From positions 6,386,001 through 6,450,000 of the forward strand of contig NC_134830.1 in the NCBI RefSeq assembly GCF_004210375.1: DNA of 64,000 nucleotides, in the 5' to 3' direction. The notes under the pieces were generated by a model. That model made no database searches and was not told the DNA's origin. It saw nothing but the letters and a program-made list of their open reading frames with translations. Numbering within the stretch: position 1 is the first letter of the stretch; every line of letters starts with the position of its first letter. The stretch is from Tachypleus tridentatus (taxonomy: Eukaryota > Arthropoda > Merostomata > Xiphosura > Limulidae). The translations under genes were made by a program, and so were the position numbers. Positions 1 through 64,000 of this stretch are shown in pieces.

Positions 1-672
1 AGTATTATGGACCACCAAATTAAGTTGACTTCATTTTGAATATTTGTAATAATGCTAGTCTGTTAAAATTAAAGACTGACCTAGATTCGAGTTGGAAAGA
101 AAACGGCTAGCAGCTATTTTAGTCACTATGATCCTTCTGGGAAAGAGGGTGAACAGTTGGTTAGAAATATGGGTCGACTCTCACCTACTGCCATGTATTA
201 CCTCTTTAAAAATATACTTCTGAAGATGATCCGATTGTTTACTCTAAAGCAAATCCACACTGGATTATCTGCTGTGTCAACCGCAGGAAATCGAACCCCA
301 GGTTTTAGTGTTGAAAGATTATATCATAGTTTCCTAAACTGGTCATTCACAATGACACGGATATAACCAAACTTTCAAGAATGTTGACCGTTTGATGGCA
401 GTACGGTGTTGCAAAATGTTACCATTTAATCCCAGAAACCCAGAAAAGAAACTTACTACGACGGAACAATAACGTCTTAACAATGACGACGTGTGTCTGT
501 CTTCGTCCTGTTGTGTTTTACAGAAACAGCTCCCAAGTCTTTGTGTCGGGTAAGGTACGGATTTGATTGATGTCGGCATGCGTAACGAATCGCGTAGAAA
601 CGGTGAAGTCGCACCTTTGTAAACACATTCGTCGCCGATGCTGTGGTATATTCATCAGCTGTAGTTGTATTC
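1..672. other. Non-coding stretch before assembly gap
   Basis: No gene is recognised. The only identifiable item is a short minus-strand SINE-C-like fragment at about 262-318, whose reverse complement carries a tRNA-type B box (GGTTCGATTTCC). Short open frames here have no domain, no splice context and no codon bias. Confidence 0.5.
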
Positions 673-1172
673 NNNNNNNNNNNNNNNNNNNNNNNNNNNN
701 NNNNNNNNNNNNNNNNNNNNNNNNNNNNNNNNNNNNNNNNNNNNNNNNNNNNNNNNNNNNNNNNNNNNNNNNNNNNNNNNNNNNNNNNNNNNNNNNNNNN
801 NNNNNNNNNNNNNNNNNNNNNNNNNNNNNNNNNNNNNNNNNNNNNNNNNNNNNNNNNNNNNNNNNNNNNNNNNNNNNNNNNNNNNNNNNNNNNNNNNNNN
901 NNNNNNNNNNNNNNNNNNNNNNNNNNNNNNNNNNNNNNNNNNNNNNNNNNNNNNNNNNNNNNNNNNNNNNNNNNNNNNNNNNNNNNNNNNNNNNNNNNNN
1001 NNNNNNNNNNNNNNNNNNNNNNNNNNNNNNNNNNNNNNNNNNNNNNNNNNNNNNNNNNNNNNNNNNNNNNNNNNNNNNNNNNNNNNNNNNNNNNNNNNNN
1101 NNNNNNNNNNNNNNNNNNNNNNNNNNNNNNNNNNNNNNNNNNNNNNNNNNNNNNNNNNNNNNNNNNNNNNNN
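673..1172. other. Assembly gap of exactly 500 N
   Basis: A run of 500 N. The round number suggests a placeholder rather than a measured gap. It removes the 5' part of the adjacent Tc1-like element, so open frames that cross it mean nothing. Confidence 0.98.
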
Positions 1173-2165
1173 AGCGCAACAACGCCATTGGTCTGCGTTT
1201 AAACAGGCGAATTCTCAATCAGATGTTGCCCAGAGCTGTGCGAATGTCCACCCAAGCACCATCACAAGGCTATAGCATCGTCACCAATAACAACATGGAT
1301 CAACTCGTGACCGTCCACGATCTGGCAGACCTCGTGTGACCACGCCCGCATAAGATCGCTACATCCGGTTACGTCACCTTCGGGATGGGACCACCACTCC
1401 CGACGTCTAACCATACCAGGGCTGCGTAGGATTTCCGATCAGACCGTACGCAACCGTCTACGAGATGCAGGAATCCGACCTCGACGACCGGTCAGAGGCG
1501 TCATCCTCACCATCAACATCGTCAAGCACGGCTGCAATGGACTCGGGGCACATCGGGTATGGCCTCATCGACGATGGAGGCATGTTTGGTTCAGCGATGA
1601 ATCACGTTTCATGCTTCGTAGGCAGGATGGAAGGACCCGTGTTTACCGTCACCGAGGTGAACATTTTGCAGCAAACTGTGTGCAGGAAGTTGACAGACGG
1701 TTTGGTGGTGGCAGCATCATGATGTGGGCTGCCATCGCCTACAATACCAGAACAGACCTTTTGCACATCGAGGGAATCTTACGACTCAACGATACGTCGA
1801 CGAGATTCTTAGGCCCCATGTGCAACCCATTATGGTGAACGTCAACAACGTTTTTCAACATGACAACGCTCGTTCTCACACAGCCCGACTCACCACTGTC
1901 TTCTTGAGACACCACAATATCAACGTTCTTCCCTGGCCCTCCAGATCACCAGATTTAAAACCCCATCGAACATCTTTGGGACGAGTTGGACCGACGTCTG
2001 CGACGGCGACAACCTCAACCGCAACTCTACCTACCTCAGCTTGCAGCAGCTTTGCAGGCTGAGTGGTCAGCCATTCCACAGGATGTGATTCGTCATCTCA
2101 TCGCTTCCATGGGCAGGAGATGCCAAGCAGTTATTGATGCTCACGGGGGGCATACTCGTTATTGA
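1173..2165 (+). pseudogene. Tc1/mariner-superfamily transposase, decayed
   Basis: This is a remnant of a cut-and-paste DNA transposase. Seen directly, in order and in changing frames: a helix-turn-helix-like stretch near 1440-1500 (QTVRNRLRDAGI); WFSDESRF with the first catalytic Asp near 1590; GGSIMMWAAI near 1710; FQHDNARSHTAR with the second Asp near 1855-1885; WPSRSPDLKP; then, in the next frame, the HLWDEL region with the catalytic Glu. Between the second Asp and the Glu lie 34 residues once the one-base slip is allowed for, so this is the DD34E type. Damage: stop codons near 1308 and 1337, frame changes near 1710 and 1795, and an extra C near 1964. The frame ends at TGA 2163-2165. The N-terminal part is lost in the gap. 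No terminal inverted repeats were identified. Non-functional as read. Confidence 0.85.
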
Positions 2166-3077
2166 CGTTGAGTGACGTTAAACGTCAACTTGTGAGCGTG
2201 GACTTCGCCTTTACAGACTTTGGATGTTCAGCAGTGAATGTACAAAGTTTCACACATGTCATACAGAACTACCCGGAATAAACTTGTTAATAATTTGTTT
2301 CAAATTTTGCCTCTTGCGTTTCTTTTTTGGAGAGTTTATTTAGCAAAGATTTCGACTGAATGACGCGTTCACTAATTGTAGTATAATTTATAACGTTTAG
2401 CCAGGGACAGTTTTTACGGCAGAGTTTCTGTAAACTTCGCTTTTTTCAGTCTAAACAAGAGATATCGCTAACCCTAAATGTGTTAAATTTCACAGTTACG
2501 ATAGTTACTGAGTTCTTGACATGATTAGTTCTGTTGCTGAGTTTTTGTTTTGTTTCGTTTTGTTGTCCAGCGGTTCACGGTTATCGTGACCTGGTTAGAA
2601 ATCCACGAAACAATGACAGTAAGACTATTCTAGTTCTGTATTTGGAACGTAATGATCTCAACATCGGGGTGAAAGAACTTTAGCATGACGTCATATGTAT
2701 CAACATCCGCTTATGCTCGTTCTGAGTAACTGGCGAAAATAATGCATTGAACATTCATTGTTATGAAACTGGTTCCATGTGATACTGTCATGGCACGTGC
2801 TACTAGCGATATCGGTATGCACGAAGCACGAGCGTGGGAATTGCCTCGTGGGCTTGCCACCGTGCCACAAAAGCGTGTCCGATAGCCAGTGTTCGTGGAA
2901 GGTTTTTGTTATTTATTTATGGTAATTATTACGCCATTGATTGTTTATAAGAAAGTTTCCAAGTGGTATACCATACATACCACAACATGGGGAGGGGATG
3001 GGGTCTGGATTATAGCCTTATTTCCGGTTGTTGTTGTTTCATACACTCACGCTATGTTTATTACCCATTACAACGAA
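2166..3077. other. No gene seen
   Basis: The 3' flank of the Tc1-like remnant, with an AATAAA at about 2278, followed by unremarkable AT-rich sequence. The terminal repeats of the transposon could not be located. Confidence 0.5.
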
Positions 3078-3085
3078 GTCAAACG

Positions 3086-3225
3086 CAGCGGCGGATTTAA
3101 GATTGTGTGGGCCCTACACCCCATGTAATTTTATATAGGATAAATTTATCAATGGGGCCCTATTAAGACCATAGACCCTGGAGCTGAACCCCCCCCCCTC
3201 TAGCTCCTGCCTAAATACGCCACTG
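3086..3225. mobile_element. Non-autonomous hAT-type element, 140 bp
   Basis: Imperfect terminal inverted repeats: CAGCGGCGGATTTAAG at the left end, and at the right end the complement of CAGTGGCGTATTTAGG. The flanks GTCAAACG (3078-3085) and GTTAAACG (3226-3233) are an 8-bp target duplication with one mismatch. TIRs starting CAG with 8-bp duplications are typical of hAT elements. The interior is non-coding and includes a run of C. Confidence 0.75.
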
Positions 3226-3233
3226 GTTAAACG

Positions 3234-3697
3234 GAAACAAAATACAATGACATTTAGTTTATCTTGTTTAGCCAGGGTCATTTTTAAGTTTTAATGTTTG
3301 TGTATTACCATAGATACGTTTAGATTTTCTTTCCCGGCGATGTAAGGGTAATAGGGTAATACCAAATTCAACTTTGTAGCTCTAACGTAATTTTAGCGAT
3401 ACAACGACTAATTTTTACTTAACTTAAAATCATATAAGCTTTGCTTACTTTTCACCTGTTTCAACTACTATACAGTAGTGCATTGTCTGTGTTGTCAGTC
3501 AGTCAGTAGACACTAAAATAAACATCACACAAAGAATGCTTAAGATTACAATATTTACTGTTGTCAGTAAAATGTGCGCATGCCATGAATCACGAGAATA
3601 ATTATTCACCCTGTAAGTTACAACGTAGTGTGACAGATGAACTTCAAAAGCGAGGAATCAAAATATTTTTTCTGTTAATTTAACGCTTACAACACTA
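3234..3697. other. No gene seen
   Basis: AT-rich sequence with no recognisable exon or repeat. Confidence 0.5.
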
Positions 3698-3785
3698 AAA
3701 TCCGGGTTTCGATACTCGTGGTGGGCAGAGCACAGATAGCCCATTGTGTAACTTTGTGCTTAATTCAAAACAACAACAATTTATT
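3698..3785 (+). mobile_element. SINE-B fragment
   Basis: The 3' two thirds of the SINE-B family: B-box region GGGTTTCGATACTCG, then GCAGAGCACAGATAGCCC and an A-rich CAA-type tail. The A-box half is missing or diverged. Confidence 0.75.
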
Positions 3786-3984
3786 TATTCTTGAAAATAA
3801 ACTTTCGGGAACCGCGTCGAAATACGTCTAGTAAAGATAAACTGATGTCATATCACCATTAATGTCCATTGTATTTCCACGAAATTATTGTTGATGTATT
3901 TTGTGTTTTTTTCCGTCGTAGTCTTCATTAGATTTTACTCGAAAAATTATATATCTCATCTGCTCCGTCTCTCCAGGGGCCCAA

Positions 3985-4245
3985 CTGCATGGCATGGCCA
4001 AGTGCTTAGGGCTCTCGACTGGTAATCTTAGGGTCGCGGGTTCGAATTCCCGTCACATCAAACCTGTTCGACCTTTCAGCTGTAAGGACGTTATAACGAT
4101 TTCGATCAATCCAAGTATTCGTTGATAAAAAAGTAGCCCAAGAGTTGGCGGTGGGTGGTGATAACTAGGTGCCTTCCCTCTTGTCTTACACTGCTAAATT
4201 AGGGATTGTTAGCGCAGATAGCTTTGTGCAAAATTTTTAAAAAAC
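3985..4245 (+). mobile_element. SINE-A copy (tRNA-derived, ~260 bp)
   Basis: The tRNA-like head has an A box (TGGCCAAGTGCTTAGG) and a B box (GGGTTCGAATTCC). The family-specific body follows (GTAGCCCAAGAGTTGGCG, GGTGGTGATAACTAGG), then the TAGCTTTGTGC tail module. Diverged, hence old. Confidence 0.85.
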
Positions 4246-4646
4246 TCATGAAACTGACTCGTAACGATTGTGTAACAACTTTTTATTCACCAACAGACAG
4301 AATGTCTCGAACAGTGCTGAGTGTTTATTCCGACTTTAGTAAAAAGGAAGTGACATTATCAAGGTGACACAGGCAATGTACCAGTGCTGCTCGTGTTTTA
4401 AACATCTTGTTTTGCAAATGAGACGTTTTCGCTTTTGTTTACAATAATCACTGATCGCGTGATATGTATTATAGCCAATCACAACGATAGACTTACATCT
4501 GGAAATAAACATTGGATTATTTCATAATATCTTTTTTCAGCATTGCCGTCAAACTCGTCTTCGAACAACAAACAAACAAAAACAAAACAACGCAAGACGA
4601 GTGAATACGTTCTCTGCCATATTGGAAATGCTAACTTCCTCTACCG

Positions 4647-4846
4647 CAGTGGTTCTTAACCTTTTTCAGTGTTTGCACCCCTTTCAAATCAGTAATCATT
4701 TCTCGCACCCCCTGGAAACTTAAATATAAAAAAAGCTAAAAATATAACGCATACTCTTATGTAAAAATATAGATTTGCTTTAATTATTCATGGGCATCCT
4801 CGCACCCCTTGGGAATCATCTTCGCACCCCTGGTTAAGAACCCCTG
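4647..4846. mobile_element. Non-autonomous hAT element, 200 bp, with perfect 8-bp target duplication
   Basis: The TIRs CAGTGGTTCTTAACC (left) and the complement of CAGGGGTTCTTAACC (right) differ at one base. The identical 8-mer CTCTACCG lies directly outside each end (4639-4646 and 4847-4854). The interior is non-coding and contains internal GCACCCC repeats. TIR sequence, size and 8-bp duplication fit a MITE-like derivative of a Charlie/hAT transposon. Confidence 0.9.
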
Positions 4847-4854
4847 CTCTACCG

Positions 4855-5410
4855 GTACATTTGGAAGAGAATATACAGAAAAGGTTCCAGCCAATAAAAT
4901 CAGCAAACAGCAGTTTCTCAGCACGTGATGTTTACTATCTGATTTCACGTGAAATTAATAACGCACGCATGAATTTATTGGCACATTTTCAGAGATTCCA
5001 TTTTATTTATTTCGAATCGAATGCATTTTTCTGTCAACGAAAGAAGTATTTGTGCAGTATATTTCTCACAATAACATTTTTACGCACAGCAAAAGTAAAA
5101 CAAAGTTCTTTTCGATAACTGTTGTCACATGCAGCGAAAAACTAATTCTTTATCCCCTAGGCCTGTTATCACTTAAGTAGTTGACGTAGCATGTGACGAA
5201 ATGTTTAGTCATTTCCGGTGATATAGACAAGAATTTCCGTACCAGCTTATCGACGACACGTTGTGTGTAAAAAAAGAAAGAAAAGAAATGAATACAAATA
5301 AAAATTTATATACAAAACATCGACCAAACTACTTCCGCATCGTTTATGAGTTATATATAGATATAGTTTGGTATTTTCTGTCGATTTAAAGTTGTTTTTT
5401 TTGGTGTTAG
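4855..5410. other. No gene seen
   Basis: An 85-codon open frame at 4861-5118 has no recognisable domain and looks like chance AT-rich sequence. Confidence 0.45.
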
Positions 5411-5411
5411 G

Positions 5412-5505
5412 GTATGCTATGTCTGCTCACCGAGGATATCGAAACCCTGTTTCCAGCAGTATGAGCCCTCAGACATACCGTTGTGCCACGGGGGGTGGAT
5501 GTTTA
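5412..5505 (-). mobile_element. SINE-B copy, 3' truncated
   Basis: Read on the minus strand it carries the A-box region (GGCACAACGGTATGTCTG) and a B-box region (GGTTTCGATATCC). It lacks most of the 3' tail. Confidence 0.7.
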
Positions 5506-5702
5506 AGATGGTACCTGCTGAGTTATTAAATGTATTGACCGTAGGGGAAATCGAAATGTTAAATCATAAGAGCTAGGCCTTTTGCTCTACTCATGAGTCA
5601 CTCCGTTTAATTTGATGGCTCATTAATTAGAGCGTCCTGGTGGAACTCTTTAAAGTTAAAGAACATCTCTGTTTGGAAAAAAAAAAAAACATCTGCTGCT
5701 CA

Positions 5703-5778
5703 CGGTTTGGTTTGTTTTGTTTTGAATTTGAATTTCGCGCAGAGTTACACGAGGACTATCTGCGCTGCTAATCACGGA
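5703..5778 (-). mobile_element. SINE-A tail fragment
   Basis: Only the 3' module is present: complement of GAATTTCGCGCAGAGTTACACG followed by ACTATCTGCGC. The head and body are absent. Confidence 0.6.
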
Positions 5779-5889
5779 ATGTTACTTGTGAAGTTTAGTT
5801 GATGAAGTGACAAAACTGATATAAAAATGTAGCATTTAAAAACACATTGCACGTTTCTTCAATCATTATTTCAGTCTTCGTAAATATAG

Positions 5890-6168
5890 GACCCGGCATG
5901 ACCAGGTGGGCTAAGGCTTTCGACTCGTAAACTGAGGCTCGCGGGTTCGAATCCACGTCGCACCAAATATACTCACCGTTTCAGCCATGGGGGCGTTATA
6001 ACGTGACGGTCCATCCCACTATTCGTTGGTAAAAGAGTAGCCCAAGATTTGGCGGTGGGTGTTGATGACTAGCTGCCTTCCATCTAGTCTTATAGTGCTA
6101 GATTAGAGACGGCTAGAGCAGATAACCCTCGTGTAACTTTGCGCGAAATTCAAAAACAAACAAACAAT
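5890..6168 (+). mobile_element. SINE-A copy, near full length
   Basis: The head CCCGGCATGACCAGGTGGG and B box GGGTTCGAATCCACG are followed by the body (GTAGCCCAAGATTTGGCGG) and a tail ending in CAAACAAACAA. A clear family member. Confidence 0.9.
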
Positions 6169-6169
6169 C

Positions 6170-8000
6170 ATAAAGAGAACAAACCTTTCCTCCCTTCAGT
6201 AATTTAGCTTCACAACACCTACCTTTTCTTTCGCTTCCTTGCTTAAAAATGAACTATTTTCGTATGTCAAAACAAAGAGAACATTCAGCAAGTAACTTGG
6301 AAAATAAATATTCATTAATATACCAGACATTAAAGTTACCGACCGTTTAAACCCCGAAATATTAAAAAAACACACACCAATAGACCTAAAATTTTTATAA
6401 AAGCAAATCAAATTCAGATATTTTTTCACATTCATTTTAATATATCCATTGTGGCTAGAAGTCAGAGGTTTGTAAGAAATAGAATCTCGTATCTGTCTTA
6501 TGCCTTTCACAAGTCAGATCTGTCTTTCGACTTCCACAAATCGTATTTGTCGTTTGTCTTTCACAAGTCAGATCTGTCTTTTCTTTCCCACAAGTCACTT
6601 ACTGTCCGATAAGGTTTTCGTTTACTACAGGAAATCGTTTTTTTGAGGCTGGACAATAAAGTCTTTTATTATTTAGTTCCAAGAGCTACCTAGCCATCAA
6701 AAAAAGTTGTGCCTTCTCTTCAACCAATAGACTGATGATTGGTAGTGAATAATGGACGTACCAGTTAACACATTAAGACACTCTGTGGGTGACATTATAA
6801 TTTGGAACTGATGTTTATCTGTGTGTAATGGACACAAAAACGTAGAAACAAAAAGAATAATTAAACCATACAGATTGATATATAACTTTGGAAGATCCAC
6901 GTGACTCGGGACATCAGTTGGAAGTGGTACAGCATACAGATTTGAGAGGATTAATAATTTGAGAAGTTGATCCAGTGTTGACAGCGGTGGACTACGTTCA
7001 GCTTGGATTAGCTTGGATTACATCTATAGAGTTGACGATCTAAAATCCGTTCGAGAGTTTTACTGTAAGTACTCGTAAGATTGGTAGAACAATAAAACCA
7101 TCACGTATTGGGCATTTATTAGGATTTAGGAAACAACAATAAGAGATGTTTTACAGGTTCGGTGCCGAGAAAGAAATGATAAAAAAATGTTGCAAGTAGA
7201 GGAAGAAACTCGGGTAAATCATGTTTGGGAACAGGTGTGGTCTGGGTATTCTGGATTCTGATAGGTGCATTTACAAAGTATCATCCAGAACGTGTGCTCC
7301 ACTGGGGTAAAGTTCAGAAGGTGACAGATCAGTAAATTGTAAAGCATGTGTTGCATTTTCGAAATCGCGATAATGCTCTTCTGGAGCTGAACGATTTAGG
7401 TAGATAGTATCAGCAAAAATTGAATATCCATGGGAAGAGTTTTGTCTAGTCAGGGTTTTAACCCTGTTCCAGTAATGGGAAGGATTCGAATAACGTTGAA
7501 TTTGGTTGCAAACCCGATGTCATCGTCCCCTTTACTGCTTCAACAAAATTACAGGCAATGCACAAAAATCTTTAAATAAACAAGGATGGTCATGACAGTG
7601 ACAACAGCCCCGAAGAAATAACCAGCATATTCACAAAAGATCTACTATCGAGATGAAGTTGGTTTGCGTGATGAACAGTGATAAAAAACTAGCAGAGGTG
7701 AGAACATTTGTAAGAATAGTTACCAATGAATTAAATTTATTAAAAGAAGAAATATTCGTGACAACGTTGGATTTATCTATTTCACCACGAATCCTAAAGG
7801 TGGTCAATCAGTATTTACAGTTAGTTTATAAAAGAATCCTATTTATGTCATTCCCATAGGTCACATTGGTCAGTAGTTTAATCTGGGATCACTAAATACC
7901 AGAACACAAAAGCTGAGAGAGAGGACAGAAGCTAGAACGACATCTGTTGAAGAATATTGTTTTGGACAGCCTGGAGAAGAAGGCTTTAGTTTTGATTGTT
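6170..8000. other. No gene recognised
   Basis: AT-rich sequence. An imperfect two-copy repeat lies at about 6506-6595 (unit containing TTCACAAGTCAGATCTGTCT). Open frames at 6196-6510 and 6697-6900 (minus) and 7653-7859 (plus) show no domain and no splice framework. Confidence 0.4.
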
Positions 8001-8002
8001 AC

Positions 8003-8092
8003 TGAGCACAAAACTACACAATGAGCTATCTTTGCTTTGCCCACCAAAGGTATTAAAATCCGATTTGTAGTGTCGTAAGCCTGAAGATGTTC
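8003..8092 (-). mobile_element. SINE-B fragment, diverged
   Basis: The minus strand shows degenerate SINE-B order: a head with TTACGACACTACAAATCGG, a damaged B box, then GGCAAAGCAAAGATAGC and the GTAGTTTTGTGC tail module. Confidence 0.55.
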
Positions 8093-8389
8093 TGCTTATC
8101 TCCTGGAAAACAAAGATCCAGTGATAATCCACAAAGTAGCTTCAACACAGAAGTTCTGCTGTGATAGTTGATGCCAAACAAGATAGGTTCAAACATTTCT
8201 TTCTGAGAAGAAGACATGAGGCAGGGATATGCTGGAATTAAAGCATATAGTAACAGAATATGCATAGTTTAAAGACAGGCTTAGCTGCATAACCAGTGTT
8301 GACCAGGGCTAAGAGTCACTGAAAGGACGAATATTTTGTAGAGTAATAGTAATAAATCTGAGAAACAGAATCAGTCAGTGTAAACAGAA

Positions 8390-8496
8390 GTTACAGTAAG
8401 AGAATCACTGGTACCATCAGGAGTTACAGTGAGAGAATCACTGGTACCATCAGGAGTTACAGTAAGAGAATCACTGGTACCATCAGGAGTCAATGT
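8390..8496. repeat. Minisatellite, 33-bp unit, about 3 copies
   Basis: Unit begins GTTACAGTAAGAGAATCACT. Copies start at 8390, 8423 and 8456 and are nearly identical. Confidence 0.9.
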
Positions 8497-8574
8497 AATA
8501 CAATCAGTAAACGAGATCTTTAAACAGAATGTACAAGTTGTGTAGAATTTAGAAACAGAAAAGTAGATACAAAA

Positions 8575-9575
8575 CTAGTATCTATAGTTGGATGACAGCA
8601 GAGATACAGCACCAGTATCTATAGTTGGATGACAGCAGCAGATACAGAACCAGTATCTATAGTTGGATGACAGCAGGAGATACAGCACCAGTATCTATAG
8701 TTGGATGACAGCAGAGATAGCAGCACACCAGTATATCTATAGTTGGATGACAGCAGGGCTACAGAACTGAAAAAACCAGTCTATAGTTGGATGACAGCAG
8801 GGGTACAGAACCAGTATCTATAGTTGGATGACAGCAGAGATACAGAACCAGTATCTACAGAGTACTGAGATGACAGTAGGGAAACAGAACCAGTATCTAT
8901 AGTTGGATGACAGAAGGAATACAGAACCAGTATCTATAGTGGATGACAGCAGAAATACAGAACCAGTATCTATAGTAACGATGACAGCAGAATACAGAAC
9001 CAGTATCTATAGAAAGATGACAGCAGGGTGCATAACCATGCATATCTACAGTTGGATGACACCAGGAATACAGAACCAGCATCTATAGTTGGATGACAGC
9101 AGAGATACAGAACCAGTATCTATAGTTGAATGACAGCAGAGATACAGCACCAGTATCTATAGTTGGATGACAGCAGGAGATACAGAACCAGTATCTATAG
9201 TTGGATGACAGCAGAGATACAGCACCAGTATCTATAGTATCTATAGTTGGATGACAGCAGAGATACAGCACCAGTATCTACAGTGAGATGACAGCAGAGA
9301 TACAGCACCAGTATCTACAGTGAGAGATGACAGCAGTTGGATACAGCAGAAACCAGCATCTATAGTTGGATGACAGCAGAAATACAGAACCAGTATCTAT
9401 AGTTGGATGACAGCAGAAATACAGAACCAGTATCTATAGTTGGATGACAGTAGGGATACAGAACCAGTATCTATAGTTGTATGACAGCAGAATGAATACA
9501 GCACCAGTATCTATAGTTGGATGACAGCAGAGATACAGCACCAGTATCTACAGTGAGATGACAGTAGGGATACAG
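8575..9575. repeat. Minisatellite, ~37-bp unit, about 27 copies
   Basis: Unit core CCAGTATCTATAGTTGGATG then ACAGCAGAGATACAGCA. There is much length variation between copies, unlike the very regular arrays elsewhere, which suggests an older array. Each unit contains AGATAC and GTATCT as inverted arms around a 7-nt loop. Open frames on both strands are repeat artefacts. Confidence 0.95.
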
Positions 9576-9872
9576 TAGATAGTGTGGTTGAAGTTAGAAT
9601 GTTTGACACTGTTGTAATAGAAAGAGGAACAGCAAGTGATTGTACCTTTGGAATAAGATGTTACTCCAATAGTTTCAGTAGAAATACCAACAAGGTGTGT
9701 AAGACTATATAATTCCAGTGTACCATGTATATTACAAAGTATGAGATTAGGGTGGCGTGGATTTCTTGTTGTCGTTGCTGTGGATGTAGTAGAAAACGAT
9801 CCTCTGTGATCCACCACAACAGACAATCCAGAACGCATTCAAACAAAATCTACATAGGAATCCTAAAACGTC
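9576..9872. other. No gene seen
   Basis: Unique sequence between the 37-bp array and a SINE-A relic. Overlapping open frames on both strands have no recognisable domain. Confidence 0.4.
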
Positions 9873-9874
9873 TA

Positions 9875-10125
9875 TTGTTTGTTTACTTTGGCAAAAGCTT
9901 CTACAATGTTATCTGCGCTAGGCGTCGTCCCTAATTTAGATGTGACAGACGACTTATCACCCGCTAACTCTTAGGCTATTCTTTACCAAAGAATAATAAG
10001 ACTGACCATCACATTTTAACGTCTCCACAGCTGAAAGGGCAAGTTTTTCGGTTACGAGATTCGAACTTGCAACACTCAGATTGTGAATCAAGCACCTTAA
10101 CTACAACATTGTGCTGAACTTTAAT
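9875..10125 (-). mobile_element. SINE-A copy, strongly diverged
   Basis: On the plus strand the complement of the family order is visible: tail (TCTGCGCTAGGCGTCGTCCC), body (CGCTAACTCTTAGGCTATTC), then the B-box complement (GAGATTCGAACTTGCAAC) and head (TTAACTACAACATTGTGC). Confidence 0.75.
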
Positions 10126-10169
10126 AGGCCACAAAAGTGACACACCACAAGGAATAACATTAACGAAAC

Positions 10170-11065
10170 TGTAACAATAACAAAACACATCTGTGTGCAC
10201 ACAACAATAGAATGGCTTCAATTAATCACAAACGTCACTTAATTATAACAGTCAAACAATAAGAAAACACATCTGTGTGGCACAACAATAGAATGGCTTC
10301 AATTAATCACAAACGTCACTTAAGTATAACAGTCAAACAATAACAAAACACATCTTTGTGGCTCAACAATAGAATGGCTCAATTAATCACAAACGTCACT
10401 TAATTAAAACAGTCAAACAATAACAAAACACATCTGTGTGGCTCAACAATAGAACGGCTTCAATTAATCACAAACGTCACTTAATTATAACAGTCAAACA
10501 ATAACAAAACACATCTGTGTGGCTCAACAATAGAACGGCTTCAATTAATCACAAACGTCACTTAATTATAACAGTCAAACAATAACAAACACATCTGTGT
10601 GGCTCAACAATAAAATGGCTTCAATTAATCACAAACGTCACTTAATTATAACAGTCAAACAATAACAAAACACATCTGTGTGGCTCAACAATAGAACGGC
10701 TTCAATTAATCACAAACGTCACTTAATTATAACAGTCAAACAATAACAAAACACATCTGTGTGGCTCAACAATAGAATGGCTTCAATTAATCACAAACGT
10801 CACTTAATTATAACAGTCAAACAATAACAAAACACATCTGTGTGGCTCAACAATAGAATGGCTTCATTAATCACAAACGTCACTTAATTATAACAGTCAA
10901 ACAATAACAAAACACATCTGTGTGGCTCAACAATAAAATGGCTTCAATTAATCACAAACGTCACTTAATTATAACAGTCAAACAATAACAAAACACATCT
11001 GTGTGGCTCAACAATAGAATGGCTTCAATTAATCACAAACGTCACTTAATTATAACAGTCAAACG
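10170..11065. repeat. Minisatellite, 81-bp unit, 11 copies
   Basis: Unit includes CACATCTGTGTGGCTCAACA and AATCACAAACGTCACTTAAT. Copies differ by a few substitutions and single-base gaps only. The first unit is the most diverged. Confidence 0.95.
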
Positions 11066-11099
11066 AAACTACAAAATATTCGCTTTTTGTCATTTAATT

Positions 11100-11690
11100 T
11101 CAGACTAGAGTCCCTAGTGGTTCAGAACTAAACATGAAGCTTATAACTAAAAACTCAGGTTTCGATGCCCGTGATAGGGACACAGCCAGGGGCATAGATT
11201 TTTTACACCCGATGGGGGGGGGTGTGATTTTTGCAACCATTTATGTGGACTGTTCAATTTGCAAATTGGTAATCTCTGATTACGTGAACCTGAAAGCTAT
11301 AAACATGCAGTCACAGAGTAATCTTGTTGCCACGATACATGCATGTATACTTAGGCCTACTAACTGATACTTACGAACTATCGCTTAGATCGAAAAGCTT
11401 ATAAGCACGCCTATATTAGATATGTACATTTCAGCAACTGAAAAAGCCTACATCTAGGCCTAATTATGTAATTCGATTGGTAAGAACACGAGAATCACAA
11501 GAACAAACACACAATTTGTAGACCTGTGATGCAATAAAACAATTCAACAGACCAAACTGTAGGGGGAATGATTGTATGCACCATACCCCCACCTAAAATG
11601 AAGGGGGATGTATCCCCCCAGGATCTACGCCCCTGGACACAGCACATGTTCGTATCTTTGCACTTAACAACAAACAAATTATTCGAAAAC
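11100..11690 (+). mobile_element. SINE-B copy interrupted by a hAT element
   Basis: The head (CCCTAGTGGTTCAGAAC, CAGGTTTCGATGCCCG) lies at 11110-11186. The tail (ACACAGCACATG, CTTTGCACTTAACAACAAAC) resumes at 11644. The 449 bp between are an independent DNA transposon, so the SINE is the older insertion. Confidence 0.8.
11187..11635. mobile_element. Non-autonomous hAT element, 449 bp, inside SINE-B
   Basis: TIRs: CAGGGGCATAGAT at the left, and at the right the complement of CAGGGGCGTAGAT. A perfect 8-bp target duplication, GACACAGC, flanks it (11179-11186 and 11636-11643). The subterminal regions are rich in G or C runs. No transposase is encoded; the 77-codon open frame that enters its left part is not coding. 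Confidence 0.9.
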
Positions 11691-11779
11691 ATAAAAACAT
11701 GTGTACAAATATAGCACAAGTCCCAGAAAAAAAAACATACACGCATACATTCCCGTTAAAAGAAAGTCTCAACTAATTT

Positions 11780-11965
11780 AAAATGCTCGAATGGTCAGCA
11801 TGCCGGACTGTGAATCTTAGGTCCACAGTTCGAGTTCCATCGCCCCAAAACTATGTTTTATGGCAAGAGATGGCAAATGGTATTTTTTGCTATATGTCAT
11901 CCGTCTACTCTGTAAGGTCAAAATCTGTGTGTGGCTGTCATGCGAATACCATCATTAATAATGTA
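11780..11965 (+). mobile_element. tRNA-like SINE head, atypical family
   Basis: A tRNA-like segment has A-box-like ATGGTCAGCATGCCGG and B-box-like CAGTTCGAGTTCC, ending in CGCCCCAAA. The following sequence differs from SINE A, B and C, so this may be a fourth family or a diverged SINE-A. It does not make a convincing functional tRNA. Confidence 0.5.
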
Positions 11966-12137
11966 ATGTCAAACAACGCAAAACATTATATCGTTTCCTC
12001 CTGAAGAATAAAAATCAAGATATCCACGTGATTTTTGTTCCGTTTTCAAGATACTGATGCACATTTTACTGAACGCACGTCTCGTATCAATTTTATATAA
12101 AATTATAATTATAACAACAGATTAATATAGCCGTATA

Positions 12138-12255
12138 GCTCCCTAGTGGCACAGTGGTACGTCTTCGAACTTACAACGCTAGAAACCGGGTTTCGATACC
12201 ATTCATGGGCTGAGCACAGATAGCCATTTTCGTAGCTTATTACTTAACTACAGAA
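12138..12255 (+). mobile_element. SINE-B copy
   Basis: Head CCCTAGTGGCACAGTGGTA, B-box region CCGGGTTTCGATACC, then GCTGAGCACAGATAGCC and an A-rich tail. Confidence 0.85.
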
Positions 12256-12318
12256 AACGAAAACAAGAGACATAACATATTGTACATCTCAGAAAAAAAA
12301 ATGCTATAATAATTTTTT

Positions 12319-12732
12319 AAGCCTAAAACACATGAATATGTTGTAGTGAATGCAGGACAACTAGACAAGGAACAATTTGATACTGGACAAACTAAACACT
12401 TAAAAACTTTGACAAAGTAGGACATTCTAAATGGACACACTTGTTTATTATAATATAAACAATAATTACAACAGATACATTCTGTATAAAACACTATATA
12501 AGCATATATATATAAGCCTAATGTTAAGCCTAAAACACATGAATATGTTGTAGTGAATCCAGGACAACTAGACAACGAACAATTTGATACTGGACAAACT
12601 AAACACTTAAAAAATTGATGAAGTAGGACATTCCAAATGGACACACTTGTTTATTATAATATAAACAATAATTACAACAGATACGTTCTGTATACAACAC
12701 TATATAAGCATATATACACAAGCCTAATACAT
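12319..12732. repeat. Direct duplication, 207-bp unit, 2 copies
   Basis: Copies start at 12319 and 12526, each with AAGCCTAAAACACATGAATA, and differ at few positions. This is the longest repeat unit in the window. Confidence 0.9.
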
Positions 12733-13075
12733 TACCCTTAGAATATACTTCATGAATGAAACTGTTGGATTTCGTTGGAACCAGCGGAAATCCCATTTGT
12801 CTAGTCATAAATGACGTCATTAAGGAGGAAATGGTCCAGTTTTCATGCTATCCTATAAGCAAATATTTAAAAAACTGATTGCGTGAATTCAAGCCTGTTC
12901 GTTATTACATGTATATGAACTCCACAAATCTAGGCCTACTATATTATATGGACCTATGTATATCTAGGCCTAGTATATTACAAGTTTATTATATATATTA
13001 CCTCCATTATATGTACCTTAAGTATGTTTCAAAAGCTTTAAAGCCCTCTAAAATTATTAGGTGCTCAATGTCTTT
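12733..13075. other. No gene seen
   Basis: AT-rich sequence in which TCTAGGCCTA-like motifs recur near 12930 and 12970. No exon is recognised. Confidence 0.4.
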
Positions 13076-13077
13076 TG

Positions 13078-13354
13078 TTGTTTGCTTTTTGGAATTTCGC
13101 ACAAAGCTACTCGAGGGCTATCTGTGCTAGCCGTCCCTAATTTAATAGTGTAAGAAGGGAAGGCAGCTAGTCATCACCACCCACCGCCAACTCTTGGGCT
13201 ACTCTTTTACCAACGAATAGTGGGATTGACCGTAACATTATAACGCCCCCACGGCTGGGAGGGCGAGCATGTTTGGCGCGACTCGGGCGCAAACCCGCGA
13301 CCCTCAGATTACGAAGCGCACGCCTTAACGCGCTAGGCCATGCCAGGCCTCGCT
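13078..13354 (-). mobile_element. SINE-A copy, full length
   Basis: Complement of the complete family order, ending in the tRNA-like head (complement GCCTGGCATGGCC near 13340). Little diverged in the central body. Confidence 0.92.
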
Positions 13355-13794
13355 CAATGTCTAACTTCCTCAGTTTTTAGGTGTCTAGTTGTCCAGTCAC
13401 CTGCGGAGTAGTTTTATATCGACATGCATTTGTACCCGTATTTAACCATCGAAGTAATTAATATATAGAAATGCCCATGCTAAAAATGTACTAGATTAAC
13501 AAAACCCGCTTCACCCAGGTTCGAACACGGGTTCACAGTCACTGCTGTTATAAACATTATCATATATGCAGTGGAAGAAAAATGGGTTTTGTTGCTGCTA
13601 CGCAAGCAACAATAAGAAAAAATCACTCGAATGTTTGTTTACGTTTTACGTCCTGAAATGCGTATCGAGCAACACCGAGAAAATATGGCGGGAAAGTGGT
13701 CAGGTTCCGAAATCAAGTAGCATATGACGACCATGTATGTAACCACCCTCATCTTTCCAACACCTCCACAAAAAAAATGATGCGTTCTTTGTCG
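13355..13794. other. No gene seen
   Basis: Unique sequence with no recognisable feature. Confidence 0.4.
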
Positions 13795-14178
13795 TTAAGA
13801 AAGAACTGAAACCACCGGACCCGATAAAAATCCGTTACCAGCGGTCTCATGCGGGGGAAGGATAGAGTGGGAGGGAGAAGGCGGGAATGGGGTGAGGGGA
13901 TATTTAGGACACAAAAGTGAAACTCTCAGATACTGACAAACTTTTAAGTTGAACCACCCCTGTAAAACATTAGCAAGTCTTTCTTCGCTGGCAAAAGGAA
14001 TGCGTTGACAGGCTAAACATACGTTCCCACGGTCCGTTCCCGCGCACACCTGTCGCAAGAGTCGTGGTTTCAGAGAATTTTCCCACGTGCATCCGTCTAC
14101 CATGGAAGAACAACTTATTTCTCTAGCAGCTGCCACGAAAGTACCAAACGCATCCAGCAGATGTCGCAAGGATTCCAT
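13795..14178 (-). CDS. Unrecognised open frame, possible 5' exon
   Basis: A 127-codon frame, less AT-rich than its surroundings. It starts at an ATG preceded by AAAACA, a fair initiation context. The first ~77 residues look protein-like (MESLRHLLDAFGTFVAAARE at the N terminus, Cys at several positions including CLACQR). The last third is Pro/Ser-rich and looks like read-through. A possible splice donor, CAG/GTGTGC, lies inside at about 14050. No family is recognised, no further exon could be connected, and it may be chance. Confidence 0.22.
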   Translation of the reverse strand: MESLRHLLDAFGTFVAAAREISCSSMVDGCTWENSLKPRLLRQVCAGTDRGNVCLACQRIPFASEERLANVLQGWFNLKVCQYLRVSLLCPKYPLTPFPPSPSHSILPPHETAGNGFLSGPVVSVLS

Positions 14179-14394
14179 TGTTTTACTTTGAGTAATTATA
14201 AATCAGTTGGGGAACACGAAGTTGATGTTTGTGTGTTAAGTGTATGTATCTAATTATAAAAGAGATAAGTCTAAGTGGAGACAATGAATTACTGTAGCCA
14301 GACTTAACCACCCCACGCAGTATGTCCAGGGGCTAAAAACGCTAAAATATGGGATTCGATTCCTGCCAAGGATATGTCACAAGGCTCAGTTAAT

Positions 14395-14682
14395 TTGTTT
14401 ATTTTTTTTAATATCGTGCAAAGCTACACGAGGGCTACCTACGCTAGTCATTCCCAATTTATAGTGTAAGACTAGAGGGAAGGCAACTAGTCATCACCAC
14501 CCACCGCCAGCTCTTGAGCTACTCTTTTACCAACGAACAGTGCGATTAACCGCACATTATAACCTCCTCACGGCTTCAAGGTCGAGCATAGTTTGGTGTT
14601 ACAGGGATTCGAACCCACGACCTTCAGATTGCGAATCGAGCACCTTAACCACCTCTGTATGCCAGACTAGACGACCCAGTGT
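14395..14682 (-). mobile_element. SINE-A copy
   Basis: The complement of tail, body and head is complete. The B-box complement (GGGATTCGAACCC) lies near 14604 and the body complement (CCACCCACCGCCAGCTCTTG) near 14500. A degenerate tRNA-like scrap at 14322-14390 lies directly upstream. Confidence 0.9.
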
Positions 14683-14824
14683 GGCTTTGCCATTAAACAA
14701 ACAGATGTACTATTCGGTTTGAAGAACGGTTACATTTTTATATGAATAAACGTTATTATAATACAGTTTCACGCACTGAATTCACAAATATGTGTAATTC
14801 TTTGAAAAATAATAATAACTTATT

Positions 14825-14940
14825 ATTTTGAGTTAAACACAACGCTTGGTTTATCTGTGGCTTGCCCAACACGGGTATCGAAACCCGGATTGTAGCGTTG
14901 TAAGTCCACAGACATACCGCTGAGCCACTAGGGGCGAAAA
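14825..14940 (-). mobile_element. SINE-B copy
   Basis: The minus strand carries CCCTAGTGGCTCAGCGGTAT, a B-box region around GGGTTTCGATACCCG, and a GAGTTAAACACAA-complement tail. Nearly full length. Confidence 0.85.
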
Positions 14941-15159
14941 ATTAATAATAAGAAAGTAGTGAAAAGCACATGTGAACTGATTACTGTTCTTTACAGGTTT
15001 TACAGACAAAAATGGAAATGAATTTACAATGATTATGGGTAAACTTACAGTCTGAATAAAAGTAGTGTATGTTTTGGAAATCTTGGAAATGATTCCCGAA
15101 AATAAAAAGATATCAACTCCAAAGAAGTTTATACATATTTCACTTTAGTGCATGAAACT

Positions 15160-16380
15160 GTATTATAATAAAATTGATTTATTTAATTCTTTTATTGGAA
15201 TAATATTGATTTATTTAATTCTTTTATTAGAATAATGTTGATTTATTTAATTATTTTATTAGAATAATGTTGATTTATTTAATTATTTTATTAGAATAAT
15301 GTTGATTTCTTTAATTATTTCATCAAAATAATGTTGATTTATTTATTTCTTTTATTAGAATAAAGTTGATTTATTTAATTCTTTTATTAGAATAAAGTTG
15401 ATTTATTTAATTATTTTATTAGAGTAATTTTGATTTATTTAATTCTTTTATTAGAATAATGTTGATTTTATTAGAATAATGTTGATTTCTTTAATTTTTA
15501 TCAGAATAATGTTGATTTATTTATTTATTTTATTATAATGTTGATTTATTTAATTTTTTTTATTTAATTTGAATTTAATTCTTTTATTAGAATAAAGTTG
15601 ATTTATTTAATTATTTTATTAATAATGTTGATTTATTTAATTATCTTATTTAGTTGATTAATTTCTTTTATTAGAATAAAGTTCATTTCTTTAATTCTTT
15701 TATTAGAATAAAGTTGATTTCTTTAATTCTTTTATTAGAATAAAGTTGATTTATTTAATTATTTTATGAGAATAATGTTAATTTATTTAATTCTTTTATC
15801 AGAATAATGTTCATTTACTTAATTATTTTATTAGAATAATGTTGATTTATTTAATTCTTTTATTAGAATAAAGTTGATTTATTTAATTCTTTTATTAGAA
15901 TAATGTTGATTTCTTTAATTATTTCATCAGAATAATGTTGATTTATTTATTTCTTTTATTAGAATAATGTTGATTTATTTAATTCTTTTATTAGAATAAA
16001 GTTGATTTATTTAATTCTTTTATTAGAATAAAGTTGATTTATTTAATTCTTTTATTAGAATAAAGTTGATTTATTTAATTATTTTATGAGAATAATGTTG
16101 ATGTATTTAATTATTTTATTAGAATAATGTTAATTTATTTAATTCTTTTATTAGAATAAAGTTGATTTATTTAATTATTTTATGAGAATAATGTTGATCT
16201 ATTCAATTATTTTATTAGGATAATGCTGATTTATTTAATTCTTTTATTAGAATAAAGTTGATTTTATTATTTATTTTATTAGAATAAAGTTGATTTATTT
16301 AATTATTTATTTTATTAGAATAAAGTTGATTTATTTAATTATTTATTTTATTAGAATAATGTTGATTTAAATAAAAAATT
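15160..16380. repeat. AT-rich minisatellite, ~31-bp unit, about 38 irregular copies
   Basis: Unit: GTTGATTTATTTAATTCTTT then TATTAGAATAA. Frequent small gaps and substitutions make the period uneven. No coding frame. Confidence 0.95.
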
Positions 16381-16515
16381 AACAGTCTATCAAACCGAAA
16401 AGCGTCAAAACTGATTTTTTTTAAAAAAAGCTTAGCTCTTTGATTCATAAGGTTTGTAACGAAAAAATACAAATTCATAAAACGAAAGAAAAATTAATGC
16501 AGATTTAGTTTAAAA

Positions 16516-16660
16516 GTTAAGTTTTAAACTGAGGCTCAGTGGTAAGTGTACAGGTTACAACGTTAAGTTTTAAACTGAGGTTCAGTGGTAAGTGTACAGG
16601 TTTACAACGTTAAGTTTTAAACTGAGGCTCAGTGGTAAGTGTACAGGTTTACAACTATTG
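16516..16660. repeat. Minisatellite, 46-47-bp unit, 3 copies
   Basis: Copies begin GTTAAGTTTTAAACTGAGG at 16516, 16562 and 16609. The unit resembles a SINE-B/C head (CAGTGGTAAGTGTACAGGTT), so a SINE fragment was probably amplified. Confidence 0.85.
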
Positions 16661-16664
16661 GTGA

Positions 16665-17885
16665 GAAGGACAAAGTTAATCCATTCTGTGACTTTGTGAT
16701 TAAAAAACGACACTTTCACGAACCCAAAATTTATTGAAATAGGAACGCTCGAGCATATATAAAAATATGTTTAGAATAGGTACTTGTACACCGTTAGTAT
16801 ATACATATATATATTTACAAGAAACGCCATTGCCAAAAATAATACCTATAACATCAGATGAAGAACAATGTGACAAGTGTTGGGAGTTTCTTTATGCTAA
16901 TTTCTTATGTGAAATAATTTTATTCTTAAAACATTAAAATGGATTACAAGAGCTGTTATTTTGGGTATACGGACTAAGTCTCACCTCAAAACGTCTCACA
17001 AGGTTTTGAGGAAAAAATACAATGTCTTACTAAAATAAACTTTATATAGTCCACCTTTTTATTTATATTTTATTAATTTTAAGATATTTTGAAGGTTTGC
17101 TTGTTGCAAAGTGGGAATCTAATTAGGTAGGTAATTTGGTAATTATAGCTTGCATTAGAAAGAAAGGGTAATAAATCAAGTGTCAAACACGTTTTTCAGT
17201 CGAATACAAGAGACTAAAAGTTTTTTTTAATTATTTTAAAATACAAAACACAATTATACGGAAAAAAATTGTGTGAACACAAAACAAAAATATGACGATT
17301 CAATTTATGCAAAGAAAAACTTAGAGAAATTGTCTACAATTCAAACGTCGTTTAAAAAACTTGAACATTTATCAAAGTTAGAGAAGTTTTGTTGGTAACT
17401 TCATTTAATTACCACAATGAAGTCTTATTATTATAATCTTTATAATGTGTGCATCTTATGTTTAATCAAAGTAAAACCAAATTTTAGAAAACTCTATTTA
17501 TGAATTTGAATGCAACATCAAAAGTTAGTGTTTTAAATCGTAAGTAAGCGATCATGATGGTGAGACATCCGTTACATAGTGACCTTCCCAGTGAAGGTTG
17601 TTACTGATTTTCACAGCGATTACCTGTAAAGAAGAGAACCAAACGATATGGAACTGTCTGCAAATACACTTTATTTCACTTCGTACGTAAACCGTTTCTC
17701 TAGTATTTTTAATGTTCTCCTTTCTCTTTCAATAACGTAAGACTAGTGATTTCATGTATAGGATTGTGCTATTGGAGTTCAATAATAACAACACCAGTCT
17801 TATTTCTATTAAAGACAGTTTTAATATTACATTGGTTGGTGAACAAGGCCTAATAACATTAGTTACTGTTACTGATACACCAAGA
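16665..17885. other. No gene seen
   Basis: About 1.2 kb of AT-rich unique sequence. No exon, RNA gene or repeat was recognised. Confidence 0.45.
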
Positions 17886-17889
17886 TTCG

Positions 17890-18075
17890 AGCGTGTATTT
17901 CATAGGTTATATACAATTATAGACGTATAGCACGTGCTGGTATTCTCTAGGTTACATACAACTATACATGTATAGCACGTGCTGGTATTTCCTAGGTTAC
18001 ATACAACTATACATGTATAACACGTGCTGGTATTCTCTAGGTTACATACAATTATACATGTATAGCTTGTATTTT
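17890..18075. repeat. Minisatellite, 45-bp unit, 3-4 copies
   Basis: The unit carries two palindromes: AGCACGTGCT, and TATACATGTATA in most copies. Copies start near 17931 and 17976. Confidence 0.85.
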
Positions 18076-18084
18076 CTATGAAGT

Positions 18085-18238
18085 AACAGTAGTTCGTGTA
18101 GGCATCACCAGAGTTACAGTAGTTCGTGTAGGCATCACCAGAGTTACAGTAGTTCGTGTAGGCATCACCAGAGTTACAGTAGTAAGTGTAGGCATCACCA
18201 GAGTTACAGTAGTTCGTGTAGGCATCACCAGAGTTCAG
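18085..18238. repeat. Minisatellite, 30-bp unit, 5 copies
   Basis: Unit AGTTACAGTAGTTCGTGTAG then GCATCACCAG. Near-identical copies sit directly after the 45-bp array. Confidence 0.92.
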
Positions 18239-18274
18239 AATATCGTTGATGAATGTACGTGTGTTTAGAAAAGG

Positions 18275-18555
18275 CTCAGTTTTTTAAAACTTCGCACAAA
18301 GCTATACCAGGGCTATCTGCGTTTGTCGTTCTTAATTTATCAGTGAAAGACAACAGGGAAGGCAGCTAAACATTAACACCCACAGCCAACTCTAGGGCTA
18401 CTCATCTCTAGGGCTATTATCGACAAATAGTGGGATTGACCGTAATATTATAACGTCCTCACGTCTGAAAGAACTAGCATGTTTGGTGTGACAGGAATTC
18501 GAACATGTGACCTTCAGATTGTGTCAAGCGTCCTAACCACTTACCTATACATGGA
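18275..18555 (-). mobile_element. SINE-A copy, diverged
   Basis: The complement order is preserved: GCACAAAGCTATACCAGGGC (tail), then the body, then CAGGAATTCGAACATG (B-box complement). It carries a short internal duplication around CTAGGGCTACTC at about 18400. Confidence 0.85.
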
Positions 18556-19225
18556 CATAGGAAACGTGGCACAATATATATATTAAAGACGCGTTCAACG
18601 TACGCCATGACCACTCTGTATTCATTCATTTTTGTTTAACCAATAACGCCATCTACTCGCAAGAACAAGGTTGCGACAGGCAGAGTTTAGAATAAAGTTA
18701 TAAACAAAGTTCAACTCTGAATATATATCTATCACCCTGCCCCTTCTCTATCGTCTGCAAGGAAGTCCAATAAACTGTGTTCAGTTTGAGATGCTAGAAG
18801 ATTACTGTAACTGATGGAACAAACATTATGTGAGTTAATGTTGTGGCTGAAGCCAAAGGTTAACCCAGAACCATATCTAACCACATTAAGTTTTGTTCCA
18901 ATCTATAGGCTGGTTTCATCTCTGACGTCAAAGGTAAACATCGAAATGGTATATGACGATAACAACTTACACTTAGCCGAGTTTACATCTAACTAAGATT
19001 GAATGATGAGCTATTTTCATCAAACTTCTTATCTTCATCAAGACGATGAACGACTTTTGCAAGTGAAACAACAACATAAACAGCAGTTCATAGCTGATTT
19101 CGTCTACACAGAGGGAAGCCAAGGTTTGCAACATGAGTTTTTTTCTTTGCATCTGATTTGAAACCAGAAGTTCATAGCTGATGTCCTCCACATAAAAAAG
19201 CAGCCACACTTGTAACACGCAGAAT
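18556..19225. other. No gene seen; CTCF-like core at 18647
   Basis: Unique sequence with a partly repeated segment near 19087 and 19170 (TTCATAGCTGAT). The minus strand at 18647-18657 reads AGTAGATGGCG, which resembles a CTCF core. Confidence 0.3.
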
Positions 19226-21675
19226 TTCTCTGTATCCAGAGATGTAAGACAATTAGTGGTCATCATGAACGATTGTCTCTGTATCTAGAGATGTTAGACA
19301 ATTAGCGGTCATCATGAACGATTGTCTCTGTATCTAGAGATGTCAAACAATTAGTGGTCATCATGAACAATTGTCTCTGTATCCAGAGATGTTAGACAAT
19401 TAGTGGTCATCATGAACGATTGTCTCTGTATCTAGAGATGTTAGACAATGAGCAGTCATCATGAACGATTGTCTCTGTATTCAGAGATGTTAGACAATTA
19501 GTGGTCATCATGAACCATTGTCTCTGTATCTAGAGATGTTAGACAATTAGTGATCATCATGAACGATTGTCTCTGTATCTAGAGATGTTAGACAATTAGT
19601 GGTCATCATGAACGATTGTCTCTGTATCTAGAGATGTTAGACAATTAGTGGTCATCATGAACGATTGTCTCTGTATCTAGAGATGTTAGACAATTAGTGG
19701 TCATCATGAACGATTGTCTCTGTATCTAGAGATGTTAGACAATTAGTGGTCATCATGAACGATTGTCTCTGTATCTAGAGATGTTAGACAATTAGTGGTC
19801 ATCATGAACGATTGTCTCCGTATCTAGAGATGTTAGACAATTAGTGGTCATCATGAACGATTGTCTCTGTATCTAGAGATGTTAGACAATTAGTGGTCAT
19901 CATGAACGATTGTCTCTGTATCTAGAGATGTTAGACAATTAGTGGTCATCATGAATGATTGTCTCTGTATCTAGAGATGTTAGACAATTAGTGGTCATCA
20001 TGAACGATTGTCTCCGTATCTAGAGACATTAGACAATTAGTGGTCATCATGAACCATTGTCTCTGTATCTAGAGATGTTAGACAATTAGTGGTCATCATG
20101 AACGATTGTCTCTGTATCTAGAGATGTTAGACAATTAGTGGTCATCATGAACGATTGTCTCTGTATCTAGAGATGTTAGACAATTAGTGGTCATCATGAA
20201 CGATTGTCTCTGTATCTAGAGACGTTAGACAATTAGTGGTCATCATGAACGATTGTCTCTGTATCTAGAGACGTTAGACAATTAGTGGTCATCATGAACG
20301 ATTGTCTCTGTATCTAGAGATGTTAGACAATTAGTGGTCATCATGAACGATTGTCTCTGTATCTAGAGATGTTAGACAATTAGTGGTCATCATGAACCAT
20401 TGTCTCTGTATCTAGAGATGTTAGACAATTAGTGGTCATCATGAACGATTGTCTCTGTATCCAGAGATGTTAGACAATTAGTGGTCATCATGAACGATTG
20501 TCTCTGTATCTAGAGATGTTAGACAATTAGTGGTCATCATGAACGATTGTCTCTGTATCTAGAGATGTTAGACAATTAGTGGTCATCATGAACGATTGTC
20601 TCTGTATCTAGAGATGTTAGACAATTAGTGGTCATCATGAACCATTGTCTCTGTATCCAGAGATGTTAGACAATTAGTGGTCATCATGAACGATTGTCTC
20701 TGTATCTAGAGATGTTAGACAATTAGTGGTCATCATGAACGATTGTCTCCGTATCTAGAGACGTTAGACAATTAGTGGTCATCATGAACGATTGTCTCTG
20801 TATCTAGAGATGTTAGACAATTAGTGGTCATCATGAACGATTGTCTCCGTATCTAGAGATGTTAGACAATTAGTGGTCATCATGAACCATTGTCTCTGTA
20901 TCTAGAGATGTTAGACAATTAGTGGTCATCATGAACGATTGTCTCTGTATCTAGAGATGTTAGACAATTAGTGGTCAATCATGAACGATTGTCTCTGTAT
21001 CTAGAGATGTTAGACAATTAGTGGTCATCATGAACGATTGTCTCTGTATCTAGAGATGTTAGACAATTAGTGGTCATCATGAACGATTGTCTCTGTATCT
21101 AGAGACGTTAGACAATTAGTGGTCATCATGAACGATTGTCTCTGTATCTAGAGATGTTAGACAATTAGTGGTCATCATGAACGATTGTCTCTGTATCTAG
21201 AGATGTTAGACAATTAGTGGTCATCATGAACGATTGTCTCTGTATCTAGAGATGTTAGACAATTAGTGGTCATCATGAACGATTGTCTCTGTATCTAGAG
21301 ATGTTAGACAATTAGTGGTCATCATGAACCATTGTCTCTGTATCTAGAGATGTTAGACAATTAGTGGTCATCATGAACGATTGTCTCTGTATCTAGAGAT
21401 GTTAGACAATTAGTGGTCATCATGAACGATTGTCTCCGTATCTAGAGACGTTAGACAATTAGTGGTCATCATGAACCATTGTCTCTGTATCTAGAGATGT
21501 TAGACAATTAGTGGTCATCATGAACGATTGTCTCTGTATCTAGAGATGTTAGACAATTAGTGGTCAACATGAACGATTGTCTCTGTATCTAGAGATGTTA
21601 GACAATTAGTGATCATCATGAACGATTGTCTCCGTATCTAGAGAAGTTAGAGAATTAGTGGTCATCATGAACGAA
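19226..21675. repeat. Minisatellite, 49-bp unit, about 50 copies
   Basis: Unit: GATGTTAGACAATTAGTGGT, CATCATGAACGATTGTCTCT, GTATCTAGA. Copies are highly uniform (mostly zero to two changes), with recurring variants GAACCATTG, CTCCGTATC and GACGTTAG scattered through the array. Arms ATTGTCT and AGACAAT flank the palindrome TCTAGA. High identity implies recent or ongoing homogenisation, and the copy number in the assembly may be too low. Confidence 0.98.
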
Positions 21676-23980
21676 CGGCAAGAAGCTTTAAGAAAATCCT
21701 ACTCTTAGAGCACAGAGCATCAAAGCCAAAACATCATCAAAAATTAACCAGTAACGATCTTTTCCAGTTATTACGACTTTTCAAATACGGATCCCATTTG
21801 CAGGAAACATTCCTGGAGTGAGGTTCTGAGCATGTGACATCAGTACCGTGTACTATTCTCTCAGGTGTTGCCCGTCAGAAGTTTTCTCATTTTGCTTCAA
21901 GTTGAACATCTAATCTTCAGATGATGTTCTTACAATATTCTTCTTCAACTTCCAGATACTTGGAAGTCCTATGAAATATTTTCTAAAGATCACCCATAGT
22001 GACCACTCAGAGTGTAAATTTTGTAAGAGCGAAGAAGCTTCATCGACAGTCCCACAGTCGAAACAACAAAAATACATTACGTTTGAAGTTCTGTTCGAAA
22101 TACGGTTTTAGTTTTAATAAGCCTTCAGACTTACCATTAGCCCACTGTGTGTCACCTGTTTGTTAACTTAAATGTTTAGATGCCTTTTGCATTTGAACAT
22201 TCAAGCATAAGGAAATCAAGGAGCGACACTATTACAATACTGTGACATATCAAGAAACAGCCTAGTTAACAGTTTTTCAGTAATTTTCTAGGCGTCACAC
22301 GTCATCACTACGTCATGCCAATACTCCCTCCAGCAAACAGCACAAAGCATCAATAATGAACTATTAAAACACAGCTACAACATTAAGTTCATGCAAAGTT
22401 TTTTAATTAGAGAAGTGTCTCTCTCTGCTACTTTTATCCACTTCACTGTCAATGATATTTTGATGGTATATGAATAACACACTAATTATGTATTATAATA
22501 TTCAAATATCTGGAATTCAAAAGTCTTTTTTGAAGTTAATTTCAACACTTTTTAGAACTGATTTTGAAAAATTATATACTACATTCGTCGTATTTAAAGG
22601 TTGGCATACACCAAACGGGCAACAACATATCGCAGTACGTTCTAAAAAATGAAACTAGTGAATAAATACAATTAAAGACGATTTACTTTCGTTCTTCCGC
22701 CACAGAATATAAAAACCAAAATATGTAGATAACTGTTATTCTCCATAGTTCGTTTATAAAGGTAAAATCCGGGGTTCGATTTCTTGTCCATACAGTCCAT
22801 TATGTAGCTGTGTACTAAACAACAGGAACAATATTAGTGCATACGGGTTTTAACTCCAGGAATTATTTTCTGCTGATAAGTTGTATCTATATCTTTCTTT
22901 TAAAACCCTGATTTAGGTTTTTTTTACCCCTGTGTTAAGTTGTCGAAACTGTCAAGTTGAAAACGGACGGTGTGAAAGCTAGAAGTTACGTGTACTCTCG
23001 TGAGAGTTCTCGGGGATTTAGTGTAATGACGTATCTTGATTTTTATCTCGTGTTGAAAGTAAACAACCGATTACTTAAGAGACCCGTGTTTTTGTTTTAA
23101 TGGTTATGATATTACATTACATTATATTATATCCACTTCCTTTTCATTAAATCCGTAAGATTTGATCAAAGAACTTCAGATAAAGAACTTGCAGCTTTGT
23201 ATGGTGCAATATAGCGAAATGCGATCAACCGACGAACTGAGTGTACTCGTAATCTGAAGGTATACATTACAGAGAGATATCAATCTAAACCAGATATCAG
23301 TTAATTCATTCTTACTGCATTATTTTCACGCTGTGTCATCGGCACTGACTGTCACTAAATACTATAAACTTTTCTGTGAGGTATTACATTTCATGATGTC
23401 TCATCTAATTTCACACGCTTCAGTTTGTAACTTGACGTTTCGCGAGTTTCACACTGCCACATGACGTTTCGAATTCCACGATATTTCACATTTTGTTAGC
23501 AGTGTTGGGTTACGTTCGTATTATTAACAGTATTACGTTTGTGTTGTTGTGGTCACGCTATGCCCCCTCGTGTTATTGAAAACCCGAGTCCAGGAAGACA
23601 AGAACAGTTAACCAATACTGAAGTATTACACTGATTCTGTTTTAAACTACATCATGATAAGTGTCTGATCTACAACCACCACCAACCACAAAGAATAAAG
23701 GGTTTCTTGCAAATGTTTATCAGAAGTTACAAGTTAGATTACTCATTCATTTAGAAAGTTCACTTCTGCAGCAAAGATCAGACAAATATAGTTTGCCCTT
23801 ATTATAGTTCCTCACCAGTCCAGCGGTCATGTATTTGTAATAACAATAACTCATGAACCACAACATTTAATATGCATAAAAGGGCTTGTTATGTTTTCTG
23901 TCTCCTTGTTCATCACGTTTCTCAAACAATACCATCACATATAATTTCAATATACATTTACTCACGATTGTATATCAGCA
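21676..23980. other. No gene recognised
   Basis: 2.3 kb of unique sequence. A degenerate SINE-B/C scrap lies near 22760-22830 (CCGGGGTTCGATTTCTTG). The 60-codon open frame at 22470 has no domain. Confidence 0.45.
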
Positions 23981-23981
23981 G

Positions 23982-24110
23982 TTACCAACTGGTACAGTGG
24001 TGAGTCTACGGATTTACAATGTTAAAATCAGGGGTTTGATCCCTTCGGTGAACACAGCAAATAGCCCGATGTATCTTTCCTGTAGCAAAGCACACACACA
24101 TACACATTTT
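23982..24110 (+). mobile_element. SINE-C copy
   Basis: Head ACTGGTACAGTGGTGAGTCT, B box CAGGGGTTTGATCCC, then AACACAGCAAATAGCCCGAT and an ACACACAC tail. Confidence 0.85.
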
Positions 24111-24276
24111 ATATCAGTAAGTCTACATTTAAATGTTGTGATTTTAAACAAAATGGAGAAAACACTGAGTGTGTAAAAAATCCTTTGTCAACGTTTTTAT
24201 CATCTTAAAATATCAGAAACTATTGTTTTTGATGAGAGAATTTATCAGTGATGACGAAAAACCCACTTGTAGAGAA

Positions 24277-26295
24277 AAATTTATCTGTAAAAACGACTGG
24301 TTTTGTTTGAGAAAGTGTTTTATGCAGAGGAGCGAACAACGTTTCGACCTTCTTCGGACATCGTCAGGTTCACAAAGAAAGAAAGAGGTAACTGACCGAT
24401 AGCTGACCACATGTTTGAAGGGGTTGTATAACTGAGTGTAGAAATGTAGAAGGCGTGCTTAGATGTTTGATTATATTTATTAATATAGGTATAAACGTGT
24501 TCCTTTGTATTGGTTTATTTTGAGCTTGCGTTGTTGTATAAGTAAGGTTTCTTTAATTTTGCGTTTCTTTATTTAGTATTTGAGTGTTTTCTATGGTTAT
24601 GTTGTGTTTATTTGATTTGCACTGTTCGAAAACGTGACTTTTTGTGTTCTTTGAATCTGGTTTCCATTTTTCTACTTGTTTCTCCAATATAGAAGTTGTT
24701 GCAGTTATCACATTGTATTTTATAAATAATGTTGGTGTGGTGTTTGTACATAGTATAGATCTCAGTTTTGTGCCTGGTTTTTGAATAAATTTGGTGTCAA
24801 CTGGAATGTCATATTTTGTTACTAGTTTTTGCCAAATGTTGGTTATTTTTTGGCTGATGTCGGGAATATATGGTATACAGCAGTATATGGTTTCATAATT
24901 TTTTGATTCGTGAGATATATTTACTTTTGTTGGTTGATTTTCCTTTCTGTCTAGGTGTATGCGTATAATGTTTTCTACAGTTTGTGGAGGAAACTTATTG
25001 ATGTTGATGAAGTATTGTTTTATTTTGTCTAATTCACCGTTAATTTTATCTGGTGAGCATAGTTTCATGGCTGTGTTTATTTGGTTTCTTAGTATGTTGA
25101 GTTTTTGTTTTGTTTCATGTGCTGAGTCCCAAGAAATGTATAGTCCAGTATGGGTGATTTTTCGGTGGATTTCTGTTTTGAATTGTGTGTCAGTTCTTGT
25201 AATTTTGAGGTTAAGAAATGATATTTGATTGCTTTCTTCCCGTTCAGATGTGAAGTTAATGTCGGGATGTATTGAGTTAATGTGATTGAAAAAATTAAGT
25301 GTGTTCTGTAGATTTGAATCCCGCAACCGTGTCATCTACATATCTGTACCAGTATAGTGATTGATGTAATGCTGTGTTAGTTGCTTGTGTTTCAACTTGT
25401 GTCATAAAAATATTGGCTAGAACTGGTGATACTGGGTTGCCCATGCTTAGGCCATTTGTTTGTATGTAGTTGTGGTTGTTGAACATGAAGTTTGTCTTTA
25501 TCGTGGTGAATTCTATGAGGGTTGCTAATTGGTTGCTGGGAATGTCTATAGTTGGGTTAGCGTCTCAGATATAGAGTTCTAAGGCTATCTTGCAGACTTC
25601 AGCGGTTGGGACTTCTGTAAAGAGGGATATAACATCGAAACTGGCCATTAAGGCTTTATGATTAAGTTAATTAAGGTTAGATTTGAAATTAAAAAAGTCT
25701 TTGATGAATGAGCTGGCTGATGTTACATATTTGTAGATTGCCCATGCTATGTATTTACCAAGATTGTAATTAAACGATTCATATGAGGACATTATTGGTC
25801 GTAATGGACAATCTGGTTTATGAGGTTTAGGGATGCCGTATATTTGCGGTGTGCGTGAGTCGGTTTTACGTAGGTAGGAATAAAGTGTTTGTGAAATTCT
25901 GTTGGCTTTTTTCATTTGTAGTAGTATTTTGTTTAGTTGCGTTTCGTGTGTCTTTGTTAGATTTGTGAGTATTGGTTTAAATTTGTGTGTGTCTGATAGG
26001 ATGTTCTTCATTTTTTGGATGTATTCATTCGTGTTCATTATGACTATAGCGTTACCTTTATCTGCTTTTAGTATTTTAATGTTTTGTCATATTTAAGGTT
26101 TTAATGGAATTAATGTCTCTTTTTGTAAGATTGTTTTTAATTTTCTGTTTTGTGAAATTATGTTGATGGTTTTGTGAGAAAATTCTTAGAAAAATTGTTT
26201 AAGATGTTGTTTTTAGGTGTTTCTGGAAAATATAAATTTTTAATTTTACCTGGGAAGTTTGGCTGTTGGATGTCAATAAAATTGTCGAAGTTCCC
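24277..26295 (-). pseudogene. Penelope-like retroelement, decayed
   Basis: Reverse transcriptase plus GIY-YIG endonuclease type, minus strand. From 5' to 3': an N-terminal segment (26285-26100, with stops); MNTNEYIQKMKNILSD at 26038; PQIYGIPKPHKPDCPLRP near 25830; RT motif A ASFDVISLFTEVP near 25640; QTNGLSMGNPVSPVLANIF near 25460; RT active-site YVDD near 25350; a thumb-like region with SWDSAHETKQ near 25130; a degraded GIY-YIG region near 24750; and a 3' end with a hammerhead-like motif at 24342-24367. At least three frame breaks and in-frame stops make it inactive. The motif set and order are those of Penelope-like elements; the subgroup was not determined. Confidence 0.82.
24342..24367 (-). 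ncRNA. Hammerhead-like core in Penelope-like 3' end (copy 1)
   Basis: The minus strand reads CTGACGA, a short helix (TGTCC with GGTC, one mismatch), then GAAA. This matches the conserved CUGANGA and GAAA of hammerhead ribozymes. Helices I and III and the cleavage site were not established. Penelope-like elements are known to carry such motifs. Confidence 0.4.
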
Positions 26296-26309
26296 AGCAA
26301 CCAATTTTT

Positions 26310-27346
26310 ATCACATTAACTCTGTACATCCCAACATTAACTTCACATGTGAACAGGAAGAAAGCAATCAAATATTATTTCTTAACCTCAAAATTACAAG
26401 AACCGACACACAATTTAAAACAGAAATCCACCGAAAAATCACCCATACTGGACTATACATTCCTTGGGACTCAGCACATGAAACAAAACAAAAACTCAAC
26501 ATACTAAGAAACCAAATAAACACAGCCATAAAACTATTCTCACCAGATAAATTTAACGAAGTATTAGACAAAATAAAACAATACTTCATCAACATCAATA
26601 AATTTCCTCCACAGACCGTAGAAAATATTATACGCACACACCTGGACAGAAAGCAAAATCAACCAACAAAAGTAAATATATCTCACGAATCATAAAATTA
26701 TGAAACCATATACTGCTGTATACCATATATTCCTGACATCAGCAAACAAATAACCAACATTTGGCAAAAACTAATAATAAAACATGACATTCCAGTTAAT
26801 ACCAAAGTTATTCAAAAACCAGGCACAAAACTGAGGTCTATACTATGTAAAAACTATACTGACAAACACCACACCAACATTATTTATAAAATACAATGTG
26901 ATAACTGCCACAACTTCTATATTGAGAAACAAGTAGAAAAATGGAAACCAGATTCAAAGAACATAAAAAGTCACCTTCACACGTTTTCGAACACTGCAAA
27001 TCAAATAAACACAACATAACCATAGAAAACACTTAAATACTAAATAAAGAAACAAACACAAACAAACGCAAAATTAAAGAAGCCTTACTTATACAACAAC
27101 TCAAGCCTAAAATAAACCAATACAAAGGAACACCTTTATACCTATATAAACAAATATAATCAAACATCTAAGCAGGCCCTCTACATTCCTACACTCAGTT
27201 ACACAACCCCCTTCAAATATACTGTCAAATATCGGTCAGTTACCTGTTTCTTTCTTTGTGAACCTGACGATGACCGAAGAAGGTCGAAATGTTGTTCGCT
27301 CCTCTGCATAAAATTTTTTTTCAACCCAAACCACTCGTTTTACATA
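26310..27346 (+). pseudogene. Penelope-like retroelement, 5'-truncated inverted copy
   Basis: The 3' half of the same family on the opposite strand, starting within the RT C-terminal region (SIHPNINFTCEQEES equivalent near 26320). It continues through YIPWDSAHETKQ (near 26455) and a better-preserved GIY-YIG-like start, NIIYKIQCDN and FYI (26875-26925). It ends with the same 3' tail and hammerhead-like motif (27264-27289). It faces the neighbouring copy head to head, giving ~1 kb inverted arms around a ~1 kb spacer. A stop at 26693 and a lost Gly in the YIG motif suggest inactivity. Confidence 0.82.
27264..27289 (+). ncRNA. Hammerhead-like core in Penelope-like 3' end (copy 2)
   Basis: CTGACGA, then helix II GACC/GGTC closed by GAAGAA, then GAAA. 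Here the 4-bp helix is perfect. Helix III was not resolved. Confidence 0.42.
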
Positions 27347-27534
27347 TGTATTAAACTCAGTTTTTTGTCTGTTAACAGCAAACGAATACAAAAGTTCTCC
27401 GTCAATCAAACTCAGTTTCTTAGTGGTGTGTACTTTTTACAGTACGATCAAACAAGAGTTAACGGTCAACATTAACTTGAGAGAAACATTAAGATTTATT
27501 TCTTAAATTAATTAATAAATAGTGTTAATAATTC

Positions 27535-27648
27535 AGCGCCCTCTAGTAGCACAGCGGCATGATACGGACTAAAAACGCTGTAAACCGGGTTTCCATATAT
27601 GGACAATCCATTGTGTAGCTATGAGTTTATTTCTAAACAAGTAATGAA
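27535..27648 (+). mobile_element. SINE-B copy
   Basis: Head CCCTCTAGTAGCACAGCGGC, B-box region CCGGGTTTCCATAT, then CCATTGTGTAGCTATGAG. Diverged in the middle. Confidence 0.75.
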
Positions 27649-28050
27649 TTACCATTAAAATTCTTACTTCTCGTTAATAGCACTTTCAATAATATTAGTA
27701 CTCACAATACTGAGTAGTTATTTAAATTACAAGCGGAGTTTAACATGGGAGTGGATGAATGTTAATGTTCCATTGACAGTTTTTCTCCGACGTCATAAAT
27801 ACATCATGGAAATGACGTTCTCTATAATTGTGAGCTTTATAGTCGGAACCACACCACCGTTAAATCACGTGATATTCCATTTGAAAATAAACAGAACGAA
27901 CGAAACATCAGCTTTCCTTCAAGTGACATATATTTTACCACGATTATCTAAATATTAATATTTATACATAACCCTTTACTTACATATTTCACACCAAGAA
28001 AGCGACTTAATGTTTCGGTACGACTTGGAAAGATGGTAGCTTTTTTGTTG
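27649..28050. other. No gene seen
   Basis: Unique AT-rich sequence. A 67-codon open frame at 27755 has no domain. Confidence 0.4.
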
Positions 28051-28051
28051 T

Positions 28052-28294
28052 TGTTTTTTTTTAATTTTGCACAAAGCTACTCGAGTGCTATCTGTGCTAG
28101 CCGTCCCTAATTTAGCAGTGTAAGACTAGAGGAAAGACAGCTAGTCATCATCACCCACCGCCAACTCTTGGGCTACTCTTTTACCAACGAATAGTGAGAT
28201 TGACGGTCACATTATAACGCCCCCACGGCGCGACGGGGATGTGAACCCGTGATCCTCAGAATACGAGTCGCACGACTTAACCATGCCGGCCCAA
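28052..28294 (-). mobile_element. SINE-A copy with small internal deletion
   Basis: The complement order is complete except that the segment between the body and the B box is shortened (CCCCCACGGCGCGACGGGGA). Confidence 0.88.
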
Positions 28295-28342
28295 GATGGT
28301 AGCAGTGTGAAAAGATACCGAATTATCGTTATGACGTTCACG

Positions 28343-28466
28343 ATCCCCGCTGGTACAGCGGTAAGACTACGAATTTACAACGCTAAAATCAGCGGTTCAA
28401 TTCCCCTCGGTGGTCCCAACAGATAGCCAAGATGTGGCTTTGCTACCAGAAAACACGCACACACTT
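28343..28466 (+). mobile_element. SINE-C copy
   Basis: Head CCCGCTGGTACAGCGGTAAG, B box AGCGGTTCAATTCCCC, tail module AGATAGCC and GTGGCTTTGCTA, ending in ACACGCACACAC. Confidence 0.9.
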
Positions 28467-28529
28467 TATGACGTCTACAGCGCCATTTGTATAGAAAAAT
28501 AATAACAGTTGAGAATTCTATTCAAATAC

Positions 28530-28782
28530 TATTTTGAATTTGGCGCAAAGTTACTCATAGGCTATGTGCTCTTGTTGTCCCAAATTTAGTAGTGATAAAC
28601 TAGAAAAAAAAGGAAGCTAGTCAACACCACCCACCGCCAACTCTTGGGCTTCTTTTACCAACGAATAGTGGGATTGATGGTGACACTGTAATGTCTCATT
28701 GGTGAGAGGTCGCTCATGTTCAGGAATCGTATTCTCCAACTTTGATTCGAGTGCCCTAGCGACCAGGCCATGCCTAAATTAT
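28530..28782 (-). mobile_element. SINE-A copy, diverged
   Basis: The complement body ACCCACCGCCAACTCTTGGG is intact; the head is degraded (TTTGATTCGAGTGCCCTAGC). Confidence 0.85.
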
Positions 28783-29515
28783 CAGAAGATAAAACGTTTA
28801 GTAACAAGAAAAAGGAAAGACAACCTTTGTTAAATTGAAAAATATATATTTATTTTTTTATATATTCAAAAATATGATTTATAATACATCTAGATATTAC
28901 ATATTATCACAGAAAAAAGTAAGAGACGACTTGACAAGTAAGCAGCACGTGTCTAACTGACGCATCATCAACTGCGAATGTAATAAGGTCACTTGTAATA
29001 CAAAGAAGTATCCGGTGTTTATACGTAAAAACATCACATAAAAATACCAACAATAATTCATTTGATTGTAACACTGAATGAATATTAAAACAATAAAACA
29101 CAGCTTTTGTTTACATGGACACGGAGAGTTGTGAAACAAGATAAACAAATATAGTTTTAAGTACACGGGGCTTCCACTTACAAAATTGGGTATAGATTTC
29201 AGTAACAGCATTAGTTTTTACTGGAGTAAGGAACCCATTTTTAAAATGGTAACGTGTCACTTTCACTATATTCCGGTTTCGCTTCACTACAACGATGAAA
29301 CTCTCACCGAACAGTCATGTATACTTCACACAACGGATCTGGAGTAACATTTGAAATTTCTTTAGAAGTATCTACATACCAGATCCAGTCATATTACACG
29401 TAATCTACATTTTATATAGAACCTTTCGGGTAATAGGACATGAAGACGAAAATATCGATGGAGGTTACATTCACGTAATCTCGAACTCAGCTTTGAAGGC
29501 CAGGTGTGAACATTG
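28783..29515. other. No gene seen
   Basis: Unique AT-rich sequence. The 104-codon minus-strand frame ending at 28897 shows no domain. Confidence 0.4.
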
Positions 29516-29517
29516 GA

Positions 29518-29788
29518 TTGTTTTGAATTTTGCGCAAAGCTGCACAAAGGCTATCTGCTCTAGCCGTCCACGATTTAGTAGTGTAAGACTAGAGGGAAGG
29601 CAGATAGTCATTACCACCCACCGCCAACTCTTGGGCTACTCTTTTACCAACGAATAGTGGGATTGACCGAACATTATAACGCCCCCACGGTTGAAATGGT
29701 GAGCATGTTTAGTGTGACGAGGATTCGAACCCGCGACCCTCGGATTACGAGTCGAATGCCTTAACCACCTGGTCATGTTGGACCTGTA
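29518..29788 (-). mobile_element. SINE-A copy, full length
   Basis: Complete complement: tail GCGCAAAGCTGCACAAAGGC, body, B-box complement GAGGATTCGAACCCGC, head complement CTGGTCATGTTGGACC. Confidence 0.92.
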
Positions 29789-30145
29789 AACATTCCTTTT
29801 GACAAATTTACAAATAAATTGTATATCTTTTTACTGGTCGTATATCAAATGAATAAGAACATACAGAGACAAAGATTTTAACACATAGTTTTCAATTCAT
29901 TAATGTGTCCTTGTTTTTATTAAGAACACTTTAAGTATTTATTGGTCATTTTTAATTTGAACCATAAAAAATTAAAAGATATCTGGTTTTATTGCTTTTA
30001 TATACCTTTAGACTAAAAACGTTTATATAAAAAGACCATTAAATTCAAGTCGAACTCATGACCTTTCCAATCGTCGGGTCATAACCTTTGATTTAGTCAC
30101 TACATCCCTCCAGATTACCCGGTTCTCTGTCATTCTCACACAGTC
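29789..30145. other. No gene seen; 3' flank of the HES gene
   Basis: AT-rich unique sequence downstream of the HES 3' untranslated region. Confidence 0.4.
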
Positions 30146-30149
30146 TACC

Positions 30150-30340
30150 ACTGAGGACTTAATCTTCCGATAAGGACTTAGTCTAAGGAATTAATCTTCC
30201 GCTGAGGACTTTGTCTAAGAACTTAATCTTTCGCTGAGGACTTAGTCTAAGGACTTAATCTACCGCTGAGGACTTAGTTTAAGGACTTAATCTACCGCTG
30301 AGAACTTAGTCTAAGGACTTAATCTACCGCTGAGGACTTT
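30150..30340. repeat. Minisatellite, ~32-bp unit, about 6 copies
   Basis: Unit GAGGACTTAGTCTAAGGACT then TAATCTACCGCT. CTTAGTCTAAG forms a short dyad in each copy. Lies 3' of the HES gene. Confidence 0.9.
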
Positions 30341-30450
30341 GGTTTTCCCTTCAAAATATAATATTGGTAAGGGTGTCCAGGTTTGTCGTCACGAGATCAA
30401 ATCATCATTGTGTATTTCTTTTCATAGTTTCTATCAATGTTTCACAATTT

Positions 30451-30456
30451 TTTATT
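30451..30456 (-). terminator. Candidate polyadenylation signal for HES
   Basis: AATAAA on the minus strand, about 275 nt after the stop codon. Other AT-rich sites could serve instead; no transcript evidence is available. Confidence 0.3.
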
Positions 30457-30729
30457 TTCTATGGACTGTTCTTTGTAATTACCATGTTTGTTCTGTAAAC
30501 GGTATGGAGAATGCAGAAGTGTACTCTCAAACATCACATTTTGAGCACTTCTATTTTGTTTACCAGTCTGTTTGTGAAAGTCCATGCCTCATACCCATAC
30601 AGTGCTGTTGAAGCCCGAAAATGACGAAAGTTTGTTCTTAAAGTGACGATCTTACTCGTCCAGATTTTCTTGAGTTTCGCAAGCTGGCCTGTGTTTAAAG
30701 TCAATCTGTGGACAAAGGCTAGTCACTGA

Positions 30730-31931
30730 TCACCAAGGTCGCCAAACAGCTTCACCCGATTCTTCGATAGAGTTGGTAGGTTGATGATGGACGTTTGGAA
30801 GTAGGTGCCTTATTCCTCTGTTGACACAAACTGTTGAACTGTAAATGTTTGAGTTCATGCAGTCTTGTTCACTGGGAACTCGTCCACTATGTTCTTTCAC
30901 AATATCTCTACTTCTGAGTACAGTTTGCGAAGACAAATTAGATAAAGCGTCTGATGATAAAGTTCTCGAATTGTTGCTAAACGAACGATCCATTGACAAA
31001 GAAAAGTGTCTCTTGTCAAATGGATACTGGATATCTGTTCCTGTAGTGGAAGTTGAAGTTGTTGCTGAAATATTTTGTGTAGTGACTGCTTTTTGGATCG
31101 AAGCTGCTGAGTCTTGTGGAGAACAATGGTCGCTGGTACCTGCAATAAAGGAAGATGGAGATGGAGAACAATGGTCGCTGGAACCCGCAATAAAGGAAGA
31201 TGGAGATGTTTTTGATGGTGCCATTATGTTGTCGTTGAACACGTCAGAACCGCAGTCACTGACAGATGGGCTGAGAGCACAGCTTAATGAACTGCTGGCA
31301 CTCGCGGTTCTTCGTGGACCTGATGGAGACACTGGTTGGTCCCAGGAAGAAAGAGGGTAGCGCGAGTTGGCGCTACTTGAAGTAAAAGACAATGGTTTCG
31401 TAGATCTAGAATCTAGTACAAGACTGTTCAAAAGTTGATTAGAAACAGATGATAAGGCTCTGCTAGGGAGCAAAAACGCGATGTCTCCATTGGAAAGGCG
31501 AGTTGGAATAAGATGAAGTCCTCCTAATAGCTTCTCGAAATTGGCTGATGTCATTGAAGAATTGGAAACAGAACCAGATGCCCTTGGAACATTATTATTT
31601 ACATCTACTCCCTGCAAGGGTCTAGAGGGAACACCATTAACAGAAAGAGTACCCAACATTCCAGTGGATATCTGAACTCCTAATGGTTGTAAATGGTTTA
31701 CAATGTCTGGAACAGAACGGGTCATCCCTGGAAAAGCCATATTTGCTGCAGTATTGAATGGGGTAATATTCTGAAGACTGGAAACACAATTTGCCATATG
31801 ATTCAGTAAACGGTGACGGATGCTGTCTTCCACTCCATCTAGTCTGTTAATGTACCTACTCACTTCTGCAGCGCATTCATTGAACCCAGCCTTGAATTTA
31901 TTTAGGACCAAAGGATCCGCAGCAATGGCAG
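30730..31931 (-). CDS. hairy: HES exon 4 (Orange domain to WRPW)
   Basis: 1202 nt. Acceptor TTTTCATGTAG/CTGCC; begins with [13 protein letters not shown] and ends VWRPW-TGA at 30730. Contains the Orange domain, the IPTRL motif and a 45-bp in-frame tandem duplication at about 31122-31211. Confidence 0.95.
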
Positions 31932-34900
31932 CTACATGAAAAGAGACATGTTTTATAAATGTTCATCAAAAACTGGTTTAACTGAACTACATCATGTTTT
32001 ATAAATGTTCATCGAAAACTGGTTTAACTGAACTACATGTTTTATAAATGTTCATCGAAAATTGGTTTAACTGAACTACATCATGTTTTACAAATGTTCA
32101 TCGAAAACTGGTTTAACTGAACTACATCACATGTTACATGTTATTATTTTATCCAATCATCCACTAAAGAAAAGTGTCATATTTTACATAACACTGATTT
32201 GAATGTACACTGATGTAAGATGTTGCGATTAAAACATTTATAAAGACACTTTTACGAATTAGTAAAGAAAACAACAACAACAAATTTACATTGGTAGCGT
32301 GAGAGGTTGAAATATTGGGAATATGCATTTTTTTTTTCTATTTTCTTTACCAAAACAAATATCTGATCTACCAACATACAAAATGTCCGAAAATTGTATT
32401 AATAATAAAATCGTTAACTTTCTTCATTTTCAAAGATGAGATCTACGTAACAATGACTACTAAAATTACTTTGGAACGACGACGGGGGAGAGGGACTGGG
32501 TGGTACCTTCACGCAAAACTACACGAACTAAACGACGGCTGTCTTTACTAGCCGTCTATAATTTGGCATAGCAAAATGTTTGCGGACTTACACCGCGAGA
32601 AACCGGGTTTCGATACCACTGGTGGGCAAAGCACATACAAACAGACCGTTGTGAAGGTTTCTGCTTAACTCCGAACAAATAAACAAATCCTAAGTCACAA
32701 GTGAATGACTACAGGGAAAGCAGCTAGTCATCAGTACCCAAAGGGCTATTCTTTTACGAACGAATAGTGGGATTGGCTGCCACATTATAACACCCCCACG
32801 GATGAAAGGGCGAACATGTTTGGTGGGACGAAGATTTGCACGTGTGTACCATTACGAGCAAAGCTCCCCTGGGCCACAATATACTGCTCCCTGTACTATG
32901 GGCTTTAGGGGTGACACAACCGTGTAAGCGGCGGATGCTGTTGACTGTTAGCAGTCCTGAAATAGGTACAGGCAGCTAAGTCTGATCTTCGGGGTCTCTA
33001 ACCAAGGCGTGAATCGCATAACCAATAAAGGCGGATTAAAACATTCAGAAAATGCATGTTTGAATAAGAATGTCAACATTCACCTCAGAACGAATTGTAA
33101 ATATCTGAGTTCGTACTCACCTCTTGAAGTTTCTTGTTATTCTATCAGGGAAATTTATAGACTACAAAATCCGTTTAGACCGTTTCATTAATCAGTAAAA
33201 TAGTTCTAGTGACAAATCGCCTGGCCCGGCATGGCCAAGCGTGTTAAGGCGTGAGACTCGTAATCTGAGGGTCGCGGGTTCGCATTCCTGTCGCGCCAAA
33301 CATGCTCGCCCTTTCACCCGTGGGAGCGTTATAATGTGACGGTTAATCCCACTATTCGTTGGTAAAAGAGTAGCCCAAGAGTTGGCGATGGGTGGTGACG
33401 ACTAGCTGCCTTCCTCTAGTCTTACACTCCTAAATTAGGGACGGCTAGCACAGATAGCCCTCGAGTAGCTTTGTGTGAAATTAAAAAACAAACAAACAAA
33501 CAGACAAATTGCAGAGCGAAAGAACTGTGGACTGAGATACAAAATATAAGTAACCCGAGCTGGTGGTGGTGACTGGAAGATGTAACAGTATCTTAAATAG
33601 TTTTTATTTGGTCACTAGAACAAATAATGGTATCTTAACTGGTTTCTTTGTAGTGACTGGAATATATAACAGTATCTTAAATAGTTTCTTTGAGGTGACT
33701 GGAATATATAACAGCATCTTAAATAGTTTCTTTGTGGTGACTGGAATATATAACAGTATTTTCGTTTATGTCTGCAAAATGTCAACTATTTGTCGTGTTT
33801 TTTACCAATTTCTAAATATGATTAATATACAGATTCTATCTACAAATGGGCCCCTAGTAACACAACGGTGGGTCTCTGGACTCACGCCGCTAGAAACCAA
33901 GTTTCGATACCTGTGATTGACAGAGCACAAATAGCCCATTGTGTAGCTTTGTGCTCAACTTAAAACAAGCAAGTGACGACTAGTTCAGCTCTAAGCTGTA
34001 ACGTAATTACTGGACTAATTGTATTGTTTAATAAAAGACCATAAGGCTCACCTGCTACCTGTTGTCTCTGGATGTTCTGAAGATGACGCACTGTCATGTC
34101 CAGTATGTCAGCCTTCTCCAGTTTCGAATGTCGGGATGGCTGTGAAGAATAACATACTGACTTGATAATGTGGCCATAACAAAATACAATATTGTTTACT
34201 GACTTGATAATGTGGCCATAACAAAATACAATATTGTTTACTGACTTGATAATGTAGCCATAACAAAATACAATATTGTTTACTGACTTGATAATGTGGC
34301 CATATCGAAATACAATAATGTTTACTGACTTGATAATGTGGCCATAACGGAATACAATATTGTTTACTGACTTGATAATGTAGCCATAACGAAATACAAT
34401 ATTGTTTACTGACTTGATAATGTAGCCATAACGAAATACAATATTGTTTACTGACTTGATAATGTGGCCATAACAAAGTACAATATTGTTTACTGACTTG
34501 ATAATGTGGCCATAACGAAATACAATAATGTTTACTGACTTGATAATGTGGCCATAACGAAATACAATAATGTTTACTGACTTGATAATGTGGCCATAAC
34601 GAAATACAATATTGTTTACTGACTTGATAATATAGCCATAACGAAATAGACTCTTGTATTTTATTTTATAAATTAGTTTTAACAAAACATAAAAATCAGT
34701 AACCTGCTATAATAATGGTCAAGGCGTGGCTTCCTGGTTAGCGTAACCAGAATAGCGTTCTTCGTATTTTGGAATATCGGGTTGGTTATAAAAGAGGCAG
34801 TAAAATCCAACTGTTCGATTATTGTATACCGGGAATAAATAGTAAGTGCCGTTGACAAGCTGTCTTCTATTTGGTCTTATCATCTCGAAAGTTGGAACGG

Positions 34901-37264
34901 TTACCACAGATGGCACTCGTGTAGCTTTACGTGATATGCGAAAAAAACAAAGATCTCCTTACTGTCACGTAAAAATTCACAGTATGACACAGACAGTATA
35001 TCTGTTCACTTGACAGTGAAACATGGATGTCACGTAAAAATTCACAGTATGACACAGTATATCTGTTCACTTGACAGTGAAATATGGATGTCACGTAAAA
35101 ATTCACAGTATGACACAGTATATCTGTTCACTTGACAGTGAAATATGGATGTCACGTAAAAATTCACAGTATGACACAGTATATCTGTTCACTTGACAGT
35201 GAAATATGGATGTCACGTAAATATTCACAGTATGACACAGTTACTATATCTGTTCACTTGACAGTGAAATATGGATGAAGCATTCTTTAATACATCCAGT
35301 ATTAAAGTTTTCAGGTTACGGTACAATACGGATGAATCCTTATTTAATACATCCAGTATTAAAGTTTTCAGGTTACGGTACAATATGGACGAATCCTTAT
35401 TTAATACATCCAGTGTTAAAGTTTTCAGGTTACGGTACAATATGGATGAATCCTTATTTAATACATCCAGTGTTAAACTTTTCAGGTTACGGTACAATAT
35501 GGATAAATCCTTATTTAATACATCCAATATTAAAGTTTTCAGTTACAGTACAATACGGATGAATCCTTATTTAATACATCCAATATTAAAGTTTTCAGGT
35601 TACAGTACAATATGGACGAATCCTTATTTAATACATCCAGTATTAAAGTTTTCAGGTTACGGTACAATACGGATGAATCCTTATTTAATACATCCAATAT
35701 TAAAGTTTTCAGGTTATGGTACAATACGGATGAATCCTTATTTAATACATCCAGTGTTAAAGTTTTCAGGTTACGGTACAATATGGATGAATCCTTATTT
35801 AATACATCCAGTATTAAAGTTTTCAGGTTACGGTACAATATGGATGAATCCTTATTTAATACATCCAGTATTAAAGTTTTCAGGTTACGGTACAATATGG
35901 ACGAATCCTTATTTAATACATCCAGTGTTAAAGTTTTCAGGTTACGGTACAATATGGATGAATCCTTATTTAATACATCCAGTGTTAAAGTTTTCAGGTT
36001 ACGGTACAATATGGATGAATCCTTATTTAATACACCCAGTGTTAACGTTTTCAGGTTACGGTACAATATGGATGAATCCTTATTTAATACATCCAGTATT
36101 AAAGTTTTCAGGTTACGGTACAATATGGATGAATCCTTATTTAATACATCCAGTGTTAAAGTTTTCAGGTTACGGTACAATATGGATGAATCCTTATTTA
36201 ATACATCCAGTATTAAAGTTTTCAGGTTACGGTACAATATGGATGAATCCGTTATTACATCCAATACAGTTAAGATGAATTATTTAATACGTCCATTATG
36301 ATTCCTTCAGTTTATACAAACTGCAGTACAATGTACATGAACACGAATTTCTGATGAAATTCAAAGTTATACTATTTAATACAGCTAAGTTTCAGATGAT
36401 TCGTGACGTAGTTAGTGTATCTAAACATAATACTTACACCTTCATTCAAAGTTATACTATTTAATACAGCTAAGTTTCAGATGATTCGTGACGTAGTTAG
36501 TGTATCTAAACATAATACTTACACCTTCATTCAAAGTTATACTATTTAATACAGCTAAGTTTCAGATGATTCGTGACGTATTTAGTGTATCTAAACATAA
36601 TACTTACATCTTCATTCAAAGCATCTAAAATCAGGGTTTTTAATTCTCCCAGACATTGGTTGATTCGAGCTCTTCTTCGCTTCTCCATGATGGGTTTAGT
36701 AGCCTAGAAAACAGCAGTAGAATTGTGAAGTTAGAAACAAAACCAAAAGATTTGAATCTGAATATTTATATTTATCATGAGAATTCGAGTTACCATAATA
36801 TATCTACACATGAACTGTGTTTGTGTTCATTATCTGCCTTGTGTTATCTAAAGACTTTCATATTACGTTTGTATGTTTTGAGAAATGATAAATATACATA
36901 CGAACACTTGGTGGTTATATTTAAAACCCAAGTCACCATTTCATATTTAAAAACATAATTATTTTTTATTAAATTTACTGATAAAACATAATATATTTTG
37001 ATTATATTCACTTCAGTATTAATCTAATTTTTAATTATTTTTTACATTACATTTTAAACTAATAGTGCAAAACAAATTACATATTTTGAGACACTTTCTC
37101 ATGTAATCGATAATATATATTTTCGTAAAAGTTACTTTAGCGACTGTTGTTAGTTATTAGGTAATAAATACTATTTGACTCGAGTTTGCCCAGTTTTAGG
37201 GAGTACATAACACTATTACCTTTCGATAATCGGTAATTTTGGCAGTGGGTCTTTCTGCTGGCAT
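30730..37264 (-). CDS. hairy: Hairy/HES-family bHLH-Orange repressor, 4 coding exons
   Basis: Nuclear transcriptional repressor of the Hairy/HES1-HES4 type, a usual Notch target. Coding parts are complement(30730..31931, 34052..34139, 36608..36703, 37220..37264): 1431 nt, 476 residues plus stop, continuous across three GT-AG introns. Seen: N terminus [15 protein letters not shown]; basic region with the family proline, [13 protein letters not shown] (residues 18-30); helix 1 [14 protein letters not shown]; helix 2 [16 protein letters not shown] (53-68); Orange domain from about 86 to 128 ([18 protein letters not shown]); the Hairy-type motif [16 protein letters not shown] (217-232); a Ser-rich linker with a tandem 15-residue duplication (319-348); C-terminal WRPW, which binds Groucho/TLE. 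It is longer than typical HES1 (about 280) or fly Hairy (about 340), mainly through the linker. Paralogue identity is not resolved, as this lineage may hold several copies. Confidence 0.95.
31940..32135. repeat. Intronic minisatellite, ~46-bp unit, 4 copies
   Basis: Unit: TGTTTTATAAATGTTCATCG then AAAACTGGTTTAACTGAACT. It starts within about 20 bp of the exon 4 acceptor of HES, in intron 3. GTTCA and TGAAC are inverted arms in each unit. Confidence 0.9.
32495..32880 (-). mobile_element. SINE-A copy split by a SINE-B insertion
   Basis: The tail complement (CTTCACGCAAAACTACACG) lies at 32508-32571; body and head complement (AAGCAGCTAGTCATCAGTAC onward) at 32690-32880. The intervening bases are a plus-strand SINE-B. 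Confidence 0.82.
32572..32692 (+). mobile_element. SINE-B inserted in SINE-A
   Basis: TGCGGACTTACACCGCGAG, then AACCGGGTTTCGATACC, then GGTGGGCAAAGCACATAC and a tail with AAATAAACAAA. The first bases of the head are degraded. Confidence 0.8.
33218..33505 (+). mobile_element. SINE-A copy, near consensus
   Basis: GGCCCGGCATGGCCAAGCGT starts the tRNA-like head. An anticodon-like loop CTCGTAA is framed by AGA and TCT; the B box is GGGTTCGCATTCC; the body is complete; the tail is CAAACAAACAAACAGAC. The loop would place CGT in the anticodon position, so a tRNA-Thr ancestor is possible (inference). In HES intron 3. Confidence 0.93.
33575..33765. repeat. Intronic minisatellite, 42-bp unit, 4-5 copies
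   Basis: Unit GTGACTGGAATATATAACAG; copies at 33653, 33695 and 33737 plus diverged earlier ones. ACTG and CAGT arms surround a 10-nt loop. In HES intron 3. Confidence 0.9.
33848..33972 (+). mobile_element. SINE-B copy
   Basis: GGGCCCCTAGTAACACAACG head, CCAAGTTTCGATACCTGTG B-box region, then AGAGCACAAATAGCCC, GTGTAGCTTTGTGC and an A-rich tail. In HES intron 3, about 80 bp from exon 3. Confidence 0.88.
34052..34139 (-). CDS. hairy: HES exon 3 (helix 2)
   Basis: 88 nt encoding [13 protein letters not shown] to NIQRQQVA plus one base. Acceptor TTCTTCACAG/CC; donor GCAG/GTGAGC (phase 1). A 42-bp minisatellite begins about 15 bp before the acceptor. The open reading frame running from this exon into that array is a repeat artefact. 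Confidence 0.95.
34155..34645. repeat. Intronic minisatellite, 42-bp unit, about 12 copies
   Basis: Unit TACTGACTTGATAATGTGGC, CATAACGAAATACAATATTG, TT, with the palindrome ACAATATTGT. The period is a multiple of three, so long artefactual frames result. Begins about 15 bp from the HES exon 3 acceptor. Confidence 0.96.
34646..34974. other. HES intron 2, non-repetitive part
   Basis: Unique sequence with a short SINE-A tail-like scrap at about 34905-34955 (CTCGTGTAGCTTTACGTG). Confidence 0.45.
34975..35275. repeat. Intronic minisatellite, 61-bp unit, 5 copies
   Basis: Unit contains ATGGATGTCACGTAAAAATT and TTCACTTGACAGTGAA (6-bp arms, 4-nt loop). It runs directly into the next array, sharing ATATGGATG at the boundary. 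Confidence 0.94.
35276..36290. repeat. Intronic minisatellite, 57-bp unit, about 18 copies
   Basis: Unit contains ATGGATGAATCCTTATTTAA and the 8-bp arms TTTAATAC and GTATTAAA around a 5-nt loop. Because 57 is divisible by three, long frames are open on both strands; they are repeat artefacts within HES intron 2. Confidence 0.97.
36361..36620. repeat. 85-bp tandem repeat that includes the HES exon 2 splice donor
   Basis: Three units begin TCAAAG at 36361, 36446 and 36531; the last runs into exon 2 (36608-36620). On the gene strand every unit boundary reads CTTTGAATGAAG(A/G)TGTAAGT, so the real donor at 36607 has two intronic look-alikes 85 and 170 bp downstream. Confidence 0.93.
36608..36703 (-). 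CDS. hairy: HES exon 2 (basic region and helix 1)
   Basis: 96 nt, 32 codons, from [15 protein letters not shown] to LILDALNED, phase 0 at both ends. Acceptor TGTTTTCTAG/GC; donor GAAGAT/GTAAGT. The last 13 nt and the donor are part of an 85-bp tandem repeat that continues into the intron. Confidence 0.95.
36704..37219 (-). other. HES intron 1
   Basis: 516 bp, AT-rich, bounded by GTAATA (donor, 37219 downward) and TTTTCTAG (acceptor, 36704-36711). No repeat array inside. Confidence 0.8.
37220..37264 (-). CDS. hairy: HES exon 1 (coding part)
   Basis: 15 codons, [15 protein letters not shown], resembling the MPA- start of HES1/HES4. The donor follows as AAAG/GTAATA (phase 0). The ATG is preceded by AAATAAA, and it is the start that joins in frame to the basic region. 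Confidence 0.85.
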
Positions 37265-37476
37265 TTTATTTTCTAGTGATGCTGACATAAACTATTAAAC
37301 AGGTAGAAATCTTTGTCTGTGCATCAGCTCAATCACGACAGCGACTTGACAACGTGAACGTTACGTCAAGCTATAACGGAATGTTCGAAGCAACTAAGTT
37401 TTCATAGCTCAAGCTCCAACCCCTGCAGTGTGGGCTGCCGAGCAGTGTTCAACAAGTGCATGTATGGGAACGTGCG

Positions 37477-37482
37477 CGCGTG
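37477..37482 (-). promoter_or_regulatory. HES class C site (CACGCG) near the HES transcription start
   Basis: CACGCG on the gene strand, 11 bp downstream of the TATA box. Hairy/HES proteins bind CACGNG class C sites, so negative autoregulation is possible (inference). A six-base match can occur by chance. Confidence 0.4.
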
Positions 37483-37493
37483 ACGTGAGTTGT

Positions 37494-37501
37494 TATTTAT
37501 A
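37494..37501 (-). promoter_or_regulatory. TATA box of the HES promoter
   Basis: TATAAATA on the minus strand, 230 bp upstream of the ATG, in a locally GC-richer stretch. Transcription would be expected to start near 37470, giving a 5' leader of about 205 nt. Confidence 0.7.
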
Positions 37502-37530
37502 CGAGGTCAACCAAGCGTGTAGACTGAACG

Positions 37531-37562
37531 TGTGAGAACGGCGAAGCCAGCTCGTTCCCACA
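37531..37562 (-). promoter_or_regulatory. Su(H)/CSL paired site (SPS) of the HES promoter
   Basis: TGTGAGAAC at 37531-37539 (plus strand) and TGTGGGAAC at 37554-37562 (minus strand). Both fit YGTGRGAAM exactly. They face each other with 16 bp between the GTGRGAA cores (37532-37538 and 37555-37561). This orientation and spacing define the SPS used by cooperative Notch-CSL-Mastermind dimers at E(spl)/HES promoters. It sits 29 bp upstream of the TATA box. Confidence 0.85.
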
Positions 37563-37599
37563 CTCACAGAGAGTTTCAGGCACGGCGAACGCTGTACAG

Positions 37600-38260
37600 A
37601 TTATGACAGTTCCTCACGGTCTTTGCTTGTGTCGTGGTGGGATGTTGGACAATACTAGGATTCACGGTTATTTTTGTCCTTTATTTAGTAGTCTGTTACT
37701 ACTGATTGATTTAAATATTAAATATATTTATTATTTATTAAATATATTTATATTATATTTATATATTTATATTATATTATATATAGCTATTGACAAAACC
37801 GTGAATTTATTTCATTTTTCAATAAATGGATTTCTCTCACTTTCAGTAAATGACACGTGTATTTTATATTTCTGATAACAGTTTTGCTCAACTTAATTTC
37901 AAACGTAACAGACTCGAAGAAAGTTTGAGGCAACACTTTGACTTATATCTACAAGGCAGACAGAAAGGGCGAGGCAGAATGGCCGTATAGTTCATACATT
38001 TATAACATAATTTAATTTCAAACCACTATATTCTGAAACAGACAATAATTAAATTGGTTTAAATGTACTTTGGCACAGTTATTTTTCCCCACTTTTTATA
38101 ATATATATATACGAACTGACGGGTTTTCTAGATCACCGAGAGAGATCTGTGCTTTGAAATTCCACACTAAACTGGCGTTGTTACTAAAATTCCTACGCAA
38201 GGTTGTTGGTTATAAATTCCAGCAGTCGAGATATAATAAACATGTGCATGTTGATTACTA
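37600..38260. other. HES upstream region, AT-rich part
   Basis: No gene. Long TA-rich tract at about 37700-37790. Confidence 0.4.
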
Positions 38261-38264
38261 GTAC

Positions 38265-38520
38265 ACTCACTGGTGTTTACATGTGGGCGGAGTCTAATAG
38301 TTATGACCCGCAAATCAATCGGGAAGATGGAGATGGGGGATAATCTGAGCATGAATTTGCTGGTAAAACTGCACGTGCCACCACTTTCTACCCATAACCC
38401 TGGCTCGTGCGGAGTGTGGGAAAACTCCGCCTCCCAGCGCACGTCGCGGGTAAACCGGTTTTAAGCCTCCGGGTAAGGAAGTGCAGACATTGCAACTGAC
38501 TTCGTAGGTGTAGGGGACAG
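38265..38520. promoter_or_regulatory. GC-richer block upstream of HES, candidate enhancer
   Basis: Contrasts with AT-rich surroundings. Contains TGTGGGAAA (38415-38423), a third perfect CSL match, and GCACGTGC with the E-box CACGTG at 38372-38377. About 1.0-1.25 kb upstream of the ATG. Enhancer activity is inferred only from composition and motifs. Confidence 0.35.
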
Positions 38521-38659
38521 ATGGATGTTCACGAGCTCTTATGATAGTGTAGTGAGTGTTTTTTAATCTTTAATTTGTTTTTGTTCTTTCTGGCCTATTT
38601 TGATTAGTGTTCGATATCTGACTAAGTCTTAAATGTATTTTGTATATGGAATAAATGAA

Positions 38660-40272
38660 TGAATAACCCAACGCTATGTTCCTACTTCCATTTCCTCACC
38701 ACATTGTCTTCACATTGCTATTTAAATAACCAATGCTATGTTCCTACTTCCATTTCCTCACCACATATTCTTCACATTACTATTTAAATAACCAACGCTA
38801 TGTTTGTACTTCCATTTCCTCACCACATAGTCTTCACATTACTATTTAAATAACCAACGCTATGTTCCTACTTTCATTTCCTCACCACATATTCTTCACA
38901 TTACTATTTAAATAACCAACGCTATGTTTGTACTTCCATTTCCTCACCACATAGTCTTCACATTACTATTTAAATAACCAACGCTATGTTTGTACTTCCA
39001 TTTCCTCACCACATAGTCTTCACATTGCTATTTAAATAACCAACGCTATGTTCCTACTTCCATTTCCTCACCACATAGTCTTCACATTACTATTTAAATA
39101 ACCAACGCTATGTTCCTACTTCCATTTCCTCACCACATAGTCTTCACATTGCTATTCAAATACCCAACGCTATGTTCCTACTTCCATTTCCTCACCACAT
39201 AGTCTTCACATTACTATTTAAATAACAAACGCTATGTTTGTACTTCCATTTCCTCACCACATATTCTTCACATTACAATTTAAATAACCAACGCTATGTT
39301 CCTACTTCCATTTCCTCACCACATAGTCTTCACATTACTATTTAAATAACCAACGCTATGTTCCTACTTCCACTTCCTCACCACATAGTCTTCACATTAC
39401 TATTTAAATAACCAACGCTATGTTCCTACTTCCATTTCCTCACCACATAGTCTTCACATTACTATTTAAATAACCAACGCTATGTTCCTACTTCCATTTC
39501 CTCACCACATATTCTTCACATTACTATTTAAATAACCAACGCTGTGTTCCTACTTCCATTTCCTCACCACATATTCTTCACATTGCTATTTAAATAACCA
39601 ACGCTATGTTCCTACTTCCATTTCTCACCACATAGTCTTCACATTATATTTAAATAACCAACGCTATGTTCCTACTTCCATTTCTCACCACATAGTCTTC
39701 ACATTACTATTTAAATAACTAACGCTATGTTCCTACTTCCACTTCCTCACCACATAGTCTTCACATTACTATTTAAATAACCAACGCTATGTTCCTACTT
39801 CCATTTCCTCACCACATAGTCTTCACATTACTATTTAAATAACCAACGCTATGTTCCTACTTCCATTTCTCACCACATATTCTTCACATTACTATTTAAA
39901 TAACCAACGCTGTGTTCCTACTTCCATTTCCTCACCACATATTCTTCACATTGCTATTTAAATAACCAACGCTATGTTCCTACTTCCATTTCCTCACCAC
40001 ATAGTCTTCACATTGCTATTTAAATAACCAACGCTATGTTCCTACTTCCATTTCCTCACCACATAGTCTTCACATTACTATTTAAATAACCAACGCTATG
40101 TTTGTACTTCCATTTCCTCACCGCATATTCTTCACATTACTATTTAAATAACCAACGCTATGTTTGTACTTCCATTTCCTCACCACATATTCTTCACATT
40201 ACTATTTAAATAACCAACGCTATGTTCCTACTTCCATTTCCTCACCACATAGTCTTCACATTACTATTTAAT
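38660..40272. repeat. Minisatellite, 62-bp unit, about 26 copies
   Basis: Unit: AAATAACCAACGCTATGTTC, CTACTTCCATTTCCTCACCA, CATAGTCTTCACATTACTAT, TT. Two alternating variant positions (TTCCTAC/TTTGTAC and ATAGTC/ATATTC). CTATGT and ACATAG are inverted arms. Confidence 0.97.
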
Positions 40273-40274
40273 AT

Positions 40275-41815
40275 ATTTATTGACAATATTTAGTTATGTG
40301 GTTCCTTTTTTACAGATCTGCACCTTTCTTTTCGTGTGATTTATTAATATTTTGTATTCAAGGATAATATCATTTATTTTATGGTAAAATAAGATAATTG
40401 TTTTTGTCACATTTATTTCATACGTTTTGTCTATTTACTGTTTCTAACTTAATTACCTTCATTGTAAACAGTAAATGTGTCATTAAGTTTGCCACACAAT
40501 TAGTTAAAATACTTGAACTAGACTCTAATAATTGCTGAGTATATTCTAGGTTGGTACTGTAGTCGTAGAAATATATGCTTTAGTTATAATGTCGTTTCGT
40601 GATAATATATAACAGTTCTTATAACACTATTAACACTGTTGTGTTTTTGATATTTATTTATATCTTTGGCTAATTGTATATTTGTGAATGCAATGGTCCT
40701 TTTTGTGCTTTCTTTAAGTAAAACTGGTTAGGCATCTCGTTTCTTTACCGCTAGATGGCGCATACCTTAAACCAGTCTGACCAGAGTATATGGGTGATCT
40801 ACGTGTAAACAGCCAAATTTATGTCGTAATATACCATAATGACGTTTTACGCGTTTTCGTTACGCCCTAACTAAAATTTCACCCGTGGCACGAGCTATTA
40901 TTACATGGTTACTTGATGTTGGTAATCAACCCGCACTTTTTAGTCTCTAACTTGAAAGATGAACGTGACTGTTCTACATCTAAAAAAATTGACCACGTAT
41001 GTAGCATGTTAATATTTTCTCGGGAACAGTACAGTTTTATTAAACTCTATGTAACAAGCAGCCATATGTTTACTTCAAGGTTAACTCTTCAGCAGCAAGT
41101 GTGAGGGCTTAGAACACTAAAAATTTGAGTTCGATACCCGCGATCGACAGAGAACAGATAACCTGTTGTTTAAATTTATATTTAACAACAAACAAACATT
41201 TACAGACCGTATTCTTACCAAATGTTGTAACAACTAGAATATTATTAATTATAATTATTAATTACGTTTATTGATATTAATTAATCATTTATGATGTTTC
41301 TAGATAAAGAATCAAAAATTTCATAATTAACTCCGGTAAGATTATGTCTTCAAACTCTTGAAATCCGACAAATCTATTTCTTGATATACTATGTTAACAT
41401 TTTGCGCGTATTCGTTACGTCCTGATTAAAATTTCACCCGTGGCGCGAGTTAATATCACATACATTTACTTTAGGTTGGCCTTTCAAACACGTACAGGTT
41501 GTTCTGTCCAACAACTACAGGTTGTCCTGTCAAACACCTTCAAGTTGTCTTTTCCAATATCTAGGTTGTCCAGTCTAACATCTCCGGACTGACATTCGGT
41601 GTGACAATCACACCATTTCTCAAACGCTAAGTACAGTCTGATGATCACACTTTGTAAAGTGTGATAAAAACGGATGTCGGCACCCGGTATTTAGTGATAT
41701 GAACCATATGTCAAATTTAAAAGCCAACTAGTGTTGAAAGCAACCAGAATATCAACTTATCGCTAAATTAAGTTCTGGTTTAAAAAAGTTCTAACCAATA
41801 TCAAGTACTTAGTTA
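40275..41815. other. No gene seen; dispersed duplicate and SINE scrap
   Basis: A ~80-bp segment around 40843-40925 recurs diverged at 41393-41478 (both with AAAATTTCACCCGTGGC). A SINE-B-like scrap lies at 41100-41190 (TGAGTTCGATACCCGCG). A CTCF-like core lies at 40748. Confidence 0.5.
40748..40761 (+). promoter_or_regulatory. CTCF-like core motif
   Basis: CCGCTAGATGGCGC matches the 14-base CTCF consensus CCASYAGRKGGCRS at 13 positions. Single motif match only. Confidence 0.3.
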
Positions 41816-41817
41816 AA

Positions 41818-41912
41818 CCAGATTATGAATCTAACGATCTTGGTTCGTTCCCCGCATTTTATTGACCCAATTAAGAATTTGCGGCGGGTGGTGTTAACTA
41901 GGTGGCTACGTT
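41818..41912 (+). mobile_element. SINE-A relic
   Basis: Degenerate head (CTTGGTTCGTTCCCCGC) and body fragment (GCGGCGGGTGGTGTTAACTA), running straight into the 30-bp array. Confidence 0.55.
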
Positions 41913-41914
41913 GA

Positions 41915-44340
41915 GAAGTTCGAATAACACTAAGGTATTGTTGAGAAGTTCGAATATCACTAAGGTATTGTTGAGAAGTTCGAATATCACTAAGGTATTG
42001 TTGAGAAGTTCGAATATCACTAAGGTATTGTTGAGAAGTTCGAATATCACTAAGGTATTGTTGAGAAGTTCAAATATCACTAAGGTATTGTTGAGAAGTT
42101 CGAATATCACTAAGGTATTGTTTAGAAGTTCGAATATCACTAAGGTGTTGTTGAGAAGTTCAAATATCATTAAGGTATTGTTGAGAAGTTCGAATATCAC
42201 TAAGGTATTGTTGAGAAGTTCGAATATCACTAAGGTATTGTTGAGAAGTTCAAATATCACTAAGGTATTGTTGAGAAGTTCAAATATCACTAAGGTATTG
42301 TTGAGAAGTTCAAATATCACTAAGGTATTGTTACACGACTATAGTTGAGAAGTTCAAATATCACTAAGGTATTGTTGAGAAGTTCGAATATCACTAAGGT
42401 ATTGTTACACGACTATAGTTGAGAAGTTCAAATATCACTAAGGTATTGTTGAGAAGTTCAAATATTACTAAGGTATTGTTGAGACGTTCGAATATCACTA
42501 AGGGATTGTTGAGACGTTCGAATATTACTAAAGTATTGTTGAGAAGTTCGAATATCACTAAGGTATTGTTGAGAAGTTCGAATATCACTAAGGTATTGTT
42601 GAGAAGTTCAAACATCACTAAGGTATTGTTTAGAAGTTGGAATATCACTAAGGTATTGTTGAGAAGTTCAAACATCACTAAGGTATTGTTGAGAAGTTCA
42701 AATATCACTAAGGCATTGTTGAGAAAATCAAATATCACTAAGGTATTGTTGAGAAGTTCAAATATCACTAAGGTATTGTTGAGAAGTTCAAATATCACTA
42801 AGGTATTGTTGAGAAGTTCAAATATTACTAAGGTATTGTTGAGACGTTCGAATATCACTAAGGGATTGTTGAGACGTTCGAATATCACTAAAGTATTGTT
42901 GAGAAGTTCGAATATCACTAAAGTATTGTTGAGAAGTTCGAATATCACTAAGGTATTGTTGAGAAGTTCAAATATCACTAAGGTATTGTTGAGAAGTTCG
43001 AATATCACTAAGGTATTGTTGAGAAGTTCAAATATCACTAAGGTATTGTTGAGAAGTTCGAATATCACTAAGGTATTGTTCAGAAGTTCAAATATCACTA
43101 AGGTATTGTTGAGAAGTTCGAATATCACTAAGGTATTGTTTAGAAGTTCGAATATCACTAAGGTGTTGTTGAGAAGTTCAAATATCATTAAGGTATTGTT
43201 GAGAAGTTCGAATATCACTAAGGTATTGTTACACGACTATAGTTGAGAAGTTCAAATATCACTAAGGTATTGTTGAGAAGTTCGAATATCACTAAGGTAT
43301 TGTTACACGACTATAGTTGAGAAGTTCAAATATCACTAAGGTATTGTTGAGAAGTTCAAATATTACTAAGGTATTGTTGAGACGTTCGAATATCACTAAG
43401 GGATTGTTGAGACGTTCGAATATCACTAAAGTATTGTTGAGAAGTTCGAATATCACTAAGGTATTGTTGAGAAGTTCGAATATCACTAAGGTATTGTTTA
43501 GAAGTTCAAACATCACTAAGGTATTGTTTAGAAGTTCAAACATCACTAAGGTATTGTTGAGAAGTTCAAATATCACTAAGGCATTGTTGAGAAAATCAAA
43601 TATCACTAAGGTATTGTTGAGAAGTTCAAATATCACTAAGGTATTGTTACACGACTATAGTTGAGAAGTTCAAATATCACTAAGGTATTGTTGAGAAGTT
43701 CAAATATTACTAAGGTATTGTTGAGACGTTCGAATATCACTAAGGGATTGTTGAGACGTTCGAATATCACTAAAGTATTGTTGAGAAGTTCGAATATCAC
43801 TAAAGTATTGTTGAGAAGTTCGAATATCACTAAGGTATTGTTGAGAAGTTCGAATATCACTAAAGTATTGTTGAGAAGTTCGAATATCACTAAGGTATTG
43901 TTGAGAAGTTCGAATATCACTAAGGTATTGTTGAGACGTTCGAATATCAGTAAGGTATTGTTGAGAAGTTCGAATATCACTAAGGTATTGTTGAGACGTT
44001 CGAATATCACTAAGGTATTGTTGAGACGTTCGAATATCACTAAGGTATTGTTGAGAATTTCGAATATCACTAAGGTATTGTTACACGACTATAGTTGAGA
44101 AGTTCGAATATCACTAAGGTATTGTTGAGAAGTTCGAATATCACTAAGGTATTGTTTCACGACTATAGTTGACAAGTTCAAATATCATTAAGGTATTGTT
44201 GAGAAGTTCAAATATCACTAAGGTATTGTTTCACGACTATAGTTGACAAGTTCAAATATCACTAAAGTATTGTTTCACGACTATAGTTGACAAGTTCAAA
44301 TATCACTAAAGTATTGTTTCACGATCACTGTTGAGAAGTT
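41915..44340. repeat. Minisatellite, 30-bp unit, about 78 copies, with higher-order structure
   Basis: Unit TTGAGAAGTTCGAATATCAC then TAAGGTATTG. Stretches are separated by a 14-base interruption TTACACGACTATAG (42331, 42405, 43229, 43303, 43647, 44081) and later a TTCACGACTATAG form. Variant units (GAGACGTTCG with GGGATTG, then AAGTATTG) recur in the same order after interruptions. Open on both strands because the unit is ten codons long; not genes. Confidence 0.97.
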
Positions 44341-44344
44341 CAAA

Positions 44345-44615
44345 TAAGATTATACATTGTTGTACCTCAATCATATTTATTGTTATTATTTAATTTATTT
44401 GACTTATTCTAGGAAAAATCTGGGAGAAGTTCGAACTAATCTTGTGTTAAAGTGTAAACATGTCAGTTTGGTTACGATTGCTCGAAGTAATAATAAACGT
44501 GTGTGTAGCTTTATTCTAAGCAATCTTATGAAAATGTAACCACGTTTGATCATCTATCATGGTTATCATGAACCATCATTAAGGATTGGATACTGTAAAA
44601 GAAAAATTTTCATGA
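44345..44615. other. No gene seen
   Basis: Short unique stretch after the 30-bp array. Confidence 0.4.
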
Positions 44616-44617
44616 TT

Positions 44618-44897
44618 GTTTGTTTGTTTGTTTTGAATTTCGCACAAAGCTACGCGAGGGCTATCTGTGCTAGCCGTCCCTAATTTAGCAGTGTAAAACT
44701 AGAGGGAAGGCAGCTAGTCATCACCACCCACCGCCAACTCTTGGGCTACTCTTTTACCAACGAATAGTGGGATTGATCGTAGCATTATAACGCCCCCACG
44801 TCTGAAAAGGCGAGCATGTTTGGTGCGACCGAGATTCGAACCCGCGACCCTCGTATTACGAGTCGAACGCATTAACACGCTTGGCCATGCCGGGCCA
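44618..44897 (-). mobile_element. SINE-A copy, full length and near consensus
   Basis: Complement: (GTTT)n tail, TTTCGCACAAAGCTACGCGA, complete body, B-box complement GAGATTCGAACCCGCG, head complement GGCCATGCCGGGCC. Among the least diverged copies. Confidence 0.95.
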
Positions 44898-44921
44898 AAT
44901 TTCATGATACTTTGTCATTAA

Positions 44922-45235
44922 GCACTTAGCAATAGGGATCATGATGAATACTTAGCAATAGGGATCATGATGAATACATAGCAATAGGGATCATGATGAA
45001 TACTTAGCAATAGGGATCATGATGAATACTTAGCAATAGGGATCATGATGAATACATAGCAATAGGGATCATGATGAATACTTAGCAATAGGGATCATGA
45101 TGAATACTTAGCAATAGGGATCATGATGAATACTTAGCAATAGGTATCATGATGAATACATAGCAATAGGGATCATGATGAATACTTAGCAATAGGGATC
45201 ATGATGAATACTTAGCAATAGGGATCATGATGAAA
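44922..45235. repeat. Minisatellite, ~26-bp unit, 12 copies
   Basis: Unit TAGCAATAGGGATCATGATG then AATACT, with the palindrome ATCATGAT. The main variants are ACATAGC for ACTTAGC and one GGTATC. Confidence 0.95.
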
Positions 45236-46100
45236 CAAAATGGCGGCTATAAAATCACCTGTTTAAAACCAACTTTAACAATTACTATTTCACAGTATTG
45301 GATTAGCTAAAGTTTATTGTACTGATAAAGCCGCCTAAATCGCTATGCATATGTTTATGAAGTGAATGAAAATTTCAGTATTTCAACGAATCTTCATTTA
45401 AGTTAGTAAGTAAGTGACTTTTCCAGATAAGTGTACAGAAAAAATGACGAACCTCATCGTTCTAAATTTTTCGAAGAACTCTTGTGTGTATACTTTGCGC
45501 AGATAATTAGACATAAGTGTAGGTTGATAGAGATCTTGTTTTGCCAGTTTGCAGCTCGTGAAGAATTATTAGGCCACGGTCAGTGATTGTCCTATAACTA
45601 GTGCTTAATGTTAATATGGCGCTGCTGATGAGTAATAAAATCCACTTCATATATGCGCATCCCACACTATGTATTACTGGCGCACAAAAATACAACCAAG
45701 AAAGAGGAAACAAACAAGTATAATAAAAAATAATTTTATAAACACAAGTAAGAATCAATATAGGCGAAACTTACCTGGATAAAATAGGATAATGTTTCTT
45801 AAGTAATTTAGTTTTTGCAGTTTCGACTTGCTTGTCTCAACACTTTTCGTAGTGTTAAAGTTATCTTTGTCACCACAGCTAGCTAGCTTTGTATATATCG
45901 ATACCTTCTTGTCTTTAGAAGGTTTAAACATTTTTTATAAGACAAGATTTTAGTGAATATGCTAAAACAATTTTCATATATTTTACTGTTGTAGGATTAT
46001 TTTTAAAAGATTTGTTCTACGTTTATTATACGCATTGCAAATATAACCTAAATTATGTAACGATTTGTGAAGAATAATAAACAAGTAATACAGTAATCTT
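45236..46100. other. No gene recognised
   Basis: Unique sequence. A minus-strand frame at 45507-45758 has no domain. Confidence 0.4.
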
Positions 46101-46101
46101 C

Positions 46102-46855
46102 AACTTAGGAAGTGCTTCTATAACTTGGTTTTGTCAAGTTCCTAATCTTTCATCAACTTAGGAAGTGCTTCTATAACTTGGTTTTGTCAAGTTCCTAATC
46201 TTTCATCAACTTAGGAAGTGCTTCTATAACTTGGTTTTGTCAAGTCCCTAATCTTTCATCAACTTAGGAAGTGCTTCTATAACTTGGTTTTGGCAAGTCC
46301 CTAATCTTTCATCAACTTAGGAAGTGCTTCTATAACTTGGTTTTGTCAAGTCCCTAATCTTTCATCAACTTAGGAAGTGCTTCTATAACTTGGTTTTGTC
46401 AAGTCCCTAATCTTTCATCAACTTAGGAAGTGCTTCTATAACTTGGTTTTGTCAAGTCCCTAATCTTTCATCAACTTAGGAAGTGCTTCTATAACTTGGT
46501 TTTGCAAGTCCCTAATCTTTCATCAACTTAGGAAGTGCTTCTATAACTTGGTTTTGTCAAGTCCCTAATCTTTCATCGACTTAGGAAGTGCTTCTATAAC
46601 TTGGTTTTGTCAAGTCCCTAATCTTTCATCGACTTAGGAAGTGCTTCTATAACTTGGTTTTGTCAAGTCCCTAATCTTTCATCGACTTAGGAAGTGCTTC
46701 TATAACTTGGTTTTGGCAAGTCCCTAATCTTTCATCGACTTAGGAAGTGCTTCTATAACTTGGTTTTGACAAGTCTCTAATCCTTTTTCAAATTTGGAAG
46801 TGAGTCTATAACTTGGTTTTGGCAAGTCTCTAATCATTTTTCAGGTTTGGTAGTG
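46102..46855. repeat. Minisatellite, 53-bp unit, about 14 copies
   Basis: Unit: AACTTAGGAAGTGCTTCTAT, AACTTGGTTTTGTCAAGTCC, CTAATCTTTCATC. First copies at 46102 and 46155; the last two copies are diverged. ACTTG and CAAGT flank a 7-nt loop. Confidence 0.96.
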
Positions 46856-47318
46856 GATCAGTAACGTTTGTTTTGTAATCTTTAATTAATTTTTGTTATG
46901 CTGGAAACTGGATTTATAACTTTTAAAATAAAGTAAGTAAATGTTGTAAGAATTTTTACTGAAATATATATTAATCATCCTTGGAAATGAATATATATAT
47001 ATTTTGGGAAGTTACTAATGCTTGTCATCTTATGAACTGGATGTGTTGTTTTTGATATAGTTTACAAGCTAGATAGACAAATAATGTGTAGATTTACCAG
47101 TGGTGAACGTAAGGGCAACATGTTTTTTTTTTGTTTTTTTTTGCAAATGTCCAATTTCAGCTGAAAAAAGGGGGAAAAATCATTCGCTAACACTGAGATT
47201 TAGAGTTCGAGTTCAGTAACTAAGAGTAACATTCAGCCACAAGGTGAAACAAATTACAAACATAAAATGTACCTGTTTGTTTATTCTTTAGAGTGGGAAT
47301 GATATTTACCCCTATTTG
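46856..47318. other. No gene seen
   Basis: Unique AT-rich sequence between two arrays. Confidence 0.4.
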
Positions 47319-47319
47319 G

Positions 47320-49462
47320 TGTTAATAACAGTGTCATGTTTACTCCTACTTAGTATTATTAACAGTGCCATATTTACCCTTACTCAGCATTATTACCAGT
47401 GCCACTTTTACCCTTACTTAGTATTATTACCAGTGCCACTTCTGCCTCTACTTTGTGTTATTAGCAGTGCCATTTTACTCCTACTTTGTATTATTAACAG
47501 TGCCATTTTACTCCTACTTTGTATTATTAACAGTGCCATTTTTACTCCTACTTTGTATTATTAGCAGTGCCATTTTACCCCTACTTTGTGTTATTAGCAG
47601 TGCCATTTTACCCCTACTTTGTGTTATTACAAGTGTCATTTTACTCCTACTTTGTATTAGTAGCAGTGCCATTTTTAACCCTACTTTGTATTATTAGCAG
47701 TGCCATTTTTAACCCTACTTTGTATTATTAGCAGTGCCATTTTACCCCTACTTTGTGTTATTAGCAGTGCCATTTTACTCCTACTTTGTGTTATTAACAG
47801 TGCCATTTTACCCCTACTTTGTGTTATTAGCAGTGTCATTTTACCCCTACTTTGTATTATTAGCAGTGCCATTTTACCCCTACTTTGTATTATTAGCAGT
47901 GCCATTTTACCCCTACTTTGTATTATTAACAGTGCCATTTTACCCCTACATTGTGTTATTAGCAGTGTCATTTTGCCCCTACTTTGTGTTATTAGCAGTG
48001 TCATTTTACCCCTACTTTGTATTATTAGCAGTGCCATTTTACCCCTACTTTGTATTATTAGCAGTGTCATTTTACCCCTACTTTGTATTATTAGCAGTGC
48101 CATTTTACCCCTACTTTGTGTTATTAGCAGTGCCATTTTACCCCTACTTTGTGTTATTAGCAGTGTCATTTTACCCCTACTTTGTATTATTAGCAGTGCC
48201 ATTTTACCCCTACTTTGTGTTATTAGCAGTGCCATTTTACCCTTACTTTGTATTATTAGCAGTGCCATTTTACCCCTACTTTGTGCTATTAGCAGTGCCA
48301 TTTTACCCCTACTTTGTATTATTAACAGTGCCATTTTACCCCTACTTTGTGTTATTAGCAGTGCCATTTTACCCCTACTTTGTGTTATTAGCAGTGCCAT
48401 TTTACCCCTACTTTGTGTTATTAGCAATGACTTTTTAACCCCTACTTTGTATTATTAGCAGTGCCATTTTACCCCTACTTTATGTTATTAGCAGTGCCAT
48501 TTTACCCCTACTTTGTGTTATTAGCAGTGTCACTTTACCCCTACTTTATGTTATTAGCAGTGCCATTTTACCCCTACTTTGTGTTATTAGCAGTGTCATT
48601 TTACCCCTACTTTGTATTATTAGCAGTGCCATTTTACCCCTACTTTGTATTATTAGCAGTGTCATTTTACCCCTACTTTGTATTATTAGCAGTGCCATTT
48701 TACCCCTACTTTGTATTATTAGCAGTGTCATTTTACCTCTACTTTGTATTATTAGCAGTGCCATTTTACCCCTACTTTGTGTTATTAGCAGTGCCATTTT
48801 ACCCCTACTTTGTGTTATTAGCAGTGTCATTTTACCCCTACTTTGTATTATTAGCAGTGCCATTTTACCCCTACTTTGTGTTATTAGCAGTGCCATTTTA
48901 CCCTTACTTTGTATTATTAGCAGTGCCATTTTACCCCTACTTTGTGCTATTAGCAGTGCCATTTTACCCCTACTTTGTATTATTAACAGTGCCATTTTAC
49001 CCCTACTTTGTGTTATTAGCAGTGCCATTTTACCCCTACTTTGTGTTATTAGCAGTGCCATTTTACCCCTACTTTGTGTTATTAGCAGTGTCATTTTACC
49101 CCTACTTTGTATTATTAGCAGTGCCATTTTACCCTTACTTTGTGTTATTAGCAGTGCCATTTTACCTCTACTTTGTGTTATTAGCAGTGCCATTTTACCC
49201 CTACTTTGTATTATTAACAGTGCCATTTTACCCCTACTTTGTATTATTAGCAGTGCCATTTTACCCCTACTTTGTGTTATTAGCAGTGCCATTTTACCCC
49301 TACTTTGTGTTATTAGCAGTGTCATTTTACCCCTACTTTGTATTATTAGCAGTGCCATTTTACCCCTACTTTATGTTATTAGCAGTGCCATTTTACCCCT
49401 ACTTTGTGTTATTAGCAGTGCCATTTTACCCCTACTTTGCATTATTAACAGTGCCACTTTTA
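47320..49462. repeat. Minisatellite, 33-bp unit, about 65 copies
   Basis: Unit: TTATTAGCAGTGCCATTTTA then CCCCTACTTTGTG. The first ~10 units are diverged and the rest nearly uniform. At 11 codons per unit with no stops, two plus-strand frames and a minus-strand frame stay open for up to 346 codons. The encoded leucine- or tyrosine-rich peptides are artefacts. Confidence 0.98.
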
Positions 49463-49464
49463 CT

Positions 49465-50550
49465 TGGGTTAGCCTACTCGTATTGTTTTCTGTGGTATTA
49501 AACACGTCTTTCTATCATGTCTTGGTACGATTGTCGCTTCATATTTTGCAAACACAGAAAACAGTCCTGTACCTGATCAAGAAGGTATATAAATAAGACG
49601 TGGTGGTTAGGAACAATAATTACGTCATTCGGTATCATTTACTGACGTCATCCGTCTTGTCTACTCCACTTTAGGAAATGATAATTGGCACAGATCTTGA
49701 GGACGACACGTTTCTAACAGATACCTCGATTTATTTCGTTTTATCCTAACAAAACATATAATCCAAATTCTTTTTAATAACTGGTTTAGTTTAATGCAAG
49801 GTTAGGTCTTTTCAGGCTTCGAGTCCTCACTGAATTTGCAATAAGACTCTCTCCCACTCTCTTTACAACAAAGACTTCCTTGTATGTCGATTCCTCTCAT
49901 AAGTTTTACTTGGCACAAGAAACGTCACTTGCTCAGTTCTCGTGCACACGTGGAGTCGACAAATCAACATCCCCTTAACTAGATCCCCCGTACCACTCAC
50001 TAGCTTAGTTGCAAGTGCGTTTCGTATACCATTCGACTTACCGTGACAAGCGTACGGTTATCGGCACGTAAATCAACTCACAAATTGTGATTAAAATACA
50101 AGTTGTGCTAAAGTAATTAAAAATATAATCTTTCACCAGACGGCACTAATTTTGTAATTGCAGCATGAATATATAATAAAGTTAAAGTTAAACAAGTATA
50201 ATCTTTGATAAATAATAGCAAGAGATCAGTCATTGTTACATTTCATCCTGAAACTAATATTCCATTAAAATTTTCATGATCACTGCTTACTGTGACCAGA
50301 ATGTAATATTGACATTATTGTATTTCATGATTTTAAACACTATATTCCATCTTTGAACTTCTAGTTCACTAACAGTTAACAAAAAGAAATATATATATAT
50401 ATTATGGTCTTCAACTATCAGAGCGGAAGTTGTCCACAAGTATTCCTGTTTCTTTGAGGCCGGTAAAACACTCCCAGCAGATGGTGTTTTATAAGACTCA
50501 TCGATCATGATAGGAGATTTGGTTATTTGAAAATATAAGAATAATTAGTA
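49465..50550. other. No gene recognised
   Basis: About 1.1 kb of unique sequence with no domain, RNA gene or element recognised. Confidence 0.4.
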
Positions 50551-50551
50551 A

Positions 50552-50615
50552 AAAATATGTATATTATCATTATAGTTTATTATTATTATGTGTTATTATT
50601 ATTATTATTATTATG

Positions 50616-50653
<38 letters not shown>

Positions 50654-50680
50654 GTATGTGTTATTATTATTATTATTATG

Positions 50681-50725
<45 letters not shown>

Positions 50726-50726
50726 G

Positions 50727-50804
<78 letters not shown>

Positions 50805-51032
50805 GTGTTATTATTATTACTATGTGTTATTATTATTATTATGTGTTATTCTTATGTTTTATTATTATTATTATGTATTATTAGTATTATTATGTGTTAT
50901 AATTATTATGTATCATTATTATTATGTATTATTCTCATGTTTTATTATTATTATTATGTATTATTATTATTATTATGTGTTATAATTATTATGTATCATT
51001 ATTATTATGTGTTATTATTATTATTATATATT
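50552..51032. repeat. ATT trinucleotide microsatellite with interruptions
   Basis: (TTA)n tracts broken by TGTG and TCTTATG. All frames are low-complexity poly-Leu, poly-Ile or poly-Tyr; non-coding. Confidence 0.97.
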
Positions 51033-51384
51033 ATTTAGTTTGGCCAGTAAAATAAAACTTAACATCCGATAACGGACATTTAATAACGAATTATGAATTC
51101 TAAAACTTTATATATTTAATGTGTAATAGAAGCAATAATCATATAGTTTTATTCAACACATAACATACTGTTGTAACGTATTCCATCGTTGGGTAATATT
51201 TTTTTCAAATGATTTGGTAGAAATACAGCCAAGTCAGTAGCGCCATTTTATCAGATTCTCACGAGGCGGGGGGCAAAGCTGAACCTTAATTTATCTAACG
51301 GAAGTGTACAAAACTTAAAGTGTGAAAACAATAACACAGCACCGAAAGGTGCGTGGGCAGCGTTGATTAAACTGAATATAGGTA
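51033..51384. other. No gene seen
   Basis: Unique sequence. The 79-codon minus-strand frame here extends into the next array. Confidence 0.4.
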
Positions 51385-51985
51385 CAGTAGGTACGACAAC
51401 CTGTTCTGAAACTGGATCACAATAAATAGTACAACCTATTCTGAAACTGGATCCCAATAGAGGGTACAGCTTATTCTGAAACTGGATCACAATAGATTGT
51501 ACAGTCTATTTTAAAACTGTGTGATAATACACAGCACAGCCTATTTTGAAACTGGATTCCAATAGGTAGTACACCCTATTCTAAAACTGGATCATAATAG
51601 ATTGTACAGCCTATTCTGAAACTGGATCACAATAGATTGTACAGTCTATTTCAAAACTGTGTAATAATACATAGCGCAGCCTATTCTGAAAGTGGATCAT
51701 AATATATTGTACAGCCTATTCTGAAACTGGATGACAGTAAATAGTACAGCCTATTCTGAAACTGGATCACAACAGATTGTAAGTCTATTCTGAAACTGGA
51801 TGACAGTAGGTAGTACAGTCTATTCTGAAACTGGATGACAGTAGATTGTACAGTCTATTCTAAAACTGGATCACAGTAGATTGTACAGTCTATTCTAAAA
51901 CTGGATCACAGTAGATAGTACAGTCTATTCTAAAACTGGATCACAGTAGATTGTACAGTCTATTTTAAAACTGGATCACAGAAGA
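51385..51985. repeat. Minisatellite, ~36-bp unit, about 16 copies
   Basis: Unit core CTATTCTGAAACTGGATCAC then AATAGATTGTACAGT. AATAG and CTATT form inverted arms across unit boundaries. Considerable drift. Confidence 0.92.
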
Positions 51986-53248
51986 CAGTGTCAACTTAAT
52001 AACTATTAAGTTCCCGTCCCATTACGACCGGAATCTCAACCAGTGTGGAGTCACTTTTATTATTGATATTTTTACCCATATTCCGTGTAATGATCAAACA
52101 GAGTGGGTTTATTTGTTAGATAAATATGTTACTTTGTTTTATGCCTATTTGAAACTGACTTTTCTGGACATGTGTTGATGCAGGAAAACGTGCAGGTTAA
52201 CAGTATTTTTCTATTATTTTTCCTTGTCCACCTACATCACCACAGGTAAGCAGTTCTGCTCTCTATGTATGACAGAATGGACACGTGAATTTGGATGGCA
52301 GTATTGGCCTCATCCTTTATCATGTTTGGGTATGTGTGTGTCAATTCTATATTTCCAAGTCTAGCACAAACTCAGCTGAACTTGTTACAAGTGTACCGGC
52401 TTTACTAGAAATGTCTCGTAACTTGAGCTAAACTGTGTGGTCTCGCTAGGGGAGATTGAGAGGTCAGAGGATTCCTTCAAATGTGTCCTCCTATCAAATG
52501 TATTCCATAACACCGTGAACCGGAATTGCACGTGGTGGTTGTCACTCTCTTAACCTCCCCTCTCATAAATTTAGTGCAGTTCTCTTTGCTTCTAATGCTT
52601 ATGACGATGTGAAAGCGATAAAAAGAAGAACGGCCGTATTCGAAGACGTTAAGGAACGCTCATTCATTGGATATATCCTTTGAACGTTCTTTCTTGACTA
52701 GACAATTTAATAATAATGAGAAAAACATACACACATATACGCATAAATGAACGTTGTGTCATAATGACAAATGATTGTCCCAAACTTCTTCGGTCAGATC
52801 AAATTTCAAGTCTTCGTGTGGTCAGAATAATAAATAACATGTAAATATTCATTTCCACATTTATTCTAGGAGGATATACTTACATGTTTTATGTTGACAA
52901 AGAGAAATTCGTATTTTAGAGATTAATACATTTTGGTACTTAAACGTATTCACTGATTACAACTCAGTTACTGGCTGGTGTCGTTATAAACTGGTGTAGT
53001 GCACGTGTTTAACGTTTTATGGATTGCGCTACAACACAGTTAAGCATGACCCACTTTACAAAACAGTAATGAAATCATTAATTCCTTATTTCAAATACAC
53101 TCTGGCGGACAGTAGTTAATACATTTACTAATTACAATACTGAAGGTATTGTGAGTGACTCACACTTGATTAAGGACACTGAAACTAACGACGTCACATA
53201 CACATGATATTTGATGGGAAAGGTAACCATATGGTTAAATCATTTCAT
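51986..53248. other. No gene recognised
   Basis: 1.26 kb of unique sequence. No domain-bearing frame. Confidence 0.4.
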
Positions 53249-53250
53249 TA

Positions 53251-53530
53251 AACTTAAAGCTGTATCAGTAAATCACGTGTTTACAAGATTTGGACATGTT
53301 GTAGAAACTTAAAGCTGTATCACTAAATTATGTGGTTAGAAGATTTGAACATGTTGTAGAAACTTAAAGCTGTATCACTAAATCATGTGGTTAGAATATT
53401 TGAACAGGTTGTAGAAACTTAAAGCTGTATCAGTAAAGCATGTGGTTAGAAGATTTGAACATGTTGTAGAAACTTAAGGCTGTATCGTAAATCACGTGTT
53501 TAGAAGTTTTAGAACAGGTTGTAGAAAGCT
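53251..53530. repeat. Minisatellite, 55-bp unit, 5 copies
   Basis: Copies begin AACTTAAAGCTGTATCA at 53251, 53306 and 53361 and onward. AAATC and GATTT, and CATGT and ACATG, are inverted arms. Confidence 0.92.
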
Positions 53531-53559
53531 ATTGAGAGTCTGTACCTTTATAATATTCG

Positions 53560-53785
53560 GCTAATGTCAAAATTATAAAAGTTAACGTTAGATTGAATAG
53601 TATAACTTAACACTTGATTGAATAGTATAACTTAACGTTAGACTGAAGAGTGTATTTGTAAGTAGGTTTTCAAGTCATAGGTTTCTAATAACACTAAAAG
53701 TAACTAGCCCTAGTAGGTCTGCTCATCATATCCTTCTAGTAACTAGCCCTAGTAGGTCTGCTCATCATATCCTTCTAGTAACACC
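53560..53785. repeat. Two short direct repeats
   Basis: GTTAGATTGAATAGTATAAC-type unit about 3 times (53583-53650), then a two-copy repeat beginning AACTAGCCCTAGTAGGTCTG (53702 and 53741). Confidence 0.85.
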
Positions 53786-53814
53786 AACATCAAGAGTATG
53801 GGAAAAGAATGAGC

Positions 53815-54660
53815 GAAATGTAGATAAACATTAGAACAAAGATCAATGTGTAGATAAACATTGGAACAAAGACCAATGTGTAGATAAACATTGAAACAAA
53901 GATCAATGTGTAGATAAACATTGGAACAAAGACCATTGTGTAGATAAACATTGAAACAAAGATCAATGTGTAGATAAACATTGAAACAAAGATCAATGTG
54001 TAGATAAGCATTGAAATAAAGATCAATGTGTAGATAAACATTGGAACAAAGATCAATGTGTAGCTAAACATTGGAACAAAGATCAATGTGTAGCTAAACA
54101 TTGGAACAAAGATCAATGTGTAGATAAACATTGGAACAAAGATTAATGTGTAGATAAACATTGAAACAAAGATGAATGTGTAGATAAACATTGAAACAAA
54201 GATCAATGTGTAGATAAACATTGAAACAAAGATCAATGTATAGATAAACATTGGAACAAAGATCAATGTGTAGATAAACATTGGAACAAAGATCATTGTG
54301 TTGATAAACATTGAAACAAAGCTCATTGTGTAGATAAACATTGGAACAAAGATCAATGTGTATATAAACATTGGAACAAACATCAATGTGTAGATAAACA
54401 TTGAAACAAAGATCAATGTGTAGAAAAACATTGGAACAAAGATCAATGTGTAGATAAACATTGGAACAAAGATCGTTGTGTTGATAAACATTGAAACAAA
54501 GCTCATTGTGTAGATAAACATTGGAACAAAGATCAATGTGTATATAAACATTGGAACAAACATCAATGTGTAGATAAGCATTGAAATAAAGATCAATGTG
54601 TATATAAACATTGGAACAAACATCAATGTGTAGATAAACATTGGAACAAAGATCAATGTG
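53815..54660. repeat. Minisatellite, 30-bp unit, 28 copies
   Basis: Unit GTGTAGATAAACATTGGAAC then AAAGATCAAT. ACATTG and CAATGT flank a 10-nt loop. A 180-bp block of variant units (GTTGATAAAC, GCTCATTG, TATATAAAC) near 54290-54400 recurs at 54470-54580, so a higher-order duplication is present. The long minus-strand frame is an artefact. Confidence 0.96.
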
Positions 54661-54699
54661 GCTTGATCAGATCAAAGATCTTTTACACGTTTTAATTAA

Positions 54700-55225
54700 G
54701 TGGTGACAACTCATAGGAAATTACAACCCTGAATGTCTTATGTCATTAGTTAATATTGGTTGAGGCTTTGATCTGTAATAACAACTCTTAATGTCTTGTG
54801 TTGTCAGTTAATATTGGTTGAGGCTTGATCTGTAATAACAACTCTTAACGTCTTGTGCTATCAGTTAATATTGGTTGTGGCTTTGATCTGTAATAACAAC
54901 TCTTAACGTCTTGTGCCATCAGTTAATATTGGTTGAGGTTTTGATCTGTAATAACAACCCTTAACGTCTTGTGTTGTCAGTTAATATTGGTTGAGGCTTT
55001 GATCTGTAATAACAACTCTTAACGTCTTGTGCTATCAGTTAATATTGGTTGAGGTTTTGATCTGTAATAACAACTCTTAACGTTTTGTGCCATCAGTTAA
55101 TATTGGTTGAGGTTTTGATCTGTAATAACAACTCTTGACGTCTTGTCTATCAGTTAATATTGGTTGAGGTTTTGATCTGTAATAACAACTCTTAACGTCT
55201 TGTGCTATCAGTTAATATTTGTGTA
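54700..55225. repeat. Minisatellite, ~58-bp unit, about 9 copies
   Basis: Unit: TTGATCTGTAATAACAACTC, TTAACGTCTTGTGCTATCAG, TTAATATTGGTTGAGG. TTAAC and GTTAA are inverted arms. Confidence 0.95.
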
Positions 55226-55507
55226 AGTTTTGTGTTGATGTAGGCTGCGCTTTGTTGTAATAGTTTAGGACCTTTAACCTCAATGAAAGATAACAAATGA
55301 TTATTTGAATCATAGATTGTATATTTCAGGAAGCTACATCATGCTATCCGAATCGTTAAAGATTGGTTCCAAGAACATAAAGAATAGCTTGTTTGACTAC
55401 CACAGTTACCATGTTACTGAGCATCTGTGGTCAGTTCGTAAAACTAAGTTTTGAACCAGATTTCGATCGCCAATGTCACTTCAACAGTTATATTGTTTGT
55501 TATCAAA

Positions 55508-55628
55508 TACAAACTTTTGTTTGTTTAGCATTAAGCACACAGCTGCAAGAGGGGCTGGTTATCTGTGTTCTGCCCACCACTGATATCGAAACCCGGTTTC
55601 TAGGGTTGTTAGTCCGCAGAAATACTTC
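55508..55628 (-). mobile_element. SINE-B copy
   Basis: The complement reads tail (TTAAGCACACAGCTGCAAG), ATCTGTGTTCTGCCCACCAC, B-box complement GATATCGAAACCCGG, then TTGTTAGTCCGCAGAAATAC. Confidence 0.85.
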
Positions 55629-55888
55629 TTCTTTGGTCAACTTCAGGTCGTGTTAATTCTGTCTACTTATAGTGACCAATTCCGTATTAATACATAAAAT
55701 GCAGAAATTACCAAGTATTTCTCCATTTTTATCCAAGCCCGTATTTAACAGATTTTATCATAAAATATAGCGTGTTGTCCCCAGTGAATGACAGCAGTAC
55801 TAATCTTAATATTTCATAATCAGAACACTGAACAAATAGCTTTAGATTTTATATTAAACTTGAATTAACAAACCAATAATCGTATATA

Positions 55889-56262
55889 TGTAAAAACGGC
55901 TGGTATGGATAGAGAAAGCACTATGTAGAGGAGCGAGCAACGTTTCGACCTTCTTCGGTCATCATCAGGTTCACAAAGAAAGAAAGAGGTAAGTAACCCA
56001 TAGCTGACCACATATTTGAAGGAAGTTGTGTAATTGAGTGTAGGAATGTAGAGGGCGTGCTTAGATGTTTGATTATATTTATTAATATAGGTATAAAGGT
56101 GTTTCTTTGTACTGGTTTATTTCGGGCTTGAATTGTTGTATAAGTAAGCCTTTATTAATTTTATGTTTGTTTCTTTATTTAGTATTTGGGTGTTTTCTAT
56201 GGTTATGTTGTGTTTATTTGATTTGCAGTGTTCGAAAACGTGTGAAGGCGACTTTTTTTCGT
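55889..56262 (-). pseudogene. Penelope-like element, 3' end only
   Basis: The same 3' terminal region as at 24277 and 27346, including the element edge (TGTAAAAACGGCTGG on the plus strand), the hammerhead-like motif, and the last part of the endonuclease region. Truncated at about 56262. Confidence 0.82.
55943..55968 (-). ncRNA. Hammerhead-like core in Penelope-like 3' end (copy 3)
   Basis: The minus strand reads CTGATGA, helix GACC/GGTC with GAAGAA loop, then GAAA. This copy has the classical CUGAUGA. Helix III and the cleavage site were not resolved. Confidence 0.45.
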
Positions 56263-57170
56263 ATTTAGTCATTCGAAAGAAAACTAAAAGAAATTGAACA
56301 AGAGATTATATCTCACAAACTTGAATAAGTCGTATCAAATTGGGAAATAGTTTTCAAGTTAATGCCACTAGACTGGTGGAAAAACCCAGCCATTCATACT
56401 CAGAGATTCATTTCCAAAACCTTACAAGTCCCCTGGTGGATGCTTTGTTACCGAAAACATTTATAAGAATGACGTACAATCTTATTTAAAAACAAAATGA
56501 GGTAGAATGGAACAGCTTGTTGAACTGTTGCTTATTTTTGTTACACATCTGAGCTAGAAGAAGATATCAGAAGCAGAAAATCTGTTCAGTGGAATAAAAC
56601 TAATTTCGGTGTGTTGTTAAACTGTTAAGATTAATTATCAACTTTAACCAGTAATCATAATAATTCATCAAAGTTTTGAGATCACTGTAATTTACGGTAG
56701 AGGATACATAAGTTTAGATTACTAATATGAAAAGGGGTCATTGAACAATTTAAACATGGAAAAGTATCTGGAAGAGATTTTTGGTAAGGTTTAAATATGT
56801 GTCACTTTTAAGAATGTTTTATCCCTAACTGACATTTTCATCCATTGTTCTTCCTATGTTTTTGTTGTTTCTTTTTATAGAGAGAATTATGGGATAGTTG
56901 AATAATTGTATTATGTTCACAGTGTAGTTGGTCTTAAATAAAATAGTTTTTCCAGCAGGCGTTTCTAACATCCCGACAGATGTCGCTACTAGGCTCCTCC
57001 CATGATTCCTTAAGCTGACGGAAGTTCTTTATGTAACAAAATATAAACAATTAATGTTGGCTTATCTCGCTGATTATAGCGCTATTTCGCTATTAAAGGT
57101 ACCCATAAAAGACGCTCCGCCTCCTCTTACAAATAAAACTTCTGCTTGAGTCTTCAAAAAATAAAAGATG
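56263..57170. other. No gene recognised
   Basis: Unique sequence. A short plus-strand stretch at 56362 (MPLDWWKNPAIH) faintly recalls the C-terminal region of hAT transposases but is too short to call. Confidence 0.35.
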
Positions 57171-57171
57171 G

Positions 57172-57628
57172 AGGAGGGAATAACATATCCCCAGGATACT
57201 TCACGGAATACTGCTACCAGCATCGGTATTTCCTGGAGCAGGGAATAACACATCTCTATGATACTTTACAGAATACTGCTACCAGCATCGGTATTTCTTG
57301 GAGGAGGGAATAACATATCCCCAGGATACTTTACAGAATACTGCTACCAGCATCGGTATTTCTTGGAGGAGGGAATAACATATCCCCAGGATACTTTACA
57401 GAATACTGCTACCAGCATCGGTATTTCCTGGAGGAGGAAATAACACATCCCCAGGATACTTTACAGAATACTGCTACCAGCATCGGTATTTCCTGGAGGA
57501 GGGAATAACATATCCCCAGGATACTTTACAGAATACTGCTACCAGCATCGGTATTTCCTGGAGGAGGGAATAACACATCCCCAGGATACTTTACAGAATA
57601 CTGCTACCAGCATCGGTATTTGCTGAAA
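57172..57628. repeat. Minisatellite, 65-bp unit, 7 copies
   Basis: Unit contains GGGAATAACATATCCCCAGG and AATACTGCTACCAGCATCGG. Nested arms AATAC/GTATT and TGCT/AGCA around a 3-nt loop. Copies at 57241, 57306 and 57371 are exactly 65 bp apart. Confidence 0.95.
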
Positions 57629-58310
57629 TGTCCTGTACGCTAATAATATAGAAAAATAATAAAACTTAGCAACTTAACTAATATCAACTGAAACAGAAGT
57701 GGACACATTAGTATTTAAATGGTAAAATCTCGAACTTCTCTTTGCTTAAACATATTTAAAAAAAACAACTAAAAACAGGACATTTAGAACATTCTAACAT
57801 TGGCATTAACAACGACCTTGTAACCATGGTTCTGGCTTTCACACCTCTTTCAATGAAATTCATTTCTAGCTCTTTTAACTTAGTTTCTTTTCATTTCATT
57901 TGATTACATTTCTAATAAAATATCTTACTTTAATGTCAGTAAAAAATAAAACAAATGATCTTTAATGTCAGTGAATAATAAAAAAAATTTCTTTAATGTC
58001 AGTAAAAATAAAATGTTTTTTAACTTCAAACATAGAACGTAATTTTATTGCCCTCCTGAATTTTGTTTTTCAATTTAAGAAGTTTGTTTGCCTGTTAGCA
58101 CGAGCTAAACTGTAAACTGAAAGAACTCGACCTCCGGATTTTAGTGTGGTAAGTTCTCAAGTGTTACCGCTAAGCTACTTGAAGAATAAATTAGAAAGAT
58201 GTGCTGGAGATCTAATTTATTTCTGTTCGGATTGTCTTCTACATGTAGAGATGTACTGATAAAGTTTCTAATAATCATTACTGTTCATCATTGGGTTCGT
58301 TTTTTTTTAT
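57629..58310. other. No gene; short repeat and SINE-B relic
   Basis: A TTTAATGTCAGTAAAAAATA-type unit occurs 3 times at 57930-58015. A degenerate minus-strand SINE-B lies at about 58085-58185 (complement of AGCTTAGCGGTAACACTTG). Confidence 0.5.
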
Positions 58311-58311
58311 T

Positions 58312-58437
58312 TCAATCGCTTATACAGCGGTAAGTCTACGGATTTACAATGCTAAAAACAGGGGGTTCGATTCTCCTCGGTGAACTCGGTAGATAGCCCG
58401 ATGTGGCTTTGCTATAAGAGAACCACACACATTCGTT
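58312..58437 (+). mobile_element. SINE-C copy
   Basis: ACAGCGGTAAGTCTACGGAT, then GGGGGTTCGATTCTCC (B box), TAGATAGCCCGATGTGGCTT and a CCACACACATT tail. Confidence 0.9.
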
Positions 58438-58439
58438 TT

Positions 58440-59268
58440 TCCATTTAGGTTAGGAAGTACTTGACCAGATAAAAAAGGCTTAAACATACAGAACAAACTA
58501 AAATAAGTAAAACAAAGAGACCTCTAGTTTAGTATGGACTATCGCTAAGGCTTAGGATTTTCAAGTGTTTCATAAGAAAACAGCATCACTAATTAAACTA
58601 AAGAGAGTTTTCAGATGAATATTTGTAATCTCACAGCATGCTTTTTGTAAAATATTATTTTTTGATGACAAACGTCAGATGTCGTTTTTAAATAACGATT
58701 TTATCAATAGCCTAAACGACTCATAAAATGTTTGCTGGTGAGCCAGCAATAATACTGAATAATTAGATTCAGGGTTCGATCTCCAGAGCAATTACATTGC
58801 TCTAGAAGAAGATACTTCGTCATATTAAAAACAGAAAATTATACGATTAGAGAGAAAAGCAGTATATATACATAGGTTCATGTTAGTTGTGTGACGGCAC
58901 TGCAGTATTAGGTTTGTTTGTTGTTAGACATAAAGCTACAGAATAAACTATCTGCGCTGTACCTCAACGAGTATCTAAATTCTTTACAAGCATCCAGATT
59001 TACAGTTAAACCGCTAGGGGTACTTAGTATTAAAAAGATGAAGTTAAGATCGAACTTCCTCATATAACGACAGTTGTATAATACTGGTCACGTAATTATA
59101 ATACCAGCCGCCAGTCGAAGGTGTAATGTGAAAGTTATGGTCATATTTTCTAAAAAATATTGAAATTTAAGTAAAATGCTATTTTATTATTTTAGAAAGG
59201 TGTTCGTAGTAAGAAGTATAATTATTTTTTTCCAGCCGAAAATAAAGATAGAAAGAGTCGTGACGATG
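58440..59268. other. No gene; SINE relics
   Basis: Diverged minus-strand SINE-B at about 58905-59025 (ends with the head complement AAACCGCTAGGGG) and a tRNA-like scrap near 58735-58800. Confidence 0.45.
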
Positions 59269-59270
59269 AC

Positions 59271-59403
59271 AGGTAAACATATTTACACACAAGACAACAC
59301 CGACAGTGTAAACTGGTCTGGTTTGTGACAGTTCACTGGTAAACATATTTACACACAAGACAACACCGACAGTGTAAACTGGTCTGGTTTGTGACAGTTC
59401 ACT
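59271..59403. repeat. Direct repeat, 66-bp unit, 2 copies
   Basis: GGTAAACATATTTACACACA starts each copy (59271 and 59337). The copies are virtually identical, so recent. They inflate a 121-codon minus-strand frame that has no recognisable domain. Confidence 0.92.
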
Positions 59404-60340
59404 GGTTTGATCAGAGATAACTGGGACCTGTAAGTGGAACAGAATTTCCTTTGGAATTTTTCCTTTTACTACTGTATTTCTGCACCCAGCTCTAGTAGCG
59501 ACATCAATAAAACTCGTCAGTCTCCCAGGTCCGACTACATCCACCTGTTTCTCTTTTAAGTAACTTTAGGTCGTAAATTACAAGGCTTCCTATAAGCAGA
59601 ATAGCTCTTTGTGATTTCTTAAATGGAAAACGACGATATGAAACGAAATGGCTTGAAAATGTGTCGACTTATAACCGTGTGGAAAAGGACCGTCTCACAT
59701 ACAGCATGGACACTTGCCTTCTATAAATAGATATTAAGACAACCCAAAGCTTGGAATTTATCTTCCCTTGCCTTAAGATTCCACAGCAAGCATTCAAAAT
59801 ACAATACAGTATAGTAAGTTGTGTGAAAGATCGAAATCAACAATGACGATGAATTCTCGTGTCGAGTTTAACTTCGACCTTTTCTTTAAACCTATTTATC
59901 CAACGAACCAGTCCTCAAAAGAGTTTGGCCACACGCTCTGTGACCTTAGAAGCTATTGTAATTCTATTTTCCACTCTTTGATTCTACACGCCCTCGTTTG
60001 GCCCCTTGTTTGGTCAACCATGCAACTTCTGGACACAACGACCAGTCCCTTTATATCAAGAACAAATGAAACTTGAATGGGTTAGCACAAGTAAAGGAAG
60101 TTGGAAGAGGGCGTCTGAGACAAGCCCATATATTTGTTCTTGGATTCAAACACTTCTAACTGGCAGACGAATTGAAAGGGGCAAACATGGCTTTACTGAT
60201 GAATCTGTAACTAGCCGTTAAATTCTTGACCTAATGTCACTTAGACACATGAGTTATAGAATGACCGTCGCTGCCTTGTAAGTGAACTGACTAAACTTAA
60301 TTTATCATATGTAGAATTTTTCACAGCTAACACCATTTGT
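59404..60340. other. No gene recognised
   Basis: Two plus-strand frames (59819-60076 and 60006-60221) are protein-like in composition but show no domain and cannot be joined with splice signals I would trust. Confidence 0.35.
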
Positions 60341-60344
60341 AAAC

Positions 60345-61120
60345 AGTTATAACACCTTAATCATTTTACAGGGAAGATGGGACATTATAACACCTTAATC
60401 CTTTTACACAGAGGATGTGGTATTATAACACCTTAATCATTTTACAAAAAGGATGTGGTATTATAAAACCTTAAGACTTTTACAAAAAGGATGTGGTATT
60501 ATAACACCTTAATCATTTTACATAGAGGATGTGGTATTATAACACCTTAATTCTTTTACATAGAAGTTGTGGTATTATAGCATCTTAATCATTTTACAGA
60601 AAAGATGTGGTATTATAACACCTTAATAATTTTACATAGAGGATGTGGTATTATAACACCTTAATAATTTTACATAGAGGATGTGGTATTATAACACCTT
60701 AATCATTTTACAGAGAGAATGTGGTATTATAGCACCTTAATCATTTTACAGGGAAGATGGAACATTATAACACCGTAATCCTTTTACATAGAGGATGTGG
60801 TATTATAACACCTTAATAATTTTACATAGAGGATGTGGTATTATAACACCTTAATAATTTTACATAGAGGATGTGGTATTATAACACCTTAATCATTTTA
60901 CAAAAAGGATGTGCTATTATAACACCTTAATCATTTTACATAGAGGATTTGGTATTATAACACCTTAATCATTTTACAGGGAAAATGGAACATTATAACA
61001 CCTTAATCCTTTTACATAGAGGATGTGGTATTATAACACCTTAATAATTTTACATGGAGGATGTGGTATTATAACACCTTAATCATTTTACAGGGAAGAT
61101 GGGACATTATAACACCTTAA
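60345..61120. repeat. Minisatellite, 38-bp unit, about 20 copies
   Basis: Unit ATTATAACACCTTAATCATT then TTACATAGAGGATGTGGT. A block starting with the GGGAAGATGG(A/G)ACATT variant recurs (60370, 60750, 60977, 61092), again suggesting higher-order units. Resumes at 62253 beyond an inserted retroelement fragment. Confidence 0.95.
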
Positions 61121-62250
61121 TGTTTTCTACGGTTTGTGGAGGAAACTTATTGATGTTGATGGAGCATTGTTTTATTTTGTCTAATTCATCGTTAATTTTA
61201 TCTGGTGAGCATAGTTTTATGGCTGTGTTTATTTGATTTCTTAGTATGTTGAGTTTTTGTTTTGTTTCATGTGCTGAGTCCCAAGGAATGTATAGTCCAG
61301 TATGGGTGATTTTTCGGTGGATTTCTGTTTTGAATTGTGTGTCGGTTCTTGTAATTTTGAGGTTAAGAAATGATATTTGATTGCTTTCTTCCTGTTCACA
61401 TGTGAAGTTAATGTTGGGATGTATAGAGTTAATGTAATTGAAAAAATTAAGTATGTGTTCTGTAGATTTGAATCCCGCAACCGTGTCATCTACATAGCTG
61501 TACCAGTATAGTGGTGGATGTAATGCTGTGTTACTTGCTTGTGTTTCAACTTGTGTCATAAAAATATTGGCTAGAACTGGTGATACCGGGTTGCCCATGT
61601 TTAGGCCATTTGTTTGTATATAGTTGTGGTTGTTGAACATGAAGTTTGTCTTTATCGTGGTGAATTCTATGAGGGTTGCTAATTGGTTCCTGGGAATGTC
61701 TATAGTTGGGTTAGGGTTTCGGATATAGAGTTCTAAGTTCTATATCTTGCAGGCTTCAGCGGTTGGGACTTCTGTAAAGAGGGATATAACATCGAAACTG
61801 GCCATTAAGGCTTTATGATTAAGTTAATTAAGGTTAGATTTGAAATTTAAATTGTCTTTGATGAATGAGCTGGCTGATGTTACATATTTGGAGATTGCCC
61901 ATGCTATGTATTTACCAAGATTGTAATTAAACGATTCATATGTGGACATTATTGGTCGTAATGAACAATCTGGTTTATGAGGTTTAGGGATGCCGTACAT
62001 TTTTGGTGTGCGTGAGTCGGTCTTGCGTAGGTAGGAATAAAGTGTTTGTGAAATTGTGTTGGCTTTTTTCATTTTTAGTAGTATTTTGTTTAGTTGCGTT
62101 TCGTGTGTCTTTGTTGGATTTGTGTGTATTGGTTTAAATTTGTTCGTGTCTGATAGGATGTTCTTCATTTTTTGGATGTATTGATTCGTGTTCATTATGA
62201 CTATAGCGTTACCTTTATCTACTTTTATAATTTTTATGTTTTTGTCTTGT
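61121..62250 (-). pseudogene. Penelope-like element fragment inside the 38-bp satellite
   Basis: Internal part only. MNTNQYIQKMKNILSD at 62195; PKMYGIPKPHKPDCSLRP near 61990; motif A ASFDVISLFTEVP near 61795; GLNMGNPVSPVLANIFM near 61570; YVDD near 61480; YIPWDSAHETKQ near 61280. Frame breaks near 61740 and 61830. Neither the 5' end nor the 3' tail with the hammerhead-like motif is present. Both flanks are the same satellite. Confidence 0.82.
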
Positions 62251-62252
62251 TT

Positions 62253-62320
62253 TATATATTATAACACCTTAATCCTTTCATAAAAAATATGTACTTTAAC
62301 ACTTTAATCCTTTAACCCTT
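62253..62320. repeat. Continuation of the 38-bp minisatellite
   Basis: ATTATAACACCTTAATCC reappears immediately after the retroelement fragment and grades into the 40-bp array. Confidence 0.8.
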
Positions 62321-62324
62321 TACT

Positions 62325-62945
62325 GTGGTGGATACTATAATATCTTAAAGTAACACCCTTTACTGTGGTGTGTACTATAATATCGTAAAGTAACACCCTT
62401 TACTGTAGTGGATACTATAATATCGTAAAGTAACACCCTTTACTGTGGTGGATACTATAATATCGTAAAGTAACACCCTTTACTGTGGTGGATACTATAA
62501 TATCGTAAAGTAACACCCTTTACTGTGGTGGATACTATAATATCGTAAAGTAACACCCTTTACTGTGATGGATACTATAATAGCGTAAAGTAACACCCTT
62601 TACTGTGGTGGATACTATAATATCGTAAAGTAACACCCTTTACTGTGGTGGATACTATAATATCGTAAAGTAACACCCTTTACTGTAGTGGATACTATAA
62701 TATCGTAAAGTAACACCCTTTACTGTGGTGGATACTATAATATCGTAAAGTAACACCCTTTACTGTGGTGGATACTATAATATCGTAAAGTAACACCCTT
62801 TACTGTGGTGGATACTATAATATCGTAAAGTAACACCCTTTACTGTAATGGATACTATAATATCGTAAAGTAACACCCTTTACTATGATGGGTACTATAA
62901 TATCGTAAAGTAACACCCTTTACTGTGATGGATACTATAATATAC
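62325..62945. repeat. Minisatellite, 40-bp unit, 15-16 copies
   Basis: Unit CCTTTACTGTGGTGGATACT then ATAATATCGTAAAGTAACAC. Very uniform. CTTTAC/GTAAAG and inner GATA/TATC arms give a nested dyad. Confidence 0.97.
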
Positions 62946-62991
62946 TGCATATTATAATAATGAGTTATTATTGACGAATTCAGATATTTAA

Positions 62992-63262
62992 TTTTTTGTT
63001 TGTTTTTGAATTTCGCGCAAAGCTCTTCGACGGCTATCTGTGCTAGCCGTCCCTAATTTAGCAGTGTAAGACTAGAGGGAAAGAAGCTAGTCACTACCTC
63101 CCACCGCCAATTCTTGGGCTAATCTTTTATCGACATATAGTGGGATTGACCGTAACATACTAACACCCCATGGCTGAAAAGGCGAGCATGTTTGGTGCAA
63201 CGGGGATTCGAACCCGCGACCCTCACGTTACGAGTCGAACGTCTTGACCGTCTGGTTTCTAT
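62992..63262 (-). mobile_element. SINE-A copy
   Basis: The complement order is complete: GTTTGTTTTTGAATTTCGCG, GCTAGCCGTCCCTAATTTAG, body, then GGGATTCGAACCCGCG. The head end is degraded. Confidence 0.92.
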
Positions 63263-63412
63263 TTAATCTCTACAATTCCCGGGTTCAGTCCAGTTATATT
63301 AGTGTTCGAATGTAAAATTTGTATAATATTAATTAATTAATTATTAATAATTATTTATTTGGATGAAGGAGAAATAGAAGGCCCTTTTTGTTTGCGAATT
63401 TACTAAATGACA
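63263..63412. other. No gene seen
   Basis: AT-rich spacer including an ATTAATTAATTATTAATAAT tract. Confidence 0.4.
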
Positions 63413-63545
63413 CTGAGTCGAACCGCGGTGGGAAAGCAGAAAGTTTACGAACTTACAACGTTAAAATCCGGGGTTCGGTTCCAGCGGTATACACAGCAGG
63501 TGGCCTACTTTGGCTTTGCAACAAACAGACACCCATACAGATCGA
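63413..63545 (+). mobile_element. SINE-C copy
   Basis: GGTGGGAAAGCAGAAAG head (diverged), then ACTTACAACGTTAAAATCCG, B box GGGGTTCGGTTCC, and GCTTTGCAACAAACAGACAC tail. Confidence 0.75.
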
Positions 63546-63824
63546 CTTAATGAACTTCACTCTCCTTCAACAAGTTCAGATACAAAGGTAAACCACAAAT
63601 GATAAGCAATGATAAACTGCAGTTTAAGAAAATTGAAAGTTTAGGATTATTTCGTCATACACTTATATTACAATGAGTTACATGTGACAAGTGAAGGACA
63701 TGAGAAACTAAGTACAATTAATGGTACCGTCATAACAATAACTTAGTCTGATTTTGTACTGTACATGTATAACCTGTAACACTAACAACATGATTTTAAA
63801 AGTGGCGCAAACTAACACTCGCGT

Positions 63825-64000
63825 ACTCAAAATTTTTTGTTTTAATTTAGCAGTATACGACTAGAGGGAAGGCAGCTTGTCATCACCACCCACCGCCAAC
63901 TCTTGGGCTACTCTTTTAACAAGGAACAGTGGAATCGACAGTAACTTTATAACATCCCCACAGATGAAAGGGCGAACATGTTTGATGTGTTGTTGATTCG
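63825..64000 (-). mobile_element. SINE-A copy, cut by the window end
   Basis: The complement of tail and body is present (TAGAGGGAAGGCAGCTTGTC, CACCGCCAACTCTTGGGCTA), reaching GTTGATTCG of the B-box complement at the last base. Confidence 0.9.

Follow-up and report, generated by a model that had tools for sequence, protein, structure and literature searches.

A very probable Su(H)/CSL paired site at the promoters of a HES gene of the horseshoe crab Tachypleus tridentatus and of its paralogues

Su(H)/CSL paired sites (SPS) are defined, in the sections of PMC7685452 and PMC8494340 on which we draw, as two CSL sites placed head to head with a gap of 15-17 bp, the gap being 16 bp in the crystal structure of the dimer. 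The locus reported here resembles the Su(H) paired sites of Drosophila E(spl) in orientation and in the 15-17 bp spacing (PMC8494340), and it resembles the paired site of mammalian Hes1 in having head-to-head CSL sites with a 16-bp gap at a HES gene, with the difference that the second site of Hes1 departs slightly from the consensus, which both cores match fully in the horseshoe crab (PMC7685452). In chelicerates, E(spl) bHLH orthologues were not found by the survey as summarized in PMC4575448, according to which the complex apparently arose in the pancrustacean clade, and our search of the literature, covering titles and the openings of abstracts, found no paired site described at a chelicerate HES gene.

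The paired site and the HES gene in the window

In the window, that is the whole stretch of 64,000 nucleotides that was analysed, a motif scan located GTGAGAA-N16-TTCCCAC upstream of a HES gene on the minus strand, at a distance of about 245 bp from its first ATG (Table 1). The two 9-mers TGTGAGAAC and TGTGGGAAC both contain the CSL consensus core, and these GTGRGAA cores oppose each other across a gap of exactly 16 bp (spacer 37539-37554), an arrangement found in 4/4 HES-A paralogues and within the 15-17 bp of the SPS definition. The first-pass annotation had placed two perfect sites face to face with 16 bp between the cores, directly upstream of a TATA box; the scan confirmed this geometry and returned exactly the same coordinates for both CSL sites, TATAAATA and CACGCG.

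Table 1. Features of the HES-A locus, in coordinates of the window
Feature	Position	Strand	Remark
Candidate Su(H)/CSL paired site (SPS)	37532..37561	.	exact motif match, cores head to head
First 9-mer of the pair, TGTGAGAAC	37531-37539	+	motif scan
Second 9-mer of the pair, TGTGGGAAC	37554-37562	-	motif scan
Invariant heptamer GCTTCGC in the 16-bp spacer	37541..37547	-	identical in 4/4 HES-A copies
Conserved proximal promoter block	37430..37618	-	84% identity over 189 bp vs. L012
Predicted TATA box, TATAAATA	37494..37501	-	29 bp from the nearer 9-mer
CACGCG, possible class C (HES-binding) site	37477..37482	-	11 bp past the TATA box
Degenerate CSL site near the predicted start, GTATGGGAAC	37462..37471	+	one mismatch in the window copy
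Distal module, core GTTTTCCCACACT ... TGGCACGTGCA	38370..38425	-	about 800 bp upstream; CSL site and CACGTG
Distal CSL site, TGTGGGAAA	38415-38423	+	within the distal module
CACGTG of the distal module, in GGCACGTGCA	38372-38377	.	
HES exon 1, coding part	37220..37288	-	first ATG 37288, alternative ATG 37264
HES exon 2 (basic region and helix 1)	36608..36703	-	
HES exon 3 (helix 2)	34052..34139	-	
HES exon 4 (Orange domain to WRPW and stop)	30730..31931	-	

The gene had earlier been called a probable HES gene. We joined its four exons into an open product of 484 residues of the bHLH-Orange WRPW type, with matches to HLH (E 2.3e-13) and Hairy_orange (E 9.4e-17) and a C-terminal WRPW, and consider the gene real; its first 157 residues match three solved sequences, two of them HES-1 domains and the third, more weakly, a Hey1 domain. 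Minisatellites are abundant in the introns and upstream (34155-34648, 34963-35277, 35268-36256, 36359-36621, 38662-40271 and 41910-44274), and since the 85-bp repeat at 36359-36621 spans the end of exon 2 with its splice donor, decoy donors are possible. Elsewhere in the window, the open frames at 24553-26086 and 61107-62258 (minus strand) resemble fragments of a Penelope-type reverse transcriptase.

The pair is the one match to GTGRGAA-N14-18-TTCYCAC in the entire 64 kb, for which the expected number of N15-17 pairs is 0.0017 with independent bases and 0.0025 under a first-order Markov model. Genome-wide, the N15-17 pattern has 103 matches in 2.17 Gb vs. 65 for the reversed-pattern control, and arithmetic from this count puts the exact pair at about 1e-5 occurrences per 200-bp promoter. 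As the genome-wide excess of the pattern is modest and not specific, it is the location in a promoter that gives the pair its meaning. Judged from paralogues within one genome, the pair is both beyond chance and kept in evolution.

Paralogous promoters and the distal module

The genome compared comprises 2.17 Gb in 205 contigs and was searched for bHLH domains and then with proteins; all comparisons are within this single genome, and HES-A, HES-B and HES-C are labels of our own. Four regions carry HES-A together with HES-B: one on C6 (the window), two on C10 (~192.6 Mb and ~82.5 Mb) and one on C1 (~66.0 Mb). In 4/4 of these, HES-B is transcribed away from HES-A, in divergent orientation, at a distance of ~29-48 kb between match positions. 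These four regions fit the history of horseshoe crabs given in the portion of PMC7815833 consulted, which reports three rounds of genome duplication. HES-C, a third and weaker type of match, is found on the same contigs at a greater distance, which on C6 amounts to about 2 Mb; no exact SPS was found near HES-C (C1:65.836 Mb and C6:8.60 Mb), nor at a HES-like match at C6:153.67 Mb, among the matches listed (C1 to C7).

The screen for candidate HES genes yielded 15 regions of 10 kb each with partial HLH matches, two of which (L011 and L012) are HES-A copies. By tblastn, L016, L017, L022 and L025 are presumably Hey-like and L018-L020 presumably cwo-like in look, while no match at E 1 was obtained for L013, L014, L015, L021, L023 and L024; GTGRGAA-N13-19-TTCYCAC is absent from all 13 regions (10 kb each) other than HES-A. 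Second copies with equal or near-equal scores were observed for HES-B and HES-C on C6 and for HES-C on C10. We also noticed that C6:6330001-6340000 (L009), about 90 kb away, is an inverted and ~99% identical copy of window positions 30000-39500, which may be an uncollapsed haplotype in the assembly or a recent real duplication; for this reason it was kept out of the count of supporting copies.

The pattern GTGRGAA-N16-TTCYCAC is kept in 4/4 HES-A copies, namely the window, L012 (5385-5414), L011 (7685-7714) and L027 (1501-1530). L012 codes for an intact relative, with 279/447 aligned residues identical to the window HES-A. Between these two coding sequences, dS is 2.03, i.e. synonymously saturated, with 70/126 four-fold sites differing; this value was computed for L012 alone among the paralogues and indicates that promoter conservation vs. 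L012 is not due to recent ancestry. In the L011 copy (2700-5780), frameshifts interrupt exons 3 and 4, which suggests a pseudogene, with assembly error as the alternative, so that retention of the SPS there need not reflect present function and constitutes weaker evidence. Within L011 7606-7715, the exact SPS is kept while TATA and CACGCG have drifted.

In the four-way alignment of the HES-A copies, 23/30 SPS columns are invariant vs. 74/191 elsewhere, distributed as 6/7 and 7/7 in the cores and 10/16 in the spacer. Only 3/192 windows of 30 columns reach a score of at least 23, these being that of the SPS, its neighbour at offset -1 and one third window, which makes the SPS joint best. Among the runs of invariant columns, the longest two are TTCTCACA and GCTTCGC, both of them in or at the SPS.

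A related element was found in the promoters of HES-B, where an invariant run of 33 bp common to all four includes GTGGGAA-N16-ATCTCA (L041 2001-2030, L042 1978-2007, L043 1965-1994 and, on the minus strand, L044 1876-1905 of the reverse complement). Its left half is a perfect CSL core and its right half is weak, agreeing with TTCYCAC at 5/7 positions; the spacer is invariant at 16/16 bases in 4/4 promoters, and the invariant run extends past the element on one side. Searched with up to three mismatches, the HES-B 29-mer has five matches in the genome, all exact and all at HES-B (control 0), one of the five being the second copy at C6:8.32 Mb. The run is followed by ATAAAA (4/4), a CSL core (GTGGGAA in 2/4, GTGAGAA in 1/4, lost in 1/4) and then CACGTG (4/4); HES-A has the same elements with the last two reversed relative to HES-B, CACGCG preceding the CSL core. 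The HES-B element parallels the 'cryptic' SPS of mammalian Hes5, in which a perfect core is combined with an abnormal reverse half at N16, but this is an analogy only, as the reverse half in HES-B differs from TGTGGGAA at 4/8 positions whereas the low-affinity definition in the section of PMC7685452 cited here allows up to two.

Farther upstream in the window, a second conserved block (38282-38453; 79% over 172 aligned columns vs. L012) contains a module that combines a CSL site with CACGTG. The exact pattern of this distal module occurs at eight places in 2.17 Gb, each upstream of HES-A or HES-B (control 0), the HES-B regions being L041, L042 and L044. Two of the eight are second copies on C6, i.e. 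the 99% copy of HES-A and the HES-B copy at C6:8.32 Mb, the latter having the same module letters and the same protein-search scores as the C6 HES-B, which leaves six distinct places. The pair of genes at C10:82 Mb is outside the eight: in HES-A the CSL core is degenerate, and HES-B reads CGCGTG. CACGTG is retained in the distal module of 4/4 HES-A and 3/4 HES-B.

Competing readings and the proposed switch

Based on the geometry of the pair, its position and the retention of orientation and the 16-bp gap in 4/4 HES-A paralogues, which support the SPS proposed in the first-pass annotation, we consider it highly probable that the HES gene carries in its proximal promoter a genuine Su(H)/CSL paired site, through which Notch drives it by the known mechanism. 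It might be argued that the two sites act as independent monomer sites, with a spacing that was inherited and a capacity for dimerization that is not used, given that the isolated SPS of mouse and human Hes5 is not dimer-dependent (PMC7685452, in the part consulted) and that extra CSL cores, present in the distal module and near the start in 3/4 paralogues (GTGGGAA, or TTCCCAC in gene direction, vs. TTCCCAT in the window), could act singly. We regard this as improbable on two grounds: 1) the gap is 16 bp in 4/4 paralogues without an indel, whereas the DNA between the block and the coding sequence has diverged, indels included; 2) both cores in the window are full GTGRGAA matches, unlike the partner site of Hes5.

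TATAAATA, the predicted TATA box, is where the earlier annotation had placed it; however, a canonical box is found in 1/4 copies, that of the window, the other copies reading GATAAATA, TTAAATA and ATGAATA at this position. The paired site of Hes1 likewise lies directly upstream of a TATA box. From the position of the box, which in a TATA core promoter lies 25-35 bp upstream of the start, transcription is predicted to begin at ~37465-37470. Between window and L012, the stretch from TATA to the predicted start equals the SPS in conservation (29/30 vs. 27/30 identical) and contains AGGTCA, which we take to be a nuclear-receptor-like half site; together with the invariant run of HES-B reaching outside its paired element on one side, this could mean that the block is kept for the core promoter, for the site of another factor or for a UTR function, the CSL matches being incidental. 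Such an explanation is very unlikely indeed in view of the joint best conservation of the SPS among 30-column windows across the four copies, the very low number of exact pairs expected per promoter from the genome-wide count, and the recurrence of CSL matches in the distal module and in the HES-B promoters. A chance occurrence of the pair is ruled out by the expected counts, dS, the genome count and the 4/4 retention among paralogues.

The same stretch bears on CACGCG, for which a role in autorepression had been suggested. The motif does follow the TATA box and is present in 3/4 HES-A copies (missing in L011), but it sits where nearly everything is conserved (29/30). In contrast, the retention of CACGTG in the distal module makes the latter, as far as sequence goes, the better candidate for autorepression, and the view that a complete module is contained within 90 bp was too narrow.

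To return to the pair itself, it very probably acts as a real Notch switch, of a kind that flies and mice are already known to have; binding, cooperativity, activation and autorepression are steps that we infer from the known mechanism. In the absence of signal, CSL with co-repressors would hold the HES gene off. Upon activation of Notch, two complexes of NICD, CSL and Mastermind would assemble cooperatively on the facing sites through their ankyrin domains, and binding of the dimer would set off a strong burst of transcription of HES, starting ~60 bp downstream. By way of CACGYG sites, the HES protein would then probably damp the gene that encodes it; the distal CACGTG is the likelier of these sites, either together with the CACGCG next to the predicted start or in its place. 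Matches to the CSL DNA-binding domain are located in the genome at C1:177.3 Mb, C4:11.3 Mb and C4:12.2 Mb.

We further postulate, tentatively and with somewhat more doubt than confidence, that a switch in two parts, a distal CSL site with CACGTG and a proximal N16 pair, was already present at an ancestral HES locus of the lineage, was passed on to HES-A and HES-B as a divergent pair and was kept in four duplicated regions, with the spacer itself under selection. The invariance of GCTTCGC in 4/4 HES-A copies and of all 16 spacer bases in 4/4 HES-B promoters suggests that the spacer may carry information; against this, invariance among the other spacer columns of HES-A is limited to 3/9, and the HES-B run exceeds the element.

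Significance for Notch control of HES genes

A proneural A site, RCAGSTG, was not found in the window at 36000-39500 or 37221-39000. Unlike the SPS+A arrangement of the fly, the motif is absent beside the SPS in the scanned stretches of 4/4 HES-A promoters; one HES-A copy has RCAGSTG ~1.3 kb upstream.

If the spacer is indeed selected, the bases between the two CSL halves would be informative in paired sites, be it through DNA twistability or a protein not yet recognized, a property that the SPS definitions in the consulted sections of PMC7685452 and PMC8494340 leave out; the set of paralogues lends itself to testing whether the sequence of the spacer is important. As E(spl) orthologues were not found in chelicerates in the survey cited above (PMC4575448), the paired-site design appears to predate the E(spl) complex or to be independent of it. 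Fly E(spl) and vertebrate Hes promoters have this design in common, and the fact that a chelicerate HES gene has it too, with a gap of 16 bp and in four internal replicates, favours the view that control by Notch dimers is ancestral rather than convergent.
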